NCBI RefSeq assembly: GCF_000023865.1
Contig: NC_013159.1
Span: forward strand, 2,754,001-2,818,000
Source: Saccharomonospora viridis DSM 43017
GTDB lineage: Bacteria; Actinomycetota; Actinomycetes; Mycobacteriales; Pseudonocardiaceae
Length of the DNA: 64,000 nt
Direction of reading: 5' to 3'
Shown piece by piece: positions 1 through 64,000 of the stretch. Under the pieces are notes generated by a model. It searched no databases. It had not been told where the DNA came from and was given only the letters and a program-made list of their open reading frames with translations. The position numbers and the translations under genes were made by a program. How positions within the stretch are numbered: the stretch's first letter is position 1; each line of letters starts with the position of its first letter.

Positions 1-1106
1 GCCCTCGTCGTAGGTGGCCAGGTTGAAGTCGTAGAGCGACTCATCGCTGCGCCGCCCCGTGACGGTGGCGGTACCGCCGTGCAGGACCATCCGGATGTCG
101 CCCGACACGTGCTCCTGGGCCTTGGCGATGAAGCCGTCGAGAGCGTCCTTCAACGGCGAGAACCACAGCCCGTCGTACACCAGCTCGCCCCAACGCTGTT
201 CGACCTGACGCTTGAACCGGGCGAGGTCACGCTCGACCGTGACGTTCTCCAGCTCCTGGTGCGCGGTGATCAACGCGATGGCACCGGGAGCCTCGTACAC
301 CTCCCGGCTCTTGATCCCGACGAGCCGGTCCTCCACCATGTCGAGCCTGCCGATACCGTGCGCACCGGCGCGCTGGTTCATCTCCTGGATGGCCTCCAGG
401 ACCGTGACCTTCTTGCCGTCGATGGCGACCGGGACACCCTTCTCGAAGGTGATGATGACCTCGTCGGGAGCCTGGAAGTGGACGGTCGGGTCCTGGGTGT
501 AGGAGTAGACCTCCTTCGGCGGCTCGTTCCACAGGTCCTCCAGCACGCCCGTCTCGACGGCCCGGCCCCACACGTTCTGGTCGATCGAGAACGGCGACTT
601 CTTCGTCACGTCGATCGGGAGGTTGCGCTCCTCCGCCCAGGAGATCGCCTTCTCCCGGGTCCACGCGAAGTCGCGCACGGGGGCGATGACCTTCAGGTCG
701 GGAGCGAGCGCGCCGATGCCCACCTCGAACCGCACCTGGTCATTGCCCTTACCGGTGCAACCGTGCGCCACGGTGGTGGCGCCGTAACGCTCGGCCGCCC
801 GCACCAGGTGCTTGACGATCAGCGGCCGGGACAGAGCCGAAACCAGCGGATAACGGTCCATGTACAGCGCGTTCGCCTGCAGTGCGGGCAAGCAGTACTC
901 CTCGGCGAACTCGTCCTTGGCATCGGACACGACCGCCTCCACCGCACCGCACTCCAGAGCGCGCTTGCGGATGGTCTCCATGTCCTCGCCGCCCTGACCG
1001 ACGTCGACGGCGACGGCCACCACCTCGGCACCGGTCTCCTCGGCGATCCAACCGATCGCCACCGAGGTGTCGAGCCCGCCCGAGTACGCGAGCACCACCC
1101 GCTCAG

Positions 1107-1110
<4 letters not shown>
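1..1110 (-). CDS. argG: Argininosuccinate synthase (3' end beyond window)
   Basis: Cytoplasmic ligase joining citrulline and aspartate with ATP, the penultimate step of arginine synthesis. The reading frame is open from an ATG at 1110 to the left edge (at least 370 codons). It begins [20 protein letters not shown], with the SGGLDTS ATP-pyrophosphatase loop at about residues 10-16, followed by further typical ArgG blocks ([27 protein letters not shown]). The ATG overlaps the argR stop as ATGA, so the two are translationally coupled. It is the last gene of the arg operon visible here; argH would be expected just outside the left edge. Only the C-terminus is missing. Confidence 0.97.
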
Positions 1111-3768
<2,658 letters not shown>

Positions 3769-3776
<8 letters not shown>

Positions 3777-4695
3777 CGTCGTCCCCCTCCTTCGGCACGA
3801 CCATGGTGCCGACGCCACGCGACGTGAACACTTCCAGCAGTACGGAATGAGCGAGTCGCCCGTCGATCACGTGCGCACGTCGCACTCCACCGCGGATGGC
3901 TCGCAGACAGGCTTCCATCTTCGGGATCATCCCGCTCTCCAGCTTGGGAAGCAGCCGCTCCAGCCCGTCGACGTCGATGCGCTCCACAAGCGACGAACGG
4001 TCCGGCCAGTCCGCGTAGAGCCCCTCGATGTCGGTCAGCACCACCAGTTTCTCGGCCTGCAACGCAGCGGCGAGCGCTCCGGCCGCGGTATCGGCGTTGA
4101 CGTTGTGCACCACACCGTCCGCATCGGGCGCGACCGTCGACACCACCGGGATACGTCCCGCGTTGACGATGTCGAGCACCGCGTCGGGGTTGACGTCGAC
4201 GACCTCACCGACAAGTCCGATGTCGACTGACTCACCGTCTACTGTGGCCGTCTTACGTTCAGCGGTGAACAGGCGGGCGTCCTCCCCCGAGATCCCGACG
4301 GCGTAGGGGCCGTACGCGTTGATGAGACCGACGAGCTCCCGGCTGACCTGCCCGACCAGCACCATCCGCACGATGTCCATCGTCTCAGGCGTCGTCACCC
4401 GGAGCCCACCTTTGAACTCACCGCGGATACCGAGCCGGTCGAGCATCGCCGTGATCTGGGGACCGCCGCCGTGAACGACGACGGGTCGCAGTCCCGCCAG
4501 ACGCAGGAACACCATGTCCTGCGCGAAGGCGCGCTTCAGTTCGTCGTCGACCATGGCGTTCCCGCCGTACTTCACGACGACTGTGGCCCCGTGGAAACGT
4601 TGCAACCAGGGCAGGGCCTCGATCAGCACGCCCGCCTTCTCCGCGGCCGTGGCCAGCCTGTCATCAGCGGGAATCGTGGTGGGTTTGTCGGTCAT
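3769..4695 (-). CDS. argB: Acetylglutamate kinase
   Basis: Phosphorylates N-acetylglutamate, usually the arginine-feedback-inhibited step; amino-acid kinase fold, 308 aa. It carries the nucleotide-binding VVKYGGNAM near residue 42, VVHGGGPQI, and the C-terminal [19 protein letters not shown] block, which in this family helps form the arginine-sensitive site. The ATG makes an ATGA overlap with the argJ stop, and the 3' end overlaps argD by 8 nt. Confidence 0.98.
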
Positions 4696-5843
4696 GTCGA
4701 ATATGCCGAATTCTCGTGTACGTAGGCGTGAGTCAGGTCGTTGGTCCAGATCGTCGCCGATTCCCGGCCCGCCTTGAGGTCGACGGTCACGGTCACCGCG
4801 CGGTCGGAGAGGTCGACGGCATCCCGGGGTTCGCCCGGTTCACCGCCCCGGCAGATCCATACACCGTTGAAGGCGACGTCCAATGCTCCCGGCTCGAACG
4901 CGGCCTCGGTGGTTCCCACCGCGGCGAGGATGCGTCCCCAGTTCGGGTCCTTGCCGTATACAGCGGTCTTGAACAGGTTGCTTCGGGCGATCGCCCTTCC
5001 CACGGCGAGCGCGTCGTCCTCCGTGGCGGCGTTGACCACCTCGATGGTGATGTCGTGTTCGGAACCCTCCGCGTCGCCGAGCAACTGTTGGGCGAGGTCG
5101 TGACAGGCGTCGGTCAGCAAAGCGGTGAACTCGTCGGCGTCGGGCGTGGCCCCCGAAGCACCACTGCACATCAACAACACGGTGTCGTTGGTGGACATAC
5201 ACCCGTCGGAGTCGAGCCGGTCGAACGTCACCCGAGTGGCCTCGCGCAGCGCGCGATCAGCGGTCGTGGCGTCGATGTCGGCGTCGGTGGTGAGAACCAC
5301 GAGCATCGTGGCCAATGCGGGCGCGAGCATGCCGGCCCCCTTGGCCATACCGCCGACCGTGTAACCGGTCCCCTGGCGCACCACCTGCTTACTGCGCGTG
5401 TCGGTGGTCATGATCGCCTCGGCCGCCGCCGGCCCGCCGACGTCGGAGAGTTCCCGTACCACCGTCTCGATACCCGCGAGGAGCTTGTCGCGGTGGAGTT
5501 GTTCCCCGATCAAGCCAGTGGAGCACACGACGACATCGGTCGCTTCAACACCGATCCGTTCGGCGACGAGTTCGGCCGAGGCGCGCGTGGTCTGGAATCC
5601 GTAAGGCCCGGTGTAACAATTCGCGCCACCGGAATTCAGCACGACCGCCTTCGCGCTGCGGGCAGCCATCACCTGCTCGCTCCACAACACCGGATTGGCT
5701 TTGCACCGGTTCGTGGTGAACACGGCGGCGGCGACGTCGGACGGTCCGTCGTTGACGACGAGCGCGACATCACGTCGACCGCTGGCCTTCAGCCCGGCAG
5801 CGACACCACCGGCGCGAAACCCCCGCGAAGCGGTGACCGTCAT
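4692..5843 (-). CDS. argJ: Bifunctional ornithine acetyltransferase / N-acetylglutamate synthase
   Basis: Recycles the acetyl group from N-acetylornithine to glutamate and may also start the pathway from acetyl-CoA. The start at 5843 ([14 protein letters not shown], 383 aa) is preceded by GGAGG; the longer upstream frame has no better signal. The autoprocessing block [20 protein letters not shown] is present: the precursor is expected to be cut before the Thr of ATML to give alpha and beta chains with that Thr as nucleophile. The alpha chain contains [10 protein letters not shown]. It lies 31 nt after argC. Confidence 0.97.
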
Positions 5844-5874
5844 GCGCCCACCTCCGTGCCCGTCGTCCACAGGG

Positions 5875-7402
<1,528 letters not shown>

Positions 7403-9919
7403 TCAGCCCCGCAGCACCGCGCCGAAACGCTCACCGACCGCGGCCACGGCGGCATCCCGCGCCTTGGTCGCCTCCTCCACGGTGAGTGTGCGGTCAGGGG
7501 CACGGAACCGGAGCTTGTACGCCAGCGACCGCTTACCCTCACCGACCTGTTCACCGGAGTACACGTCGAACAGCGACACGTCCTCCACCAACTCACCGGC
7601 CGCTTCCCGCAACGCCTCGGCAAGAGCCGCGGACGGCACCTTCTCGTCCACGATCAGCGCCACGTCCAACAACACCGGCGGGAAAGGTGAGATCGAAGGC
7701 GCAGGCCTGTGCTCCACGACCGGGATCGCGTCGAGGTTCAGCTCCATCGCGGCAGTCCGCTTCGGCAGCCCGAGCTTCTCCACCACCTTGGGATGCAGCT
7801 CACCGGCGTGTCCGACCGTCCGGCCATCGATCGACAACCGGGCGCATCGGCCGGGATGCCACGGCATCACGGCGTCCGCCTCGATGTCCAACTCCACGGC
7901 GGAGACGTCGCCCACCAGGCGCGCTGCCTGCACGGCGTCCGCCCACGACGCGTTCTCCCCCTCGCCCCACCAGCCGGAACGGAAACGCTCCCCGGCAAGC
8001 ACCACGGCGACGTGCAACGGCTGGTCCGGAACCGACCGTTCCAACTCGGCGAGTTCCTCCTCGGCCGGCCGCTGATCCACCCGAAGGTCCGGAGCGACGG
8101 ACTGCTCCGGCCCCGGCAACACCACCTGGCCGATGTGGTAGAGCGCGACGTCACGGAAGCCCCGCGCGACGTTACGCTGCAGGGTTTCGAGCAAACCCGG
8201 CAGCAGCGACGTCGTCAGCTGGTCCTTGTCCGACTCCAGCGGGTTCAACACCGAGACCGTACGCCGACGTGGATCGTCCTCGGCCAGCCCCAGGTCGTCC
8301 CACACCGACGCCGAGACGAACGGGAACGGGATGACCTCGACGTAACCGGCCTCCGCGAGCGCACGCGACACCGCGCGTCGGCGCCGCTGCGCGGCGGTGA
8401 GACCACGGCCGGCCGGCGCGGCGGGCAGCACGGACGGGATCGTGTCGTACCCCTCCAGCCGCAGCACCTCCTCCACGAGGTCCGCGGGCTGCTCGAGATC
8501 CCCACGCCAGCTCGGCGGCACCGCGGTGACCAGCGCCGTGCCGTCATCGCCGGTGCCCACCGACACCTTGCAGCCGATCTGCGTCAACCTGCGTACGGTG
8601 ACACCCCGCTCGAACCGCACACCCGCCACCTGGTCGGGCAGGTTGATCGGCATGGTGATCGACTGAGCCGGCTCCACCTGTCCCTCATCGGTACGACCGG
8701 GCCGGATGCTGCCGTCACCGTATTGCCGCAACAACCGCGCCGCGACCTCGACCGCGGTCGCGCACAACGCCGGGTCGGTGAACCGCTCGAAACGTTTCGC
8801 CGCCTCCGAGAACAGGTTGTGCCTGCGCGCGGTCCTGCTGATGGCCGCGGGGTCCCAGTGCGCCGCCTCCAACAACACGTCCGTGCTGTCGTCGCGGATC
8901 TCGGTACTGGCGCCTCCCATGACCCCCGCCAGCGAGATGACACCGCGGTCGTCGGCGATCACCACGTCGTCCGGGTCGAGCGTACGCTCGACATCGTCCA
9001 ATGTGGTCAGTTTCTCGCCGGGTTGCGCCCTGCGGACCACGAGACCGCCCTGCAGGGATCCCGTGTCGAACGCGTGCAGGGGATGTCCCAGCTCCAGCAT
9101 CACGTAGTTGGTGATGTCCACGGCCAAGGAGATCGGCCGCATCCCCGCCAGCAACAGCCGACGTTGGATCCACCACGGCGTCGGAGCGCCCGCGTCCAGT
9201 CCGGTGACCCGGCGCAACACGAACCGTCGGCAGCCCACCGGGTCCTCGATCGTGACCGGCCACGCGTCACCTTCGCCTTCCGGCACGTCGATGTGGGCGG
9301 GATCGCCGTAGGGGGCGTCGAATGCGCACGCCAGTTCCCTGGCCAACCCACGGATCGACAACGCGTGCCCGAGATCCGGCGTGGGAGCCAGTTCCAACAC
9401 CGTGTCCTCGAGAGCCAGGACTTCACGCGCGTCGTCGCCGGGACTGGCCGTCCCCGGCGGCAGCACGAGGATTCCGCTGTGGTCCTCCCCGATGCCCAGC
9501 TCTCGGGCAGAACAGATCATGCCCTCACTGACGTGGCCGTAGGTCTTGCGCTCGGAGATCTCGAAATCACCGGGCAACACGGCGCCGGGGAGCGCGACGA
9601 CCACCAGGTCGCCCTCCCTGAAGTTCTGAGCACCGCAGATGATGCCGTTCGTGGGCGGGCGCGTGGGATCGATCTCCCCACCGTCGAGGTCGGTGGGGGT
9701 ACCCACGTCGACTCGGCAGTAGCGGATCGGCTTTTTGAACTGCGTGAGCTCTTCGATCTCCACCACACGGCCGATGACGAGCGGACCGGTGATCCGACCG
9801 ACCGGCTCGACGCCCTCGACCTCGACGCCCAGGCGTACAAAGGCGTCGACGATGTCGTCGGTGGTGACGTCCTCGCTGAGTTCCAGGTGTTCCCTCAGCC
9901 AGCTGACGGGGACTCGCAT
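7403..9919 (-). CDS. pheT: Phenylalanine-tRNA ligase beta subunit
   Basis: Beta chain of the heterotetrameric enzyme charging tRNA-Phe; 838 aa, family length. The N-terminus MRVPVSWLREHLE leads into a tRNA-binding EMAP-like domain (to about residue 155), then the B3/B4 editing region, the B5 domain and the C-terminal anticodon-binding domain (FDVYSGEQVGEGKRSLAYKLRFRA). It starts 6 nt after the pheS stop, so the two are co-expressed. Confidence 0.98.
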   Translation of the reverse strand: MRVPVSWLREHLELSEDVTTDDIVDAFVRLGVEVEGVEPVGRITGPLVIGRVVEIEELTQFKKPIRYCRVDVGTPTDLDGGEIDPTRPPTNGIICGAQNFREGDLVVVALPGAVLPGDFEISERKTYGHVSEGMICSARELGIGEDHSGILVLPPGTASPGDDAREVLALEDTVLELAPTPDLGHALSIRGLARELACAFDAPYGDPAHIDVPEGEGDAWPVTIEDPVGCRRFVLRRVTGLDAGAPTPWWIQRRLLLAGMRPISLAVDITNYVMLELGHPLHAFDTGSLQGGLVVRRAQPGEKLTTLDDVERTLDPDDVVIADDRGVISLAGVMGGASTEIRDDSTDVLLEAAHWDPAAISRTARRHNLFSEAAKRFERFTDPALCATAVEVAARLLRQYGDGSIRPGRTDEGQVEPAQSITMPINLPDQVAGVRFERGVTVRRLTQIGCKVSVGTGDDGTALVTAVPPSWRGDLEQPADLVEEVLRLEGYDTIPSVLPAAPAGRGLTAAQRRRRAVSRALAEAGYVEVIPFPFVSASVWDDLGLAEDDPRRRTVSVLNPLESDKDQLTTSLLPGLLETLQRNVARGFRDVALYHIGQVVLPGPEQSVAPDLRVDQRPAEEELAELERSVPDQPLHVAVVLAGERFRSGWWGEGENASWADAVQAARLVGDVSAVELDIEADAVMPWHPGRCARLSIDGRTVGHAGELHPKVVEKLGLPKRTAAMELNLDAIPVVEHRPAPSISPFPPVLLDVALIVDEKVPSAALAEALREAAGELVEDVSLFDVYSGEQVGEGKRSLAYKLRFRAPDRTLTVEEATKARDAAVAAVGERFGAVLRG

Positions 9920-9925
9920 GACGTC

Positions 9926-11071
<1,146 letters not shown>

Positions 11072-11109
11072 CTAGGTGAGCGCGCGGGAAGACCGCCCGT
11101 CACCCTCTG

Positions 11110-11883
11110 TCAAGACCGGTGCCGCACAGCAGTGGTGTAAAGACACACAGCGGCGGCGGTGGCGAGGTTGAGGCTCTCCGCCTTGCCGTACAACGGAACC
11201 CGCACCGCGTGTTCCGCCCGCGCAAGGACGTCCTCGGGAAGCCCGTGGGCCTCGTTGCCGAACAGCCACGCGGTCGGTCCGTCAAGCTGCTCGGCCGTGG
11301 TCAAGTCGGCCTCGGCGTAACCGTGAGCGGCGACCGTGGTCAGTCCCGCCGCCACACAGGCGTCGAGCACGCGATGGACATCGGGCTCGGCCACCACGGG
11401 CAGATGGAACAGACTCCCCGTGGAGGCACGGACGCATTTACCGTTGTGCACGTCCACACACGAGCCCGCGAAGATCACCGCGTCGGCGCCGGCGGCATCA
11501 GCGACCCGCAGCACCGTGCCCGCGTTACCGGGGTCGGCGATGTTCACCAGAACCGCCACCAAACGAGGCCGTCCCGTCAACGCGGCGGACAAATCCACCG
11601 TGACCGTGTCGCACACCGCCACGATGCCCTGCGGGGACACCGTTTCGGACAACAACTCCGCCGCCCTGTCGTTGATCATCGACACGGACGGCGCGTCGGC
11701 CACGAGTTCGGTGTGTCGCTGCGCTGCGGCCTCGGTGACGAACAACTCGTGCACACGTCCGTACCGCAGCGCCTCCCTCACCGCTTGAGCACCCTCGGCG
11801 AGGAACCGCCCCGCGGCGCTCCGCTCGGATCGCCGCGTCAGCCGACGTGCAGCAACGACCCGGGGAGTCTTGTGGGTGAACAA
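11110..11883 (-). CDS. TrmH/SpoU-family RNA 2'-O-methyltransferase
   Basis: SAM-dependent RNA ribose methyltransferase of the SPOUT superfamily, 257 aa. An N-terminal substrate-binding domain (RFLAEGAQAVREAL, about residues 27-100) precedes the knotted catalytic domain, with NIADPGNAGTVLRVADAAGADAVIF, WLFGNEAHGLPED and VRVPLYGKAESLNLATAAAVCLY. The predicted start is a TTG at 11883 with GGGGA upstream, so the start is less certain than the rest. It lies 29 nt downstream of rplT in the position of tsnR in mycobacteria. The target RNA cannot be read from sequence. Confidence 0.9.
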   Translation of the reverse strand: MFTHKTPRVVAARRLTRRSERSAAGRFLAEGAQAVREALRYGRVHELFVTEAAAQRHTELVADAPSVSMINDRAAELLSETVSPQGIVAVCDTVTVDLSAALTGRPRLVAVLVNIADPGNAGTVLRVADAAGADAVIFAGSCVDVHNGKCVRASTGSLFHLPVVAEPDVHRVLDACVAAGLTTVAAHGYAEADLTTAEQLDGPTAWLFGNEAHGLPEDVLARAEHAVRVPLYGKAESLNLATAAAVCLYTTAVRHRS

Positions 11884-11912
11884 GGCGTCCCCGGGTCGGT
11901 GGTGCTTGGTGC

Positions 11913-12290
11913 TCAGGCCGACTTCTTCACGTCGGAGGACAGGTTCTGCTTCGCCACCTCGGCGAGCGAGGCGAAGGCGGCGGCGTCGTTCACCGCGAGG
12001 TCCGCGAGAATCTTGCGGTCCACCTCGACACCAGCGGCCTTGAGGCCCTGGATGAAGCGGTTGTAGGTGACGCCGTTCTGACGGGCCGCCGCGTTGATAC
12101 GGGTGATCCAGAGCTGGCGGAAGTCACCCTTGCGAGCCCGGCGGTCCCGGTAGGAGTAGTTGAACGAGTGGAGCGTCTGCTCCTTGGCCTTGCGGTACAG
12201 GCGCGAACGCTGGCCGCGGTAACCACTGGCCAGTTCGAGAGTTGCGCGACGCTTCTTCTGGGCATTGACTGCCCGCTTGACGCGTGCCAC
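11913..12290 (-). CDS. rplT: 50S ribosomal protein L20
   Basis: Large-subunit assembly protein, 125 aa. The start is the GTG at 12290, giving the family N-terminus [15 protein letters not shown]; the longer frame with [10 protein letters not shown] does not match the family. The basic N-terminal arm and globular C-terminal domain ([20 protein letters not shown]) are intact. It is the third gene of infC-rpmI-rplT. In the best-studied bacteria L20 represses this operon by binding its mRNA. Confidence 0.97.
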
Positions 12291-12311
12291 GGGTCCATCC
12301 TGTCGTGTCGG

Positions 12312-12332
12312 GGGGCGCAACCCAGGCGCCCC
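12312..12332 (-). other. Hairpin in the rpmI-rplT spacer
   Basis: GGGGCGC and GCGCCCC arms (12312-12318 and 12326-12332) enclose 7 nt in the short spacer between rpmI and rplT. No T-tract follows. It could tune L20 translation or RNA decay. Its function is not established. Confidence 0.4.
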
Positions 12333-12353
12333 GGTGGGTTACGGCGGACTGGG

Positions 12354-12548
12354 TCAGCGGCCGAGCAGCCGCTTGACGCGGCGCACATCAGCGGCCGCGA
12401 CCTCGGTGGTGCCCTCGAGCCTACGAGTCACCCTGCTCGACTTCTTCTCCAGCAGATGCCTCCGGCCCGCCTGCTCGCGCCGGAGCTTGCCGCTGCCCGT
12501 CACGCGGACGCGCTTCGACATCCCGCTATGGGACTTGTTCTTCGGCAT
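12354..12548 (-). CDS. rpmI: 50S ribosomal protein L35
   Basis: Small basic ribosomal protein, 64 aa, starting at the ATG at 12548 ([20 protein letters not shown]) with GAGGGA upstream. The conserved N-terminal KxKxH and the [11 protein letters not shown] block are present. It lies between infC and rplT, and its 5' leader contains two hairpins. Confidence 0.97.
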
Positions 12549-12568
12549 TATTCCCTCTTTCAGACGAC

Positions 12569-12591
12569 AGCACACCGATCACCGGTGTGCT
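12569..12591 (-). other. Leader hairpin just upstream of rpmI
   Basis: AGCACACCG (12569-12577) and CGGTGTGCT (12583-12591) form a perfect 9-bp stem with a 5-nt loop, about 20 nt before the rpmI ATG. This is the interval where other bacteria place an L20-binding operator, so a translational control role is plausible but inferred. Confidence 0.5.
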
Positions 12592-12636
12592 GCTGCATTG
12601 TGGCGAGGCTGCGGTGATACCGACCGCGCCGCCCGC

Positions 12637-12661
12637 CTGCCGCCCGGACACCGGGCGGCAG
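12637..12661 (-). terminator. Hairpin directly after infC (terminator or attenuator)
   Basis: CTGCCGCCCGG and CCGGGCGGCAG make an 11-bp perfect stem with a 3-nt loop, starting 4 nt after the infC stop. No U-tract follows, which is common for actinobacterial terminators. As it lies inside the infC-rpmI-rplT operon it may be a partial terminator or attenuator. Confidence 0.6.
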
Positions 12662-12665
12662 TACA

Positions 12666-13226
12666 TCACGACCCGCTGCTGTCTGCGCCCTTCGACGCCT
12701 TCGACTTCGCCTTGGCGTTCTTGTGTGGCGCAAGAACCATGACCATGTTGCGACCGTCCTGCTTCGGCTTCGATTCGACGAAGCCCAGTTCGGCCACGTC
12801 CTCGGCGAGTCGCTGCAGCAGTCGGAACCCGAGCTCCGGCCTCGACTGCTCGCGCCCGCGGAACATGATCGTCACCTTGACCTTGTTCCCCGCCTCGAGG
12901 AATCGGGACACATGCCCCTTCTTCGTCTCGTAATCGTGCGGGTCGATCTTGGGGCGCAGCTTCTGTTCCTTGATAACGGTGAGCTGCTGATTGCGGCGGG
13001 ACTCACGGGCTTTCTGAGCACTTTCGTACTTGTACTTCCCGTAGTCCATGAGCTTGGCCACAGGCGGACGTGCCTGTGGGGCGACCTCGACGAGATCGAG
13101 GTCGGCCTCCTGAGCGAGCCGCAGCGCGTCCTCGATACGGACGATACCGACCTGCTCACCGTTCGGTCCCACGAGGCGAACCTCGGGGACGCGGATGCGC
13201 TCGTTGATGCGCGCCTCGGAGCTGAT
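12666..13226 (-). CDS. infC: Translation initiation factor IF-3, probable AUC start
   Basis: Binds the 30S subunit and enforces start-codon fidelity. The IF3 frame extends upstream of its first GTG (13172) into [18 protein letters not shown], the usual N-terminus of the family. An in-frame TAA lies at 13236-13238, and no ATG, GTG or TTG exists between it and 13172. A near-perfect AAGGAGG (13231-13237) precedes an ATC at 13224-13226 by 4 nt, so the start is most likely AUC, giving 186 aa. A rare start codon on infC is a known autoregulatory device in Escherichia coli (AUU). The linker and C-domain ([36 protein letters not shown]) are intact. Confidence 0.93.
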
Positions 13227-13495
13227 GGGGCCTCCTTAGGTCCAAGTGCTCTTCGTTCTGCTGTCTCGACCTGGTGCCCACATACCACAAGCCCCGGCAT
13301 TTCTATTCATGCGCGGGGCCCTCAATCCGATCCGGCATCCAAATCCTTGGATGCTATCGCGACCGTCATGACGGCGACGCCAGACGGTCCGCGTGACCGG
13401 ACCCGGCCGCCTAAACGGCGACTCGGGTGGGAGCGGGGCTCCACTTGCGGCCCCCGATGTCTCGGAGGCTGGTCGCACGTGGAATCGTACCAGAC

Positions 13496-13870
13496 GTGCG
13501 AGACGATTCAATCAATAGCAACGTTTCCGAACCCGGGGACGATTCCCAGCGAGTACGGGAACTTCACACCATCCCCAGCGTTGAGGTCATCAGCAGAGCT
13601 GCCGTGATGCTGATGTCCGCCGCCGCCGAGCGGCTCGGCCTCGCCGACGAGGACCCGGACTCCAGTCCGCATCGGGACCTCGACGAGGCGCGCAGGCTCA
13701 TCACGGCGCTAGCCGGCCTGGTCACGGCTTCGGCCGAATACCTGGGCCTGCACGCCGGACCGCTCCGTGACGGACTTCAGTCACTGCAGAAGGCGTTCCG
13801 GGAAGCCTCGGTCGTACCCGATCCGCCGGGACAGGGTCCCGGGGAGAAGTACACCGGGCCCGTCTACTGA
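13496..13870 (+). CDS. DUF1844 family protein
   Basis: Small acidic protein of unknown function, 124 aa from the GTG at 13496. The family signature is clear: IPSVEVISRAAVMLMSAAAE at about residues 26-45, then DLDEARRLITALAGLVTA. This gene is commonly found next to infC in actinobacteria and is divergent from it here. The longer upstream frame from 13427 is Arg-rich and unlikely to be coding. The ribosome site is weak, so the start is uncertain. Confidence 0.8.
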   Translation: MRDDSINSNVSEPGDDSQRVRELHTIPSVEVISRAAVMLMSAAAERLGLADEDPDSSPHRDLDEARRLITALAGLVTASAEYLGLHAGPLRDGLQSLQKAFREASVVPDPPGQGPGEKYTGPVY

Positions 13871-13889
13871 TCCCCGTACCGACTCGCGG

Positions 13890-14282
13890 TCAGTCCAACA
13901 CCGCGAGGGCGTCGATCTCCACCAGCAACCCCCGCGGCAGGTCGACGTACACGGTGGTCCTGGCCGGGTACGGCTCGGCGGCGAATTCGTTGATGAGCTC
14001 GTTGTACACCGCGTTGAACTCTGCGAAGTGCGCGGTGTCGGTGAGGTAGGCGCGCATCATGAGGACGTCGTCGAAATCCGCCCCGGCCGCCTCGAGGACG
14101 GCACGCAGATTCGCGAACACCTGGCGCGTCTGGCCTGCGATACCGCCTTCGGCGACCTCACCTGTCGCGGGGTCGACGCCGACCTGTCCCGCAACCTGGA
14201 GGATGTTGCCCTTACGCACGGCCTGCGAGAACGCCGCCACCGGCGCAGGCGCAGCGGTCGTGCTCACTGCGTGCTTGCCCAT
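13890..14282 (-). CDS. RidA/YjgF-type enamine/imine deaminase
   Basis: Cytoplasmic trimeric deaminase family that hydrolyses reactive enamines such as 2-aminoacrylate; 130 aa. Family residues are visible in QVAGQVGVDPATGE, the arginine of YPARTTVYVDLPRG and the glutamate of LLVEIDALAVL near the C-terminus, matching the RidA active-site Arg/Glu arrangement. An extra N-terminal MGKHAVSTTAAPAP segment precedes the fold. It is convergent with the DUF1844 gene; substrate is not predictable. Confidence 0.85.
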   Translation of the reverse strand: MGKHAVSTTAAPAPVAAFSQAVRKGNILQVAGQVGVDPATGEVAEGGIAGQTRQVFANLRAVLEAAGADFDDVLMMRAYLTDTAHFAEFNAVYNELINEFAAEPYPARTTVYVDLPRGLLVEIDALAVLD

Positions 14283-14349
14283 CGCACCCTCCTGTCGCTC
14301 GCCTCATGAGCCACGTGTTCAGGGCGGAGTTCCGAACGAACCCACCGTC

Positions 14350-15045
14350 TCAGCCGTCTCGGCCGTCGGATCGTCCGACCGGCACGTACCGAACCTCAGG
14401 CCGCCCGACCGTCCCGTAGTGCGGGCGGCGGCGGGCGATCCCATGATCGGCGAGGTACTCAAGATAACGGCGAGCGGTGACCCGGGCGACACCGGTGGCC
14501 TCCGCGACGGCGGCGGCCGACAACCCATCCCCCGATTCGGCGAGAACGGCGGTGACCGCGTCGAGGGTCGCGGTGCTCATCCCCTTCGGTAACGCCTCTC
14601 GTCCGGGGGAGCGCAGGGCTTCGAAGAGCCGGTCGATGTCCGCCTGACCTTTGGCCTGCCCGGACCGGGCCACGCTGCGGCGGAACCGCGCATAGCTGTC
14701 GAGCTTGCCGCGCAACGCCGCGAAGGTGAAGGGCTTCAGCAGGTATTGCACCACCCCGGCGGACACCGCCCCCCGGACGACCGCCAGATCCCGAGCAGAG
14801 GTCACCGCTATCACGTCGATGGGAGCCCCGGTGGCGCGCAACGCCCGACACACCGCCAGGCCGTGCGTGTCAGGCAGATAGAAGTCGAGCAGCACCAGAT
14901 CGACGTGGTGTCGTTCGCAGAACCGAACGGCCGCCCCACCCGAATGCACGACGCCCGCGACCGTGAATCCCGCGACCCGTTCGACGTACTCCCGATGCGC
15001 CTCGGCCGCCACCGGGTCGTCCTCGACCACGAGCACACTGATCAT
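14350..15045 (-). CDS. Response regulator, CitB/DcuR type
   Basis: Two-component response regulator, 231 aa. In the receiver domain, acidic residues EDD lie near position 8, the phospho-acceptor is D54 (LVLLDFYLPD) and the conserved lysine is K104 (YLLKPF). The C-terminal effector is the DcuR/CitB-like winged helix (SAAAVAEATGVARVTARRYLEYLADHG). Its cognate kinase lies 54 nt upstream and a dicarboxylate carrier is divergent, so it probably activates that carrier in response to C4-dicarboxylates or citrate. The ligand is inferred from context. Confidence 0.9.
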   Translation of the reverse strand: MISVLVVEDDPVAAEAHREYVERVAGFTVAGVVHSGGAAVRFCERHHVDLVLLDFYLPDTHGLAVCRALRATGAPIDVIAVTSARDLAVVRGAVSAGVVQYLLKPFTFAALRGKLDSYARFRRSVARSGQAKGQADIDRLFEALRSPGREALPKGMSTATLDAVTAVLAESGDGLSAAAVAEATGVARVTARRYLEYLADHGIARRRPHYGTVGRPEVRYVPVGRSDGRDG

Positions 15046-15099
15046 TCGTGATGCCTCCGCCCTAACCCTAAAGAGTGAAGGAGGACGCCTTCCTGCCGA

Positions 15100-16746
15100 C
15101 TACTCCGCGGGAAGAGGGATGCGGACGGTGAACGCCGCACCACCGTCATCCGAATCCGTGACGGTCACCGTGCCACCGAGTCGGCGCACGGTCTGCCCCA
15201 CAAGCGCAAGCCCCAGCCCCCGTCCGACCTCCCCGCCACCCGACTTGGTCGACCAGCCGCGGCGGAAGATCCTCTCCCCGACCTCGGGAGCGACTCCCGG
15301 CCCACTGTCGGCGACCCGCATGACGAGCACCGCCTCCTCGACCCGCACCGTGATCCGTACCGTCGGGGCGCGCTCGGCCGCTGTCTCGATCGCCGCGTCC
15401 ACCGCGTTGTCTATGAGATTGCCGAGCACGGTGAGGAGATCCCGTGAGTCGATCGTCGAACTCGTGTCGTCGAGGACGGTGTCGTCCGTGATCACCAGTT
15501 CGACCCCACGTTCGGACGCCTCGCTCGACTTCCCCAGCAGCAAAGCCGCCAGCACGGGTTCGGAGACAGCACCCAACACCCTGTCGGTGAGTTCCTGCGC
15601 CGTGCGCAGCTCCGCCGTGGCCAACGCCACCGCCTGCTCGGTGCGACCGAGCTCGACGAGCGACACCACCGCGTGGAGACGATTGGCCGATTCGTGCGCC
15701 TGAGCTCGTAGTGACTCGGCGAACGCACGTACGGTGTCCAGCTCGCCCGTCAAGGACTGCAGTTCGGTGTGATCGCGCAGGGTCACCACATTGCCCATCG
15801 CCCGCCCCCGCGACCGCACCGGAACGGTGTTGACCAACAACACCCGGGTCTCCGTCACATGCAGTTCGTCCTTCACCGGCTCTTCCGCCAGCAACGTACG
15901 GGAAAGGGCGTCCGTCAAACCGAGTTCGGACACCGGGGCACCACGCGCGTTCTCGGGCAGCTCCAGCAACTCGGCTGCGGCGTCGTTGTACAACCCGACC
16001 CGCCCGTCCCGGTCGACCAGCACCAACCCCTCCCGCACCGAGTGGAGGATGGCCTCGTAGTAGTCGAACATGCGGCTCAACTCGTCCGGGGCCACACCGC
16101 GGGTCTGCGCACGCAGGCGATTACTCACCGCGACGCTGCCGGCCACGCCCACCAACAGCACTCCGGCGGCCACACCCAACACCGGTGGCATGCGTTGCGC
16201 GAGCTCCGTCGAGATGGCCTCCAAGGTGATCCCGACGGCCACCAACGCGACCACCTCGCCGTCCACCATCACGGGCGCGACCGCACGCACCGACGGGCCG
16301 AGGGTGCCGGTGTAAGTCTCGGTGAACGTGCGTCCACGCAAAGCGGGTTCGATGTTGCCGATGAACGGTTCACCAATCCGGTCCGGGTTCGGATGCGTGT
16401 ACCGGGTGCGGTCGCGATCCATGATCGTGATGAACCCGACCCCCGTGTCGGCGCGGACCCGCTCGGCGAACGGTTGCAGCCGGGAACTGGGGTTCGGAGA
16501 CTGCACCGCCTTACGCACATCCGCCGAGTCGGCAAGGGTGACCGCCACCGCCACGGCTTCTTCGGCGGCCTTCCGTTCCACACCGGCGGCGGCGTCGAGA
16601 TACGCGAGTATCGCGCCACCCAGCACCAGCACGGTCACCACGGCCAACTGCATGGCGAGCAACTGCCTGGCGACGCTCCAACCACGGCCGTGTCGACCGG
16701 GTGAGCCGAGACGGGAAGAGCGGCGCATCAACTCATGAGAACACAC
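15100..16746 (-). CDS. Sensor histidine kinase, CitA/DcuS type
   Basis: Membrane sensor kinase of the carboxylate-sensing family, 548 aa. Layout: TM1 about residues 27-49, a periplasmic-type PAS-like sensor about 50-185 (GFITIMDRDRTRYTHPNPDR; RAVAPVMVDGEVVALVAVG), TM2 about 190-210, a cytoplasmic PAS about 225-330, the histidine at H351 (RAQAHESANRLHAVVSLV) and an ATPase domain with NLIDNAVDAA and GRGLGLALV. It pairs with the regulator downstream and is divergent from a dctA-like gene. Start is a GTG at 16746 with GGAG nearby; an ATG at 16728 is an alternative. Confidence 0.92.
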   Translation of the reverse strand: MCSHELMRRSSRLGSPGRHGRGWSVARQLLAMQLAVVTVLVLGGAILAYLDAAAGVERKAAEEAVAVAVTLADSADVRKAVQSPNPSSRLQPFAERVRADTGVGFITIMDRDRTRYTHPNPDRIGEPFIGNIEPALRGRTFTETYTGTLGPSVRAVAPVMVDGEVVALVAVGITLEAISTELAQRMPPVLGVAAGVLLVGVAGSVAVSNRLRAQTRGVAPDELSRMFDYYEAILHSVREGLVLVDRDGRVGLYNDAAAELLELPENARGAPVSELGLTDALSRTLLAEEPVKDELHVTETRVLLVNTVPVRSRGRAMGNVVTLRDHTELQSLTGELDTVRAFAESLRAQAHESANRLHAVVSLVELGRTEQAVALATAELRTAQELTDRVLGAVSEPVLAALLLGKSSEASERGVELVITDDTVLDDTSSTIDSRDLLTVLGNLIDNAVDAAIETAAERAPTVRITVRVEEAVLVMRVADSGPGVAPEVGERIFRRGWSTKSGGGEVGRGLGLALVGQTVRRLGGTVTVTDSDDGGAAFTVRIPLPAE

Positions 16747-16852
16747 GACTCTCCGTAGAAATCCGCGACCGAAATGAACACAACGGTGACCTCCGGGAGA
16801 GCGGTTCTCATAGTCATCCCCGACCTATCGCTCGTAACCCGAGGAGGCACTG

Positions 16853-18223
16853 TTGCCTGGACCGTCACCCACGGCTACGGATCAGCCGAACCAGCCACAA
16901 CGCCGTGACCGGATGCACTACCTGTATCTGGCCGTCATCGCCGCGGTGGTGCTGGGTGTCGTCGTCGGCTTCGCCGCCCCGGATGCGGCGAAGGAGCTCA
17001 AACCACTGGGCACCGGCTTCGTCGACCTGATCAAGATGATGATCAGCCCCATCATCTTCTGCACCATCGTGCTCGGCATCGGCTCCGTCGCGAAGGCGGC
17101 CAGCGTGGGCAAGGTGGGCATGCTGGCCGTCGGTTACTTCATGCTGATGTCGACCTTCGCGCTCGGCATCGGTTTGGTGGTCGGAAACATCCTTCACCCG
17201 GGCGAGGGCATGGAGCTCGACCCGGAGGCGGCGGCCCAGGCGCAGGAGAGCGCCTCGAGCGGTGAGGGAACGGTCGACTTCCTGCTCGGCATCATCCCCG
17301 AGACCATGGTGTCGGCGTTCACCGACGGCTCGGTGTTGCAGACCCTCCTCGTGGCGCTGCTCACCGGTTTCGCGTTGCAGAAGATGGGCCGCAGCGGTGA
17401 ACCCGTGTTGCGCGGCATCGAGCACATCCAACGACTCGTGTTCCGAGTCCTCGCCATGGTCATGTGGGCCGCACCGGTGGGCGCGTTCGGCGCGATCGCG
17501 GCGGTTGTCGGTGAAACCGGCTGGGACGCGCTGCGCAGCCTGGCCGTCATCATGATCGGCTTCTACATCACCTGTCTGCTGTTCATCTTCCTCGTGCTGG
17601 GCGCCGTGTTGTGGCTCGGCGCGCGGGTCAACATCTTCAAATTGCTGGGCTATCTCGGCCGTGAATTCCTGCTGATCGTGTCGACCTCGTCGTCGGAGTC
17701 CGCGCTGCCGCGACTCATCGCGAAGATGGAGCACCTCGGCATCAGCAAGCCCGTCGTCGGCATCACGGTTCCCACCGGCTACTCGTTCAACCTGGACGGC
17801 ACCGCGATCTATCTGACGATGGCCACCTTGTTCATCGCCACGGCGCAGGGCAGCCCGCTCGGGGTCGGGGAACAGATCTCCCTGCTGATCTTCATGGTCA
17901 TCGCGTCCAAGGGTGCCGCCGGAGTCAGCGGGGCCGGTATCGCAACGCTTGCGGGCGGCCTCCAGTCGCACCGTCCGGAACTCGTGGACGGGGTGGGTTT
18001 CATCCTCGGCATCGACCGGTTCATGTCGGAGGCCCGTGCGCTCACCAACTTCGCGGGCAACGCCGTCGCCACCGTCCTCATCGGATCGTGGACCAAGGAA
18101 CTCGACCGCGAGCGTATGTCGCGTGTGTTGTCGGGCCAGAAGCCGTTCAACGAGGCCGCGCTCGTGGACGATCACGCTGCCTCGTCATCGAACGAGGCAG
18201 GCGAAGCCCCGACCCGAGTCTGA
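16853..18223 (+). CDS. DctA-type dicarboxylate:cation symporter (DAACS family)
   Basis: Secondary carrier for C4-dicarboxylates or related anions, 456 aa with about eight transmembrane segments plus re-entrant loops. Family signatures are the serine-rich hairpin (STSSSESALPRLIAKMEHLG), VPTGYSFNLDGTAIYLTMA and the C-terminal TNFAGNAVATVLIG. The start is a TTG at 16853 with a strong GAGGAGG 5 nt upstream. It lies divergent from the CitA/DcuS-type two-component system, its likely regulator. A strong hairpin follows the stop. Confidence 0.93.
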   Translation: MPGPSPTATDQPNQPQRRDRMHYLYLAVIAAVVLGVVVGFAAPDAAKELKPLGTGFVDLIKMMISPIIFCTIVLGIGSVAKAASVGKVGMLAVGYFMLMSTFALGIGLVVGNILHPGEGMELDPEAAAQAQESASSGEGTVDFLLGIIPETMVSAFTDGSVLQTLLVALLTGFALQKMGRSGEPVLRGIEHIQRLVFRVLAMVMWAAPVGAFGAIAAVVGETGWDALRSLAVIMIGFYITCLLFIFLVLGAVLWLGARVNIFKLLGYLGREFLLIVSTSSSESALPRLIAKMEHLGISKPVVGITVPTGYSFNLDGTAIYLTMATLFIATAQGSPLGVGEQISLLIFMVIASKGAAGVSGAGIATLAGGLQSHRPELVDGVGFILGIDRFMSEARALTNFAGNAVATVLIGSWTKELDRERMSRVLSGQKPFNEAALVDDHAASSSNEAGEAPTRV

Positions 18224-18227
18224 GTGT

Positions 18228-18262
18228 CGTTCCGGCCCCGGCACGGTCACGGGGCCGGAACG
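18228..18262 (+). terminator. Terminator after the dicarboxylate carrier
   Basis: CGTTCCGGCCCC (18228-18239) and its exact complement GGGGCCGGAACG (18251-18262) form a 12-bp stem with an 11-nt loop, 4 nt after the stop codon. There is no T-tract, as is usual in this group. Confidence 0.85.
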
Positions 18263-18395
18263 ATCCCCGCCCTTGTGTCCCCATCGCTGCCGTCGACGTC
18301 TTGTGCCCCGAACGGCTTCGCCCCCTTGCGCCGAAGCCCCGGCGACGAACGGCCTAGCACGTTCCGACTCGCCCCTTCGAGGCACACCGACCGAC

Positions 18396-21257
18396 TCAGG
18401 CTCCTTGCAACAAAGGAGCCAGGAACTGTCCGGTGTAGCTGCCTTCGGTGGCCGCCACCTCCTCGGGAGTGCCCTCCGCGATGACGGTGCCACCCCCCGA
18501 ACCACCCTCCGGACCGAGGTCGATGATCCAGTCCGAGGTCTTGATGACGTCGAGGTTGTGCTCGATCACGATGACCGTGTTGCCCTTGTCCACAAGACCG
18601 TGGATCACGTCGAGCAGCCTACGGATGTCCTCGAAGTGCAGGCCCGTCGTGGGTTCGTCGAGGATGTAGACCGTCTTGCCCGTCGAACGCTTCTGCAGCT
18701 CGCTCGCCAGCTTGACGCGTTGGGCCTCACCACCCGACAGGGTCGGCGCGGGCTGCCCCAGCCGCACATAACCGAGACCGACGTCGACCAGGGTCTGAAG
18801 ATGCCGGTGGATGGCCTTGATCGGTTCGAAGAACTCGGCGGCCTCCTCGATCGGCATGTCAAGGACCTCGGCGACCGTTTTGCCCTTGTAGTGGACTTCC
18901 AACGTCTCGCGGTTGTAACGGGCTCCCTTGCAGACCTCGCACGGCACGTACACGTCCGGCAGGAAGTTCATCTCGATCTTGATCGTGCCGTCACCCGCGC
19001 AGGCCTCGCAGCGCCCACCCTTGACGTTGAACGAGAACCGACCCGGCTGATACCCCCGCACCTTCGCCTCGGTGGTGGAGGCGAACAACTTGCGGATGTG
19101 GTCCCACACCCCGGTGTAGGTCGCGGGATTCGACCGTGGCGTCCGGCCGATGGGCGACTGATCGACGCGGACGAGCTTGTCCACGTGTTGCAACCCGTTG
19201 ACCCGCTTGTGCCTGCCGGGCACCTGCCTGGCGTTGTTGAGCTTGTTCGCCAACACCGTGGCCAGGATGTCGTTGACCAGTGTGGACTTCCCGGAGCCGG
19301 ACACGCCGGTCACCGAGATCAGACACCCCAGCGGGAACGAGACGTCGATGTTGCGCAGGTTGTTCTCCCTGGCGCCGACCACGGTCAACTGACGTTTGCG
19401 GTCCACCGGCCTGCGCGTGGCGGGCAACGCGATCTCCTTGCGGCCGGCCAGGTAATCCCCTGTCAGCGACTTCTTGTTCCGTAGCAGCTTCTCGAACGGA
19501 CCGCTGTGTACGATCCGACCGCCGTGCTGTCCGGCGCCCGGGCCGATGTCGACGACCCAGTCACTGGCACGGATCGTGTCCTCGTCGTGTTCGACGACGA
19601 TCAGGGTGTTACCGAGGTCCCGCAGCTTCGTCAACGTCTCGATGAGGCGGTGGTTGTCGCGTTGGTGCAACCCGATGGAAGGTTCGTCCAGCACGTACAA
19701 CACACCCACGAGGCCGGACCCGATCTGGGTGGCCAGGCGGATGCGTTGCGCTTCACCGCCGGACAGGGTGCCCGCCGCCCGGTCGAGGGACAGGTAGTCC
19801 AGACCGACGTCCAGCAGGAAACGAAGCCGGGCCTGGATCTCCTTGAGCACGGCACCGGCGATCATGGCCTCCCGGGGACCGAGCTTGAGTCCGTCCAGGA
19901 ACTTCGACGCCTCGGCGACCGACAGCGCGCACACCTCGGCGATGGAGCGTTCCCCGTACTCCTCGTGCTCCAACGTGACGGCGAGGATCTCGGGCTTGAG
20001 CCTGGTCCCCTGGCAGGCCGGGCACGGTATCTCGCGCATGTACCCCTCGTAGCGCTCCCGGGCCCATTCGGATTCCGTCTGCTCGTGGCGTCGCTCCACG
20101 AACGGGATCACGCCCTCGAACGTGGCGTAGTAGGAACGCTCCCGACCGTAGCGGTTGCGGTACCGCACATGCACTTGTTCGTCGACGCCGTACAGGATCG
20201 CCTTCTGGACCCTCGCGGGCAGTTTGCGCCACGGGGTGTCCATCCGGAATCCGAGCGTGGTCGACAACGACTCGAGCAGACGCTGGAAGTACTCCGCGCT
20301 CTGTCCTCCCGACCAGGGTGCGATGGCGCCCTCCGCCAGTGACAGCTCCTCGTCGGGCACCACCATCTCCGGATCGACTTCCTTGCGGATACCGATACCG
20401 GTGCACTCGGGGCAGGCGCCGTAGGGCGCGTTGAACGAGAACGAACGCGGCTCGAAGTCCTCGATCTCCAGCGCATGTCCGTTGGGGCACGCCAGGTGCT
20501 CGGAGAACCCGCGGACACGGTGGGGGTCGTCCTCGGGCAGGTCCACGAACTCCAGCTCGACCAGGCCGTCGGCCAACCGCAGCGCGGTCTCGATCGAGTC
20601 GGTGAGCCGTTGTTTGGCGCTGGCTTTGACCGTCAGTCGGTCGACGACCACGCCGATGTCGTGCTTTTCCTGCTTCTTCAGCTTCGGCGGATCGGACAAC
20701 CGGTGGACGACGCCGTCGACCCGCACGCGCGCGTAGCCCTGCTGCTGCAGGTTCGCGAACAGATCGACGTACTCCCCTTTGCGTCCCCGCACCACCGGGG
20801 CGATCACTTGGAACCGGGTGCCCTCCTCCAGTTCGAGGACCTGGTCGACGATCTGCTGCGGCGTCTGTTTGCTGATCGGTTCGCCGCACCGCGGGCAGTG
20901 TGGCTTACCCGCACGCGCGTAGAGCAGGCGCAGGTAGTCGTAGACCTCGGTGATCGTGCCGACGGTCGAACGGGGGTTGCGGGACGTGGACTTCTGATCG
21001 ATCGACACGGCCGGCGACAGTCCCTCGATGAACTCCACATCCGGCTTGTCCATCTGACCGAGGAACTGCCGCGCGTACGCCGACAGCGACTCCACATAGC
21101 GCCGCTGGCCTTCCGCGAAGATGGTGTCGAACGCAAGACTCGATTTACCGGAACCGGAAAGGCCGGTGAACACGATCAGGCTGTCCCTGGGCAGATCGAG
21201 GTCGACGCCGCGCAGGTTGTGCTCACGAGCACCGCGGATTACTAGGCGATCAGCCAC
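18396..21257 (-). CDS. uvrA: Excinuclease ABC subunit A
   Basis: Damage-recognition ATPase of nucleotide excision repair, 953 aa. The start chosen is the GTG at 21257 ([18 protein letters not shown]) with GAAGGGA upstream. Two ABC ATPase modules are visible with Walker A loops GLSGSGKSS and GVSGSGKST and two signature motifs ([24 protein letters not shown]). Zinc-binding Cys pairs occur in CPRCGEP, CPNG...CPECTG and CEACAGDG...CEVCKGAR. A consensus DNA-damage promoter lies upstream. The 3' end is convergent with the dicarboxylate carrier. Confidence 0.98.
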
Positions 21258-21308
21258 CCGAGATCCCTTCAACCAATGTGTGGAACGCCGAACACGTCAG
21301 CGCCGCTC

Positions 21309-21331
21309 ATGCTAGGTCCCACCACCGACAA
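21309..21331 (-). promoter_or_regulatory. RecA-independent DNA-damage (PafBC-type) promoter of uvrA
   Basis: On the minus strand TTGTCGGTG, 8 nt, TAGCAT is an exact match to the mycobacterial RecA-NDp consensus tTGTCRgtg-N8-TAnnnT, which PafBC (formerly ClpR) uses. Transcription would start near 21302, giving a leader of about 45 nt. The element overlaps the end of the upstream acyltransferase gene. The match is seen; regulation is inferred. Confidence 0.8.
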
Positions 21332-22517
21332 CAACGGTGGACGCGGCGGGATCGGCCGCAGTCTTGCGACGACGCCGGGTCAACACGCGTTGTGCCGGCC
21401 GTTCGACGAGAACGGTGAGCAGCCAGGCCGCGACGACGACGGCTCCGACCACTATCGACAAGCGTAGCCACCACGGTGACACCCCAGCCTCGCTGAGCGC
21501 TCGCGCGAGCACCTCACCCAACCGCTGGTGCACCAGGTACAGGCCGTAGCTGATACCTGCCAACCAGGAGATCGGACGACGCAACGTCCGTAGTACGGGG
21601 AACTCGTCCCAGTCCCGTCCCCGTGCCGCGGCACACATCGCCACGAGGGTCAACGTGAACGCGATCACCGAGAGCGTCGTCCCCGTGCGCAACGCATGGA
21701 GCACGACCGTGGAGCCCAGCAGCAGCACGAGCTGTTTCCGCGGGAGCCGGTCCCGCTGCCACAGGTAAATGGCGACGCCCGCCGCGAACAGGTGCGCGTG
21801 GTACAGCCCCGTCGCGGTGGGCAGAGTCCGCCACAGGGCGGCGAGCGGCTGCGACACCACGGACAGGGCCGTCACTCCCCACAACACCGTGGGCGCGCTC
21901 AGCCGGTGACGCAATCTGCTGCGCCAGAACAGTGCCGCCCCGGCGAAGACCGCCACCTGGACCGGCATCGTCCAGAACGAGCCGTCGAGTCGGTGGAAGA
22001 AATCGGTTTGGAACTCGTGCAGCAACAGCACGTGCAACAGGAGGTCGTTGAAGTCCGGGACGTGCCACAGGGCCACCGCGTCCGGACCCCGGTCCGCCGG
22101 CACGATCGGATCGGCGAAGAGCAACCCGATCACGCCGTCCTGGTGACTCGCCCCGTTGAAGCGCACGACGACGGTCCGACTCACGAGGTAGATGACCAGG
22201 ACCGTGACCAGGTACGCGGGCAGTAGGCGGGCCAGCCGCCCACGGAACCATCGACCCACGCTGCTGCTCTTGCGGATCGTCGGCCCGATGAAATAGCCGG
22301 ACAGCACCAGCAACGTCGCCGTTCCGAAGGGGATGGCGATCATCACCGGATAGGGTTCGATCCCGGGCCGGTGAGAGGCGAGATGGGTCACGTGGCCGAT
22401 CACGACGAAGCTGATGGCCACGACTCGAAGCACATCCCAGCTGAAGCGTCGCGAAGAACGCCGCGAAAAGCGCTGTGTCCTCGCGGACACCTCTCCGATG
22501 GCGGTGTCGGTAGTCAC
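21312..22517 (-). CDS. Acyltransferase family 3 membrane protein
   Basis: Integral membrane O-acyltransferase, 401 aa with about ten transmembrane segments. This family acylates cell-surface glycans, lipids or secondary metabolites. Family features are RRFSWDVLRVVAISFVVIGH with the catalytic-type histidine of VVIGH, GTATLLVLSGYFIGPTIR, FWTMPVQVAVF and the C-terminal GLYLVHQ. The start is a GTG at 22517 with GGGGGA upstream. A second, frameshifted paralogue lies immediately upstream with the same leader. The substrate is unknown. Confidence 0.88.
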   Translation of the reverse strand: MTTDTAIGEVSARTQRFSRRSSRRFSWDVLRVVAISFVVIGHVTHLASHRPGIEPYPVMIAIPFGTATLLVLSGYFIGPTIRKSSSVGRWFRGRLARLLPAYLVTVLVIYLVSRTVVVRFNGASHQDGVIGLLFADPIVPADRGPDAVALWHVPDFNDLLLHVLLLHEFQTDFFHRLDGSFWTMPVQVAVFAGAALFWRSRLRHRLSAPTVLWGVTALSVVSQPLAALWRTLPTATGLYHAHLFAAGVAIYLWQRDRLPRKQLVLLLGSTVVLHALRTGTTLSVIAFTLTLVAMCAAARGRDWDEFPVLRTLRRPISWLAGISYGLYLVHQRLGEVLARALSEAGVSPWWLRLSIVVGAVVVAAWLLTVLVERPAQRVLTRRRRKTAADPAASTVVVGGGT

Positions 22518-22713
22518 GGATTTCCCCCAGATCTAGATGTAGTCACCGCACACTAACCGTGGGTATCGGCACGATCGTTCCGGGGGCCAGGATGATCAAC
22601 TGCGTCGGGAAGACCGGCTGTGATCGGCGGGTCGACGGCGACCTCGTCGGGCCGTGTGGACCGGGGAGCACAAGACGGGGCCGGTTGCCCGACCGCTTCG
22701 TCGAACGTCGAGC

Positions 22714-23924
22714 TCAGGACGTCTCCTTGACGGGTACGGCGGCTTCGACGGGAGACTCGGGTTGGGGTTTCGGCCGGGACTCGCTTCGGGCGGGTGGCCG
22801 GCGCCCGCTCAATGCGCGGTGTGCCGGACGCTCCACGAGAACGGTCAACAACCACGCGAGCACGATCGCCGCGCCCAACACGATCGACAAGCGCAACCAC
22901 CACGGTGAGACCCCCGCCTCGCTCAGCGCCCGCGCCAGGATGTAGCCGAGCTGTTGGTGCACCAGGTACAGGCAGTAGCTGATACCCGCCAGCCACGAGA
23001 TCGGACGCCGGAACACCCGCAGCACGGGCACGTCCCAATCCGGCCCACGCGCCGCCGCGCACATCGCGCCGAGCATGATCGCGAAGCCGAGCACGACCGG
23101 CCCCACAGGGGGCAGGGTGCGGAGGTACTGCAGCAGTAGTGTCACGCAGAGCAGCGGGACGAGCTGGTTCGTCGGCAGACGACGTCCCTGCCACAACCAG
23201 ATCGCCACCCCGGCGGCGAACAGATAGGCGCGGTTCATGCCGGTCGCATCAGGCAGGGTGCCGGCGAACTCACGGATCAACGGGGAGACCGCCGACACCG
23301 CCATCGCCGCCCACAGCACCACGGTGGCACGTACCCTCCGGTGGAGCTTGCTGCGCCACAACAACGCAGCTGCCGCGAACGCCGCCACCTGCACCGGCAA
23401 GGTCCAGCACGAGCCGTCGATGCGGTGCCAGGCGTCCGGATTCCACTCGTGCAACAGGAACACGTGCAAAAGCAGATCGTTGAGATCGGGTACGTGCCAA
23501 AGGGGCAGCGCATCCGGTCCCCGATCCGCGGGCACGATCGGCGCGGCGAACAACAACCCGAACACGCCGTCCTGGTGGGTGGCGCCGTTGAACCGGACGA
23601 CGGCGAAGCGCGACACGCTGTAGACCAGCAGCACGGCACCAGATACGCCGGGAGAAGACGCGCCAATCGCGCACGGAACCACGCACCCGCACTCCCCCGC
23701 CGGATGGTGGGACCGATGAAGTAGCCCGACAACACGAGCAGGGTCGCCGTCCCGAACGGGATGGCCACCTGCACCGGGTAGGGCTCGATGCCGGGCAGCC
23801 GCGACGCGAGACCGGTGGTATGGCCCAAAACGACGAAGACGATGGCCACCACTCGGATGACGTCCCAGCTCAAGCGCCGCGACGAGCGCGGTGCTGTCGG
23901 ACTGGTTCGAGCGGCGACGGTCAC
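22714..23924 (-). pseudogene. Second acyltransferase-3 gene, frameshifted
   Basis: Paralogue of the neighbouring acyltransferase. The N-terminal third (GTG at 23924; RRLSWDVIRVVAIVFVVLGH to RARLARLLPAYLV) is in one frame and the remaining two thirds (AVLLVYSVSRFAVVRFNGATHQDG to the end at 22714) in another. The switch falls at about 23635-23642, where the other copy reads LLPAYLVTVLVIYLVSR continuously. One missing base in this copy explains it. Both parts otherwise lack stops and stay close to the paralogue, so this is either a very recent mutation or a sequencing error. Both genes share GGGGGAAATC before the GTG and an upstream CTAACCxTGGGT block. Confidence 0.85.
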
Positions 23925-24036
23925 GTGATTTCCCCCAGGGCGACGGCAGGCCAATCGAGGCTAACCCTGGGTGGCGGAATATCCGCGATCGGGGCGGTGT
24001 GAATCCGGTCGCTGTCGTTCCCATTACCGTAGAGCC

Positions 24037-24714
24037 GTGAACGTCACCGAGGACTACACCGGACACGTCGAGCCAGGTGGCGCCGCCGCACGGCGCACGC
24101 TCGACGCGTTGACCATCACGAAGATCTCAGTCGGCCCGATGGACAACAACGCCTATCTCTTGGTGTGCCGGGCCACCAACGAGGCGCTGCTGATCGACGC
24201 CGCCAACGATCCCGATCGGTTGTCCGATCTCGTCGGACACGGCCCCGATCGTCCGTCGCTGCGCACGATCGTCACGACGCATCAGCATCGCGACCATTGG
24301 CAGGCGCTCGGCGCCATCGCGGGGGCCTACGGTGCCGACACGGTGGCGCACCCGGCCGACGCCGATCCGTTGCCGGTTCCCCCGGACATCCTGGTCGAGC
24401 ACGGTGACACCGTCACCTTCGGTGAGATCACCCTGGAAGTCATCCACCTCCGTGGACACACCCCCGGGTCGATCGCACTGCTGTACCGGGATCCGCACGG
24501 CCATCCCCACCTGTTCACCGGTGACTCGCTGTTCCCGGGCGGCGTCGGGAAGACGAATTCCCCGGAGGACTTCACCTCGTTGATCAACGACGTCGAGGAG
24601 CGTGTTTTCGGGCAACTGCCCGACGACACCTGGTTCTATCCGGGACACGGTGACGATTCCACGCTCGGGACGGAACGGCCGAAGCTGGGCGAGTGGCGGC
24701 AGCGCGGCTGGTGA
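24037..24714 (+). CDS. MBL-fold metallohydrolase (glyoxalase II-like)
   Basis: Metallo-beta-lactamase-fold hydrolase, 225 aa, probably cytoplasmic. The metal motif reads THQHRDHWQAL (HxHxDH), followed by HLRGHTPGSIAL, LFTGDSLFPGGVG and the C-terminal histidine of FYPGHG. The start chosen is the GTG at 24037: a TAnnnT box (TACCGT, 24025-24030) ends 6 nt before it, suggesting a leaderless mRNA. A comparable gene sits beside uvrA in mycobacteria (Rv1637c, from memory). The substrate is not predictable beyond a thioester or lactone-type ester. Confidence 0.87.
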   Translation: MNVTEDYTGHVEPGGAAARRTLDALTITKISVGPMDNNAYLLVCRATNEALLIDAANDPDRLSDLVGHGPDRPSLRTIVTTHQHRDHWQALGAIAGAYGADTVAHPADADPLPVPPDILVEHGDTVTFGEITLEVIHLRGHTPGSIALLYRDPHGHPHLFTGDSLFPGGVGKTNSPEDFTSLINDVEERVFGQLPDDTWFYPGHGDDSTLGTERPKLGEWRQRGW

Positions 24715-24720
24715 GCCGGC

Positions 24721-24742
24721 AGCGGGACCCTTCGGTCCCGCT
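24721..24742 (+). terminator. Terminator after the MBL hydrolase
   Basis: AGCGGGACC and GGTCCCGCT form a perfect 9-bp stem with loop CTTC, starting 6 nt after the stop codon. Confidence 0.8.
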
Positions 24743-24754
24743 CCAATGCCGCGA

Positions 24755-24785
24755 CGCTGCCCACCTCGCTGCCCACCTCGCTGCC
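24755..24785. repeat. 2.6 copies of a 12-bp tandem repeat; rest of gap featureless
   Basis: CGCTGCCCACCT is repeated at 24755 and 24767 with a third partial copy to 24785. It lies between the MBL gene's terminator and the end of the NUDIX gene. The remaining 24786-25026 shows no supportable gene; the plus-strand frame running through it is a shadow of the NUDIX gene. Confidence 0.6.
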
Positions 24786-25026
24786 AAGCCCGGTGACGTC
24801 CGTGGCGTCACCGAGGTGGACCGGTAGCCGGTGCACGTTCCCGCTTCAGCGGTTCACCGTTCCTCCAGACAGCCTCAAAAGCCGCGGGGGACGCTGTGAT
24901 CCGGCAACTCACGGCTGTGGGACGACGATGAACCGCGAACAGACGGACCGCGAGGAGGACGCGGTCGGAGCGCACGACGCGACGCCGTCCCACCCCGACG
25001 GCGTCGGTGGTCTTCGTCGTCCGTTC

Positions 25027-25428
25027 TCAGTCGATCCGACCTTGCTGGGCGAGCATGCCGAGCACCCGGCGACCTGCGGGCGGACAGCGGTCCGCTTCGG
25101 CGGAGGTGAGCCACGCGATTTCGGCGATCTCCCGCCCTGCGGTCAGCTCACCGCGGTGATGTGCCGTGTACGCCGTCATGTGCACCCGACGCCCGTCGGT
25201 GTAGCCGTCGGCGAGCTCGTCGAGAACCGCGAAAAGGCGGAAACTGCGGGGATCGAGTTCCACGCCGAGTTCCTCACGGATCTCCCGGCACAGACATTCG
25301 ACGTCACTTTCCCCGGCCTCTCGTTTACCACCCGGAAGGTAGAACTTCTCCTTTCCTCGCGTCCGCACGGTCAGCAGCCTGCGGTCTCGAACGAGGACCC
25401 ACGAGAGACTGTCGATCACACTACTCAC
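25027..25428 (-). CDS. NUDIX hydrolase
   Basis: Hydrolase of nucleoside-diphosphate-linked compounds, about 133 aa. The Nudix box is complete: GGKREAGESDVECLCREI followed by REELGV, fitting GX5EX7REUXEEXGU. The protein body begins IDSLSWVLVRDRRLLTVRTRG. The start is uncertain between GTGs at 25428 and 25419; a TAGCGT box 7 nt before 25428 suggests leaderless expression from there. Upstream residues in the longer frame (to 25521) are not family-like. The exact substrate is unknown. Confidence 0.85.
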   Translation of the reverse strand: MSSVIDSLSWVLVRDRRLLTVRTRGKEKFYLPGGKREAGESDVECLCREIREELGVELDPRSFRLFAVLDELADGYTDGRRVHMTAYTAHHRGELTAGREIAEIAWLTSAEADRCPPAGRRVLGMLAQQGRID

Positions 25429-25627
25429 GTCATCGACGCTAGTCGGCAGCCGGCCGGGTGATGAAACAGGTGAAAAAGACCTGGACAGAGTAGCGCCGTA
25501 CGGGCACACTGATCGGGCCACTACATACTGTGTTGATTCTTGTGCGTTATGTGTCGATTCCGGTGAATTCCCGGCAATCCGGGGGCGAAAAGCGCACGAA
25601 TCCGCACATCCGGGTTAACCTGTGTCT

Positions 25628-26215
25628 ATGACGACCATCGCGCTCGAGAACGTTTTGACCAAGGCGGGGCTCAATGTGAAGCCCTCCGAGTTCTTGGCGC
25701 TGGTCGAGGATGCCGCCCGGCGGTTGAAGCCGCCGAACCCGGAGCCGGCACACTACCTCTCCCCCGAACAGCGGGCCGCGCTGGAGGACGTGGGGCTCGA
25801 CCTGTCCCCGCAGAGCGAGGACGAGCGGGACTACCGTGCTCGCACGGTCGCCGCCCACACGGTGCTCGCGGAATCCGCTCTCACCGTGGGGGAGGCGGCG
25901 GCGTTGCTCGGCGTCGACGACAGCCGGATCCGGCACCGCCTGAAGGAACGGCGACTCACGGGTTGGAAGGCCCAGGGCGGATGGCGGCTACCGAACTGGC
26001 AGTTCACCCCCAGTGGTGTGCTGCCCGGACTCGATGTCGTCCTCCGTGCCGTGCCGAAGGATCAACCCGCGCTCGTGGTCGCCTCCTTCATGACCACCCC
26101 TCAGCCCGACCTGGTGATCAGCGGCAAGCCCGCCACGCCCAGACAGTGGCTGCTCGCCGGTGGCGATCCCGAGCCCGTGGCCCAGTTGGCAGCCATGCTC
26201 GGCACGCCCATCTGA
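25628..26215 (+). CDS. Antitoxin of a RES-type toxin-antitoxin pair
   Basis: 195-aa protein immediately before a RES-domain toxin. The middle (residues about 84-125: LTVGEAAALLGVDDSRIRHR then LKERRLTGWKAQGGWRLPNW) resembles an excisionase/MerR-like DNA-binding helix-turn-helix. The end (PRQWLLAGGDPEPVAQLAAML) resembles the toxin-binding tail of Xre/MbcA (DUF2384-like) antitoxins. ATG 25628 lies 6 nt after a TAACCT box, suggesting leaderless transcription and probable autoregulation. An in-frame GTG at 25622 is an alternative. Antitoxin role is inferred from context and tail similarity. Confidence 0.75.
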   Translation: MTTIALENVLTKAGLNVKPSEFLALVEDAARRLKPPNPEPAHYLSPEQRAALEDVGLDLSPQSEDERDYRARTVAAHTVLAESALTVGEAAALLGVDDSRIRHRLKERRLTGWKAQGGWRLPNWQFTPSGVLPGLDVVLRAVPKDQPALVVASFMTTPQPDLVISGKPATPRQWLLAGGDPEPVAQLAAMLGTPI

Positions 26216-26246
26216 GCCCACACATCGGATCGGTTAGTCACGATTT

Positions 26247-26900
26247 ATGGCAAGACTGCCTCGGCCACCGTCTCGGGCCGTACTGGTGAACGCACTACGT
26301 CCGACCGAGGACATCGTCGCGCTCCATCCGGCGACCCGACTCGTCCGGGTGTACACCGCCCACGGCAGACACCCGCAGAGCTGGAACACCTTCCGCTACA
26401 CGGGCCCGCTGCCGCACGGGCGCTTCGACCCGCAACAGCCCCGGCACGGCGAGATGGTCACCGATCCGCAGAACGGCGTCCTCTACTTCGGACTGTCCGT
26501 GCGAACGAGTATCGCCGAGGTGTACCAGACGACGTCGACGGTCGACCGCAAGACCAAAGGGCCGCACCTTGTGGTCGTGCGCCCGGCACGCACCCTGCGG
26601 CTGCTGGACCTGTGTGGTCTGTGGCCGACGAGGGTGGGCGCGTCCCAGGAGATCTCCAGTGGACCGAAGAAGATCACACAGGCGTGGGCCCGAGCCATCC
26701 GCGCCGCATACCAGGATCTCGACGGCGTCTGGTACCGCTCCTCGATGGACGGGGGCGAGCCGGCGGTCTGTCTGTGGGACCCGCCCGCAGGGGGCGCGCT
26801 CCCCGAGAAACCCGATGTCCTGCTGCCCCTCGACCACCCCGGCCTCGACGTCCCGCTGTCACGGGTGTGCGAAGAACTGAACTACCTGATGATCAATTGA
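26247..26900 (+). CDS. RES-domain toxin (NAD+-degrading family)
   Basis: 217-aa RES-domain protein. Characterised members (MbcT, Res) deplete NAD+ by phosphorolysis or hydrolysis and arrest the cell. Conserved family residues appear as RLVRVY (R34), GRF (R59), the Y80 of VLYFGLSVRTSIAEVY and its E91, consistent with an active enzyme. The gene begins 31 nt after its antitoxin. Its stop codon sits in the 8-bp palindrome TCAATTGA, which also supplies the stop of the convergent peptidase gene. Activity is inferred from the family. Confidence 0.85.
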   Translation: MARLPRPPSRAVLVNALRPTEDIVALHPATRLVRVYTAHGRHPQSWNTFRYTGPLPHGRFDPQQPRHGEMVTDPQNGVLYFGLSVRTSIAEVYQTTSTVDRKTKGPHLVVVRPARTLRLLDLCGLWPTRVGASQEISSGPKKITQAWARAIRAAYQDLDGVWYRSSMDGGEPAVCLWDPPAGGALPEKPDVLLPLDHPGLDVPLSRVCEELNYLMIN

Positions 26901-28863
26901 CCGGTAGGTGCCGCTGCCACCACTCCAACACGGCCTCGAACCGTTGGACCCGGTGACGGGGCTGACCGGAACGCGTCAGCTCGTGTCCCTCACCGGGGAA
27001 GAGGAGCATCTCGGTGTCGGTACCGGCGGCCTTCAACGCGACGAACATGCGCTGCGCCTGCTCCAGTGGACACCGCCAGTCCTGTTCGGAATGGGCGATG
27101 GCGAACGGGATCGTGATCCGGTCGGCGTAGGTCAAGGGACTCCGTCGACGTTGCTCGTCCGGGTCGTCTCCCACGTAGGCGCCCGCGAACCACCAGCCGA
27201 TGTCCGAACTTCCGGTGAACGAGTCCCACGCGTTGACGGCGCGTTCGCTCCAGGCGGCGCGGAACCGGTGCCCGTGGTGAGCCGCAAGCCAACCGGTCAT
27301 GAAACCGCCGTAGGAGCCGCCCATCACACCGACGCGTTCGGCGTCGGCGTCCGGGCGTTCCAACACGGCGTCGAGCATCGCCAACAGATCGTCGGCGTCC
27401 ACTGTGCCGAGCTTGCCGACGATCGCCTGCCCGTGTGACTCCCCGTAGCCCGCCGAGCCGCGGGGGTTGGCCAACACCACGAGATACCCGGCCGACGCGT
27501 AGATCTGCGCCTCGTCGAACAGGCTCCACTCGTACTGCGCGAAAGGACCGCCGTGCACCAGAAGCAGCACCGGGTGGGGACCGGCCCCTTCGGGCAGCAC
27601 CACCCAGCCGTGCACGGGGTAGCCGTCCGGCGCTGTTGCCGTGACCTCCTCCACCGGCCTGATACCGGTCTCGCGCAGGGATGTCGAGAAATCGGTGAGC
27701 GTGCGCGGGGAACCGGCACCGTCGATGAGGAGGACCTCCCCGGTGTCCGTCGGCCCCGCCTGCACCACGGCGATCCGGTCCCCGTCGGTGGTGAACGACA
27801 GCACCACCGCCCGCTCTCCCGTCACCAGCGGCAACGAGGACAGGGGCGCCTCGGCGCTGTCACGAGGCACGCTGCGCAGCTCCACCGCGCCGCGGTTACG
27901 GACCGCGACGAGCACATCGTCACCCCGCGGTACGGGAGGACCGGCCGCACCGGCGCAGTCGACCGACTCGGCGTCGGTCAACCTGCGCGGCGTGGCGGCA
28001 CCGTCCTTGCCGTCGTCCAGCGTGGCCGCCCACAGCCCCGTGTTCCGCGCGACGGGGGCCCATCCCTCGAAAGCGGCGCTGTAGAAGAACACGGTGCCGT
28101 CGTCGGAGACCGCCGGGTGCGCCGCGGCACCGGGACACCGTACGAGCAGCCGAGGCTCCCCTCCGCCGACCGGGACCAGGTAGAGGTCCTTGTGCAGGCT
28201 TTCGTGCCTGTCCCAGTCACGGGGTGCGACCACGATCACGCCGGTGCCGTCGGGCGTCCACACGGGGTCCGCGACGGACGCCGTGGCGTCCGTCAGCGGC
28301 GTCGGCTTCACGGGCCGGGTGGATTCGTCGTCCTCGAGGACCGGCTTGACGTCGATGACGAACAGACGGCGAGGACGATCCCGCACGAAGCCTTCGTCGT
28401 CGAGTCGGTAATCGCGCCGGGTGATGCGCCGGGGAGGTTCGCTGTCGGCTCCCAGTTTCTCACCGTCCGGTCCCGTCGCGGTGCCGTATCGGCCGGGCTC
28501 GGGGACCCGCGCGGTGAAGGCGATCCGGGCCGAGTCCGGTGCCCATACCGGCGCGCCGGCCCCCAAGGGCAGGTCGGTGAGGCGTAGGGCCTCGCCGCCC
28601 GAGGTCGGCATGACGTGTAGTTGCGGTGCGTGCGTGCCGGTCGCGCGGAGGAACGCAACCCAGCGACCGTCGGGCGAGATCGCGGGCGCGGTATCCCGTT
28701 CACCATGGGTCCAGGCACTGGTTCTCCCCGGGTCGATCCGGAGGAGAGAGCTTCGGTAGCTGTTCGTCTCCGGGTCGGGACGAGACACCGCCGTCAGCAG
28801 CAGTTCACCTCGAAGCGATGGCCGCCCGGGAACGGTCACACGGTGAAGATCTGTGGGACGCAT
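26893..28863 (-). CDS. S9-family serine peptidase (prolyl oligopeptidase/acylaminoacyl-peptidase type)
   Basis: Cytoplasmic-type serine peptidase, 656 aa, no signal peptide. An N-terminal beta-propeller (about residues 1-390; repeats such as ISPDGRWVAFLR, WAPDSARIAFTAR and VWTPDGTGVIVV) covers a C-terminal alpha/beta-hydrolase domain. The nucleophile is S517 in GVMGGSYGGFMTGW, with a later Asp near DWRCPLEQ and a His in GEGHELTR. Such enzymes cleave short peptides or acylated N-termini. It starts at the ATG at 28863, preceded by an IdeR-like sequence, and overlaps the RES gene tail-to-tail by 8 nt. Confidence 0.9.
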   Translation of the reverse strand: MRPTDLHRVTVPGRPSLRGELLLTAVSRPDPETNSYRSSLLRIDPGRTSAWTHGERDTAPAISPDGRWVAFLRATGTHAPQLHVMPTSGGEALRLTDLPLGAGAPVWAPDSARIAFTARVPEPGRYGTATGPDGEKLGADSEPPRRITRRDYRLDDEGFVRDRPRRLFVIDVKPVLEDDESTRPVKPTPLTDATASVADPVWTPDGTGVIVVAPRDWDRHESLHKDLYLVPVGGGEPRLLVRCPGAAAHPAVSDDGTVFFYSAAFEGWAPVARNTGLWAATLDDGKDGAATPRRLTDAESVDCAGAAGPPVPRGDDVLVAVRNRGAVELRSVPRDSAEAPLSSLPLVTGERAVVLSFTTDGDRIAVVQAGPTDTGEVLLIDGAGSPRTLTDFSTSLRETGIRPVEEVTATAPDGYPVHGWVVLPEGAGPHPVLLLVHGGPFAQYEWSLFDEAQIYASAGYLVVLANPRGSAGYGESHGQAIVGKLGTVDADDLLAMLDAVLERPDADAERVGVMGGSYGGFMTGWLAAHHGHRFRAAWSERAVNAWDSFTGSSDIGWWFAGAYVGDDPDEQRRRSPLTYADRITIPFAIAHSEQDWRCPLEQAQRMFVALKAAGTDTEMLLFPGEGHELTRSGQPRHRVQRFEAVLEWWQRHLPVN

Positions 28864-28869
28864 GGCGAC

Positions 28870-28888
28870 AAACTTTAGCCTAACTAAT
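28870..28888 (-). promoter_or_regulatory. Weak IdeR/DtxR-box-like sequence before the S9 peptidase
   Basis: The minus-strand 19-mer centred on TTAGGCTAA matches about 12 of 19 positions of the iron box TTAGGTTAGGCTAACCTAA, with the core intact and the outer arms poor. It lies 7-25 nt before the start codon in a locally AT-rich stretch. Iron control is only a possibility; a MerR- or TetR-type dyad built on CTAATTAG is another. Confidence 0.3.
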
Positions 28889-28936
28889 TAGCAAAGGTAA
28901 CGTCCTGTTCGCGTCCTGTCCGGGCCCTACCCGGAC

Positions 28937-29947
28937 CTACCCGCCGTGCGAGGGCTCCCGCTCGCTTTTCGCGGGAGCCTGGAGATTCAACGTACTCACG
29001 GCGTTGGGGTCCCGCTTCGACTTGATGAGGCTCGCGACGGTGGTGATGGTCAGTACCGCGGCGATCACGCCCAACGAAGTCCAGTTGTTGATCACCAGCC
29101 ACGACGGCGTGACCTCGTACTCGTGCAACGCGTGCAGCACCAACTTGGCACCGATGAAGCCGAGGATGACCGCCAAGCCGTACGACAGGTAGACCAGTTT
29201 CGCCACCAAGCCACCGAGCAGGAAGTACAGCTGCCGCAGCCCCATGAGCGCGAACGCGTTCGCGGTGAACACGAGGTACGCGTCCTGGGTGATGCCGAAG
29301 ATGGCCGGAATCGAGTCCACGGCGAACAGCAGGTCGGCGCTGCCGATCGCCACGATCACCACGAACATCGGGGTCAGGTGGCGCTTGCCGTCCTGCTTGA
29401 CGATCATCTTGTGGCCGACGTAGTCCTGCGTGACGGGGAAGAACCGCCGCACCCACCGGGTCACGGCGTTCTCCTGGTACTCCTCGTCCTCGTCCTTGCT
29501 GCGGACCATGTTCACGGCGGTCCACACGAGGAAGGCCCCGAACAGGAAGAAGATCCACACGAATTTGGCGATCAGCACGGCCCCGACGGCGATGAACGCC
29601 GCGCGCATCACCAGGGCCAGCAGAATGCCGATCAACAGCACGCGATGTTGGTGGATCGCCGGCACCCGGAACGAGGCCATGATCACCATGAAGATGAACA
29701 GGTTGTCGATGGACAGCGAGTACTCGGTGATGTAGCCGGTGAAGAACTCGACTCCGGGGTCGTGTCCTCCCAGTATCCAGACGCCGACACCGAACAATAC
29801 GGCGCAGGAAACGTAGAAGATCACCCACCTGGCCGCCTCTCCGGCGGTCACCTGGTGGGGCTTCCGGTCGACGATCACCAAATCCGCCAGAATGAGGAGG
29901 AGCAAACCCCCGACCGTGGCGATCCACACCCACACGGGCACGCTCAC
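28937..29947 (-). CDS. TerC-family membrane protein (probable Mn2+ exporter)
   Basis: Integral membrane protein, 336 aa with about nine transmembrane segments. TerC/Alx/MeeF-type proteins export manganese or help load it onto secreted proteins. Conserved acidic membrane motifs are visible: LADLVIVDR near residue 20, EYSLSIDNLFIFMV near 75-88 and DLLFAVDSIPAIFGIT near 205-220. The start is a GTG at 29947 preceded by GGAGG. Upstream lies a yybP-ykoY riboswitch, which strongly supports a manganese role. A hairpin at 28953-28979 falls in the last codons and could act in termination. Confidence 0.92.
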   Translation of the reverse strand: MSVPVWVWIATVGGLLLLILADLVIVDRKPHQVTAGEAARWVIFYVSCAVLFGVGVWILGGHDPGVEFFTGYITEYSLSIDNLFIFMVIMASFRVPAIHQHRVLLIGILLALVMRAAFIAVGAVLIAKFVWIFFLFGAFLVWTAVNMVRSKDEDEEYQENAVTRWVRRFFPVTQDYVGHKMIVKQDGKRHLTPMFVVIVAIGSADLLFAVDSIPAIFGITQDAYLVFTANAFALMGLRQLYFLLGGLVAKLVYLSYGLAVILGFIGAKLVLHALHEYEVTPSWLVINNWTSLGVIAAVLTITTVASLIKSKRDPNAVSTLNLQAPAKSEREPSHGG

Positions 29948-29957
29948 TTTATGCCAA

Positions 29958-30082
29958 CCTCCGGCCAGCGTGTATTGCCAATACCGGAGGTCTCTCCCAC
30001 CGGCATTCGCCGGCCGACGGCGCCGGGTGTCAAAGCTCGACAGCCGTGCTGACGACGCCGCCGCGAAGGAATACTCCCCTCC
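29958..30082 (-). ncRNA. yybP-ykoY (Mn2+) riboswitch with translational expression platform
   Basis: On the minus strand the leader reads GGAGGGGAGTA (30082-30072), CGTCGTCAGCAC, then GGTGGGAGAGACCTCC (to 29986). These are the yybP-ykoY hallmarks: the GGGGAGUA loop, the CGUCA loop and the closing GAGACC. P1 is GGAGG (30082-30078) with CCTCC (29990-29986). The same CCTCCGG (29990-29984) can instead pair with CCGGAGG (29964-29958), which contains the Shine-Dalgarno GGAGG of the TerC gene, 10 nt before its GTG. Mn2+ binding should stabilise P1 and free the ribosome site, an ON switch. The pairing is seen; ligand and direction follow from the family. Confidence 0.88.
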
Positions 30083-30299
30083 ACGAACGTTCCCATCTTG
30101 ACGGCTATGACGATGAATGACCAGTAGCCGTCATGAGGGTCACCGGTCCGCGAGACGTAAGATCCCTCACACAAAGCAACCGTCCGGTGTCATTCCGGAA
30201 ACCCCGAACAAACTCTCAGGAAACGCCCAATAGTGTGGATCACCGTGCCCCGAACCTTGTCTGCTCGCGGCAAGCGCGCGCCTGCTGGCCCTGCTGCTC

Positions 30300-33134
30300 G
30301 TGGCCGCTGTCCTGACCGCGGGTGCCCTGGTGTGGTCGGACGACGGTGACACACAGCCCAACTACACCACCCATGAGGCCATCATCGACGTGGTCGCCTC
30401 GCCGGGTTCCGAGGAACGCGTACAACTCGACGCCACGGTGTACGTCCCGAACGAGACCCCCGCACCGGCCGTCTTGCTACCGCACGGGTTCGGTGGCGAC
30501 AAGAACAGCGTCTCTCGCGAGGCGCGCGAGCTCACCGACCGCGGTTTCGTCGTGATGACGTACACGGCGCGCGGATTCGGTCGCAGCACGGGCACCATCG
30601 CGCTGAACGACCCCGACTACGAGGTCGCCGACGCTTCCCAGCTCATCGACTATCTGGCCGACCAGCCTGAAGTACTGCTCGACGAGGACGGTGACCCCCG
30701 GGTGGGCGTCACGGGCGCGTCCTACGGCGGCGCCCTCGCTCTCCTGTTGGCGGGCCACGACGACAGGGTCGACGTCATCGCCCCCGTCATGACCTACAAC
30801 GACCTGGCCCAGGCGCTGCTCCCCAATGACGGGACCCGGGGCCCCATCGACGACGCCACCCCCGCACCCGGCTCGTTCGCCGAAGCCGGGGTGTTCAAGC
30901 AGGCGTGGGCGGGCTCGCTGTTCTCCGCCGGGCTCGGTCCCGCGCGTCCCGACGGACCGGGGGTGGAGGCACCGGAGCCGGGTGACGAACCCGGAGGTAA
31001 CGAGGACGCGACCGTCGGCACCGGCACCGCAGGCGCGGGTATGTCCGTTCCGGGACAGCGTTCCTCTGCCTCCCCGCCCGCCACGATCACGGCCAACGCG
31101 TGCGGTCGGTTCGCCGAACAGGTGTGTGCCGCCTACATCGACGTGGCCACCGACGGTGTCGCCTCCGAGGAGACGCTGGAGCTGCTGCGCCGGGTCTCCC
31201 CCGCTTCGGTCACCCAGCACATCACCGTGCCGACGATGCTGGTACAGGGTGTGTCGGACACGCTGTTCGGGCTCGCGCAGGCCGATGCGAACGCCCGCCA
31301 GATCGCCGAAGCGGGTGGCGAGGTGTCGGTCATCTGGTACACCGGCGGACACGACGGTGGCGTACCGGGCCCGCAATTGCGTTCCACCATCGGCGACTTC
31401 CTCGAATACCACCTCACCGGTGAGGGTGAGGATCCCGGCACGGGTTTCGCCTACGACGTGCAAGGCGCGCTGCGCACCAACGGAACACCGTCCGTACGCA
31501 CCCTGGAGGCGGGGACCTATCCGGGGCTGGGAGCCGATCCCACCCCAAGAGAACACGTCACGCTCCACGGTCCCGAACAGGTGGCGCAACGACCGCCGGG
31601 AGCCACCCCCGCCGCGGTGAGCGGGATCCCCGGGCTCAATCGCGTGTTCGCGAACTCGTCCCGGTTCTCGGGTCTGTTCACCATGGATCCGCCGGGACAA
31701 TCGGCGACGTTCGCCTCCGCACCGATGGATTCGCAGCTACTGATCACCGGGGCACCGACGGTGACGCTGAACGTCGCGGCGGCCAACGACGCGACCCGGG
31801 GTCGCGATGCGGTGTTGTTCGTCAAGCTGTACGACGTCAGCCCCAACGGCACACGCACCCTTCCCGGGAACGCGGTCGCCCCCGTCCGTATCCCGTCACT
31901 GCCCGCCGACGGCACACCGGTCCAGGTGACGGTCACCCTTCCGGGCATCGTGCGTCCCGTGGAGGCGGGGCACAGTCTCCAGTTGGCCGTGGCCACCACC
32001 GACCAGGCGTACGCCACCCCGACCGAACCCGCCGCCTACCGCATCTCCCTGGCGGGCGACTCGGCGTTGTCGGTTCCGGTGGTCCCCGGGACCACGGTGA
32101 CGTCGGGATGGCCCACGGCCCAGTTGTTGGGTATCGCCGGTGTGCTCGTGGCCGCCGCGCTCGTGGTCGTGTTCGCGGCGCTTCGGCGCAGAAACTCGCA
32201 CGAGGTGGATCCCGAACTGGTCGACACACCGCTGGTGATCCGCAACCTCACCAAGTCCTATCCCGGCGGCCTGACCGCGGTGAAGGACCTGTCGTTCCGA
32301 GTGGAACGTGGCCAGGTGCTCGGCCTGCTCGGCCCGAACGGTGCGGGTAAGACCACGACGCTGCGCATGCTGATGGGCCTCATCCGCCCCACCGGAGGCG
32401 AGATCATGGTGTTCGGCCACCGGATCACGCCCGGTGCCCCGGTGCTCTCGCGCATCGGTTCGTTCGTGGAGGGCTCGGGTTTCCTGCCCCATCTGTCCGG
32501 GGCGGACAACCTGAGGCTGTACTGGGCGACGACCGGACGTCCCGTTGAACAGGCCCATGTCGAGGAGGCCCTGGAGATCGCCGGACTCGGCGATGCCATC
32601 CACCGCAAGGTGCGCACCTACAGCCAGGGCATGCGACAACGGCTCGCCATCGCTCAGGCGATGCTCGGCCTGCCGGATCTGCTCGTCCTCGACGAGCCGA
32701 CCAACGGGCTGGACCCGCCTCAGATCCATCAGATGCGTGAGGTGCTGCGCCGTTACGCCGACACGGGGCGCACGGTGCTCGTGTCGAGTCACCTTCTCTC
32801 CGAAGTGGAACAGACGTGCACCCACGTCGTCGTCATGCAACGGGGCTCGCTGGTGGCGGCCGGGGAGGTCGGCGAGATCGTGTCGGCCGGCGGGGAGGCC
32901 ACGTTCCGCGTGGACGACCCGGACAGCGCCGTCAAGGTCCTGCGGGAGCTCGACGGTGTGGCACGAGCGGACGTCGAGGACGGGCTCGTCCACGCGGATC
33001 TGGGTGGAACACCGCGTTCGGAGGCGGTGGCGGCCCTCGTGCGCGCCGGTGTGGCGGTGGAACAGGCAGGCCCACGGCGCCGGTTGGAAGACGCGTTCCT
33101 CCAACTGGTGGGAGAAGGAGAACCCAAGCGTTGA
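30300..33134 (+). CDS. Secreted-type hydrolase fused to ABC transporter ATPase (N-terminus apparently frameshifted)
   Basis: Fusion of about 944 aa. Residues about 20-590 form a CocE/X-Pro dipeptidyl-peptidase (S15-like) alpha/beta hydrolase with nucleophile S141 in VTGASYGG and a C-terminal jelly-roll domain. A transmembrane helix at about 607-628 is followed by a drug-export-type ABC ATPase: Walker A GPNGAGKTTT near 678, signature YSQGMRQRLAIA, Walker B LLVLDEPTNGLDP. The topology places the hydrolase outside and the ATPase inside. The hydrophobic anchor ARLLALLLVAAVLTAGALVW starts before the first possible start (GTG 30300). A better start, GTG 30245, is out of frame across a GCGCGCGCC run. 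The partner permease overlaps at TTGA. Confidence 0.88.
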   Translation: MAAVLTAGALVWSDDGDTQPNYTTHEAIIDVVASPGSEERVQLDATVYVPNETPAPAVLLPHGFGGDKNSVSREARELTDRGFVVMTYTARGFGRSTGTIALNDPDYEVADASQLIDYLADQPEVLLDEDGDPRVGVTGASYGGALALLLAGHDDRVDVIAPVMTYNDLAQALLPNDGTRGPIDDATPAPGSFAEAGVFKQAWAGSLFSAGLGPARPDGPGVEAPEPGDEPGGNEDATVGTGTAGAGMSVPGQRSSASPPATITANACGRFAEQVCAAYIDVATDGVASEETLELLRRVSPASVTQHITVPTMLVQGVSDTLFGLAQADANARQIAEAGGEVSVIWYTGGHDGGVPGPQLRSTIGDFLEYHLTGEGEDPGTGFAYDVQGALRTNGTPSVRTLEAGTYPGLGADPTPREHVTLHGPEQVAQRPPGATPAAVSGIPGLNRVFANSSRFSGLFTMDPPGQSATFASAPMDSQLLITGAPTVTLNVAAANDATRGRDAVLFVKLYDVSPNGTRTLPGNAVAPVRIPSLPADGTPVQVTVTLPGIVRPVEAGHSLQLAVATTDQAYATPTEPAAYRISLAGDSALSVPVVPGTTVTSGWPTAQLLGIAGVLVAAALVVVFAALRRRNSHEVDPELVDTPLVIRNLTKSYPGGLTAVKDLSFRVERGQVLGLLGPNGAGKTTTLRMLMGLIRPTGGEIMVFGHRITPGAPVLSRIGSFVEGSGFLPHLSGADNLRLYWATTGRPVEQAHVEEALEIAGLGDAIHRKVRTYSQGMRQRLAIAQAMLGLPDLLVLDEPTNGLDPPQIHQMREVLRRYADTGRTVLVSSHLLSEVEQTCTHVVVMQRGSLVAAGEVGEIVSAGGEATFRVDDPDSAVKVLRELDGVARADVEDGLVHADLGGTPRSEAVAALVRAGVAVEQAGPRRRLEDAFLQLVGEGEPKR

Positions 33135-34081
33135 GTGACATCGACGAGTCCGGAGCCCGTGCCGACAAGGGCGTGCACACCGACCCCGCCGCGCTCGACG
33201 ACCTCACCGCCGCGGGAAGCACCGTCGACGAGGTGGGTCCCGACGGCGCGGTGGCGGGCTATCGGGCGAGCCGGACGCTACGACTGGGTGTGGAGTTACG
33301 CAGACAGCTCCGGAGGCGGCGGACCCAACTGGTCCTCGCCCTGGTGGTGTCGCTGCCGTTCATCCTGGTGGCCGCGTTCGAGATCGGTGATGCGAACCCG
33401 AATCGCCGCTCCGGTGCTTTCATCGACCTGGCCACGGCGAGCGCTCCCAACTTCGTCGTGGTCGCGATGTTCATCTCGGGTTCGTTCCTGCTGCCGATGA
33501 TCGTCGCCTTGTACTTCGGCGACACCGTCGCCAGCGAGGCGTCGTGGTCGAGTCTGAAATACCTGCTCGCCATCCCCGTGCCGCGACATCGGCTGCTGCG
33601 GCAGAAAGCTCTCACGTCCGCGCTGTTGTCCGGGTTGACTCTGGTGCTGTTGCCGCTGGTCGCACTGGGTATCGGGGTCGTGTGGTACGGCGCGGGCGAG
33701 GCGATCAGTCCGACCGGTGACTCGGTGTCGTTCGGGCGAAGCCTCATAGCGCTCGCCCTGGGGACCGGCTACATCATCATCCAGCTGTCGTGGGTGGCCG
33801 CGTTGGGTCTGCTGCTGAGCGTGTCCACCGACACCCCACTCGGGGCGGTGGGTGGGACGGTCCTGGTGTCGATCCTGTCGCAGATGCTCGACCAGATCAC
33901 CGCACTCGGGGAGCTGCGTGATTTCCTGCCGACGCACTTCTCCTTCGCGTGGATGGACCTCATCGCCACCGACGTGGATTGGTCGGACATGGCCAGTGGT
34001 GTGCTGTCGGCGGTCCTGTACGCGACGGTGTTCGGCCTGCTCGCGGCCCGTCGTTTCGCCACCAAGGACATCACCAGCTGA
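33131..34081 (+). CDS. ABC transporter permease (ABC-2 type)
   Basis: Membrane partner of the preceding hydrolase-ATPase, 316 aa with about six transmembrane segments (LVLALVVSLPFILVAAFEIG; FVVVAMFISGSFLLPMIVAL; LLSGLTLVLLPLVALGIGVV and three more). The start is a TTG at 33131 in a TTGA overlap with the upstream stop, with AAGGAG about 10 nt before. The soluble N-terminal tail (about 60 aa) is unusually long and acidic. A longer open frame from 32816 is a shadow of the ATPase gene. The substrate is unknown. Confidence 0.88.
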   Translation: MSDIDESGARADKGVHTDPAALDDLTAAGSTVDEVGPDGAVAGYRASRTLRLGVELRRQLRRRRTQLVLALVVSLPFILVAAFEIGDANPNRRSGAFIDLATASAPNFVVVAMFISGSFLLPMIVALYFGDTVASEASWSSLKYLLAIPVPRHRLLRQKALTSALLSGLTLVLLPLVALGIGVVWYGAGEAISPTGDSVSFGRSLIALALGTGYIIIQLSWVAALGLLLSVSTDTPLGAVGGTVLVSILSQMLDQITALGELRDFLPTHFSFAWMDLIATDVDWSDMASGVLSAVLYATVFGLLAARRFATKDITS

Positions 34082-34169
34082 CCGGGTGTCCACCCTTCGG
34101 TCGGGCCGGTTCCGACGTCGCCCCACCGTTGGTGACACACCGTCGTGCGTGTGTCCGATCCGGGTGGGA

Positions 34170-34598
34170 TCAGCGGAGACAGAACTCGTTTCCCTCCGGA
34201 TCGCGCATCACCAGACACCGACCGAGCGGCTCGTCGACCTCCCGCACCACCGTGCCTCCCGCCGCCACCAGCGCGTCGGCCTTGTCCCTCACCTTCCGCC
34301 ACCCCTCGGTGCCTTTGCCGTGACCGCTCACGTCGACGTTGAGGTGTACCCGGCCCTCTGTCGTCTTCGACTCGGCGACCTTTCGGAAGAGCACTCGTGG
34401 TCCCCTGCCTTCGGGATCGACCACCGCCGACCACGTGTCCCGATGCGTGCGTGAAGGCCCGAGGTCCACGCCGAAGACCTCCCACGGCTCGCGACCATCG
34501 TGCGGGTTCCACACTTCGTAATCGAGTGCCAACGCCCAGAATTCGGATAACCGCTGAGGATCGGTGGCATCGAACGTCACCTGCACGTCTAGTGCCAT
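34170..34598 (-). CDS. VOC-superfamily (glyoxalase-like) protein
   Basis: 142-aa vicinal-oxygen-chelate protein of the glyoxalase-like domain type. The start is the ATG at 34598 (MALDVQVTFDATDPQRLSEF) with GGAAGGAG upstream. The paired beta-alpha-beta pattern is visible, with HLNVDVSG in the middle and CLVMRDPEGNEFCL at the end. Divergent from another VOC gene. No substrate can be assigned. Confidence 0.8.
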   Translation of the reverse strand: MALDVQVTFDATDPQRLSEFWALALDYEVWNPHDGREPWEVFGVDLGPSRTHRDTWSAVVDPEGRGPRVLFRKVAESKTTEGRVHLNVDVSGHGKGTEGWRKVRDKADALVAAGGTVVREVDEPLGRCLVMRDPEGNEFCLR

Positions 34599-34711
34599 CG
34601 CAAGCAGCTCCTTCCAAGCAGATGGCAAGTATGCTTGAGGTGGGTGGGAATTTCTGCACGTAGCTTCGTTCGCCGACCTGCTCGCCCAGCACGTACATCC
34701 GAGGAGGCCCC

Positions 34712-35092
34712 ATGCCTCGACCGGTCCACTTCGAGATTCACGCCAGTGACCCGGAACGCGCGATCACGTTCTACACGACCGTGTTCGGCTGGACGTTCGA
34801 ACGTTCGGGAGCGCACCCGTACTGGCTGATCTTGACCGGCGAAGGTCCCGGCATCGACGGCGGTTTGGCTCAGCGACAGGGGCCGATGCCCGACCCCGAC
34901 GCGAGTGTGAACGCCTTCCCCATCACGATGGAGGTCGACGACCTCGATCTCCAGGTCCGCGAGATCGAACAGGCGGGCGGCAGTGTCGTGGCGTCGAGGA
35001 GACCCGTCACGGGTCTCGGGTGGATCGCCTACTGCCGCGACCCCGAAGGGAACCTGTTCGGGCTGCTGCAGCCTGACCCGAGCGTCGAGTGA
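34712..35092 (+). CDS. VOC-family protein
   Basis: 126-aa glyoxalase/bleomycin-resistance-type VOC protein. MPRPVHFEIHASDPERAITF and YCRDPEGNLFGLLQPD are the usual ends of such domains; potential metal ligands are the H of FEIHASD and late acidic residues. A GAGGAGG ribosome site precedes the ATG. Convergent with uvrB. Function unknown; many relatives are annotated only as VOC proteins. Confidence 0.82.
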   Translation: MPRPVHFEIHASDPERAITFYTTVFGWTFERSGAHPYWLILTGEGPGIDGGLAQRQGPMPDPDASVNAFPITMEVDDLDLQVREIEQAGGSVVASRRPVTGLGWIAYCRDPEGNLFGLLQPDPSVE

Positions 35093-35112
35093 CGGTTCAC
35101 GCCCCCGTCACT
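35088..35112. terminator. Bidirectional hairpin between VOC gene and uvrB
   Basis: AGTGACGG (35088-35095) and CCGTCACT (35105-35112) form an 8-bp stem with a 9-nt loop between two convergent genes; its arms include or touch both stop codons. Confidence 0.6.
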
Positions 35113-37271
35113 TATTGCACTCCCGCCTCGTCCATTCCGCGCAGCTCCTTCTTCAGTTCGGAGATCTCGTCGCGCAGCCGAGCGGCCAGCTCGAATTGCA
35201 GGTCGCGGGCGGCCTGCATCATCTGATCGGTCAATTGTCGGATGAGGTCGGCGAGCTCCGCCCTCGGCATGTTGCTCACGTCGCGGTCGACGAGAACACC
35301 GGAACTGCGTTTCCGGTCGCCCTGCTCCGGCGTCTTGCCCCGCGAGACATTGCGTCCGGAGCCACCGACCTCGATCCCCAGCTCGGAGTCCTCGGCCTCG
35401 GTGTAGACACGGTCGAGGATGTCGGCGATCTTCTTACGCAGGGGCTTCGGATCGATGCCGTGCTCCTTGTTGTACGCGATCTGTTTCTCGCGACGCCGGT
35501 TGGTCTCGTCGATGGCGTAGCGCATCGAATCGGTGATCGTGTCGGCGTACATGTGCACCTGCCCTGACACGTTCCGCGCCGCCCGGCCGATCGTCTGGAT
35601 CAGTGACGTACTGCTGCGGAGGAAGCCCTCCTTGTCGGCGTCGAGGATCGACACGAGCGACACCTCCGGCAGGTCGAGGCCCTCACGCAGGAGGTTGATG
35701 CCGACCAACACGTCGAAGTCACCGGACCGTAGCTGCCGTAGCAGTTCCACCCGGCGTAGCGTGTCGATCTCCGAATGCAGGTACCGCACCCGGATGCCGA
35801 GTTCGAGCAGGTAGTCGGTGAGGTCCTCGGCCATCTTCTTGGTCAGCGTGGTGACCAGCACGCGCTCGTCCTTCTCGGCGCGGATGCGGATCTCGTGCAC
35901 CAGGTCGTCGATCTGCCCCTCCGTGGGCTTGACGATGACCTCAGGGTCGACGAGACCGGTGGGCCGGATGACCTGTTCGACGAACTCCCCGCCCGTCTGG
36001 CTCATCTCGTACGGGCCCGGTGTCGCGGACAGGTACACGGTCTGACCGATGCGGTCGGAGAACTCCTCCCAGGTCAACGGCCGGTTGTCCAGGGCGCTGG
36101 GCAGTCGGAAGCCGTGCTCCACCAGGGTCCGTTTGCGCGACGCGTCGCCTTCGTACATGCCGCCGATCTGCGGCACCGTCACGTGCGATTCGTCGATGAC
36201 CAGCAGGAAGTCCTCGGGGAAGTAGTCGAGCAGCGTCGCCGGCGCCGAACCGGGTTCCCGTCCGTCGATGTGCCGCGAGTAGTTCTCGATGCCGGAGCAG
36301 AACCCGACCTGCCGCATCATCTCGATGTCGTAGGTGGTGCGCATCCGCAGGCGCTGTGCCTCCAGCAGTTTGCCCTGCCTCTCCAGCTTGGCGATCTGCT
36401 CTTCGAGTTCGGCCTCGATACCGCGGATGGCCTTCTCCATGCGCTCCGGGCTCGCGACGTAGTGGGTGGCCGGGAAGATCCGGACCTCGTCGACCTCCCT
36501 GACGATGTCACCGGTCAGTGGATGCAGGTAGTACAGCTTGTCGATCTCGTCGCCGAAGAACTCCACCCGGATGGCGAGCTCCTCGTACGCCGGGATGATC
36601 TCCACGGTGTCGCCCCGGACCCGGAACGTGCCGCGTTCGAACGCGAGGTCGTTACGGGTGTACTGCACGTCCACGAGCGCGCGCAGGAACGTGTCGCGGT
36701 CCACCTCCTCACCCACCGCGAGGCGGGTCGAGCGGTCGAGGTACGACTGCGGGGTGCCGAGGCCGTAGATGCAGGACACGCTGGACACCACGATGACGTC
36801 GCGGCGGGACAGCAGGTTCATCGTCGCCGAGTGGCGAAGCCGCTCCACGTCGTCGTTGATCGAGGAGTCCTTCTCGATGTAGGTGTCGGTCTGGGGGACG
36901 TACGCCTCGGGCTGGTAGTAGTCGTAGTAGCTGACGAAGTACTCCACCGCGTTGTGCGGGAAGAATTCGCGCAGTTCGTTGGCGAGCTGGGCGGCCAGCG
37001 TCTTGTTGTGGGCCATCACGAGAGTGGGTCGCTGGAGCCGTTCGATCAGCCACGCCGTGGTCGCGGACTTGCCCGTACCGGTGGCGCCGAGGAGAACGAC
37101 GTGCTTTTCGCCCGCTTTGATCCTGCGTTCGAGTTCGTCGATGGCCGCGGGCTGGTCGCCGGCGGGCTCGTAGTCACTGACCACCTTGAACCGACCGTCC
37201 GACCGAGGGATCTCGGAGACCGGCCGGAATTCTGAGTGCGCGAGTACGGGGTGTTCGGTCGCGAATGCCAC
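35112..37271 (-). CDS. uvrB: Excinuclease ABC subunit B
   Basis: Helicase-like damage verifier of nucleotide excision repair, 719 aa. The start chosen is the GTG at 37271 ([21 protein letters not shown]); the longer frame adds 40 non-family residues. Walker A is GATGTGKSA; the beta-hairpin region ([20 protein letters not shown]) is intact, as are helicase motifs ([20 protein letters not shown]) and the C-terminal UvrC-binding UVR domain ([20 protein letters not shown]). A PafBC-type promoter ends 7 nt before the GTG, implying a leaderless, damage-inducible transcript. Confidence 0.98.
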
Positions 37272-37278
37272 GTCAACC

Positions 37279-37301
37279 AGGGTATGCGCAAACTCTGACA
37301 G
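37279..37301 (-). promoter_or_regulatory. PafBC-type DNA-damage promoter of uvrB
   Basis: CTGTCAGAG, 8 nt, TACCCT on the minus strand matches tTGTCRgtg-N8-TAnnnT with exact spacing and the TGTCRG core. The -10 box ends 7 nt before the GTG start, so the mRNA should be leaderless. Confidence 0.7.
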
Positions 37302-37536
37302 CGTCGTCCGCCACCGTTGGCTCCCACCGTCGGGTACGTGACGACGCCCCGGTTCGAGCTGGTCCGCTCGTCGGGAGCCTCCGGCGTCCACACCGCCACA
37401 CGTGACCGGAAGCCCACCAGGGCACCATTTCGACCATCCGTTCCTCGCACCATGACCAGGCCGGTGTGACCGCGGGTCCTCACGCGCCTACTCCACACGG
37501 CACTCGCCGTGACCGGGGCTTCGTCGCGGGAAGGTC

Positions 37537-38166
37537 TTACCCGTTGGGGGAGGTTGTGGTCGTGCCCAGCCGGCCGATGCGGGGTACGAAACGGCCGGTT
37601 CGCGCGGCGTAGTCACGGTAACGCTGACCGTGGGTGCGGAGCAGGTACGGCTCCTCGACCGCGCGGACCTGGATTTCGATGGCGATCACGAGTGCCACCA
37701 ACGCGGTGAGGGCGACGGGGTTGGGTGTCATCAGGGCCAGGCCTGCCCCGGTGGCGATCACGGCGGTGAAGACGGGGTTGCGAACCCAGGCGTAGGCGCC
37801 GTTGACGACGAGGTCGGTGACCTCGGTCTGCTCGACGCCGATGCGCCAGGAGACTCCCATGTCCCGTTGGGCGGCCAGGGTCGCGGTGATCCCGACGAGC
37901 GTAAGGACCAGCCCCCCGACCGCGATCGGGGTGGCGTCGAGCGAGCGCACGGGATCGAGGATGTCGAACAGCTGCAGCACGGGTCCGAGGAGGCCGAGCA
38001 GCAGAGCCAGGACGAACAGTGCGCCGCCGCACCATTCCAGCGATCCGGGGCGGCCGCTCACACCGTGGAAGCCGGTCGAGCCGGTGCGCCGGTACTGCAG
38101 CAGACTGCGCACCCCGAAGGCGGTCGCCAGATACACCAGATAAAGCGTCAGAGCCGTGGTCGCCAC
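37537..38166 (-). CDS. Isoprenylcysteine carboxyl methyltransferase (ICMT/PEMT)-like membrane protein
   Basis: 209-aa membrane protein with about five hydrophobic segments and the ICMT/phospholipid-methyltransferase C-terminal motif: VNGAYAWVRNPVFTAVIATG followed by RAVEEPYLLRTHGQRYRDYA. In bacteria these proteins methylate small hydrophobic or lipid substrates and are often next to metal- or stress-responsive regulators. It follows an ArsR-type regulator by 49 nt and is probably in its operon. The substrate is unknown. Confidence 0.82.
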   Translation of the reverse strand: MATTALTLYLVYLATAFGVRSLLQYRRTGSTGFHGVSGRPGSLEWCGGALFVLALLLGLLGPVLQLFDILDPVRSLDATPIAVGGLVLTLVGITATLAAQRDMGVSWRIGVEQTEVTDLVVNGAYAWVRNPVFTAVIATGAGLALMTPNPVALTALVALVIAIEIQVRAVEEPYLLRTHGQRYRDYAARTGRFVPRIGRLGTTTTSPNG

Positions 38167-38215
38167 CGCTAGCTCCTCCTGTGTGATGGGTGATCAGCGT
38201 CGCAGCGACCCGCGC

Positions 38216-38578
38216 TCATACCGGGTCCGCCTCCATCTCGGGCGCGGTGCTCGCCGACAACATCCGGTCGGCGATGGGCGTGAGCCGGTACATCACCAGC
38301 TTGCCGTCCCGACGCGAGGTCACCAGTCCGGCCGCGCGTAACTGACGCAGGTGATGGGACACCAGGCCTTGTGACGAACCGATGATCCAGGCCAGATCGC
38401 ACACGCACAGTTCGGCTCCCGCGTGCAGGGCATACGCGATCCGCAGCCGGGTCGGTTCACCCAACGCGCGCAAGCGCTCCGCCCTGGCCTGCAGCGTGTC
38501 GGTCTCGGGAAGCGTCGTACGCAGGCCCTCGGCGTGCTCGAGGTCGATGCACAACAGCTCACACCGGTCATCGCTCAT
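38216..38578 (-). CDS. ArsR/SmtB-family metal sensor, CadC-like
   Basis: 120-aa winged-helix repressor. Metal ligands resemble the CadC thiolate site: an N-terminal CELLC pair (C6 and C10) and ELCVCDLAWI on the alpha-3 helix, suggesting Cd/Pb/Zn sensing. The recognition helix is SSQGLVSHHLRQLRAAGLV. The ATG at 38578 follows a TAGTTT box by 6 nt (leaderless), and a 20-bp dyad lies upstream. It is in an apparent operon with the ICMT-like gene; no P-type ATPase or other classical metal-resistance gene is present nearby. Confidence 0.88.
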   Translation of the reverse strand: MSDDRCELLCIDLEHAEGLRTTLPETDTLQARAERLRALGEPTRLRIAYALHAGAELCVCDLAWIIGSSQGLVSHHLRQLRAAGLVTSRRDGKLVMYRLTPIADRMLSASTAPEMEADPV

Positions 38579-38600
38579 GAAGTCAAACTAACATGCGTTG

Positions 38601-38620
38601 ATATGTTCGGTTGAGCATAT
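38601..38620. promoter_or_regulatory. Operator-like palindrome upstream of the ArsR-type gene
   Basis: The 20-mer fits ATATGYTCRRYYGARCATAT, symmetric at 7 of 10 positions per half. It lies 23 bp before the regulator start, just upstream of its -10 box, where an autorepressing ArsR dimer would bind. Binding is inferred. Confidence 0.65.
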
Positions 38621-38827
38621 TTTGGGGACGAGGGCCCCGAGCGATCATGGGGCTGGGCGAGGCGAGGAATCTGAGCTTTCGACCTTCGTCCGTGTTCGGG
38701 GTCCGCGCTCGATGTTTCACAGACCCCACCGCGTTTCGCGGCAGACTGGCCGGGAACTCCTCGGCTTCCGTCGACAAGGCTCCACCGCCCGTGAACCAGA
38801 GAGGTCGATGGACCAAGATAGGCGGGC

Positions 38828-39352
38828 ATGGCCCTCCATCCGCCGAAGCGCGAGCGGTTCGACGTGTCCGCGGGCGTCAACATCGACCCGAAGGGCATCG
38901 CGCGGTCCGTCGAGGAGTACCGCGTGGAACCGTTCGGTCTCTACATGGCCAGGCCCACGCCCGGCCGTGCCCAGTTCCACTATCTCGAGTCCTGGCTGCT
39001 TCCCGACCTGGGGTTGCGGATCACGGATTTCTGGTTCTCCCCCGGCCACGAACGTGACCAGGATTTCTACCTCGACGTCGTCACCATCGACGTGCACGAC
39101 GACGTGTGGCTCACCACCGACCTCTACCTCGATCTAGCGGTACGCACCGGCAGGTCGGTGACCGTGCTGGACACCGACGAACTGTTGGAGGCCACCACCG
39201 CCGGTCTGCTCACCCGGGAACAGGCCCGTACCGCCCTGGAACGCACCTACCGCACCGTGGCAGCCCTCGCCGCCCATGGCTACGACCTGCTCCGCTGGCT
39301 GGCCGATCTCGGTATGCCGACGACATGGCGTCGGCATCCACCGGCCGGATAG
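38828..39352 (+). CDS. DUF402 family protein
   Basis: 174-aa protein of the DUF402/FomD-like fold, whose studied members are divalent-metal-dependent nucleotide or phosphate ester hydrolases. Acidic family blocks are present: WFSPGHERDQDFYLDVVTID and LYLDLAVRTGRSVTVLDTDE. DUF402 genes commonly neighbour coaE/uvrB in actinobacteria. The ATG at 38828 starts the conserved MALHPPKRERFDVSAGVNID region. The substrate is unknown. Confidence 0.82.
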   Translation: MALHPPKRERFDVSAGVNIDPKGIARSVEEYRVEPFGLYMARPTPGRAQFHYLESWLLPDLGLRITDFWFSPGHERDQDFYLDVVTIDVHDDVWLTTDLYLDLAVRTGRSVTVLDTDELLEATTAGLLTREQARTALERTYRTVAALAAHGYDLLRWLADLGMPTTWRRHPPAG

Positions 39353-39436
39353 CCCCGCATCCCACGGTGACACGGCTGGCGGAGGATGTGCCCCCGCTCG
39401 ATACGTGGGGCACCCGTACCGGACGAACGGGGTTGC

Positions 39437-40636
39437 TCAGCTTGCGGTGTCGGGTGTCCAGCCCGTGCGGGCCGCCCACTCCTCCGCCCGGTCGAACGCG
39501 GCGTTGATCCACGACTGCTTCTCCGCGGTGTACTCCACGGTGTCGCCGTCCGCGGCGTGTTCGCGTGCGAGCCGCTGTTTCAGTTCGGCGTAGACCGCGA
39601 CCTCGTCGGGATGTTCGCGCATCCAGTCCCGAAACAGCAGCGCCCGTCGCCACGCCGGGCTGTCCACCGCACGTACGTGCAGGTTCACCGGGCGGCCGGG
39701 ATCGGCACCGGTGTGCACGCGTTTGTCCCACCTGTCCTCGTCGCCGAGCGGTTCGTCGTACCACGCGTGCTCGTCATTGCGGACGAACCCGGCTTCGGTG
39801 AGCGGGGTCGCGAGCGCGTCGGCGTCGGACAGCGTCGGCACGACGATCTGGAAGTCCAGGACGTCCTTGGCCGGGAGATCCGGAATCGCCGTCGAGCCGA
39901 TGTGGTCGACACGCAGTGCGGTGTTCCCGGCCGCGTTGCGCAGTCTCGGCAGTATCCGTGCGGCCTGTGCGGGCCACGTCGGATCGGCCGGCACCAGTTT
40001 CGGCGGTGCCGCCGGACGGGGCTTGCGCAGTCGGATGTTGGCCTCGTAGGGCACCAGTCGGTCGGTCCACAGAGCGTCGACCTGGTCGAGCAGCGTACGT
40101 GGGTCTCCACTGTTGTCCAACCACACGTCGGCCACGGCACGTCGTTGTTCGGTGGTGGCCTGCGCCGCGATGCGAGCACGGGCGTCCTGTTCCGTCATGC
40201 CGCGTGACGAGACGAGCCGGCGCACGCGCACCTCCTCGTCGGCGTCCACGACGAGCACGAGGTGGTAGGCGGGCGCGAGGTTGTTCTCCACCAACAGCGG
40301 TACGTCGTGCACCACGATCGCGTCGGGGGGCGCCGCGTCGAACAGCTCCGCCGTCCGCGCCCCGATGCGGGGGTGCATGATGGCGTTGAGTCTCCGGCGA
40401 GCTTCGTCGTCGGCGAACGCCTTCGCCGCTAGCGCGGGACGGTCCAGGGTGCCTTCCGTGGTCAGGATGTCGTCCCCGAAGGCGGCTACGAGTTCGGCCA
40501 GTCCCTCCGTGCCCGGTTCCACGACCTCCCGGGCGATCGCGTCCGCGTCGATCACCACCGCGCCGAGCTCAGCCAGTCGCGCGGCGACCGTCGACTTCCC
40601 CGCTCCGATCCCGCCTGTCAATCCCACTCGCAGCAT
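39437..40636 (-). CDS. coaE: Dephospho-CoA kinase fused to GrpB-like (UPF0157) domain
   Basis: The N-terminal half (residues about 1-200) is CoaE, the last step of coenzyme A synthesis: P-loop [25 protein letters not shown] and MHPRIG. The C-terminal half (about 215-399) is a GrpB/UPF0157 nucleotidyltransferase-like domain: [20 protein letters not shown] and [20 protein letters not shown]. This two-domain form is known from mycobacteria, where the second domain is thought to aid folding. The start is set at the ATG at 40636 (MLRVGLTGG); an ATG 9 nt upstream is possible. It lies just beyond the rpsA terminator. Confidence 0.95.
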
Positions 40637-40676
40637 GACCGGCATTCAATCACTCGCCCGTCCGCCCTGAAAAGCA

Positions 40677-40708
40677 CATGGCCCCGGTCCATGCGGACCG
40701 GGGCCATG
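40677..40708 (-). terminator. Terminator of rpsA
   Basis: CATGGCCCCGGTCC and its exact complement form a 14-bp stem with the tetraloop ATGC, about 33 nt after the rpsA stop. Strong intrinsic hairpin without a long T-tract. Confidence 0.85.
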
Positions 40709-40740
40709 GCTCACAGGCTTACATCGGTTCAGGCGTTATC

Positions 40741-42228
40741 TCACGCGCCGCCCGACAGCTTCTCGCGCAGGGCCGCGAGCTGCTCGTCGCTGGCGAGTGT
40801 GCCACCCGAACGCTCCTGCTCAGCGCCCTCCGAGCCGTAGCCGGAGTCGCCGCCCTCGGCAGCACCCTCAGCGGCGGCGGCAGCGGCGTTGGCCTTCTGG
40901 GCCTCCGCGACCTGGCGCATGTGCTTCTCGTAGCGAGCGTGCGCCTCGGCGTACTGCCGCTCCCACTCCTCACGCTGCTTCTCGTAGCCTTCCTGCCACT
41001 CCTGCGTGTCGGGGTCGAAGCCCTCGGGGTAGATGTAGTTGCCGTGCTCGTCGTACTCGGCCGCCATGCCGTACTGCGTGGGGTCGAACTCGGCGTCCGG
41101 GCTGTACCCCTCGTTGGCCTGCTTGAGCGACAGCGAGATGCGGCGACGCTCGAGGTCGATGTCGATGACCTTGACCATGACCTCGGTGCCGACCTGCACG
41201 ACCTGCTCGGGGATCTCGACGTGGCGCTCGGCCAGCTCCGAGATGTGCACCAGGCCCTCGATGCCCTCCTCGACGCGGACGAACGCACCGAACGGCACGA
41301 GCTTGGTGACCTTGCCCGGCACGATCTGGCCGATGGCGTGGGTGCGGGCGAACTGACGCCACGGGTCTTCCTGGGTGGCCTTCAGCGACAGGGACACGCG
41401 CTCGCGGTCCATGTCGACGTCCAGCACCTCGACCGTGACCTCCTGGCCGACCTCCACGACCTCGCTCGGGTGGTCGATGTGCTTCCAGGACAGCTCCGAC
41501 ACGTGCACCAGACCGTCGACACCGCCGAGGTCGACGAACGCGCCGAAGTTGACGATGGAGGACACGACACCCTTGCGGACCTGGCCCTTGGCGAGCGCGT
41601 TGAGGAACTCGCTGCGCACCTCGGACTGGGTCTGCTCCAGGTAGGCACGGCGGGACAGGACCACGTTGTTGCGGTTCTTGTCCAGCTCGATGATCTTGGC
41701 CTCGAGCTCGCGACCGACGTAGGGCTGGAGGTCGCGCACACGGCGCATCTCGACGAGCGAGGCGGGCAGGAAGCCACGCAGGCCGATGTCGAGGATCAGG
41801 CCGCCCTTGACGACCTCGATGACTGTGCCGCGAACCGGCTCGTCCTTCTCCTTAAGCTCCTCGATGGTGCCCCAGGCACGCTCGTACTGCGCGCGCTTCT
41901 TGGACAGGATCAGACGGCCTTCCTTGTCCTCCTTCTGCAGGACAAGGGCCTCCACCTCATCACCGACGGCGACAACCTCTGCCGGGTCGACATCGTGCTT
42001 GATGGACAGTTCGCGGGACGGGATGACACCCTCGGTCTTGTAACCGATGTCGAGCAGCACTTCGTCGCGATCGACCTTGACGATGGTGCCTTCGACGATG
42101 TCACCATCGTTGAAGTATTTGATTGTCTTGTCGATAGCAGCGAGGAAGTCTTCCTCCGTCCCGATGTCGTTCACGGCGACCTGGTTCGCCTGCGAGGAGT
42201 TCGGGGCGGTGGTGGTGTCGATGGTCAT
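40741..42228 (-). CDS. rpsA: 30S ribosomal protein S1
   Basis: RNA-binding ribosomal protein, 495 aa, with four S1/OB-fold repeats (first around residues 43-110 beginning GDIVEGTIVKVDRDEVLLDI; last beginning GQIVPGKVTKLVPFGAFVRV). The disordered acidic C-terminal tail of about 120 residues (YPEGFDPDTQEW...; Ala/Glu/Gly-rich) is typical of the actinobacterial form, which has fewer repeats than the Escherichia coli protein. About 270 bases separate it from the divergent methyltransferase, leaving room for a long leader. Confidence 0.97.
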   Translation of the reverse strand: MTIDTTTAPNSSQANQVAVNDIGTEEDFLAAIDKTIKYFNDGDIVEGTIVKVDRDEVLLDIGYKTEGVIPSRELSIKHDVDPAEVVAVGDEVEALVLQKEDKEGRLILSKKRAQYERAWGTIEELKEKDEPVRGTVIEVVKGGLILDIGLRGFLPASLVEMRRVRDLQPYVGRELEAKIIELDKNRNNVVLSRRAYLEQTQSEVRSEFLNALAKGQVRKGVVSSIVNFGAFVDLGGVDGLVHVSELSWKHIDHPSEVVEVGQEVTVEVLDVDMDRERVSLSLKATQEDPWRQFARTHAIGQIVPGKVTKLVPFGAFVRVEEGIEGLVHISELAERHVEIPEQVVQVGTEVMVKVIDIDLERRRISLSLKQANEGYSPDAEFDPTQYGMAAEYDEHGNYIYPEGFDPDTQEWQEGYEKQREEWERQYAEAHARYEKHMRQVAEAQKANAAAAAAEGAAEGGDSGYGSEGAEQERSGGTLASDEQLAALREKLSGGA

Positions 42229-42313
42229 TAGGTGGGTTGCTCCGGTTAGCGGCTTGGTCTCGTGGATGTGCAGTTGCTAGCGCAGGACGGGAACATGGCG
42301 ATGACTGTGCAAA

Positions 42314-42327
42314 CGTTCAAAAGAACG
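42314..42327. other. Small dyad in the rpsA upstream region
   Basis: CGTTC-AAAA-GAACG forms a perfect 5-bp inverted repeat about 90 bp upstream of rpsA. Its half-sites are in the opposite orientation to a LexA box (GAAC-N4-GTTC), so it is not an SOS box. Function unknown. Confidence 0.3.
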
Positions 42328-42499
42328 GTCGCGAGCATCACCAGATGGTGCGCGACCTCGACATCGCAGCATGTGCTCGACCGAGTCGAAGGCAGCGCGA
42401 ACCCACTGCGCTAGATCTCATACTACGCGCCTCGATCGCGTCCGCACAATCAGGGGGTCCGACTCCGGCTCTCCGCCCTGTCTGCCGGACAATGGCGGC

Positions 42500-43348
42500 G
42501 TGGCCGACGCGAACTCCTCCGACCGTCACGCCAGTGCCGAGGCCGTCCTCGGCACTGTGGGTGTCGCCCATCGCCATGTGTCCTCTGCCGAGGCCAGGGC
42601 GGCCAACCTCGCCTGGTGGGACGCCGACGCGGATGACTACCACGATACCCACGGCGAGTTCCTGGGTGTCGCCGATTTCCTCTGGTGTCCCGAGGGGCTG
42701 CGGGAAGCCGACGCCGGATTGCTCGGCGACGTCTTTGGCGCGGACGTTTTGGAGGTGGGCTGCGGTTCGGCGCCGTGCGCCCGTTGGCTCACCGACCAGG
42801 GCGCGCGCGTGGTGGCCTTCGACCTGTCGGCCGGCATGTTGCGACACGCCCTCGACGGCAACCGACGCACCGGTCTGCATCCGGCGCTCGTCCAGGCCGA
42901 CGCCGAACACATGCCGTTCGTCGACGGCGCGTTCGACCTGGCGTGCTCGGCGTTCGGCGCGGTCCCGTTCGTGGCCTCCGTGACGAAGGTGTTCAGCGAA
43001 GTCGCCCGGGTGCTGCGTCCACACGGCCGTTGGGTGTTCTCGGTCACCCATCCCATGCGGTGGATATTCCCCGACGATCCCGGACCCACCGGGCTCACGG
43101 TCACCCACTCGTACTTCGACCGCACCCCCTACGTCGAGGTGGACGCGAACGGCGACGCGACCTACGTCGAATACCACCGCACCCTCGGCGACTACGTACG
43201 TGCGCTGCACACGGCGGGGTTCCGGCTCGTCGATCTGATCGAACCCGAATGGCCGCCCGGACATACGCGGGTGTGGGGGCAATGGGGTCCGTTGCGCGGG
43301 AAGTTCTTCCCCGGCTCCGCGATCTTCTGCTGCGTTCGGGATTCGTGA
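42500..43348 (+). CDS. Class I SAM-dependent methyltransferase
   Basis: 282-aa methyltransferase of the UbiE/type-11 class. Motif I is DVLEVGCGSAPCARWLTDQG, motif post-I is VVAFDLSAGML, then LVQADAEHMPFVDGAFDLAC. The start at GTG 42500 is chosen because upstream codons do not resemble the family. A paralogous gene often lies beside polA/rpsA in actinobacteria. The substrate (small molecule or cofactor) cannot be told. It ends 29 nt from the convergent gene. Confidence 0.87.
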   Translation: MADANSSDRHASAEAVLGTVGVAHRHVSSAEARAANLAWWDADADDYHDTHGEFLGVADFLWCPEGLREADAGLLGDVFGADVLEVGCGSAPCARWLTDQGARVVAFDLSAGMLRHALDGNRRTGLHPALVQADAEHMPFVDGAFDLACSAFGAVPFVASVTKVFSEVARVLRPHGRWVFSVTHPMRWIFPDDPGPTGLTVTHSYFDRTPYVEVDANGDATYVEYHRTLGDYVRALHTAGFRLVDLIEPEWPPGHTRVWGQWGPLRGKFFPGSAIFCCVRDS

Positions 43349-43377
43349 CGTCCTCCATAAACGGCAGCGCGACGGAC

Positions 43378-44004
43378 TCACCGGCCGGCCGGGGACGCCC
43401 AGCGCGGTAATCCCCCGGCGATGTCGTGCACTCGCGGACGCGGGATCTGCGGCTGCGGCCTCCGGCGCCCTACCTCGTGTTGCGCCGAGGGAGCGCCCTC
43501 CAACGCCCGGTCCACCGCTGCGCGCACGCTGGCCATGATCTCGGCCTGGCTGAGCGCCCGGGTGTCGTCGAATGCGGACACCTCTCCGAGGAGGATCCGC
43601 TGCACGGAACGCCCCACCTCCACGTCCTCCACGTCGGACCCCGGTTTCCGGGGAACCACGGTGGGGCCGGTCGCCGACCACACCTCCACGACGGGGGCGG
43701 TGGGGGACAACAGCGGCTCGACCGCTTTCGACACCGACTCCCGGTAGGAGTCGTGCAACCACGTGACGAGCAGGTCCACCGATCTCCCGTGCAACGCTGC
43801 GGCGACCCGCTGCGCCAATTCCTCCGGCTGGTCCCAGTGCGCCTCGAGCCACACGGCACGACCAGGGGGCTCTCCCCTGTCGATCGGCACCGGGACGTAT
43901 CGACGGGCCGGCAGGATCACCTGCCAGCCGTCGTAAACGAGCGCACGTGCAACGTCGTTGAGCATCCCCGCCCCGGCGAGGATGAGAGCTGTGGGGCCCT
44001 GCAT
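43378..44004 (-). CDS. Putative NAD(P)-binding Rossmann-fold protein
   Basis: 208-aa protein with a Rossmann-like N-terminus (TALILAGAGMLNDVARALVY) and a short-chain-dehydrogenase-like middle (VDLLVTWLHDSYRESVSKAV), but no YxxxK active-site pair that I can identify. The C-terminal 35 residues are Pro/Arg-rich. Related proteins are annotated as short-chain dehydrogenase-like of unknown function. It follows polA in the reading direction by about 130 bases. Confidence 0.65.
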   Translation of the reverse strand: MQGPTALILAGAGMLNDVARALVYDGWQVILPARRYVPVPIDRGEPPGRAVWLEAHWDQPEELAQRVAAALHGRSVDLLVTWLHDSYRESVSKAVEPLLSPTAPVVEVWSATGPTVVPRKPGSDVEDVEVGRSVQRILLGEVSAFDDTRALSQAEIMASVRAAVDRALEGAPSAQHEVGRRRPQPQIPRPRVHDIAGGLPRWASPAGR

Positions 44005-44097
44005 GACAGGGGACTACCCGAACAGGTGGTTTTCAAACCCGTCCGCGCGGCCGGAGTGTCGGTGTCCGGCCGTTCGTCTCCCCTACAACGTCCGGAT

Positions 44098-44141
44098 CCG
44101 ACCTTCCCCGGTGCTCAATCCGACCTTCCCTGGTGCTCAAT
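44098..44141. repeat. 22-bp tandem duplication at the polA stop
   Basis: Two adjacent 22-bp units (44098-44119 and 44120-44141) differ at one base. The second unit contains the polA stop codon. It looks like a local slippage duplication; it leaves a copy of the gene end just after the gene. Confidence 0.8.
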
Positions 44142-46842
44142 GAGCGGCGTCGTTCCACGAGCGGCCGTACCCCACCGAGACCTCCAACGGCACCGACAGC
44201 TCGTACGCCGACCCCATCTCCCGGCGCACCAGTTCCTCGACCTGGGCGTGCTCGCCGTCGGCGACTTCCAGCATCAGCTCGTCGTGCACCTGCAACAGCA
44301 CCCGGCTGCGCAGTCCGGCTTCGGCGAGTGCCCGGTGCACCCCGAGCATCGCGACCTTGATGATGTCAGCGGCGCTGCCCTGGATCGGGGCGTTGAGGGC
44401 CATGCGTTCGGCCATCTCCCGGCGTTGCCGGTTGGTGCTGGTGAGATCGGGCAGGTAACGACGCCGACCGAAGATCGTCTCGGTGTAGCCCTCCTTGGCC
44501 GCACGCTCCACCACGCTGTGCAGGTAATCACGCACGCCACCGAAGCGCAGGAAGTACTCGTCCATCAGGGCCCGCGCCTCCTCGGTGGAGATGCGCAGCT
44601 GCTGCGACAGCCCGTAGGCGGACAGCCCGTAGGCGAGTCCGTAGTTCATCGCCTTGATCTTCGCGCGCTGTTCGCCGGTGACCTCGGTGGGATCGACGTC
44701 GAACACCCGAGCGGCCGTCGCGGCGTGGAAGTCGAAGCCCGAGTGGAACGCTTCGATGAGCGCCTCGTCGTTCGACAGGTGCGCCATGATGCGCATCTCG
44801 ATCTGGCTGTAGTCGGCGGTCATGAGTTCGGCGTACCCCTCGCCGACCACGAACGCCTCACGGATGCGACGTCCCTCGTCGGTACGCACCGGGATGTTCT
44901 GCAGGTTCGGGTCCACCGACGACAGCCGGCCCGTCGCCGTGATGGTCTGGTGCAGGGTGGTGTGGATACGTCCGTCGTCGGCGACCGCCTTGATCAGGCC
45001 CTCGACCGTACTGCGCAGCTTCGTCGCGTCGCGATGTTCGAGCAGGTACTGCAGGAACGGGTGTTCCGTCTTCTCATACAGCGTCTGCAGCGCGTCGGCG
45101 TCGGTGGTGTAGCCGGTCTTGGTGCGCTTGGTCTTGGGCATGCCCAGCTCGTCGAACAGCACCACCTGCAACTGCTTCGGCGAGCCGAGGTTGATCTGCT
45201 TGCCGATCACCGAGTACGCCTGCTCGGTCGCCTGCTTCACGCGGTTCGCATAGTGCGCTTCGAGCTCGGTGAGCACGTCGATGTCCACGGCGATGCCGGC
45301 GGCCTCCAGGTCGGTGATCATCGACAGCAGCGGGAGCTCGATGTCGGCCAGCAGTGTGGTGGCGCCGATGGCGGCGAGTTCGGCGGACAACGCGGACGAC
45401 AGCTCCAGGACCGCCCGAGCCCGCACCAGCTCCCGTCGCACGATCTCGTTGTCGGAGTCGGTGTCGAGCAACGACAACTGCCCGTCACCCTCCACGCCCT
45501 CGGAACGCAATTCCTTGCCCAGGTAGCGCAACACGAGGTCGTCCAACTTGAACGACCGCTGTCCCGGTCGGACGAGATACGCGGCGAGTTCGGTGTCCAT
45601 CACCAGTCCGGCGAGGCGCCAGCCTCGGGAGCGCAGGCCGTGCAGCGCCTTCTTCAGCGAGTGCCCCACCTTGTGGATGTTCTCGTCGGCCAACCATTCG
45701 CCGAGCGCGCGTTCGTCGTCCTCGGTCAACGTCGTGACGTCGAGGTAGGCACCCTCACCGTTGGGGGCGGCCAACGCCACGGACTGCACGTCGGACGTCA
45801 CCGACGCGCCGGTGACGGAGAAGGCCAGTCCGACGGTCGTGCCGCCGCTGGCGTGCTGGGACAGCCACTCGCCCACCGTGCCGGGCTGCAACGCCGCGCC
45901 CTCGACCTCGAACCCGGAGTCGGCCTCCGGCTCCGTGCTGGACAACGACGCGAACAGCCGATCGCGCAGCACCCGGAATTCCAGCTCGTCGAACAGTCGG
46001 TGCACCGCGTCGCGGTCCCACGGTTTCAAGGCGAGGTCGTCCGGCGTGACCTCCAGCGGCACGTCGCGCACCAGTTCCGTGAGTTGCCGGTTGAGCATCA
46101 CCGAGTCGAGGTGCGAACGCAGCGCCTCACCGACCTTGCCCTTCACCTCGTCGACCCGGTCGATGAGCTCGCCGAGGGAACCGAACTGCCTGATCCATTT
46201 CGCCGCCGTCTTCTCGCCCACACCGGGAATGCCCGGCAGGTTGTCGGACGGATCACCTCGCAACGCGGCGAAGTCCGGGTACTGCGCGGGCGACAGGCCG
46301 TACTTCTCCTGCACGCCCTCGGGGTCGAAACGCACCAGATCGGACACGCCCTTGCGCGGATAGAGGACGGTCACCGAGTCGGTGACCAGTTGCAGGGCGT
46401 CCCGGTCGCCGGTGCAGATCAGCACTTCGTAGTCGTCGCCCGCCTTCGCGGTGAGCGTGGCGATGACGTCGTCGGCCTCGTAGCCCTCCACGGCCAGAAC
46501 CGGGATCGACAGGGCTCCGAGGACGTCCTTGATGAGCTCCACCTGGCCTTTGAAGTCGTCGGGTGTGGCGAGGCGGTTGGCCTTGTAGTCGGCGAACGTC
46601 TCCGAGCGGAACGTCTTCCGGGACACGTCGAAGGCCACGGCCACATGCGTGGGGGCCTCGTCGCGGAGCAGGTTGATCAGCATCGACGTGAACCCGAACA
46701 CCGCGTTGGTGACCTGCCCGGTGGAGGTTCTGAACCGGTCGGCGGGCACCGCGAAGAAGGCCCGGTAGGCCATCGAGTGTCCGTCGATGAGCAACAGCCG
46801 GGGTGTGTCGTGCGCTACGGAGGTGTTCTGCTTGGAGCTCAC
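44137..46842 (-). CDS. polA: DNA polymerase I
   Basis: Repair and Okazaki-fragment polymerase, 901 aa. The start is the GTG at 46842 (M-SSKQNTSVAHDTPRLLLIDG); a longer frame to 47109 overlaps the divergent thioesterase gene and is rejected. Residues about 1-300 form the 5'-3' exonuclease (GDPSDNLPGIPGVGEKTA). The polymerase domain carries motif A (D677 in DYSQIEMR), motif B (RAKIKAMNYGLAYG) and motif C (VHDE). The middle 3'-5' exonuclease-like domain lacks the acidic DxE motif, so no proofreading is expected, as in other actinobacterial PolA. A PafBC-type promoter ends 7 nt upstream. Confidence 0.97.
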   Translation of the reverse strand: MSSKQNTSVAHDTPRLLLIDGHSMAYRAFFAVPADRFRTSTGQVTNAVFGFTSMLINLLRDEAPTHVAVAFDVSRKTFRSETFADYKANRLATPDDFKGQVELIKDVLGALSIPVLAVEGYEADDVIATLTAKAGDDYEVLICTGDRDALQLVTDSVTVLYPRKGVSDLVRFDPEGVQEKYGLSPAQYPDFAALRGDPSDNLPGIPGVGEKTAAKWIRQFGSLGELIDRVDEVKGKVGEALRSHLDSVMLNRQLTELVRDVPLEVTPDDLALKPWDRDAVHRLFDELEFRVLRDRLFASLSSTEPEADSGFEVEGAALQPGTVGEWLSQHASGGTTVGLAFSVTGASVTSDVQSVALAAPNGEGAYLDVTTLTEDDERALGEWLADENIHKVGHSLKKALHGLRSRGWRLAGLVMDTELAAYLVRPGQRSFKLDDLVLRYLGKELRSEGVEGDGQLSLLDTDSDNEIVRRELVRARAVLELSSALSAELAAIGATTLLADIELPLLSMITDLEAAGIAVDIDVLTELEAHYANRVKQATEQAYSVIGKQINLGSPKQLQVVLFDELGMPKTKRTKTGYTTDADALQTLYEKTEHPFLQYLLEHRDATKLRSTVEGLIKAVADDGRIHTTLHQTITATGRLSSVDPNLQNIPVRTDEGRRIREAFVVGEGYAELMTADYSQIEMRIMAHLSNDEALIEAFHSGFDFHAATAARVFDVDPTEVTGEQRAKIKAMNYGLAYGLSAYGLSQQLRISTEEARALMDEYFLRFGGVRDYLHSVVERAAKEGYTETIFGRRRYLPDLTSTNRQRREMAERMALNAPIQGSAADIIKVAMLGVHRALAEAGLRSRVLLQVHDELMLEVADGEHAQVEELVRREMGSAYELSVPLEVSVGYGRSWNDAAH

Positions 46843-46849
46843 GCCCGTG

Positions 46850-46872
46850 AGTCTAGGGTGAGGGTCCGACAG
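46850..46872 (-). promoter_or_regulatory. PafBC-type promoter of polA
   Basis: CTGTCGGAC, 8 nt, TAGACT on the minus strand keeps the TGTCRG core and exact spacing of the RecA-independent damage promoter. The -10 box ends 7 nt before the GTG start, indicating a leaderless mRNA. Confidence 0.6.
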
Positions 46873-46957
46873 CCTCGCCGCGCGTTGGTCCGCGGCGGCC
46901 ACTGACCCGACAGGACCTGGCAGGACCGGGTGAGAACTCCGGGAAGGGAGCCATACG

Positions 46958-47401
46958 GTGACCGAGAACTCGTCTGACAAGCTGATACGCGACCTTCTCG
47001 GGGGCGTTTCCCCGGAAATCGCCGAACAGCAGCTCAACGACAAACTCGGCGTCACCTTCGTCGATCTGACACCGGAGCGGGTCAGCGCCACCATGCCGGT
47101 GAAGGGCAATCTTCAGCCGTACGGGTTACTGCACGGTGGGGCGAACGCGGCGTTGGCCGAGTCCGTCGGTTCGGTACTGGCGGCGCTGAACGCGGGCGTC
47201 GATCGCATAGCGGTGGGTCTGGAGCTGTCCTGCACGCATCATCGCGCCGCCATGTCGGGTGTGGTCACGGCTGTGGCCACCCCCCTGCACGTCGGGCGGA
47301 GCACCATCACTGCGGAGATCGTCATCACCAACGAGGCGGGGTGGCGGACGTGCACGGCGCGGCTGACGTGTGTGGTGCGTGATCGGGTCCCGAGTCCCTG
47401 A
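46958..47401 (+). CDS. Hotdog-fold thioesterase (PaaI/YbgC-like)
   Basis: 147-aa hotdog-fold acyl-CoA thioesterase. The family block YGLLHGGANAALAESVGSVL (residues about 55-74) holds the HGG motif and the catalytic acidic residue of the following helix. The start is a GTG at 46958 with GGAAGGGAG upstream. Divergent from polA. Likely hydrolyses aromatic or fatty acyl-CoA; the exact substrate is unknown. Confidence 0.87.
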   Translation: MTENSSDKLIRDLLGGVSPEIAEQQLNDKLGVTFVDLTPERVSATMPVKGNLQPYGLLHGGANAALAESVGSVLAALNAGVDRIAVGLELSCTHHRAAMSGVVTAVATPLHVGRSTITAEIVITNEAGWRTCTARLTCVVRDRVPSP

Positions 47402-47699
47402 CCGGCCCTCGCCCTCACACCACGCTGCTTTCTTCGACAGTGGACAGTGGTGGGTGAAGCGGTTTGCCGTGTCCTCCGGCCACAGCGGACGCTTTCACCA
47501 CTCGCCGCCTCGTCGTCGAACGGTACCTTTGCCACTCCCCTCGAACGGGTGAAGGAAACGTCCGCTTCAGGCGTTCACTCGCGGGTTCGTCGCCGTGTCC
47601 CGACCGGACGATGCGCATGTCGGAGCCGGGAAGCCTCCGTCCCGAACGGCTTCCAGGATCGAAACGGGGTGACCGGTCCTCCCCTCTGGCCGGTGGGGT
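47402..47699. other. Intergenic region, no gene seen
   Basis: About 300 bases after the thioesterase gene. Frames on both strands are shadow-like (Arg/Ser/Pro-rich) with no ribosome site or family resemblance. No clear terminator hairpin is visible. Confidence 0.5.
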
Positions 47700-47722
47700 T
47701 CGTCGGCGCCCATCGTTAACCT
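47700..47722 (+). promoter_or_regulatory. Possible damage-type promoter of the 463-aa protein gene
   Basis: TCGTCGGCG, 8 nt, TAACCT matches 7 of 9 upstream positions of tTGTCRgtg with exact spacing to TAnnnT. The -10 box ends 7 nt before the ATG at 47730, predicting a leaderless mRNA. Confidence 0.45.
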
Positions 47723-47729
47723 GGCCGCC

Positions 47730-49121
47730 ATGACATCCCAGGACCACGCCTCCTCCGTCCCACTGGTGGTCGCGTCCGATCATGATGACGATCCCGTCGA
47801 CGTCGACTACAGCGAACTGTTGGGAACCGACAGGTTGCCGCCACTGCGTCTTCCCTCCCCCGCGGAGCTCGTCGATGCCGCGCGAGACAGCCCGCTGCTG
47901 ACGGCGGTGCGGGTATTGGCCCAGTGGGTGGGTGAAGGCCGTCCCGTGGACGAGGACACGGCTCAACTGAGCGAGGCGGACGCGGCTGCCGCAGCGCGGA
48001 AGTTGATCGAACGCGGACTTTTACCACCGTCCGACGACGACGCACGGATGCGCGAGTTGATGCAGCTGTGGGAGCTGGCCAATGCCCTGGGGTTCGTCGA
48101 AGTCGTCGATACCACCGCCGTCGCCGGGGCGGCCGTGGACGAGTGGGCGGAGGGGGACGAGGACACCGTACTGGGCATGTGGGCCCAGGCGTTCACGTCG
48201 CTGTGCGCATGGAGTCTGACGTTCGACGCCGCCTGCCTCGGCGTGCCCGAGTTGCCCCTCCACGGAGCCGGTGCCACGGTGCTGCCGCTGTTCATGGCGC
48301 GGGAGAAGGGGGTTCCTCTCGCCGCGCTGGACGAGATGGTCCACGAAACGGCGGCGTTGGACGGATCGGAGTCAGAGGACGCGTCGTTCGAGGAGGCGTG
48401 GCGAGTCTGGGTGGACGCCTATGGGCGGCCCGCCCGGGTGCTCTACGAACGTCTCCGTTGGCTGGGCGCGGTGACGATCGCCGACGGGCTGGTGCGGCTG
48501 ACACCGCTGGGCCTGTTCGCTTTGTGGTCGGAGATCGAGCAGGAGGTCGACATTCCGCTGTTACCTCCGTTGGAGGAGATGACCGCGGCCGACGTGGTGG
48601 CGGTGACGCTCCTCGGCAGTGACGAACAGGTGGAGGCGGAATGGGACGCGTGGCGGTCTCGCCGCACGGCGACACAGGCGGCCGCGGAGTTGGCGGCTGC
48701 CGCGTCGGTCGGCGGGCCGGGTGAGCGCACAGCGGCGACCACACTGCTGCATCGGCTCGGCGCGGAGGTCGACGACGTGTGGTGGACGTTGTTGGACGAA
48801 CCGTCTTTGCGCCCGTATGCCAAGCAGGTGTTGAGCGAACGCCACGGTGACAAGCCCGAATTCGCTTTGACCGACGACGATGTGGCGTGGCTGATCGCGG
48901 ACATGTACTGCGATGTCGATGTCGACGACCCTCCCGAGGGGATCGGTGATCTGCTCGCCTCCACGATGAGGCGGGGCGAGGAGAGGGTGTTCGACGTGTT
49001 GTGGCGGCTCGAGCACCCGGGCACGTGGGAGGTGTTGTCGGTCTTCGGCCGGCATCACCCGGACAAGGCGGTGGCGAAGGCGGCGAGGAAGGCCGCGTTC
49101 AAGGTGGAGAGCCTCCGCTGA
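47730..49121 (+). CDS. Conserved hypothetical protein, 463 aa
   Basis: I do not recognise a family with known function. The protein is soluble, acidic and mostly alpha-helical, with no signal peptide or membrane segment. A stretch around residues 225-260 (WVDAYGRPARVLYERLRWLG, then GLVRLTPLGLFALW) resembles a winged-helix-like segment, and the C-terminal third has HEAT-like helical pairs ending WEVLSVFGRHHPDKAVAKAARKAAFK. It is convergent with pdtaR. Its promoter spacing resembles that of uvrA, uvrB and polA, so a damage-response role is possible but unproven. Confidence 0.75.
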   Translation: MTSQDHASSVPLVVASDHDDDPVDVDYSELLGTDRLPPLRLPSPAELVDAARDSPLLTAVRVLAQWVGEGRPVDEDTAQLSEADAAAAARKLIERGLLPPSDDDARMRELMQLWELANALGFVEVVDTTAVAGAAVDEWAEGDEDTVLGMWAQAFTSLCAWSLTFDAACLGVPELPLHGAGATVLPLFMAREKGVPLAALDEMVHETAALDGSESEDASFEEAWRVWVDAYGRPARVLYERLRWLGAVTIADGLVRLTPLGLFALWSEIEQEVDIPLLPPLEEMTAADVVAVTLLGSDEQVEAEWDAWRSRRTATQAAAELAAAASVGGPGERTAATTLLHRLGAEVDDVWWTLLDEPSLRPYAKQVLSERHGDKPEFALTDDDVAWLIADMYCDVDVDDPPEGIGDLLASTMRRGEERVFDVLWRLEHPGTWEVLSVFGRHHPDKAVAKAARKAAFKVESLR

Positions 49122-49129
49122 CCCGCGAA

Positions 49130-49160
49130 GGCGGGGCGAGGCGCCGAGCCCCACCCCGCC
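49130..49160. terminator. Bidirectional hairpin between convergent genes
   Basis: GGCGGGG (49130-49136) and CCCCGCC (49154-49160) pair, with further internal pairing of GGGGC with GCCCC in register alternatives. It lies between the stops of the 463-aa protein gene and pdtaR. Confidence 0.5.
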
Positions 49161-49174
49161 ACGACGGCTTGACG

Positions 49175-49789
49175 TTACTTGCCGATGTTGTCGATGACGG
49201 CTTGGGCGATGGCCTTCATGGTGGTGCGCCGGTCCATGGCGGTGCGCTGGATCCAGCGGAAGGCGTCGGGCTCGGTGAGCCCTTGGTGGGTCATGAGCAG
49301 GCCCTTGGCGCGGTCGATGAGTTTGCGGGTTTCGAGCCGCTCGTTGAGGCCTGCGACTTCGGCTTCCAGCGCCTGGAGCTCGGAGAATCGGCTCACGGCG
49401 AGCTCGATGGCGGGCACCAGGTCGCGCTTGGCGAAGGGTTTGACGAGGTAGGCCATCGTTCCGGCCTCGCGGGCCCGCTCGACCAGTTCGCGTTGGCTGA
49501 AGGCGGTGAGGATCACGACGGGCGCGATCCGGTCGCCTGTGATCTTCGCCGCCGCTTCAATGCCGTCGAGTTTCGGCATCTTGACGTCGAGGATGACGAG
49601 GTCGGGTTTGAGCTCGGAGGCGAGTTTGACTGCCTCTTCCCCGTCGCCGGCCTCGCCGACCACCTCGTAGCCTTCTTCGCGAAGCATCTCAACGAGGTCG
49701 AGACGGATCAGCGCCTCGTCTTCGGCAACGAGAACGCGACGCTGCGGAGCGGGAGCGGCATCGTTGGTTTCGGTAGCCGCTTCGGTCAC
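49175..49789 (-). CDS. pdtaR: ANTAR-domain response regulator (PdtaR-like)
   Basis: 204-aa regulator with an N-terminal receiver (acidic EDE near residue 23, phospho-acceptor D68 in LVILDVKMPKLDG, K117 in YLVKPF) and a C-terminal ANTAR RNA-binding domain (LETRKLIDRAKGLLMTHQGL through TTMKAIAQAV, about 140-200). ANTAR regulators act by binding paired hairpins and antiterminating transcription. The mycobacterial PdtaR (Rv1626), partnered by kinase PdtaS, occupies the same position near polA. GGAGGAG precedes the GTG start. No kinase gene is adjacent. Confidence 0.93.
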   Translation of the reverse strand: MTEAATETNDAAPAPQRRVLVAEDEALIRLDLVEMLREEGYEVVGEAGDGEEAVKLASELKPDLVILDVKMPKLDGIEAAAKITGDRIAPVVILTAFSQRELVERAREAGTMAYLVKPFAKRDLVPAIELAVSRFSELQALEAEVAGLNERLETRKLIDRAKGLLMTHQGLTEPDAFRWIQRTAMDRRTTMKAIAQAVIDNIGK

Positions 49790-50001
49790 CGGGCTCCTCC
49801 TGGGAACAATCGACGGGTTCTGTATGTGCGGCGGTCCGCCTCTTCGAGATTACCGGCAAACACTTTTGCCGTCGGAATGGCGTTCACCACGTGGAATAAC
49901 CGTCATACGCTGTCTGTGACGCACCTGCTGCACCGCGGAGTCGCGGGGAGATCAACCCCCGTTACAGACCCGGAAACAACAAGGAGTACAGTGGAAGAAA
50001 C

Positions 50002-50075
50002 GCCCCCGTAGCCCAATCGGCAGAGGCAACGGACTCAAAATCCGTCCAGTGTGCGTTCGAGTCGCACCGGGGGCA
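50002..50075 (+). tRNA. tRNA with anticodon CAA (Leu), short variable loop
   Basis: A complete cloverleaf can be drawn: acceptor GCCCCCG/CGGGGGC (50002-50008, 50068-50074), D-arm 50011-50027, anticodon stem ACGGA/TCCGT with loop CTCAAAA (anticodon CAA at 50036-50038), T-arm GTGCG-TTCGAGT-CGCAC (50051-50067) and discriminator A50075. CCA is not encoded. The variable region is only 5 nt (50046-50050), whereas leucine tRNAs normally have a long variable arm. A TACAGT box at 49987-49992 may be its -10. A 21-bp terminator follows. Confidence 0.9.
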
Positions 50076-50085
50076 CCCTCTGTGA

Positions 50086-50138
50086 GCACACGAACGGCCC
50101 CTCACCAGGCACAACGCGGTGAGGGGCCGTTCGTGTGC
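50086..50138 (+). terminator. Strong terminator after the tRNA gene
   Basis: Two perfectly complementary 21-bp arms (50086-50106 and 50118-50138) flank an 11-nt loop. This is the longest perfect stem I noticed in the window. Confidence 0.9.
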
Positions 50139-50280
50139 CGTCCGGCTGCGTCCGGCTATGTCCCGCCGTCACCGGGTGTCTGCGGTCTATACGCGGTCTC
50201 GCCCCAGCACTCTCTCGGCAGGCTTGCCGGCTCACCCCCCAAGGCCCCTAGACGCCAGGGATGGATGTGCGATGGCTCAG

Positions 50281-50545
50281 CCGAGCTCCCTCGACACGCC
50301 AAGGAAGCGGTCGATCTGTTCAACGTGCGAGGGTCCCCTGCCCGGCGATGACCTTGGCGTAGATCTGATGCAGCACGGCCACCGAGTGGCCAGCCCATTC
50401 AGCAACCTGGGTCGAGGGCACCCCGGCCGCCAACCAGGTGGACACGCAGGCGTGGCGAAGATCGTAGGTGCTTTTACCGAGCACGGCAGGCGTACTCGGC
50501 CTCGGTCAACGCCGCCTCGCAAGCTTTGTCCCACACCCTCACCGA
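50281..50545 (-). pseudogene. Remnant of a phage/ICE tyrosine recombinase (C-terminal end)
   Basis: On the minus strand, pieces of an actinobacterial integrase C-terminus are spread over three frames: RVWDKACEAALTEAEYACRA, then YDLRHACVSTWLAAGVPSTQ with VAEWAGHSVAVLHQIYAK (catalytic arginine of DLRH, the GHS histidine and the tyrosine of IYAK), then EQIDRFLG. Stops and shifts fall near 50490 and 50320, and everything upstream of the last catalytic motifs is missing. It lies about 200 bp from the tRNA gene, a usual integration target, so it marks a lost or decayed mobile element. Confidence 0.85.
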
Positions 50546-50684
50546 GGACGTCGAACGCATCCTTGAACTCACTCTCGGCGATGCAAGCCCCAGTGCCACC
50601 CACAATGGCTCTTCAAACGCCTTTGGTTCACGTCCTCCCTTGGAAAAAGGAGTGGTCACGTCCATCCCGCCTTACGATGCAGCA

Positions 50685-51278
50685 GTGCTCGACAGCGACG
50701 ACGTGGTGGCGCTTGTCCGGGACCCCGAGGCCGTGCGGCGCGCGGCCACTGACGACGTCGTGGTTCGTCGGGGTGCGTGGGCCGGGAGCGGGGACGACGT
50801 GGAGAAGTTCCTGCGGTGGGTCGTGGCGGACCTCGGCAGGTGTTCCTCGGTTGTCGTCGAGCACACCGAGTTCGGCATGTACGGCTCCGGCTACGCGTCC
50901 TACGTCGACGTCTTCCTGAGTTGGCGCGACGGTTCCGGACGCGTGACGGAGGGCGAACGAACCGAGATCCGGGGTTTTGCCCTTGCTCTCTGCCGGTTGG
51001 CGCCCGTCGCGGTGCTGTTCGGTGACGTCGGGATCTCCAGTGCCGCGAACGGCGCCTCGTCCCGCTACCTACCAACACTGGAGCTGGTCCGGGACAACCC
51101 TGTTCCGGGCTGGGAGGAGGCCTGCCGAGAGGTGACCGGCGTTCTCGACCGGCATGGCATCACGGTGCTGGATTCCGCAGTCCTGCACACGCCCGTCGAC
51201 CCGACCATCAGCGTCGAGACGAACCTGGCGGACCCTCCCTACACGGTGTTCGACGCGTGGTTCCACTGGATGGACTGA
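50685..51278 (+). CDS. Hypothetical protein
   Basis: 197 aa from the GTG at 50685, which follows a TACGAT box by 6 nt (leaderless); a longer frame to 50526 runs across the integrase remnant and is unlikely. I recognise no family. The protein is acidic and soluble, with alternating hydrophobic strands (SSVVVEHTEFGMYGSGYASY; LCRLAPVAVLFGDVGISSAA) and a conserved-looking end YTVFDAWFHWMD. It lies between two decayed genes in the tRNA-linked region, suggesting horizontal origin. Confidence 0.6.
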   Translation: MLDSDDVVALVRDPEAVRRAATDDVVVRRGAWAGSGDDVEKFLRWVVADLGRCSSVVVEHTEFGMYGSGYASYVDVFLSWRDGSGRVTEGERTEIRGFALALCRLAPVAVLFGDVGISSAANGASSRYLPTLELVRDNPVPGWEEACREVTGVLDRHGITVLDSAVLHTPVDPTISVETNLADPPYTVFDAWFHWMD

Positions 51279-51478
51279 GCACGTTCGTCGAATCAAAGAC
51301 GCGCAAGGCAACCAGCCCCTGCCCCAGCGCTCGTCCTGATTCGAGTTTCGGGTTCCGAGTGATCATCGGAGGTGACATAGCGCTGGGGGACGAGGCCGTG
51401 GCGTCGCAAAGCCGTTGCGGAGCGGCGGTTTTGGCCGCAGTGAGCGGCGGGTTATGCCGTCGCCACGTTGGGCGCCGC

Positions 51479-52077
51479 ATGTTGTTCCTCGTCGGCGCCA
51501 TGTTCCTGTCGGGTTGCGGCGGGCTGATGTTCTACAACCACCTCGGCGGCATCTTCACGGCCCGGCTCGACGCGTCGGCGGCCAACGTCACCGTGGCCCT
51601 GCTGATCGTGGGGCTCGTCGGTGTGCTGGCGGTCCTCTTCGGAGGCATCCTCACCGACGAGGCGGGACCGCGACGGGCCGACACATTCGTCCTCGTCGGA
51701 CACTGCCTCGCGCTCGGTGCCTGGCGCTCTACCTCGGCGACACCACGGGGAGTGTCACGCTCGCGACCTTCGTCCTCGTCGGGGTGTGGTCGATCTTCGC
51801 GTGGGCGTTGAGCCCCGTCATGCAGGCCGGCATCATGGCCGCCTCGCCGGAGCGGGCGATGTTGGCGATGTCGCCGGGTATCAGTGGCCTGTACGGCGGG
51901 AGCGCCGTCGGTGCCGCGGTCGGCGGCTATCTGCTCGACCAGCACGGCCCGGCGACGATCCCGGTGGTCGGCACCGTGTTCCTCGCCGTCACCGTGGTAA
52001 GCGCCGTGCTGGGCACGCGCCCCGTCGCCGCGACGACCGTGACCAATCCCGTTGCCACCCAGAAGCCGACGGTCTGA
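51479..52077 (+). pseudogene. Truncated, frameshifted MFS transporter
   Basis: Only the C-terminal half (about six transmembrane segments) of a major-facilitator protein remains. One frame reads MLFLVGAMFLSGCGGLMFYN to FVLVGHCLALG; after a shift near 51715-51727 another frame continues LALYLGDTTGSVTLATFVLV to the stop at 52077. No N-terminal half is present upstream. It lies in the same decayed stretch as the integrase remnant. The substrate is unknown. Confidence 0.8.
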
Positions 52078-52087
52078 CCGGCCGCTC

Positions 52088-52119
52088 GGGGAGCCGACGT
52101 GGATTCGCATCGGCTCCCC
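52088..52119. terminator. Bidirectional hairpin between MFS remnant and glucanase gene
   Basis: GGGGAGCCGA (52088-52097) and TCGGCTCCCC (52110-52119) form a perfect 10-bp stem with a 12-nt loop between two convergent ends. Confidence 0.8.
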
Positions 52120-52157
52120 ACTCGTCGTGCCATCCCCGTCGGCACTCCGGCCACGGC

Positions 52158-53348
52158 TCAGCGGATCCTGCCGAGGGTGACCGTCAGCAGCTCGGGATCA
52201 CCGTGATTGACCTTGCCGCTGTGGTCCTCGTTCGGATTCGAACTGACGTCGTCGTAGGCGAACGCGTAGCCCTTGCCGTCCGGCAGATTCTCGTGCACCA
52301 CGCGGGCGTAGTGGTTCGTGACCGGATGCTGATAGAAGGTCGCCGGGTCCTCACCGTGCGGCTGCTCGGAGTTGATCAACAACGTCGTCCGGTTGAAAGC
52401 GGCGGCGAGCCGGGGGACGATCGCTTTGCGCTCCTCGCTGTCGGTGTCCGGGTTGTTGGCGAACGGCCCGCTGTTGCAGCCCCAGATGTCGCCTGTGGTC
52501 GGCCTACCGAAACGCTCCGCGCCGAACACCAGGTCGTCGCCTTCCACACGGCCTTCGAGGATGCCGATGTCACCGCGCTGCGAATCGATGAACAACGGCT
52601 CGTTCGCGTACTTCTGCCACACCTGGTCGACGTACTCGTCCATGTACCCCGCGAAGTCCCCGGCCCGGTGGTTCGGGTTGAGCACACGGAACACGGTGCC
52701 GTTCACCTCTTGGACGCAGGTCGGCCACGCACCTCCCTGGTCCCGCAGCGCCGAGGCGATGCGGTCGATCGCCCCGTCGGGCAGCCCCGCGACCTCCTGG
52801 GTGCCACCCGCGTGCACCAGGTGCAGGCCGACCGGGGCGGCGACGAAATCGACGTAGCTGATGTTGGCGTACAACTGGACGGAATTGAGCGTGAATTCGG
52901 CGAACGTCCAATTCTTGTCGAAGTTGGGGTCGGCGTCGGAGACGAAGTTCGGATGCACGAGTGCGGTTCCGCCGTCGGCCGCCTGCACGGTGAAGAATTC
53001 GAGTTTGTCGTCGGTCACGAAATAGACCCGCGCCCCGTACATGCGGGGGACCATGACCTCGGCCGAACCGTTCACCGGGATGGCGGGGTCCTCCCCGAGC
53101 GGCTCGGGCACGGGACCACCCGCCGTCGGGTGGTACACGCTGCCGTCGGCGCGAACGAACATCACGCGTCCGTCCGCATCCGCCTGACCGGTGATGTAGG
53201 CGTAGGCGGTGGCACCGGAGTTGTTGACGAGTCGGAACCGCAGACTCTCCGGCGCGGCCATCGCGAACGGAGCGGTCAACGTTCCGGCCCACAGCGGCGA
53301 ACTGAGCGCCGCGGCCGATATCCCCAGAAACCGCCGACGTGAAACCAT
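52158..53348 (-). CDS. Secreted GH64-like beta-1,3-glucanase
   Basis: 396-aa exported protein. MVSRRRFLGISAAALSSPLW is a twin-arginine signal with cleavage near AMAAPE. The mature part resembles glycoside hydrolase family 64 / thaumatin-like beta-1,3-glucanases (lamin-aripentaose-producing type): RFRLVNNSGATAYAYITG, FTLNSVQLYANISYVDFVA, a DIWGCNSGPFANN block and NHYARVVHENLPDGKGYAFA followed by YDDV. The start at 53348 has GGAGG upstream. It probably degrades fungal or algal beta-1,3-glucan. The catalytic pair was not assigned residue by residue. Confidence 0.85.
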   Translation of the reverse strand: MVSRRRFLGISAAALSSPLWAGTLTAPFAMAAPESLRFRLVNNSGATAYAYITGQADADGRVMFVRADGSVYHPTAGGPVPEPLGEDPAIPVNGSAEVMVPRMYGARVYFVTDDKLEFFTVQAADGGTALVHPNFVSDADPNFDKNWTFAEFTLNSVQLYANISYVDFVAAPVGLHLVHAGGTQEVAGLPDGAIDRIASALRDQGGAWPTCVQEVNGTVFRVLNPNHRAGDFAGYMDEYVDQVWQKYANEPLFIDSQRGDIGILEGRVEGDDLVFGAERFGRPTTGDIWGCNSGPFANNPDTDSEERKAIVPRLAAAFNRTTLLINSEQPHGEDPATFYQHPVTNHYARVVHENLPDGKGYAFAYDDVSSNPNEDHSGKVNHGDPELLTVTLGRIR

Positions 53349-53916
53349 GGATTTTCCTCCGAAAGCCGCGTGTCGCCTCGACGAATGGGATACATACGCA
53401 GTCTTCCGGCCCGGATCCAGACGGCGGTACCTCCGAAAGTTGTTCCGGAGAAGCCGTATGGAGGACATTCATCGAATCATTTCGATGGGCGCGTCAGCGA
53501 ATTCGCTGGGCGGTCCGACGACGATCGCGCTCGCCACAGAACACCGACGAGCAAAACGACACCGCAGAGCCAGCATTGTCTACAAAGAACAAAAGAGATC
53601 TTCACGAAACGTGCACAATACTCCGACAATCGGGTCGCCGACGCTCCCGGTGGTTCATATCGCAGAATCTCGGCAATCGCCGCCAAATCGGACAGTTGCG
53701 GCGATTTTCTGACTTATGAACCCGCTTCCACAGCCCGTTTTCGCCACTCACCCCGACTGCGGGAAGGCCGATGTCACGACGGAGGACTCCCCCGCGGTAG
53801 GAGCGCGTCTCGTCCGAGCGCGTCCGGACGCTCGACCGTCACGCTTCCCACCACGCCTTCCTGCTTCTACGAAGGCACGACAACGCAGTGGTGGCGCTCC
53901 GGCCGATGACAGCGAA
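53349..53916. other. Intergenic region upstream of the glucanase gene
   Basis: About 570 bases without a supportable gene. Around 53480-53710 it is noticeably more AT-rich than the surroundings. Several open frames overlap here but have Arg/Ser-rich, family-less translations. It must contain the glucanase promoter. Confidence 0.5.
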
Positions 53917-54816
53917 TCACGATGTGGCGGCGGACCGAGGACCCACGGCCCCGGCGTCCCGGTATCGGTCCCGGGTCTGGGGAAGTCGCCGGAAACCGGC
54001 CGCCTCGTAGGTGGCGACGGCACCGACGTTGGAACTCGGGGTGCAGACGATCGCGCTTGACGAACCCAGCCGCTGAAGCGCGGCCGCCGCGGCGACGGTG
54101 ATCGCCTTGCCGTAGCCACGGCCGCGATACCCCCGGTGCACCCCCATGGGTTCGAGCAGCCCGGGTCTCCCCGGCCCGGCCGACCACACCGTCACCGCCG
54201 CCACCGCGTTGTCCTGCTCGTCGTAGGCGACGAGACATCGCGCCTCGGCGTACGGCGGTCCGGCCGCCATCGCGTGCCAGCGCTCATCGGTGAACGTCGA
54301 TCCGTCGAACGACGCCCGCTGCACCGCGGCCCGCACGTGCGCCCGATCCGGCCCGACGACCTCGATCCGCGCCCCTGGGACTTCCACCGGCTCCGTGAGG
54401 TCTCGTCGCAGCGGCGTCCACGGCGCGTCGGTCCGCCAGCCCTCCTCGGCCAACAGCTTTTGGACCACTGTGTCCATCGGAGCTTCGACGGACACCCTCC
54501 CCTCGGGCAGGACACCACGTTCCGGCTCGACGAGGTCCTCGACCAACCGACGCGCCAGCCCCTCGTCCTCCTGAGCGTCCGGCGCGATCGCCAACCGTAA
54601 CAACGTGGGACCGTCCAACAGTCCGACAGCGAGAATCCGCCCGTTCCGACTCCAGGTACGGACCGCCGCGGCCGTCGCCTCCGCACCGAACCGCCAGAAC
54701 CACCCCAGATCCCCCGGGTGCAGTTGCCACGACGCTCCGTCGTCCTGCCACTCCCGCAGCACGCCCACGGCCTCGCCCAGCCCCTCGGTCCCCGGCCTGC
54801 CCAGCACGATCGTCAT
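53917..54816 (-). CDS. GNAT-family N-acetyltransferase
   Basis: 299-aa protein with two GNAT-like halves. The C-terminal one has the acetyl-CoA loop GVHRGYRGRGYGKAITVAAA (Q/RxxGxG/A type) and CTPSSNVGAVATYEAAGFRR. The N-terminal half is degenerate, resembling tandem-GNAT proteins such as mycothiol synthase relatives. The start is the ATG at 54816, just after a TGTGAT box; an AGGTCGGTG lies 8 nt before that box. The substrate is unknown. Confidence 0.82.
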   Translation of the reverse strand: MTIVLGRPGTEGLGEAVGVLREWQDDGASWQLHPGDLGWFWRFGAEATAAAVRTWSRNGRILAVGLLDGPTLLRLAIAPDAQEDEGLARRLVEDLVEPERGVLPEGRVSVEAPMDTVVQKLLAEEGWRTDAPWTPLRRDLTEPVEVPGARIEVVGPDRAHVRAAVQRASFDGSTFTDERWHAMAAGPPYAEARCLVAYDEQDNAVAAVTVWSAGPGRPGLLEPMGVHRGYRGRGYGKAITVAAAAALQRLGSSSAIVCTPSSNVGAVATYEAAGFRRLPQTRDRYRDAGAVGPRSAATS

Positions 54817-54930
54817 GCCCCGATCACACACCACGGCACCGACCTTCCGCACCCGATTTCCGGTCGACGCAGCGCGCACGGCCACCGAGGACCGGATACA
54901 AAAAGAGGCAACGGACTGGAAAGACAAACG

Positions 54931-54962
54931 CGCGGGCCGATCGGGGTTCCGATCGGTCCGCG
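54931..54962 (-). terminator. Terminator of the MFS-reductase-oxygenase operon
   Basis: CGCGGGCCGATCGG and CCGATCGGTCCGCG pair over 14 bp with one imperfect pair and loop GGTT. On the minus strand it is followed by the T-rich CGTTTGTCTTT, a classical intrinsic terminator about 20 nt after the MFS stop. Confidence 0.85.
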
Positions 54963-54982
54963 GCTGTGTGCTGTGCGGCGAC

Positions 54983-56320
54983 TCAGGCCGTGGCGGGTTC
55001 CTTCACCTCTGAGGGAACGGACTCCGGGTCGTACCGGCGCAGTCCGACCAGGACGACCGCACAGATCGCGACCACCCCGGCGGCACCGATGTAGAGCTGG
55101 GTGGCCGTGGCCCCCGCGTCCCTGAGCATCCCCGCGATGGTCGGGGACAGGATGGCGCCGATCCGCCCCATACCGAGCGCCCATCCCATGCCGACACTGC
55201 GGACCTTGGAGGGATACAGCGGCGGCCCGACGGTGTACACGCCGGCGATGCAGCCGTTGATCAACGCGCCGACGAGGACACCGATCCCGAACCCGAGCCA
55301 CAGGATCGAGGTGCTCACGATGAAGACGACCATCATCGTGGCGGAGAGCAGCGAGAACCCGATCAGCGCCACCCGCGGTGTACGCATCCGAGCGACGAAT
55401 CCGTAGAGCACCGAACCGACGGTGCCGCCGAGCGAGATCGCCATTCCCGCCGTGACCGCAGCACTCTCCGAAAGCCCCTCCTCCACCAACAGGGTCGGAG
55501 TCCAGCTGTTGACGAAGTAGAAGCCGAACATGATGGTGATGAAGGTGATCCACAACAGGATCGTGGGCGTGAGGAGCTGCTTCAGCCATCCCGCACCGGC
55601 CTTACCGTCCTTCTCCCGGGCGGAGGCCGCCTGGTCGAGGTCGGTCTGGCTGACGGGGTCCAGACCCATCCGCGTCAGGGTCCGGTTGATCCTCTCCAAG
55701 GCGCCCCGCGGGCGACGCTGTTCGAGGAAGGCGACCGACTCAGGCAGCAGCAGTGCGATGACGACCAGCGAGAGCAGGGTCCCGAAACCGCCGACGTAGA
55801 AGACGATCCGCCAGTCACCGCCCACCGCGACCCTCGCGGCCAGACTCGCTATGGTCGCGCCGATGCCGTACCCGGCGGTGTAGATACCGATGGCGAGCCC
55901 GCGGTTCTTCGTGTTCGAGAACTCGCTGGCGATCACGTTGGTGCTGGCCAACATGCCGCCCACACCGATTCCGGTGAGGAGTCGGAAGAAACCCATCACC
56001 GTCGCCGACGGGGACACCGCGGCACCGAACATGCCGACCGTGCTGAGCACGTGGCTGATCAGCAGCAGCGGACGACGTCCGATCAGGTCGGCGAAGGGTG
56101 CCAACAGCATCGACCCCATGGCCATGCCGATCAGGCCGACCGAGACCAGCAGCCCGAACTGGGAACCGGTCAGGTCGAACTCCTCGACCAGCGAGGGGCC
56201 GGTGAAGGCGACTGCCATGACGTCGAAGCCGTCGAGGCAGTTCATGACCGTGCAGAGCGCGATGATCAGCCATTGGTAGCCGGACATCGGCGCCGCACTG
56301 ATGCGTTGCGTGATGTTCAT
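54983..56320 (-). CDS. MFS transporter, aromatic acid:H+ symporter (AAHS) type
   Basis: 12-TM major-facilitator protein, 445 aa. The AAHS pattern is clear: NCLDGFDVMAVAFTGPSLVE in TM1 with the conserved D/GFD, GMAMGSMLLAPFADLIGRRP (motif A between TM2 and TM3), RLLTGIGVGGMLASTNVI in TM4 and YPSKVRSVGMGWALGMGRIG in the second half. Members import 4-hydroxybenzoate, vanillate, protocatechuate and similar acids. It is the third gene of the minus-strand group that begins with the Rieske oxygenase, consistent with uptake of that enzyme's substrate. Confidence 0.9.
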   Translation of the reverse strand: MNITQRISAAPMSGYQWLIIALCTVMNCLDGFDVMAVAFTGPSLVEEFDLTGSQFGLLVSVGLIGMAMGSMLLAPFADLIGRRPLLLISHVLSTVGMFGAAVSPSATVMGFFRLLTGIGVGGMLASTNVIASEFSNTKNRGLAIGIYTAGYGIGATIASLAARVAVGGDWRIVFYVGGFGTLLSLVVIALLLPESVAFLEQRRPRGALERINRTLTRMGLDPVSQTDLDQAASAREKDGKAGAGWLKQLLTPTILLWITFITIMFGFYFVNSWTPTLLVEEGLSESAAVTAGMAISLGGTVGSVLYGFVARMRTPRVALIGFSLLSATMMVVFIVSTSILWLGFGIGVLVGALINGCIAGVYTVGPPLYPSKVRSVGMGWALGMGRIGAILSPTIAGMLRDAGATATQLYIGAAGVVAICAVVLVGLRRYDPESVPSEVKEPATA

Positions 56321-56356
56321 GGGGCGTCCCAGAAGTGAGGGATCCGGTACGCCGGA

Positions 56357-57358
56357 TCAGGTGAGGTGGAGGGTGACGGTAGCACGATCACCGGCTTTTT
56401 CGGCGACCGCGCGGGAAACGCAGAGACACAGGTTCGTGCAGCGCTGTTTCTGCGCTTCGCTGAGGAATACGTCGCGGTGGTCGATGGTGCCGTCCACCTC
56501 GACGACCTTGGCCAGGCAGAGCCCGCACTCACCCTTGCGGCAGTCCGACAGCGCGTCGATCCCGGCCGCGTGCAGGGCGTCCAGGATCGAGGTGTCGGGT
56601 GCCACCACGACCTCGCGGTCGTACTGCGGGAGGCGCACCAGGAACTCCTCGGCGTCGAACCGCCCGCTGGAGCCGAAGGTCTCGAACCGCAGGTTGGCCT
56701 CCGGCAGCGCGTGTTCGGTCCAACTCGACTTGATCGCGTTCATCAGACCGATCGGGCCGCACATGTAGAGCTCGGTCGTGGCCGCGTTCGGCGCCGCGGC
56801 GATGTCGGCGACCAGGTCGGGAACCGACAACGGTGTGCCTTCGTCGTCGACGTGCACGCGGAGCCGGTCGCCGTGTTCGGCGCTGAGCTGGTCGAGGTAC
56901 GCCATCACCCGGCGACTACGGCCGACGAACACGAGTTCGTAGTCGGCCCCGCGGCGACGCAGGGCCGACGCCATCGCGACCAGCGCGGTGATGCCGATGC
57001 CACCGGCGACCAGGACGTAGCGACCGGCACCGACCGCGAGCGGGAAGTTCTGCAGCGGCCCGGTGACGGTGAGCTCGTCGCCGACGGCCAATGCGTGCAT
57101 CGTCTTCGAACCGCCCCGGGAGTTGGGCGAAAGCTGCACCCCGAGTGTGAGTCGTCGTCCGCCGTCCTCGGACCGGACGACGGAGTAGGAACGGACCTGC
57201 GGTTGGCCGTGGATGTCCAGCTCGACGTCGATGTGCGTACCGGGGGCCGCGTGCTCGGGGCGTTCGACCTCCAGCACGATCTGGCGGACGCCGTCCGCCA
57301 CGTAGTCGGCCGCGACGACTCTCCCGCGCTGCCAAGGGGATTGGGACTGAACCGCCAT
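56357..57358 (-). CDS. PDR/VanB-type oxygenase reductase
   Basis: 333-aa electron-transfer partner of a Rieske oxygenase. It has an N-terminal ferredoxin-reductase-type FMN domain (RSYSV, near residue 57), an NAD(P)H domain (VLVAGGIGITALVAMA; YMCGPIGLMNAI) and a C-terminal plant-type [2Fe-2S] ferredoxin with SDCRKGECGLCLAKV and a later RCTNLCLC cysteine. This is the phthalate-dioxygenase-reductase/VanB layout. Its ATG overlaps the oxygenase stop by one base (TGATG), ensuring coupled synthesis. Confidence 0.93.
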   Translation of the reverse strand: MAVQSQSPWQRGRVVAADYVADGVRQIVLEVERPEHAAPGTHIDVELDIHGQPQVRSYSVVRSEDGGRRLTLGVQLSPNSRGGSKTMHALAVGDELTVTGPLQNFPLAVGAGRYVLVAGGIGITALVAMASALRRRGADYELVFVGRSRRVMAYLDQLSAEHGDRLRVHVDDEGTPLSVPDLVADIAAAPNAATTELYMCGPIGLMNAIKSSWTEHALPEANLRFETFGSSGRFDAEEFLVRLPQYDREVVVAPDTSILDALHAAGIDALSDCRKGECGLCLAKVVEVDGTIDHRDVFLSEAQKQRCTNLCLCVSRAVAEKAGDRATVTLHLT

Positions 57359-58491
57359 CAGGCATCACGCCCCACCGTGGGGACCGCCGACGGCCGCCCC
57401 TCGGCTTCCAGCATCCGCTCCAGGATCCGACGCACCCACATCCCGCCGATGTCGATGTTGAGGCTGTAGAACTGGTGGTCGGGGTTGGCGTCGATCGCAC
57501 GCTGCTGGGCTCGCAGCATGTCCTCGTCCTCGGCGAAGACACCGCTCACGCTCTGGCGCAGCCGGGTGGTGATGGTCTGGCTGTCCAAACGGTAGTTGCG
57601 CATGAACGCCCAGAAGTAGTGACAGCTGCGGTCGGTCTCCGGAGTGATCGTGTTCATCACGTAACCGTTGACGCCCTGGCTGCGGTCACCCTCGGGCGCG
57701 CCGGTGCCGGCCTTGGCGACCCCCACGTCGATGCGGATCGTGCTCGGCGCCTCGAACTTGATGATCTGCCAGCGGTCGACCTTGCCCTCGAAGCCCGGGA
57801 ACTTGTCGCGCATGTTCCTCAGCCAGAAAGGCGGTGCGTCGACGTTGAGCATCCACCGGGTGACGGTGACGGTGTTGCCCTCGTGGACCACGTCGAAGTC
57901 GGCCTCGGAAAGCTCCTCCTGGCCGATGCTCGAGGAGTGCACGAACTCCTCGTGGGTGAGGTCCATCAGGTTGTCGAGCACCAGCTGGTAGTTGCAGTCG
58001 GCGTGGATGGTCTCGCCGTCACCGGCCCACGCCGGGTCGTCCATCTGGTGCATGTCGGGCACGGTGTTGGGGTCGGCCAGGTTCGGGTCGCCCACCCACA
58101 CCCAGACGTACCGGTAACGCTCGACGACGGGGTAGGAGGGCACGAGCGCGCTCGGGTTGAGGGTCTCCTGCGCGGGCATGGCGGTGCAGCGACCGGCGGA
58201 GTTGAAGCGCAGGCCGTGGTAGGGGCACTGCAGCTCATCGCCGATGATCTTGCCCTTCGACAGGGGTGCGAGCCGGTGCCAGCAGGCGTCCGCGAGCGCG
58301 ACGGCTCGACCCTCGGTGTTACGCCACAACGCCAGGGGCACTCCGGCGACGGTCCGGGCCAACGGCTTCTTGTCGGTGACCTCGTAGTCCCAGGCCGCGA
58401 CGTACCAGGCGTTGCGGGGGTAGTTGAAGATCTTCGCAGCAGCGGTGGTCGGTGCGGTTGCCTCCGCCTGCGGAGGGGTAGTCAGAGTCAT
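57358..58491 (-). CDS. Rieske [2Fe-2S] aromatic oxygenase, VanA-like O-demethylase type
   Basis: 377-aa terminal oxygenase. The start at 58491 (MTLTTPPQAEATA) has GGGAG upstream. The Rieske motif is CWHRLAPLSKGKIIGDELQC followed by PYHG (CxH-x17-CxxH), near residues 68-90. The mononuclear iron site is seen in DNLMDLTHEEFVHSSSIG (D, H, H). The sequence resembles vanillate O-demethylase and other phthalate-family oxygenases, so demethylation or hydroxylation of a methoxylated or substituted aromatic acid is likely; the exact substrate is not determined. Confidence 0.92.
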   Translation of the reverse strand: MTLTTPPQAEATAPTTAAAKIFNYPRNAWYVAAWDYEVTDKKPLARTVAGVPLALWRNTEGRAVALADACWHRLAPLSKGKIIGDELQCPYHGLRFNSAGRCTAMPAQETLNPSALVPSYPVVERYRYVWVWVGDPNLADPNTVPDMHQMDDPAWAGDGETIHADCNYQLVLDNLMDLTHEEFVHSSSIGQEELSEADFDVVHEGNTVTVTRWMLNVDAPPFWLRNMRDKFPGFEGKVDRWQIIKFEAPSTIRIDVGVAKAGTGAPEGDRSQGVNGYVMNTITPETDRSCHYFWAFMRNYRLDSQTITTRLRQSVSGVFAEDEDMLRAQQRAIDANPDHQFYSLNIDIGGMWVRRILERMLEAEGRPSAVPTVGRDA

Positions 58492-58538
58492 GAGACAACT
58501 CCCTATGGAGAGAGGTATCTGTAGCGGGAGCCACAAAA

Positions 58539-58556
58539 TAACTATGGATATAGTTA
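58539..58556. promoter_or_regulatory. PadR-type operator palindrome
   Basis: TAACTAT-GGAT-ATAGTTA: perfect 7-bp arms around 4 nt, centred between the divergent oxygenase (start 58491) and PadR (start 58601) genes. This is where a PadR dimer would control both. The dyad is seen; binding is inferred. Confidence 0.75.
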
Positions 58557-58600
58557 GTTGGCAAGAGTGGGTAGCGTGATCACTCCGGAGGGGATGGACC

Positions 58601-59185
58601 TTGTCGCTGCGATACGCGCTGATCGCGCTGCTCACCGGCCGTCCGATGACCGGGTACGACATCTCGAAAAGTTTCAGCCGCTCGGTCGCGCACGTCTGGC
58701 ACGCTCCGGACTCGCAGATCTACCCCGAGCTCAACCGGATGGAACGCGACGGACTGCTCGACTCCGTCGAGGTGCCCTGGGGGAAGAGGGGGACCAAAAA
58801 GGAGTACCACGTCACCGAGGCGGGACTCGCCGCGTTCCGGGAGTGGATGGAATCCCCGCTGGTGCCGCAGCGACAACGGGACCCCGTCTACCTGAAGGCG
58901 GCGTACTTCGACTTCGCCGACCCCGAGGCGGTGCGCGAACAGCTACGACAACAGCAGGCGTACTGGGAAGAGCAGCTGGCGCTGCTCGAGCAGACCCGGG
59001 CGACCCTCGTCGACCGCAGCCACCCCACTCTGGCGGCGAGGATCTCCAAGCTGAACGAGCGCGAGGCCGAACTGGCCGTCCGGTACAAGATCTACGCCTA
59101 CGACGGACTGATCGCCCGTGCTCGCACCGAACTGGAGTGGATCAAGGACGGCTTCGCGCTGATCGACGAGCTGTACGGTCCCTGA
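58601..59185 (+). CDS. PadR-family transcriptional regulator
   Basis: 194-aa ligand-responsive repressor. The N-terminal winged helix (ALIALLTGRPMTGYDISKSF; IYPELNRMERDGLLDSVEV) is followed by a long C-terminal dimerisation coiled coil (DPEAVREQLRQQQAYWEEQL and onward). PadR proteins classically sense phenolic acids, which fits the divergent aromatic oxygenase operon. The start is a TTG at 58601 with GGAGGGG upstream. A 9-bp hairpin terminator follows. Confidence 0.9.
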   Translation: MSLRYALIALLTGRPMTGYDISKSFSRSVAHVWHAPDSQIYPELNRMERDGLLDSVEVPWGKRGTKKEYHVTEAGLAAFREWMESPLVPQRQRDPVYLKAAYFDFADPEAVREQLRQQQAYWEEQLALLEQTRATLVDRSHPTLAARISKLNEREAELAVRYKIYAYDGLIARARTELEWIKDGFALIDELYGP

Positions 59186-59191
59186 AGCAAG

Positions 59192-59221
59192 ACCCCGGTC
59201 CGTCCGGGGATCGACCGGGGT
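59192..59221 (+). terminator. Terminator after padR-like gene
   Basis: ACCCCGGTC (59192-59200) and GACCGGGGT (59213-59221) form a perfect 9-bp stem with a 12-nt loop, 7 nt after the stop codon. Confidence 0.75.
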
Positions 59222-59372
59222 TCATGCCGGTGAGGACGGCGTCGGCAAAAGCGCGGACACGGCTGTCGACCGGTTCTGCGGAACCCATGACCACGTCCGT
59301 CGTTCCGTCTCGTCGACTGTCCCGCTCCGAATCGGCTTGCCCACCACATGCTGCGACGCCATAGTGAACGAC

Positions 59373-59825
59373 ATGCTGCTTCGCGCCGCTCGGCCATACG
59401 AAGCCGCCGCCTTGAGTGAACTCGCACTGCGTTCGAAGGCCCACTGGGGCTATGACGAAGCCTTCCTGGAGAGATGCCGGGCCGAATTGACCCTGCGCTC
59501 CGACGACGTGACGGCGCACAGAACGACCGTGGCGGAGATCGACGGTCACCTGGCCGGCTTCTACAGCCTGGCAGGACAGGCACCCGAAGGCGAGCTCACC
59601 TACCTCTACGTCGAACCCGACCACATCGGCAGCGGTGTCGGCCGCCGACTGTGGCAGCACGCCGTGGACACCGCCCGAGCTCTGGGATTCGAGCGGTTCA
59701 CCCTCGACGCCGACCCCTTCGCCGAGGACTTCTACCGGAGGATGGGAGCGGTCCGGATCGGCCTCGTGCCCTCCGGTTCCATCCCCGGCCGACCGCTCCC
59801 GCAGCTGGCCTACCGTCTCCTTTGA
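59373..59825 (+). CDS. GNAT-family N-acetyltransferase
   Basis: 150-aa single-domain acetyltransferase. The acetyl-CoA-binding segment is YVEPDHIGSGVGRRLWQHAV, followed by FTLDADPFAEDFYRRMGAVR. The start is taken at the ATG at 59373 (MLLRAARPYEAAALSELALR), the usual beginning of such domains; an in-frame GTG at 59364 is possible. The substrate is unknown, and it has no obvious link to its neighbours. Confidence 0.8.
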   Translation: MLLRAARPYEAAALSELALRSKAHWGYDEAFLERCRAELTLRSDDVTAHRTTVAEIDGHLAGFYSLAGQAPEGELTYLYVEPDHIGSGVGRRLWQHAVDTARALGFERFTLDADPFAEDFYRRMGAVRIGLVPSGSIPGRPLPQLAYRLL

Positions 59826-60132
59826 ACGACATCCCTCTTGACGACACCGCCTTGTCGAGGAACGAAACCCGGTCCGCGTCGAGGGGGTGGCGTTGGACGA
59901 CATTTCGGAAAGCCGTATCGAACAACGGCCGTCGCCGGGCAACCGGAGTTCTCCGTTCCTGCCTGACATGGGCGGATCTCGTGTTTCTGTCGGAGAAGCC
60001 GCGTGTCCTCCTACCGGTTCCTCCAATTCCGGTGCACGGAGGCACACGTATCGCTCGAAAACACCGAAAAATCGTGGTCTTATTTCATATCGAAATGAAC
60101 TGACCGTGATATCAGGAGAACGGATGGGGCCT
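59826..60132. other. Intergenic region, no gene seen
   Basis: About 300 bases. The part from about 60050 to 60115 is AT-rich and holds overlapping small dyads (ATTTC-ATATC-GAAAT; TTCAT-ATCGAA-ATGAA) that could be a protein-binding site. I see no coding region or strong terminator. Confidence 0.45.
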
Positions 60133-60459
60133 TTAGAAGTCACGTGAGGTCTCGGCACCGACACCGCCGACACGGCGCAGATGGACCCGCCGGAACAGGC
60201 GGATGACGGGCCGCGCGGTGAGTTGGATACTCCCGAGCAGGAAGAACCACGTGCCGATGGTGGCGGTGGACTCCCAGAAGAACAGCACACTGCCCACCAC
60301 GAACCACAACGCGATGAGCAGGTCGTTACCGATACTGATGATCTCGTAACGTCGGCGCAGGATCAGTTCCTCGTGCCCGAACGTCACCGTCAGCGTGCCG
60401 CGCCCATCGTCGGATTCGTGGATGTTCGGCATGTCCCCACGGTGCCAGCGGTGACTCAT
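60133..60459 (-). CDS. YrhK-domain membrane protein
   Basis: 108-aa protein with the YrhK-type two-helix domain: LILRRRYEIISIGNDLLIAL then WFVVGSVLFFWESTATIGTW and LLGSIQLTARPVIRLFRRVH, two transmembrane segments joined by a short loop. Function of the family is unknown. The start may be 60459 or an ATG at 60432; neither has a convincing ribosome site. It is divergent from the flavin monooxygenase gene across about 300 bases. Confidence 0.75.
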   Translation of the reverse strand: MSHRWHRGDMPNIHESDDGRGTLTVTFGHEELILRRRYEIISIGNDLLIALWFVVGSVLFFWESTATIGTWFFLLGSIQLTARPVIRLFRRVHLRRVGGVGAETSRDF

Positions 60460-60755
60460 CGTCGCAGCGCTGTACGGGTGAACAACCCGGCAGGAGTGTG
60501 CCCCTTCAGGTCATCGCACCGGCATCAGCCCCCGAAAGGGCGAGCCCAGCCGGGTGGCAACGGTGGCAACACCTCCGTACGCAGAGCGCACGAGGCCTTC
60601 CCGGCCACGACGCGGCCGAACGCCCGAGCTTGCGCATGTCGGCCTCTCCCCCTGCGTTTTCCGCATAGTGCCCGGCCATCGGCCCTCATTACCTTCCCGA
60701 TCACACGAGATCGCCGCGGCGGAACCGACCGATCGACACCCACCGAGGAGAAGAC

Positions 60756-61898
60756 ATGACCACGACGACGTACGCGGACATCCCCTACGAGGAACTCCTC
60801 GAAGCCCGTCGGGCCAGTGGCGTCCCCATGTACAACGACAACAAGATGAAGCTGGGGATCTTCGGCTCCAACTGCAGCCACGGACTGATGGCGACCCACG
60901 CCGAGAGTTCGTACGAACTGACCTGGGAGCACACGCAGAAGATCGCGCAGCTCGCCGACAAACTCGGTTTCGAGGCGATGCTCCCGGTGGCCCGGTACCG
61001 GGGCATGGGAGGCGAGACGAACTTCAACGGTACGAACTTCGAGACCCACACCTGGGCCGCCGGACTCGCGCAGGCGACCGAGAACATCATGGTGTTCTCG
61101 ACGATCCACGTTCCGACCAAACACCCCATCGTCGCGGCGAAGGAGTCGGTGACGGTCGACCACATCTCCAACGGCCGCCACGGCTTGAACATGACGATGG
61201 GCTGGTACAAGGCCGAGATGGAGATGTTCGGTGGCACGCAACGCGAACACGACGCGCGCTACCGCTACGGCAGTGAGTGGATCACCATCGCCAAGCGCAT
61301 GTGGACAGAAGGCGAAGGGGTCGACTTCAAGGGCGAGTTCTTCGAGATCAAGGACGCCTTCTCCGACCCCAAGCCGATTCAGAAGCCCTACCCGGTGCTG
61401 GTCAACGCCGGGAACTCGCCGGCGGGCCTGGAGTTCTGCGCCCGCGAGTGCGACTTCAACTTCATCGCCTTCGCCACCCCCGAGGAGGCCAAGGACACCG
61501 CGGCCCGCGTGCGCTCCATCGCCCACGGGTTCGGTCGTGACCTCGGCATCCTCAGTTACGGCAACATCATCTGCCGCGACACGGAGAAGGAGACCAAGGC
61601 GCTGCTGAACCACATCCTGGACAAGGGCGACTGGGAAGTGGCGAAGATGGTCTCGAAGGGTCTGGGGACCGAGAGCGGCTCCTTCGACAAGGTCAAGGCG
61701 TTGCAGGAGCGGTTCATCCTCGGATACGGCGGTTACCCGCTGATCGGCACCCCCGAGCAGATCGTCGACCAGATGATCGAGCTCAACAAGGCCGGTGTGA
61801 ACGGCATGATGGTGGGCTTCCTCGACTACGTCGAGGAGCTGCAGTACTTCGGGGAGCGGGTCCTGCCGTTGATGAAGGAAGCGGGACTGCGTCAGTGA
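60756..61898 (+). CDS. LLM-class flavin-dependent monooxygenase (RutA/SfnG-like)
   Basis: 380-aa TIM-barrel, luciferase-like monooxygenase using reduced FMN from a separate reductase. Visible blocks are MKLGIFGSNCSHG near residue 31, LPVARYRGMGGETNFNGTNF (about 76-95), IHVPTKHPIVAAKESVTVDH and NMTMGWYKAEMEMFG; their arrangement resembles RutA, SfnG and related enzymes (comparison from memory). A GAGGAG ribosome site precedes the ATG. The next gene, a flavin reductase, overlaps its stop at GTGA. The substrate is unknown; the neighbouring aldehyde dehydrogenase suggests an aldehyde product. Confidence 0.9.
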   Translation: MTTTTYADIPYEELLEARRASGVPMYNDNKMKLGIFGSNCSHGLMATHAESSYELTWEHTQKIAQLADKLGFEAMLPVARYRGMGGETNFNGTNFETHTWAAGLAQATENIMVFSTIHVPTKHPIVAAKESVTVDHISNGRHGLNMTMGWYKAEMEMFGGTQREHDARYRYGSEWITIAKRMWTEGEGVDFKGEFFEIKDAFSDPKPIQKPYPVLVNAGNSPAGLEFCARECDFNFIAFATPEEAKDTAARVRSIAHGFGRDLGILSYGNIICRDTEKETKALLNHILDKGDWEVAKMVSKGLGTESGSFDKVKALQERFILGYGGYPLIGTPEQIVDQMIELNKAGVNGMMVGFLDYVEELQYFGERVLPLMKEAGLRQ

Positions 61899-62434
61899 CG
61901 CCCGACGCGGGACCAGCGATGGTTCGGCGAACGAGCACGTTGAGCAGCAACCGGCCGCAGGACTACAAGGCGGTTCTCGGCCGGTTCTGCACCGGCGTCA
62001 CCGTCGTGACGGCGCTCGACGGGGACACCCCCGTGGGGTTCACCTGCCAGTCGTTCTCCGCGCTGTCCCTACAGCCGCCACTGATCCTGATATGTCCCAG
62101 CAAGGGGTCGACCACGTGGCCGAGGATCAGCCGGGCCGGTGCCTTCGCGGTGAACATCCTGGCCGCCGGACAGGAGGGACTCGGCCGCGGCTTCGCGAGG
62201 TCGGGCGCGGACAAGTTCGCAGGCGTCGAATGGCGACCGTCCCCGGCGGGTCTGCCGCTGCTTCCGGACACGCTCGCCTGGCTCGAGTGCTCGATAGCCG
62301 ACGAAAGGGACGCCGGGGACCACACCGTGGTCATCGCGACGGTCGACGAACTGGGACACGGTCCGGCGGACGAACCCCTGCTGTTCTACCGAGGTGGATT
62401 CCGGACCCTGAACACGAAGGAAGCGACGATCTGA
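61895..62434 (+). CDS. Flavin reductase (HpaC/RutF-like)
   Basis: 179-aa NAD(P)H:flavin oxidoreductase supplying FMNH2 to a two-component monooxygenase. The split-barrel flavin-binding signature is YKAVLGRFCTGVTVVTALDG then GFTCQSFSALSLQPPLILIC and AFAVNILAAGQEGL. The start is a GTG at 61895 in a GTGA overlap with the monooxygenase stop, strong evidence that the two proteins function together. Confidence 0.92.
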   Translation: MTPDAGPAMVRRTSTLSSNRPQDYKAVLGRFCTGVTVVTALDGDTPVGFTCQSFSALSLQPPLILICPSKGSTTWPRISRAGAFAVNILAAGQEGLGRGFARSGADKFAGVEWRPSPAGLPLLPDTLAWLECSIADERDAGDHTVVIATVDELGHGPADEPLLFYRGGFRTLNTKEATI

Positions 62435-62997
62435 TGAAACTCGCCACGATCTACGGCAGCCCGACGCCACCGGGCAAGCTCGCCAGGGCGCTCGGGCTGA
62501 TCGAGGACGACGTACGAACCCGGTATCCCACCTGGAGCGTGGACCGGGTCGCCCCCACGAACTCCGTCGGACCGGTGGTGGCGACCTGGGACGAGGATGC
62601 CGTGGAGCGGATCGGCGACGCCGATGCCGTGGTGATCTCCTCCCCGGTGTTCCGCGGCTCCATCACCGGAACCTTGAAACTCCTGATCGACATGTTGCCG
62701 AACGAGGCGTTGCGCTCGAAACCGGTGGGCATCCTCACCGTGGCGGCCGCCCCGCACCACTTCCTGTCCGCGGAACGGCATCTGCGTGACGTGCTCGCCT
62801 GGTTCGGCGCCCTCGCCGCGCCCAACGCCGCTTTCTTCGTCGACAAGACCTTCGGGGCAGAACACGTCGCCGACGACGTCGTCGAGGAACTACGTGAGTT
62901 CGCCGACCAGGTCGTGGTTCTGGCCGAGCAGCTGAAAGGCCGCGGATTCGGGCCCGATCCACTGACAGTCCGTTACAGCAAGAAATCCCAGGGTTGA
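62434..62997 (+). CDS. NAD(P)H-dependent FMN reductase (SsuE/flavodoxin-fold)
   Basis: 187-aa flavodoxin-like reductase. The start is the ATG at 62434, sharing one base with the preceding TGA (TGATG); a longer frame from 62092 is a shadow. The N-terminal phosphate loop is TIYGSPTPPGKLARALGLIE and the flavin-contact region is VVISSPVFRGSITGTLKLLI. A second reductase beside an HpaC-type one is redundant for flavin supply, so it may act on another acceptor such as a quinone. Confidence 0.88.
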   Translation: MKLATIYGSPTPPGKLARALGLIEDDVRTRYPTWSVDRVAPTNSVGPVVATWDEDAVERIGDADAVVISSPVFRGSITGTLKLLIDMLPNEALRSKPVGILTVAAAPHHFLSAERHLRDVLAWFGALAAPNAAFFVDKTFGAEHVADDVVEELREFADQVVVLAEQLKGRGFGPDPLTVRYSKKSQG

Positions 62998-63013
62998 GAG
63001 GGCGGGAAGAACT

Positions 63014-64000
63014 GTGACCGGTGACTTTGCGGCGACGCCGCGCGATCCACTGCGGACGGACACCGCCCGCCACTACATCGGCGGGAACTGGGTGGAATCG
63101 GCCACGACCGGGGTGTCGTATTCCCCGGCCGACGGTACGGAGCTTGGCACCTACTACGAGGTCGAGAAGGACCAGGTCGCCGAAGCCATCCAGGTGGCCA
63201 AGCGGACCTTCGCCACGCACGAATGGCGGACGAACCGCCAGCTGCGGGCTCAGGTACTCAACGAGATGGCCGACCGTATCGAGGCGGCCGCCGACGAACT
63301 GGCACTGCTGCTCGCTCGGGAGAACGGCAAGACCCTCGCCCAGGCCCAGTTCGAGTTGAGCCTGACCCCGTCGAAGCTGCGTTACTACGCGGCCGAAGCC
63401 TTGACCGACTCCGGCCGTGGCGCACGGGTCCGGCCGGGCGTGTACTCGCTGCTGCTCACCGAACCGGTGGGTGTCGCGGGGGTCATCGTGCCGTGGAACT
63501 CCCCGGTGGTGCTGGCGGTGCGCTCGTTCGCACCCGCGCTCGCGGCGGGATGCACGGTCGTGATGAAGATGCCGGCACAGACGGCGTTGGTGAACACGCG
63601 GTTGGCCGAACTGCTGGCCGACTGCCCCTCGCTGCCCGCCGGGGTGCTGAACGTGTTCACCGAGTCCGGAAGCGTGGGCGCTGAACTTCTGGTCAGCTCA
63701 CCGGACGTCGCCGCGATCAGCTACACCGGCAGCACCGCCGTCGGCAGGAAGATCATGTCGAATGCCGGAGCGACCCTGAAACGGCTTTCGCTCGAACTCG
63801 GCGGGAAGACCCCGATGATCGTCTTCGCCGACGCCGACCTGGACGCGGCCGTGCCCACGCTCGTCGCCGGGATCACCACCTTCGCGGGCCAATTCTGCAT
63901 GGCCGGCAGCCGGATACTGGTCGAGTCCTCGGTGGCCGACGAGGTGAGGTCTCGGCTCGTCACCGCCCTGAACCAGGTGAAGCTCGGCCCCGGCGACGCC
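63014..64000 (+). CDS. Aldehyde dehydrogenase (C-terminus beyond window)
   Basis: NAD(P)+-dependent aldehyde oxidation; 329 codons are present from the GTG at 63014 and the frame is open at the right edge. Landmarks are HYIGGNWVES at the N-terminus, the cofactor segment GVIVPWNSPVVLAV, AISYTGSTAVGRKIM, the general base E261 in SLELGGKTP and the catalytic C295 in AGQFCMAGSR, with the usual 34-residue spacing. It resembles benzaldehyde/vanillin-type dehydrogenases and lies 16 nt after the FMN reductase in the same operon. It probably oxidises the aldehyde made by the monooxygenase. Confidence 0.93.
   Translation, partial: MTGDFAATPRDPLRTDTARHYIGGNWVESATTGVSYSPADGTELGTYYEVEKDQVAEAIQVAKRTFATHEWRTNRQLRAQVLNEMADRIEAAADELALLLARENGKTLAQAQFELSLTPSKLRYYAAEALTDSGRGARVRPGVYSLLLTEPVGVAGVIVPWNSPVVLAVRSFAPALAAGCTVVMKMPAQTALVNTRLAELLADCPSLPAGVLNVFTESGSVGAELLVSSPDVAAISYTGSTAVGRKIMSNAGATLKRLSLELGGKTPMIVFADADLDAAVPTLVAGITTFAGQFCMAGSRILVESSVADEVRSRLVTALNQVKLGPGDA

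Follow-up and report, generated by a model that had tools for sequence, protein, structure and literature searches.

Putative PafBC-type promoters upstream of uvrA, uvrB and polA, and of defence operons, in an actinomycete genome

The repair genes uvrA, uvrB and polA are each preceded by a PafBC-type site in the 64-kb window studied here (the term denotes the whole stretch of DNA analysed). All three sites lie on the minus strand with an identical spacing, and we put the probability that they are PafBC-dependent (RecA-NDp) promoters at about 0.9. A previous sequence-only reading had described the three motifs, their orientation and their common spacing, and had placed the -10 box 7 nt ahead of the start codon in uvrB and polA; inspection of the window sequence confirmed that this promoter observation is correct in each respect. 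The uvrA site (21309..21331) consists of TTGTCGGTG as the -26 element, an N8 spacer and the -10 box TAGCAT. It is followed after 51 nt by the GTG of uvrA (18396..21257, minus strand), a start chosen to fit relatives. The uvrB site (37279..37301) reads CTGTCAGAG, N8 and TACCCT, while that of polA (46850..46872) reads CTGTCGGAC, N8 and TAGACT. In both cases, the GTG of the gene is found exactly 7 nt further on (uvrB, 35112..37271; polA, 44137..46842; both minus strand). The gene identities were obtained from NCBIfam equivalog models, with excinuclease ABC subunit A (NF001503, TIGR00630), excinuclease ABC subunit B (NF003673, TIGR00631) and DNA polymerase I (NF004397, TIGR00593) all scoring above cut-off.

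The core motif TGTCR-N11-TANNNT has exactly three matches in the window, corresponding to the uvrA, uvrB and polA sites. The expected mean is 0.63-0.87 using Markov models of order 1-3, with single simulated windows containing up to 3-5 matches. When a longer consensus was used with up to two mismatches, 29 window matches were found compared with 13.7 expected, mostly away from the three genes, and hence a loose match to the consensus carries little weight. The uvrA site is the sole exact match of the three to this longer consensus, with one mismatch for uvrB and two for polA. The -26 elements of uvrB and polA (TGTCAGAG and TGTCGGAC, respectively) are a poorer fit to TGTCRGTG than that of uvrA, and the uvrB element is frequently TGTCGGTG among relatives.

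A search of the genome for the regulator genes, the presence of which the sequence-only reading had left to be checked, revealed three WYL-family proteins, two of which are encoded by adjacent genes on the same strand. Both members of the adjacent pair match 6sj9, deposited as a fusion of PafB and PafC (E 4.3e-48 and 2.5e-45), with stronger matches (E 5.7e-88 and 4.7e-83) to two chains of 7p5x, one of them named PafC. We take 7p5x to be a mycobacterial RNA polymerase complex. On the basis of these matches, the genome has PafB and PafC orthologues in the form of an adjacent pafB-pafC pair. A PafBC-type site (2378570-2378591, minus strand) is also located directly ahead of a proteasome ATPase gene, approximately 11 kb from pafBC.

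In mycobacteria, PafBC is reported to be bound by single-stranded DNA at its WYL domains and thereupon to associate with RNA polymerase carrying the housekeeping sigma factor. The -26 element is recognised by PafB, and domain 4 of sigma, the part that normally touches the -35 box, is contacted by PafC (PMC11804915). If this mechanism operates here, TGTCR would occupy positions of approximately -28 to -24, counted from a transcription start 7 nt past TANNNT, and uvrA, uvrB and polA would be turned on jointly without LexA cleavage. The same motif is located before recA, radA, dinB, ligA, pcrA and other repair genes, as well as three defence operons.

We searched the genome (one contig of 4,308,349 bp) for the exact core. 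At the N11 spacing 37 sites were found, compared with a mean of 17.0 over the ten other spacings between 6 and 16 (207 sites in total for spacings 6-16, with 14 at N13), an excess with a Poisson probability of 1.8e-05. A reversed-pattern control yielded 44 sites versus the 37 real sites, and in view of this lack of excess the motif count was rejected as proof. The reversed pattern is an unfair control, as it swaps TA for AT, and the other spacings were taken as control instead. The number of motif sites is by itself weak evidence; it is the downstream genes and the conservation that convince.

The best downstream frame was scanned at 31 of the 37 N11 sites, including the three in the window; the six left unscanned lack a credible gene (L003, L005, L014, the minus-strand site of L015, L026 and L028). 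Repair or recombination genes were found downstream of 10 of the 31 scanned sites as opposed to 0 of 20 scanned wrong-spacing sites (Fisher 0.0039), where the controls derive from 42 sites that comprise the listed part of the other-spacing matches and the 14 N13 sites rather than a random draw, the other 22 being without a credible downstream frame or left out. An enrichment before repair genes, proposed as a check on the PafBC assignment, is thus borne out. In addition to uvrA, uvrB and polA, the repair genes include recA, radA, NAD-dependent ligA, a PcrA/UvrD-type helicase gene (pcrA), the polymerase IV gene dinB, and genes for a DEDD exonuclease with a UvrC-like part and a RecB/AddB-like PD-(D/E)XK nuclease. 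A GyrB-type topoisomerase gene brings the DNA-metabolism genes to eleven. Other N11 sites precede Wadjet jetA, two cas3 genes and the proteasome ATPase gene, or genes not evidently connected with damage (a P450, pstS, rho, alanine dehydrogenase and others). Approximately two thirds of the scanned genes following N11 sites have no repair role, and part of the 37 sites are probably chance matches. Among the controls, two TGTCG-N8-TAAGGT sites (L245 and L247) are located 7 nt ahead of a start codon, of a response regulator gene and a ribonuclease III gene, respectively, and perhaps represent another promoter class.

Conservation was surveyed in 60 family genomes per gene, of which the best 30 loci, own locus included, were read. 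The motif was present at 29 of 30 uvrA, 30 of 30 uvrB and 28 of 30 polA loci (87/90). Across the same upstream stretches, the only other spacing (6-16) observed was N10, at three uvrA loci, and no motif was found on the opposite strand. The 40 nt further upstream of the motif have only 0.3-0.4 bits per column, indicating near-random flanks. The high information content of the core columns (1.9 bits) was rejected as proof; the loci had been chosen by motif, making this true by construction. Evidential weight therefore resides only in the counts of motif-bearing loci and the low flank similarity. Within the family the -10 box is gene-specific, being mostly TAGCAT for uvrA, TACCCT or a close variant for uvrB, and TAGACT for polA. 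Gene-specific spacer and -10 bases beyond the shared motif are kept across the family, most strongly for polA (CACCCTAGACTC), and the mean identity of free positions within genes is 0.64, compared with a maximum of 0.505 in 500 label shuffles. We read these private bases as putative gene-specific tuning of promoter strength, with shared ancestry contributing.

Beyond the family, a broad named uvrB set was analysed (80 loci, 77 with upstream sequence, with groups assigned from record titles). The motif occurs at 29 of 50 actinobacterial loci versus 1 of 27 others, and the remaining 21 actinobacterial loci are without it. Motif-bearing loci include Nocardia, Mycolicibacterium, Streptomyces, Nocardioides, Arthrobacter and Acidimicrobiales, while no motif was found at the Corynebacterium, Bifidobacterium and Rothia uvrB loci of this set. 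A class-wide comparison of polA revealed the motif at 13 of 28 loci with at least 100 nt upstream, plus one locus with less. Conservation at a fixed position with N11 spacing is found within the family and is partial across the class.

These data bear on the alternative that survives best, namely that the three sites are housekeeping sigma promoters of the ordinary kind, each with a TANNNT box, the upstream TGTC being due to chance or to a generic element without PafBC. TANNNT is a general actinobacterial -10 box, and a genome motif count not above the reversed-pattern control would also fit this view. Against it, 87 of 90 family loci hold the whole motif at one spacing next to near-random flanks, and repair genes follow 10 of 31 sites and none of the 20 controls; we consider this alternative improbable. 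The assignment of the uvrA, uvrB and polA promoters to the PafBC type is instead supported by both the pafBC pair and the concentration of repair genes. Induction by another regulator with a similar box appears less probable still. Candidates for such a role are ClgR, reported at the mycobacterial recA P1 promoter (cited in PMC5656591), and the remaining one of the three WYL proteins (at 3964725), but the RecA-NDp motif was later assigned to PafBC on the basis of the M. smegmatis regulon and binding-site data (PMC8223512).

No exact GAAC-N4-GTTC box is present at the uvrA, uvrB or polA promoters. The nearest match with one mismatch upstream of a start is at 37432-37443, approximately 160 nt ahead of the uvrB start, and one-mismatch matches in the window are at background level (35 versus 28.9). 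The statement that the three genes lack a LexA-type box therefore holds for exact boxes. In the case of recA both elements are found, with an SOS box at 3009655, some 60 nt upstream of the PafBC-type site, and recA is under both pathways in mycobacteria (PMC8223512). Despite this arrangement at recA, and the dual control reported for mycobacterial uvrA (PMC8223512), the absence of exact boxes and the background level of near matches make it very unlikely that uvrA, uvrB and polA are LexA (SOS) genes for which the PafBC-type motif is secondary. Just after pcrA (484618-484690; L004:3919-3990), another PafBC-type site is followed within a few bases by an SOS box. The ORF behind this double site has no Pfam match and looks like a doubly controlled gene.

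The sequence-only reading had extended the PafBC assignment to excision repair as a whole, viewed as one PafBC regulon. This fits uvrA, uvrB, pcrA, polA and ligA, but not the gene taken as mfd, where the 300 nt on either side of the first candidate start contain no site matching 7 or more of the 8 core bases. In addition, among the exact core sites of the genome, to which this search was confined, none has uvrC as its downstream gene. A single regulon for excision repair is thus too broad a description.

The distance between promoter and start codon is strikingly uniform for two of the three genes. Among the family loci, the start codon is located 6-8 nt past the -10 box at 28 of 30 uvrB and 27 of 30 polA loci, and at none of the uvrA loci. 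The same distance applies to 29 of 30 motif-bearing loci in the named uvrB set, and to all 14 motif-bearing polA loci found class-wide. With a PafBC start 7 nt past the -10 box, transcription would begin within approximately 1 nt of the start codon, and the uvrB and polA mRNAs are therefore predicted to be leaderless, initiating at or next to the GTG, with a leadered mRNA predicted for uvrA. Within the genome itself, the start codon of a credible gene is found 5-10 nt past the -10 box at 14 of 37 N11 sites versus 2 of 42 wrong-spacing sites (Fisher 0.00044). These counts depend on a coding-score threshold of 0.15, chosen after a first run at 0.25 (10/37 versus 0/33); at 0.15 the comparison with N9, N10, N12 and N13 sites is 14/37 versus 0/33, and addition of nine N8 sites gives the 2/42. 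Thresholds of 0.0 and 0.1 both led to 14/37 N11 versus 1/33 wrong-spacing sites.

The recA start is located 61 nt from the -10 box of its PafBC-type site. At a mapped mycobacterial RecA-NDp promoter, that of Rv1955, the mapped 5' end precedes the start codon by approximately 50 nt (PMC2897130); this leadered mRNA demonstrates that leaderless transcription is not a rule of the RecA-NDp promoter class. One study of a single reporter pair in M. tuberculosis reported that, under stress, translation of the leaderless kind is more stable than that of the Shine-Dalgarno kind (PMC8485053). Leaderless PafBC promoters would allow repair proteins still to be made under stress, and this stability may be the reason for the build of these repair genes. 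Among the titles and abstracts of the literature searched, we found none treating leaderless mRNAs in connection with PafBC or with mycobacterial uvrB.

Five of the 37 N11 sites cluster within 1756-1797 kb, a region that holds JetA and JetC of the anti-plasmid system Wadjet along with two CRISPR-Cas operons of type I-E. Two of these are intragenic, and three are located before jetA and the two cas3 genes. The jetA site (1776297-1776318, plus strand; L016) lies 9 nt ahead of the ATG. A survey of 150 family genomes yielded 13 with a JetA match (L255-L267). All five loci from the same genus, the own one among them, carry the exact motif, and 8-9 nt separate the -10 box from the ATG. JetA is 88-100% identical among these loci, and the 22-mer is on average 0.89 identical compared with 0.54 for the 45 nt upstream. 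At the eight other loci, the motif is found on the gene strand at two (L261 and L265, both with a distant JetA), approximately 30 and 94 nt ahead of the extrapolated start, and is missing from six.

The second site precedes a type I-E operon in which cas3 is the first gene (cas3-B; 1796114-1796135, minus strand; L017). The exact motif was found at 8 of the 11 most similar family loci (L268-L278, own included), 64-124 nt before the protein match, and the flanks of the motif-bearing loci are mutually 0.30-0.32 identical, which is near random. We take cas3-B as the strongest defence case, because such flanks leave little room for mere ancestry. A more divergent Cas3 branch has the motif at 0 of 19 loci anywhere in the stretch examined. 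Class-wide, a close Cas3 match occurs in 22 of 394 genomes; outside the own locus, five loci in two other families (L300-L303 and L311) carry the motif, comprising all four from a single other genus and the only one from a third family. None of the 16 loci in the remaining families has it, and this patchy spread argues against a universal rule. Core conservation at cas3 and jetA was rejected as proof, as the loci were picked by motif and the result is true by construction. The site at the other cas3 gene (cas3-A) is present in the one congener examined, where the whole region is near-identical and the comparison is uninformative. Three CRISPR arrays with periods of approximately 61 nt (L254:11251-11831, L252:17887-19657 and L253:9013-10831) lie beside the two type I-E operons, and six more repeat copies are located at L254:1310-1645.

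The PafBC-type sites ahead of the cas3 operon and jetA suggest damage-inducible immunity. We lean towards a view in which PafBC also commands immunity in some actinomycetes, acting on type I-E CRISPR-Cas and Wadjet via conserved PafBC promoters, and in which many PafBC promoters are leaderless by design. PafBC would be activated by single-stranded DNA, whether this arises through damage, through the replication of a phage or on the entry of a plasmid, such that defence and repair are armed together. Among the papers listed on PafBC with CRISPR-Cas or Wadjet, on WYL with cas3, on mitomycin C with CRISPR-Cas in Streptomyces and on mitomycin with Wadjet, none reports this in its title or abstract opening. 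Should the defence proposal be true, damage sensing would be tied through a single promoter type to both CRISPR and Wadjet immunity, and single-stranded DNA would serve as their common alarm signal.

The uvrA, uvrB and polA promoters belong to a known kind, RecA-NDp/PafBC, which extends beyond mycobacteria and includes UvrABC in the M. smegmatis regulon (PMC8223512). They share with the mycobacterial system the TGTCR element and its spacing to TANNNT (Gamulin 2004 and Mueller 2018, as cited in PMC5656591 and PMC8223512), and both systems have uvrA, uvrB and recA as targets and a PafB and PafC pair. In the portions of PMC5656591, PMC8223512 and PMC8151990 available to us, which do not extend to the regulon tables, polA is not named as a PafBC target. 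In contrast to the mycobacterial system, uvrA has no SOS box nearby in this genome, and sites are also located before CRISPR-Cas and Wadjet. Through the present analysis, a regulon studied mainly in mycobacteria is extended to a further actinomycete, for which candidate targets are listed, and the near-invariant distance from promoter to start codon at uvrB and polA predicts leaderless repair mRNAs. The RecA-NDp promoters of Streptomyces (SCO6735 and recA) are of the same type and likewise non-mycobacterial, SCO6735 being a different gene, and a RecA-NDp-type promoter is reported to precede numerous damage genes in Actinomycetales (PMC5087735); the available part of that paper does not state the leader length of uvrB or polA. 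With respect to defence, the closest parallel is the BrxR family of WYL-domain regulators, which are tied to phage-defence islands with Wadjet among the neighbouring systems (PMC9122601). The genes for BrxR homologues adjoin the defence genes, whereas the regulator predicted here is the global damage activator PafBC, encoded some 570-590 kb away.
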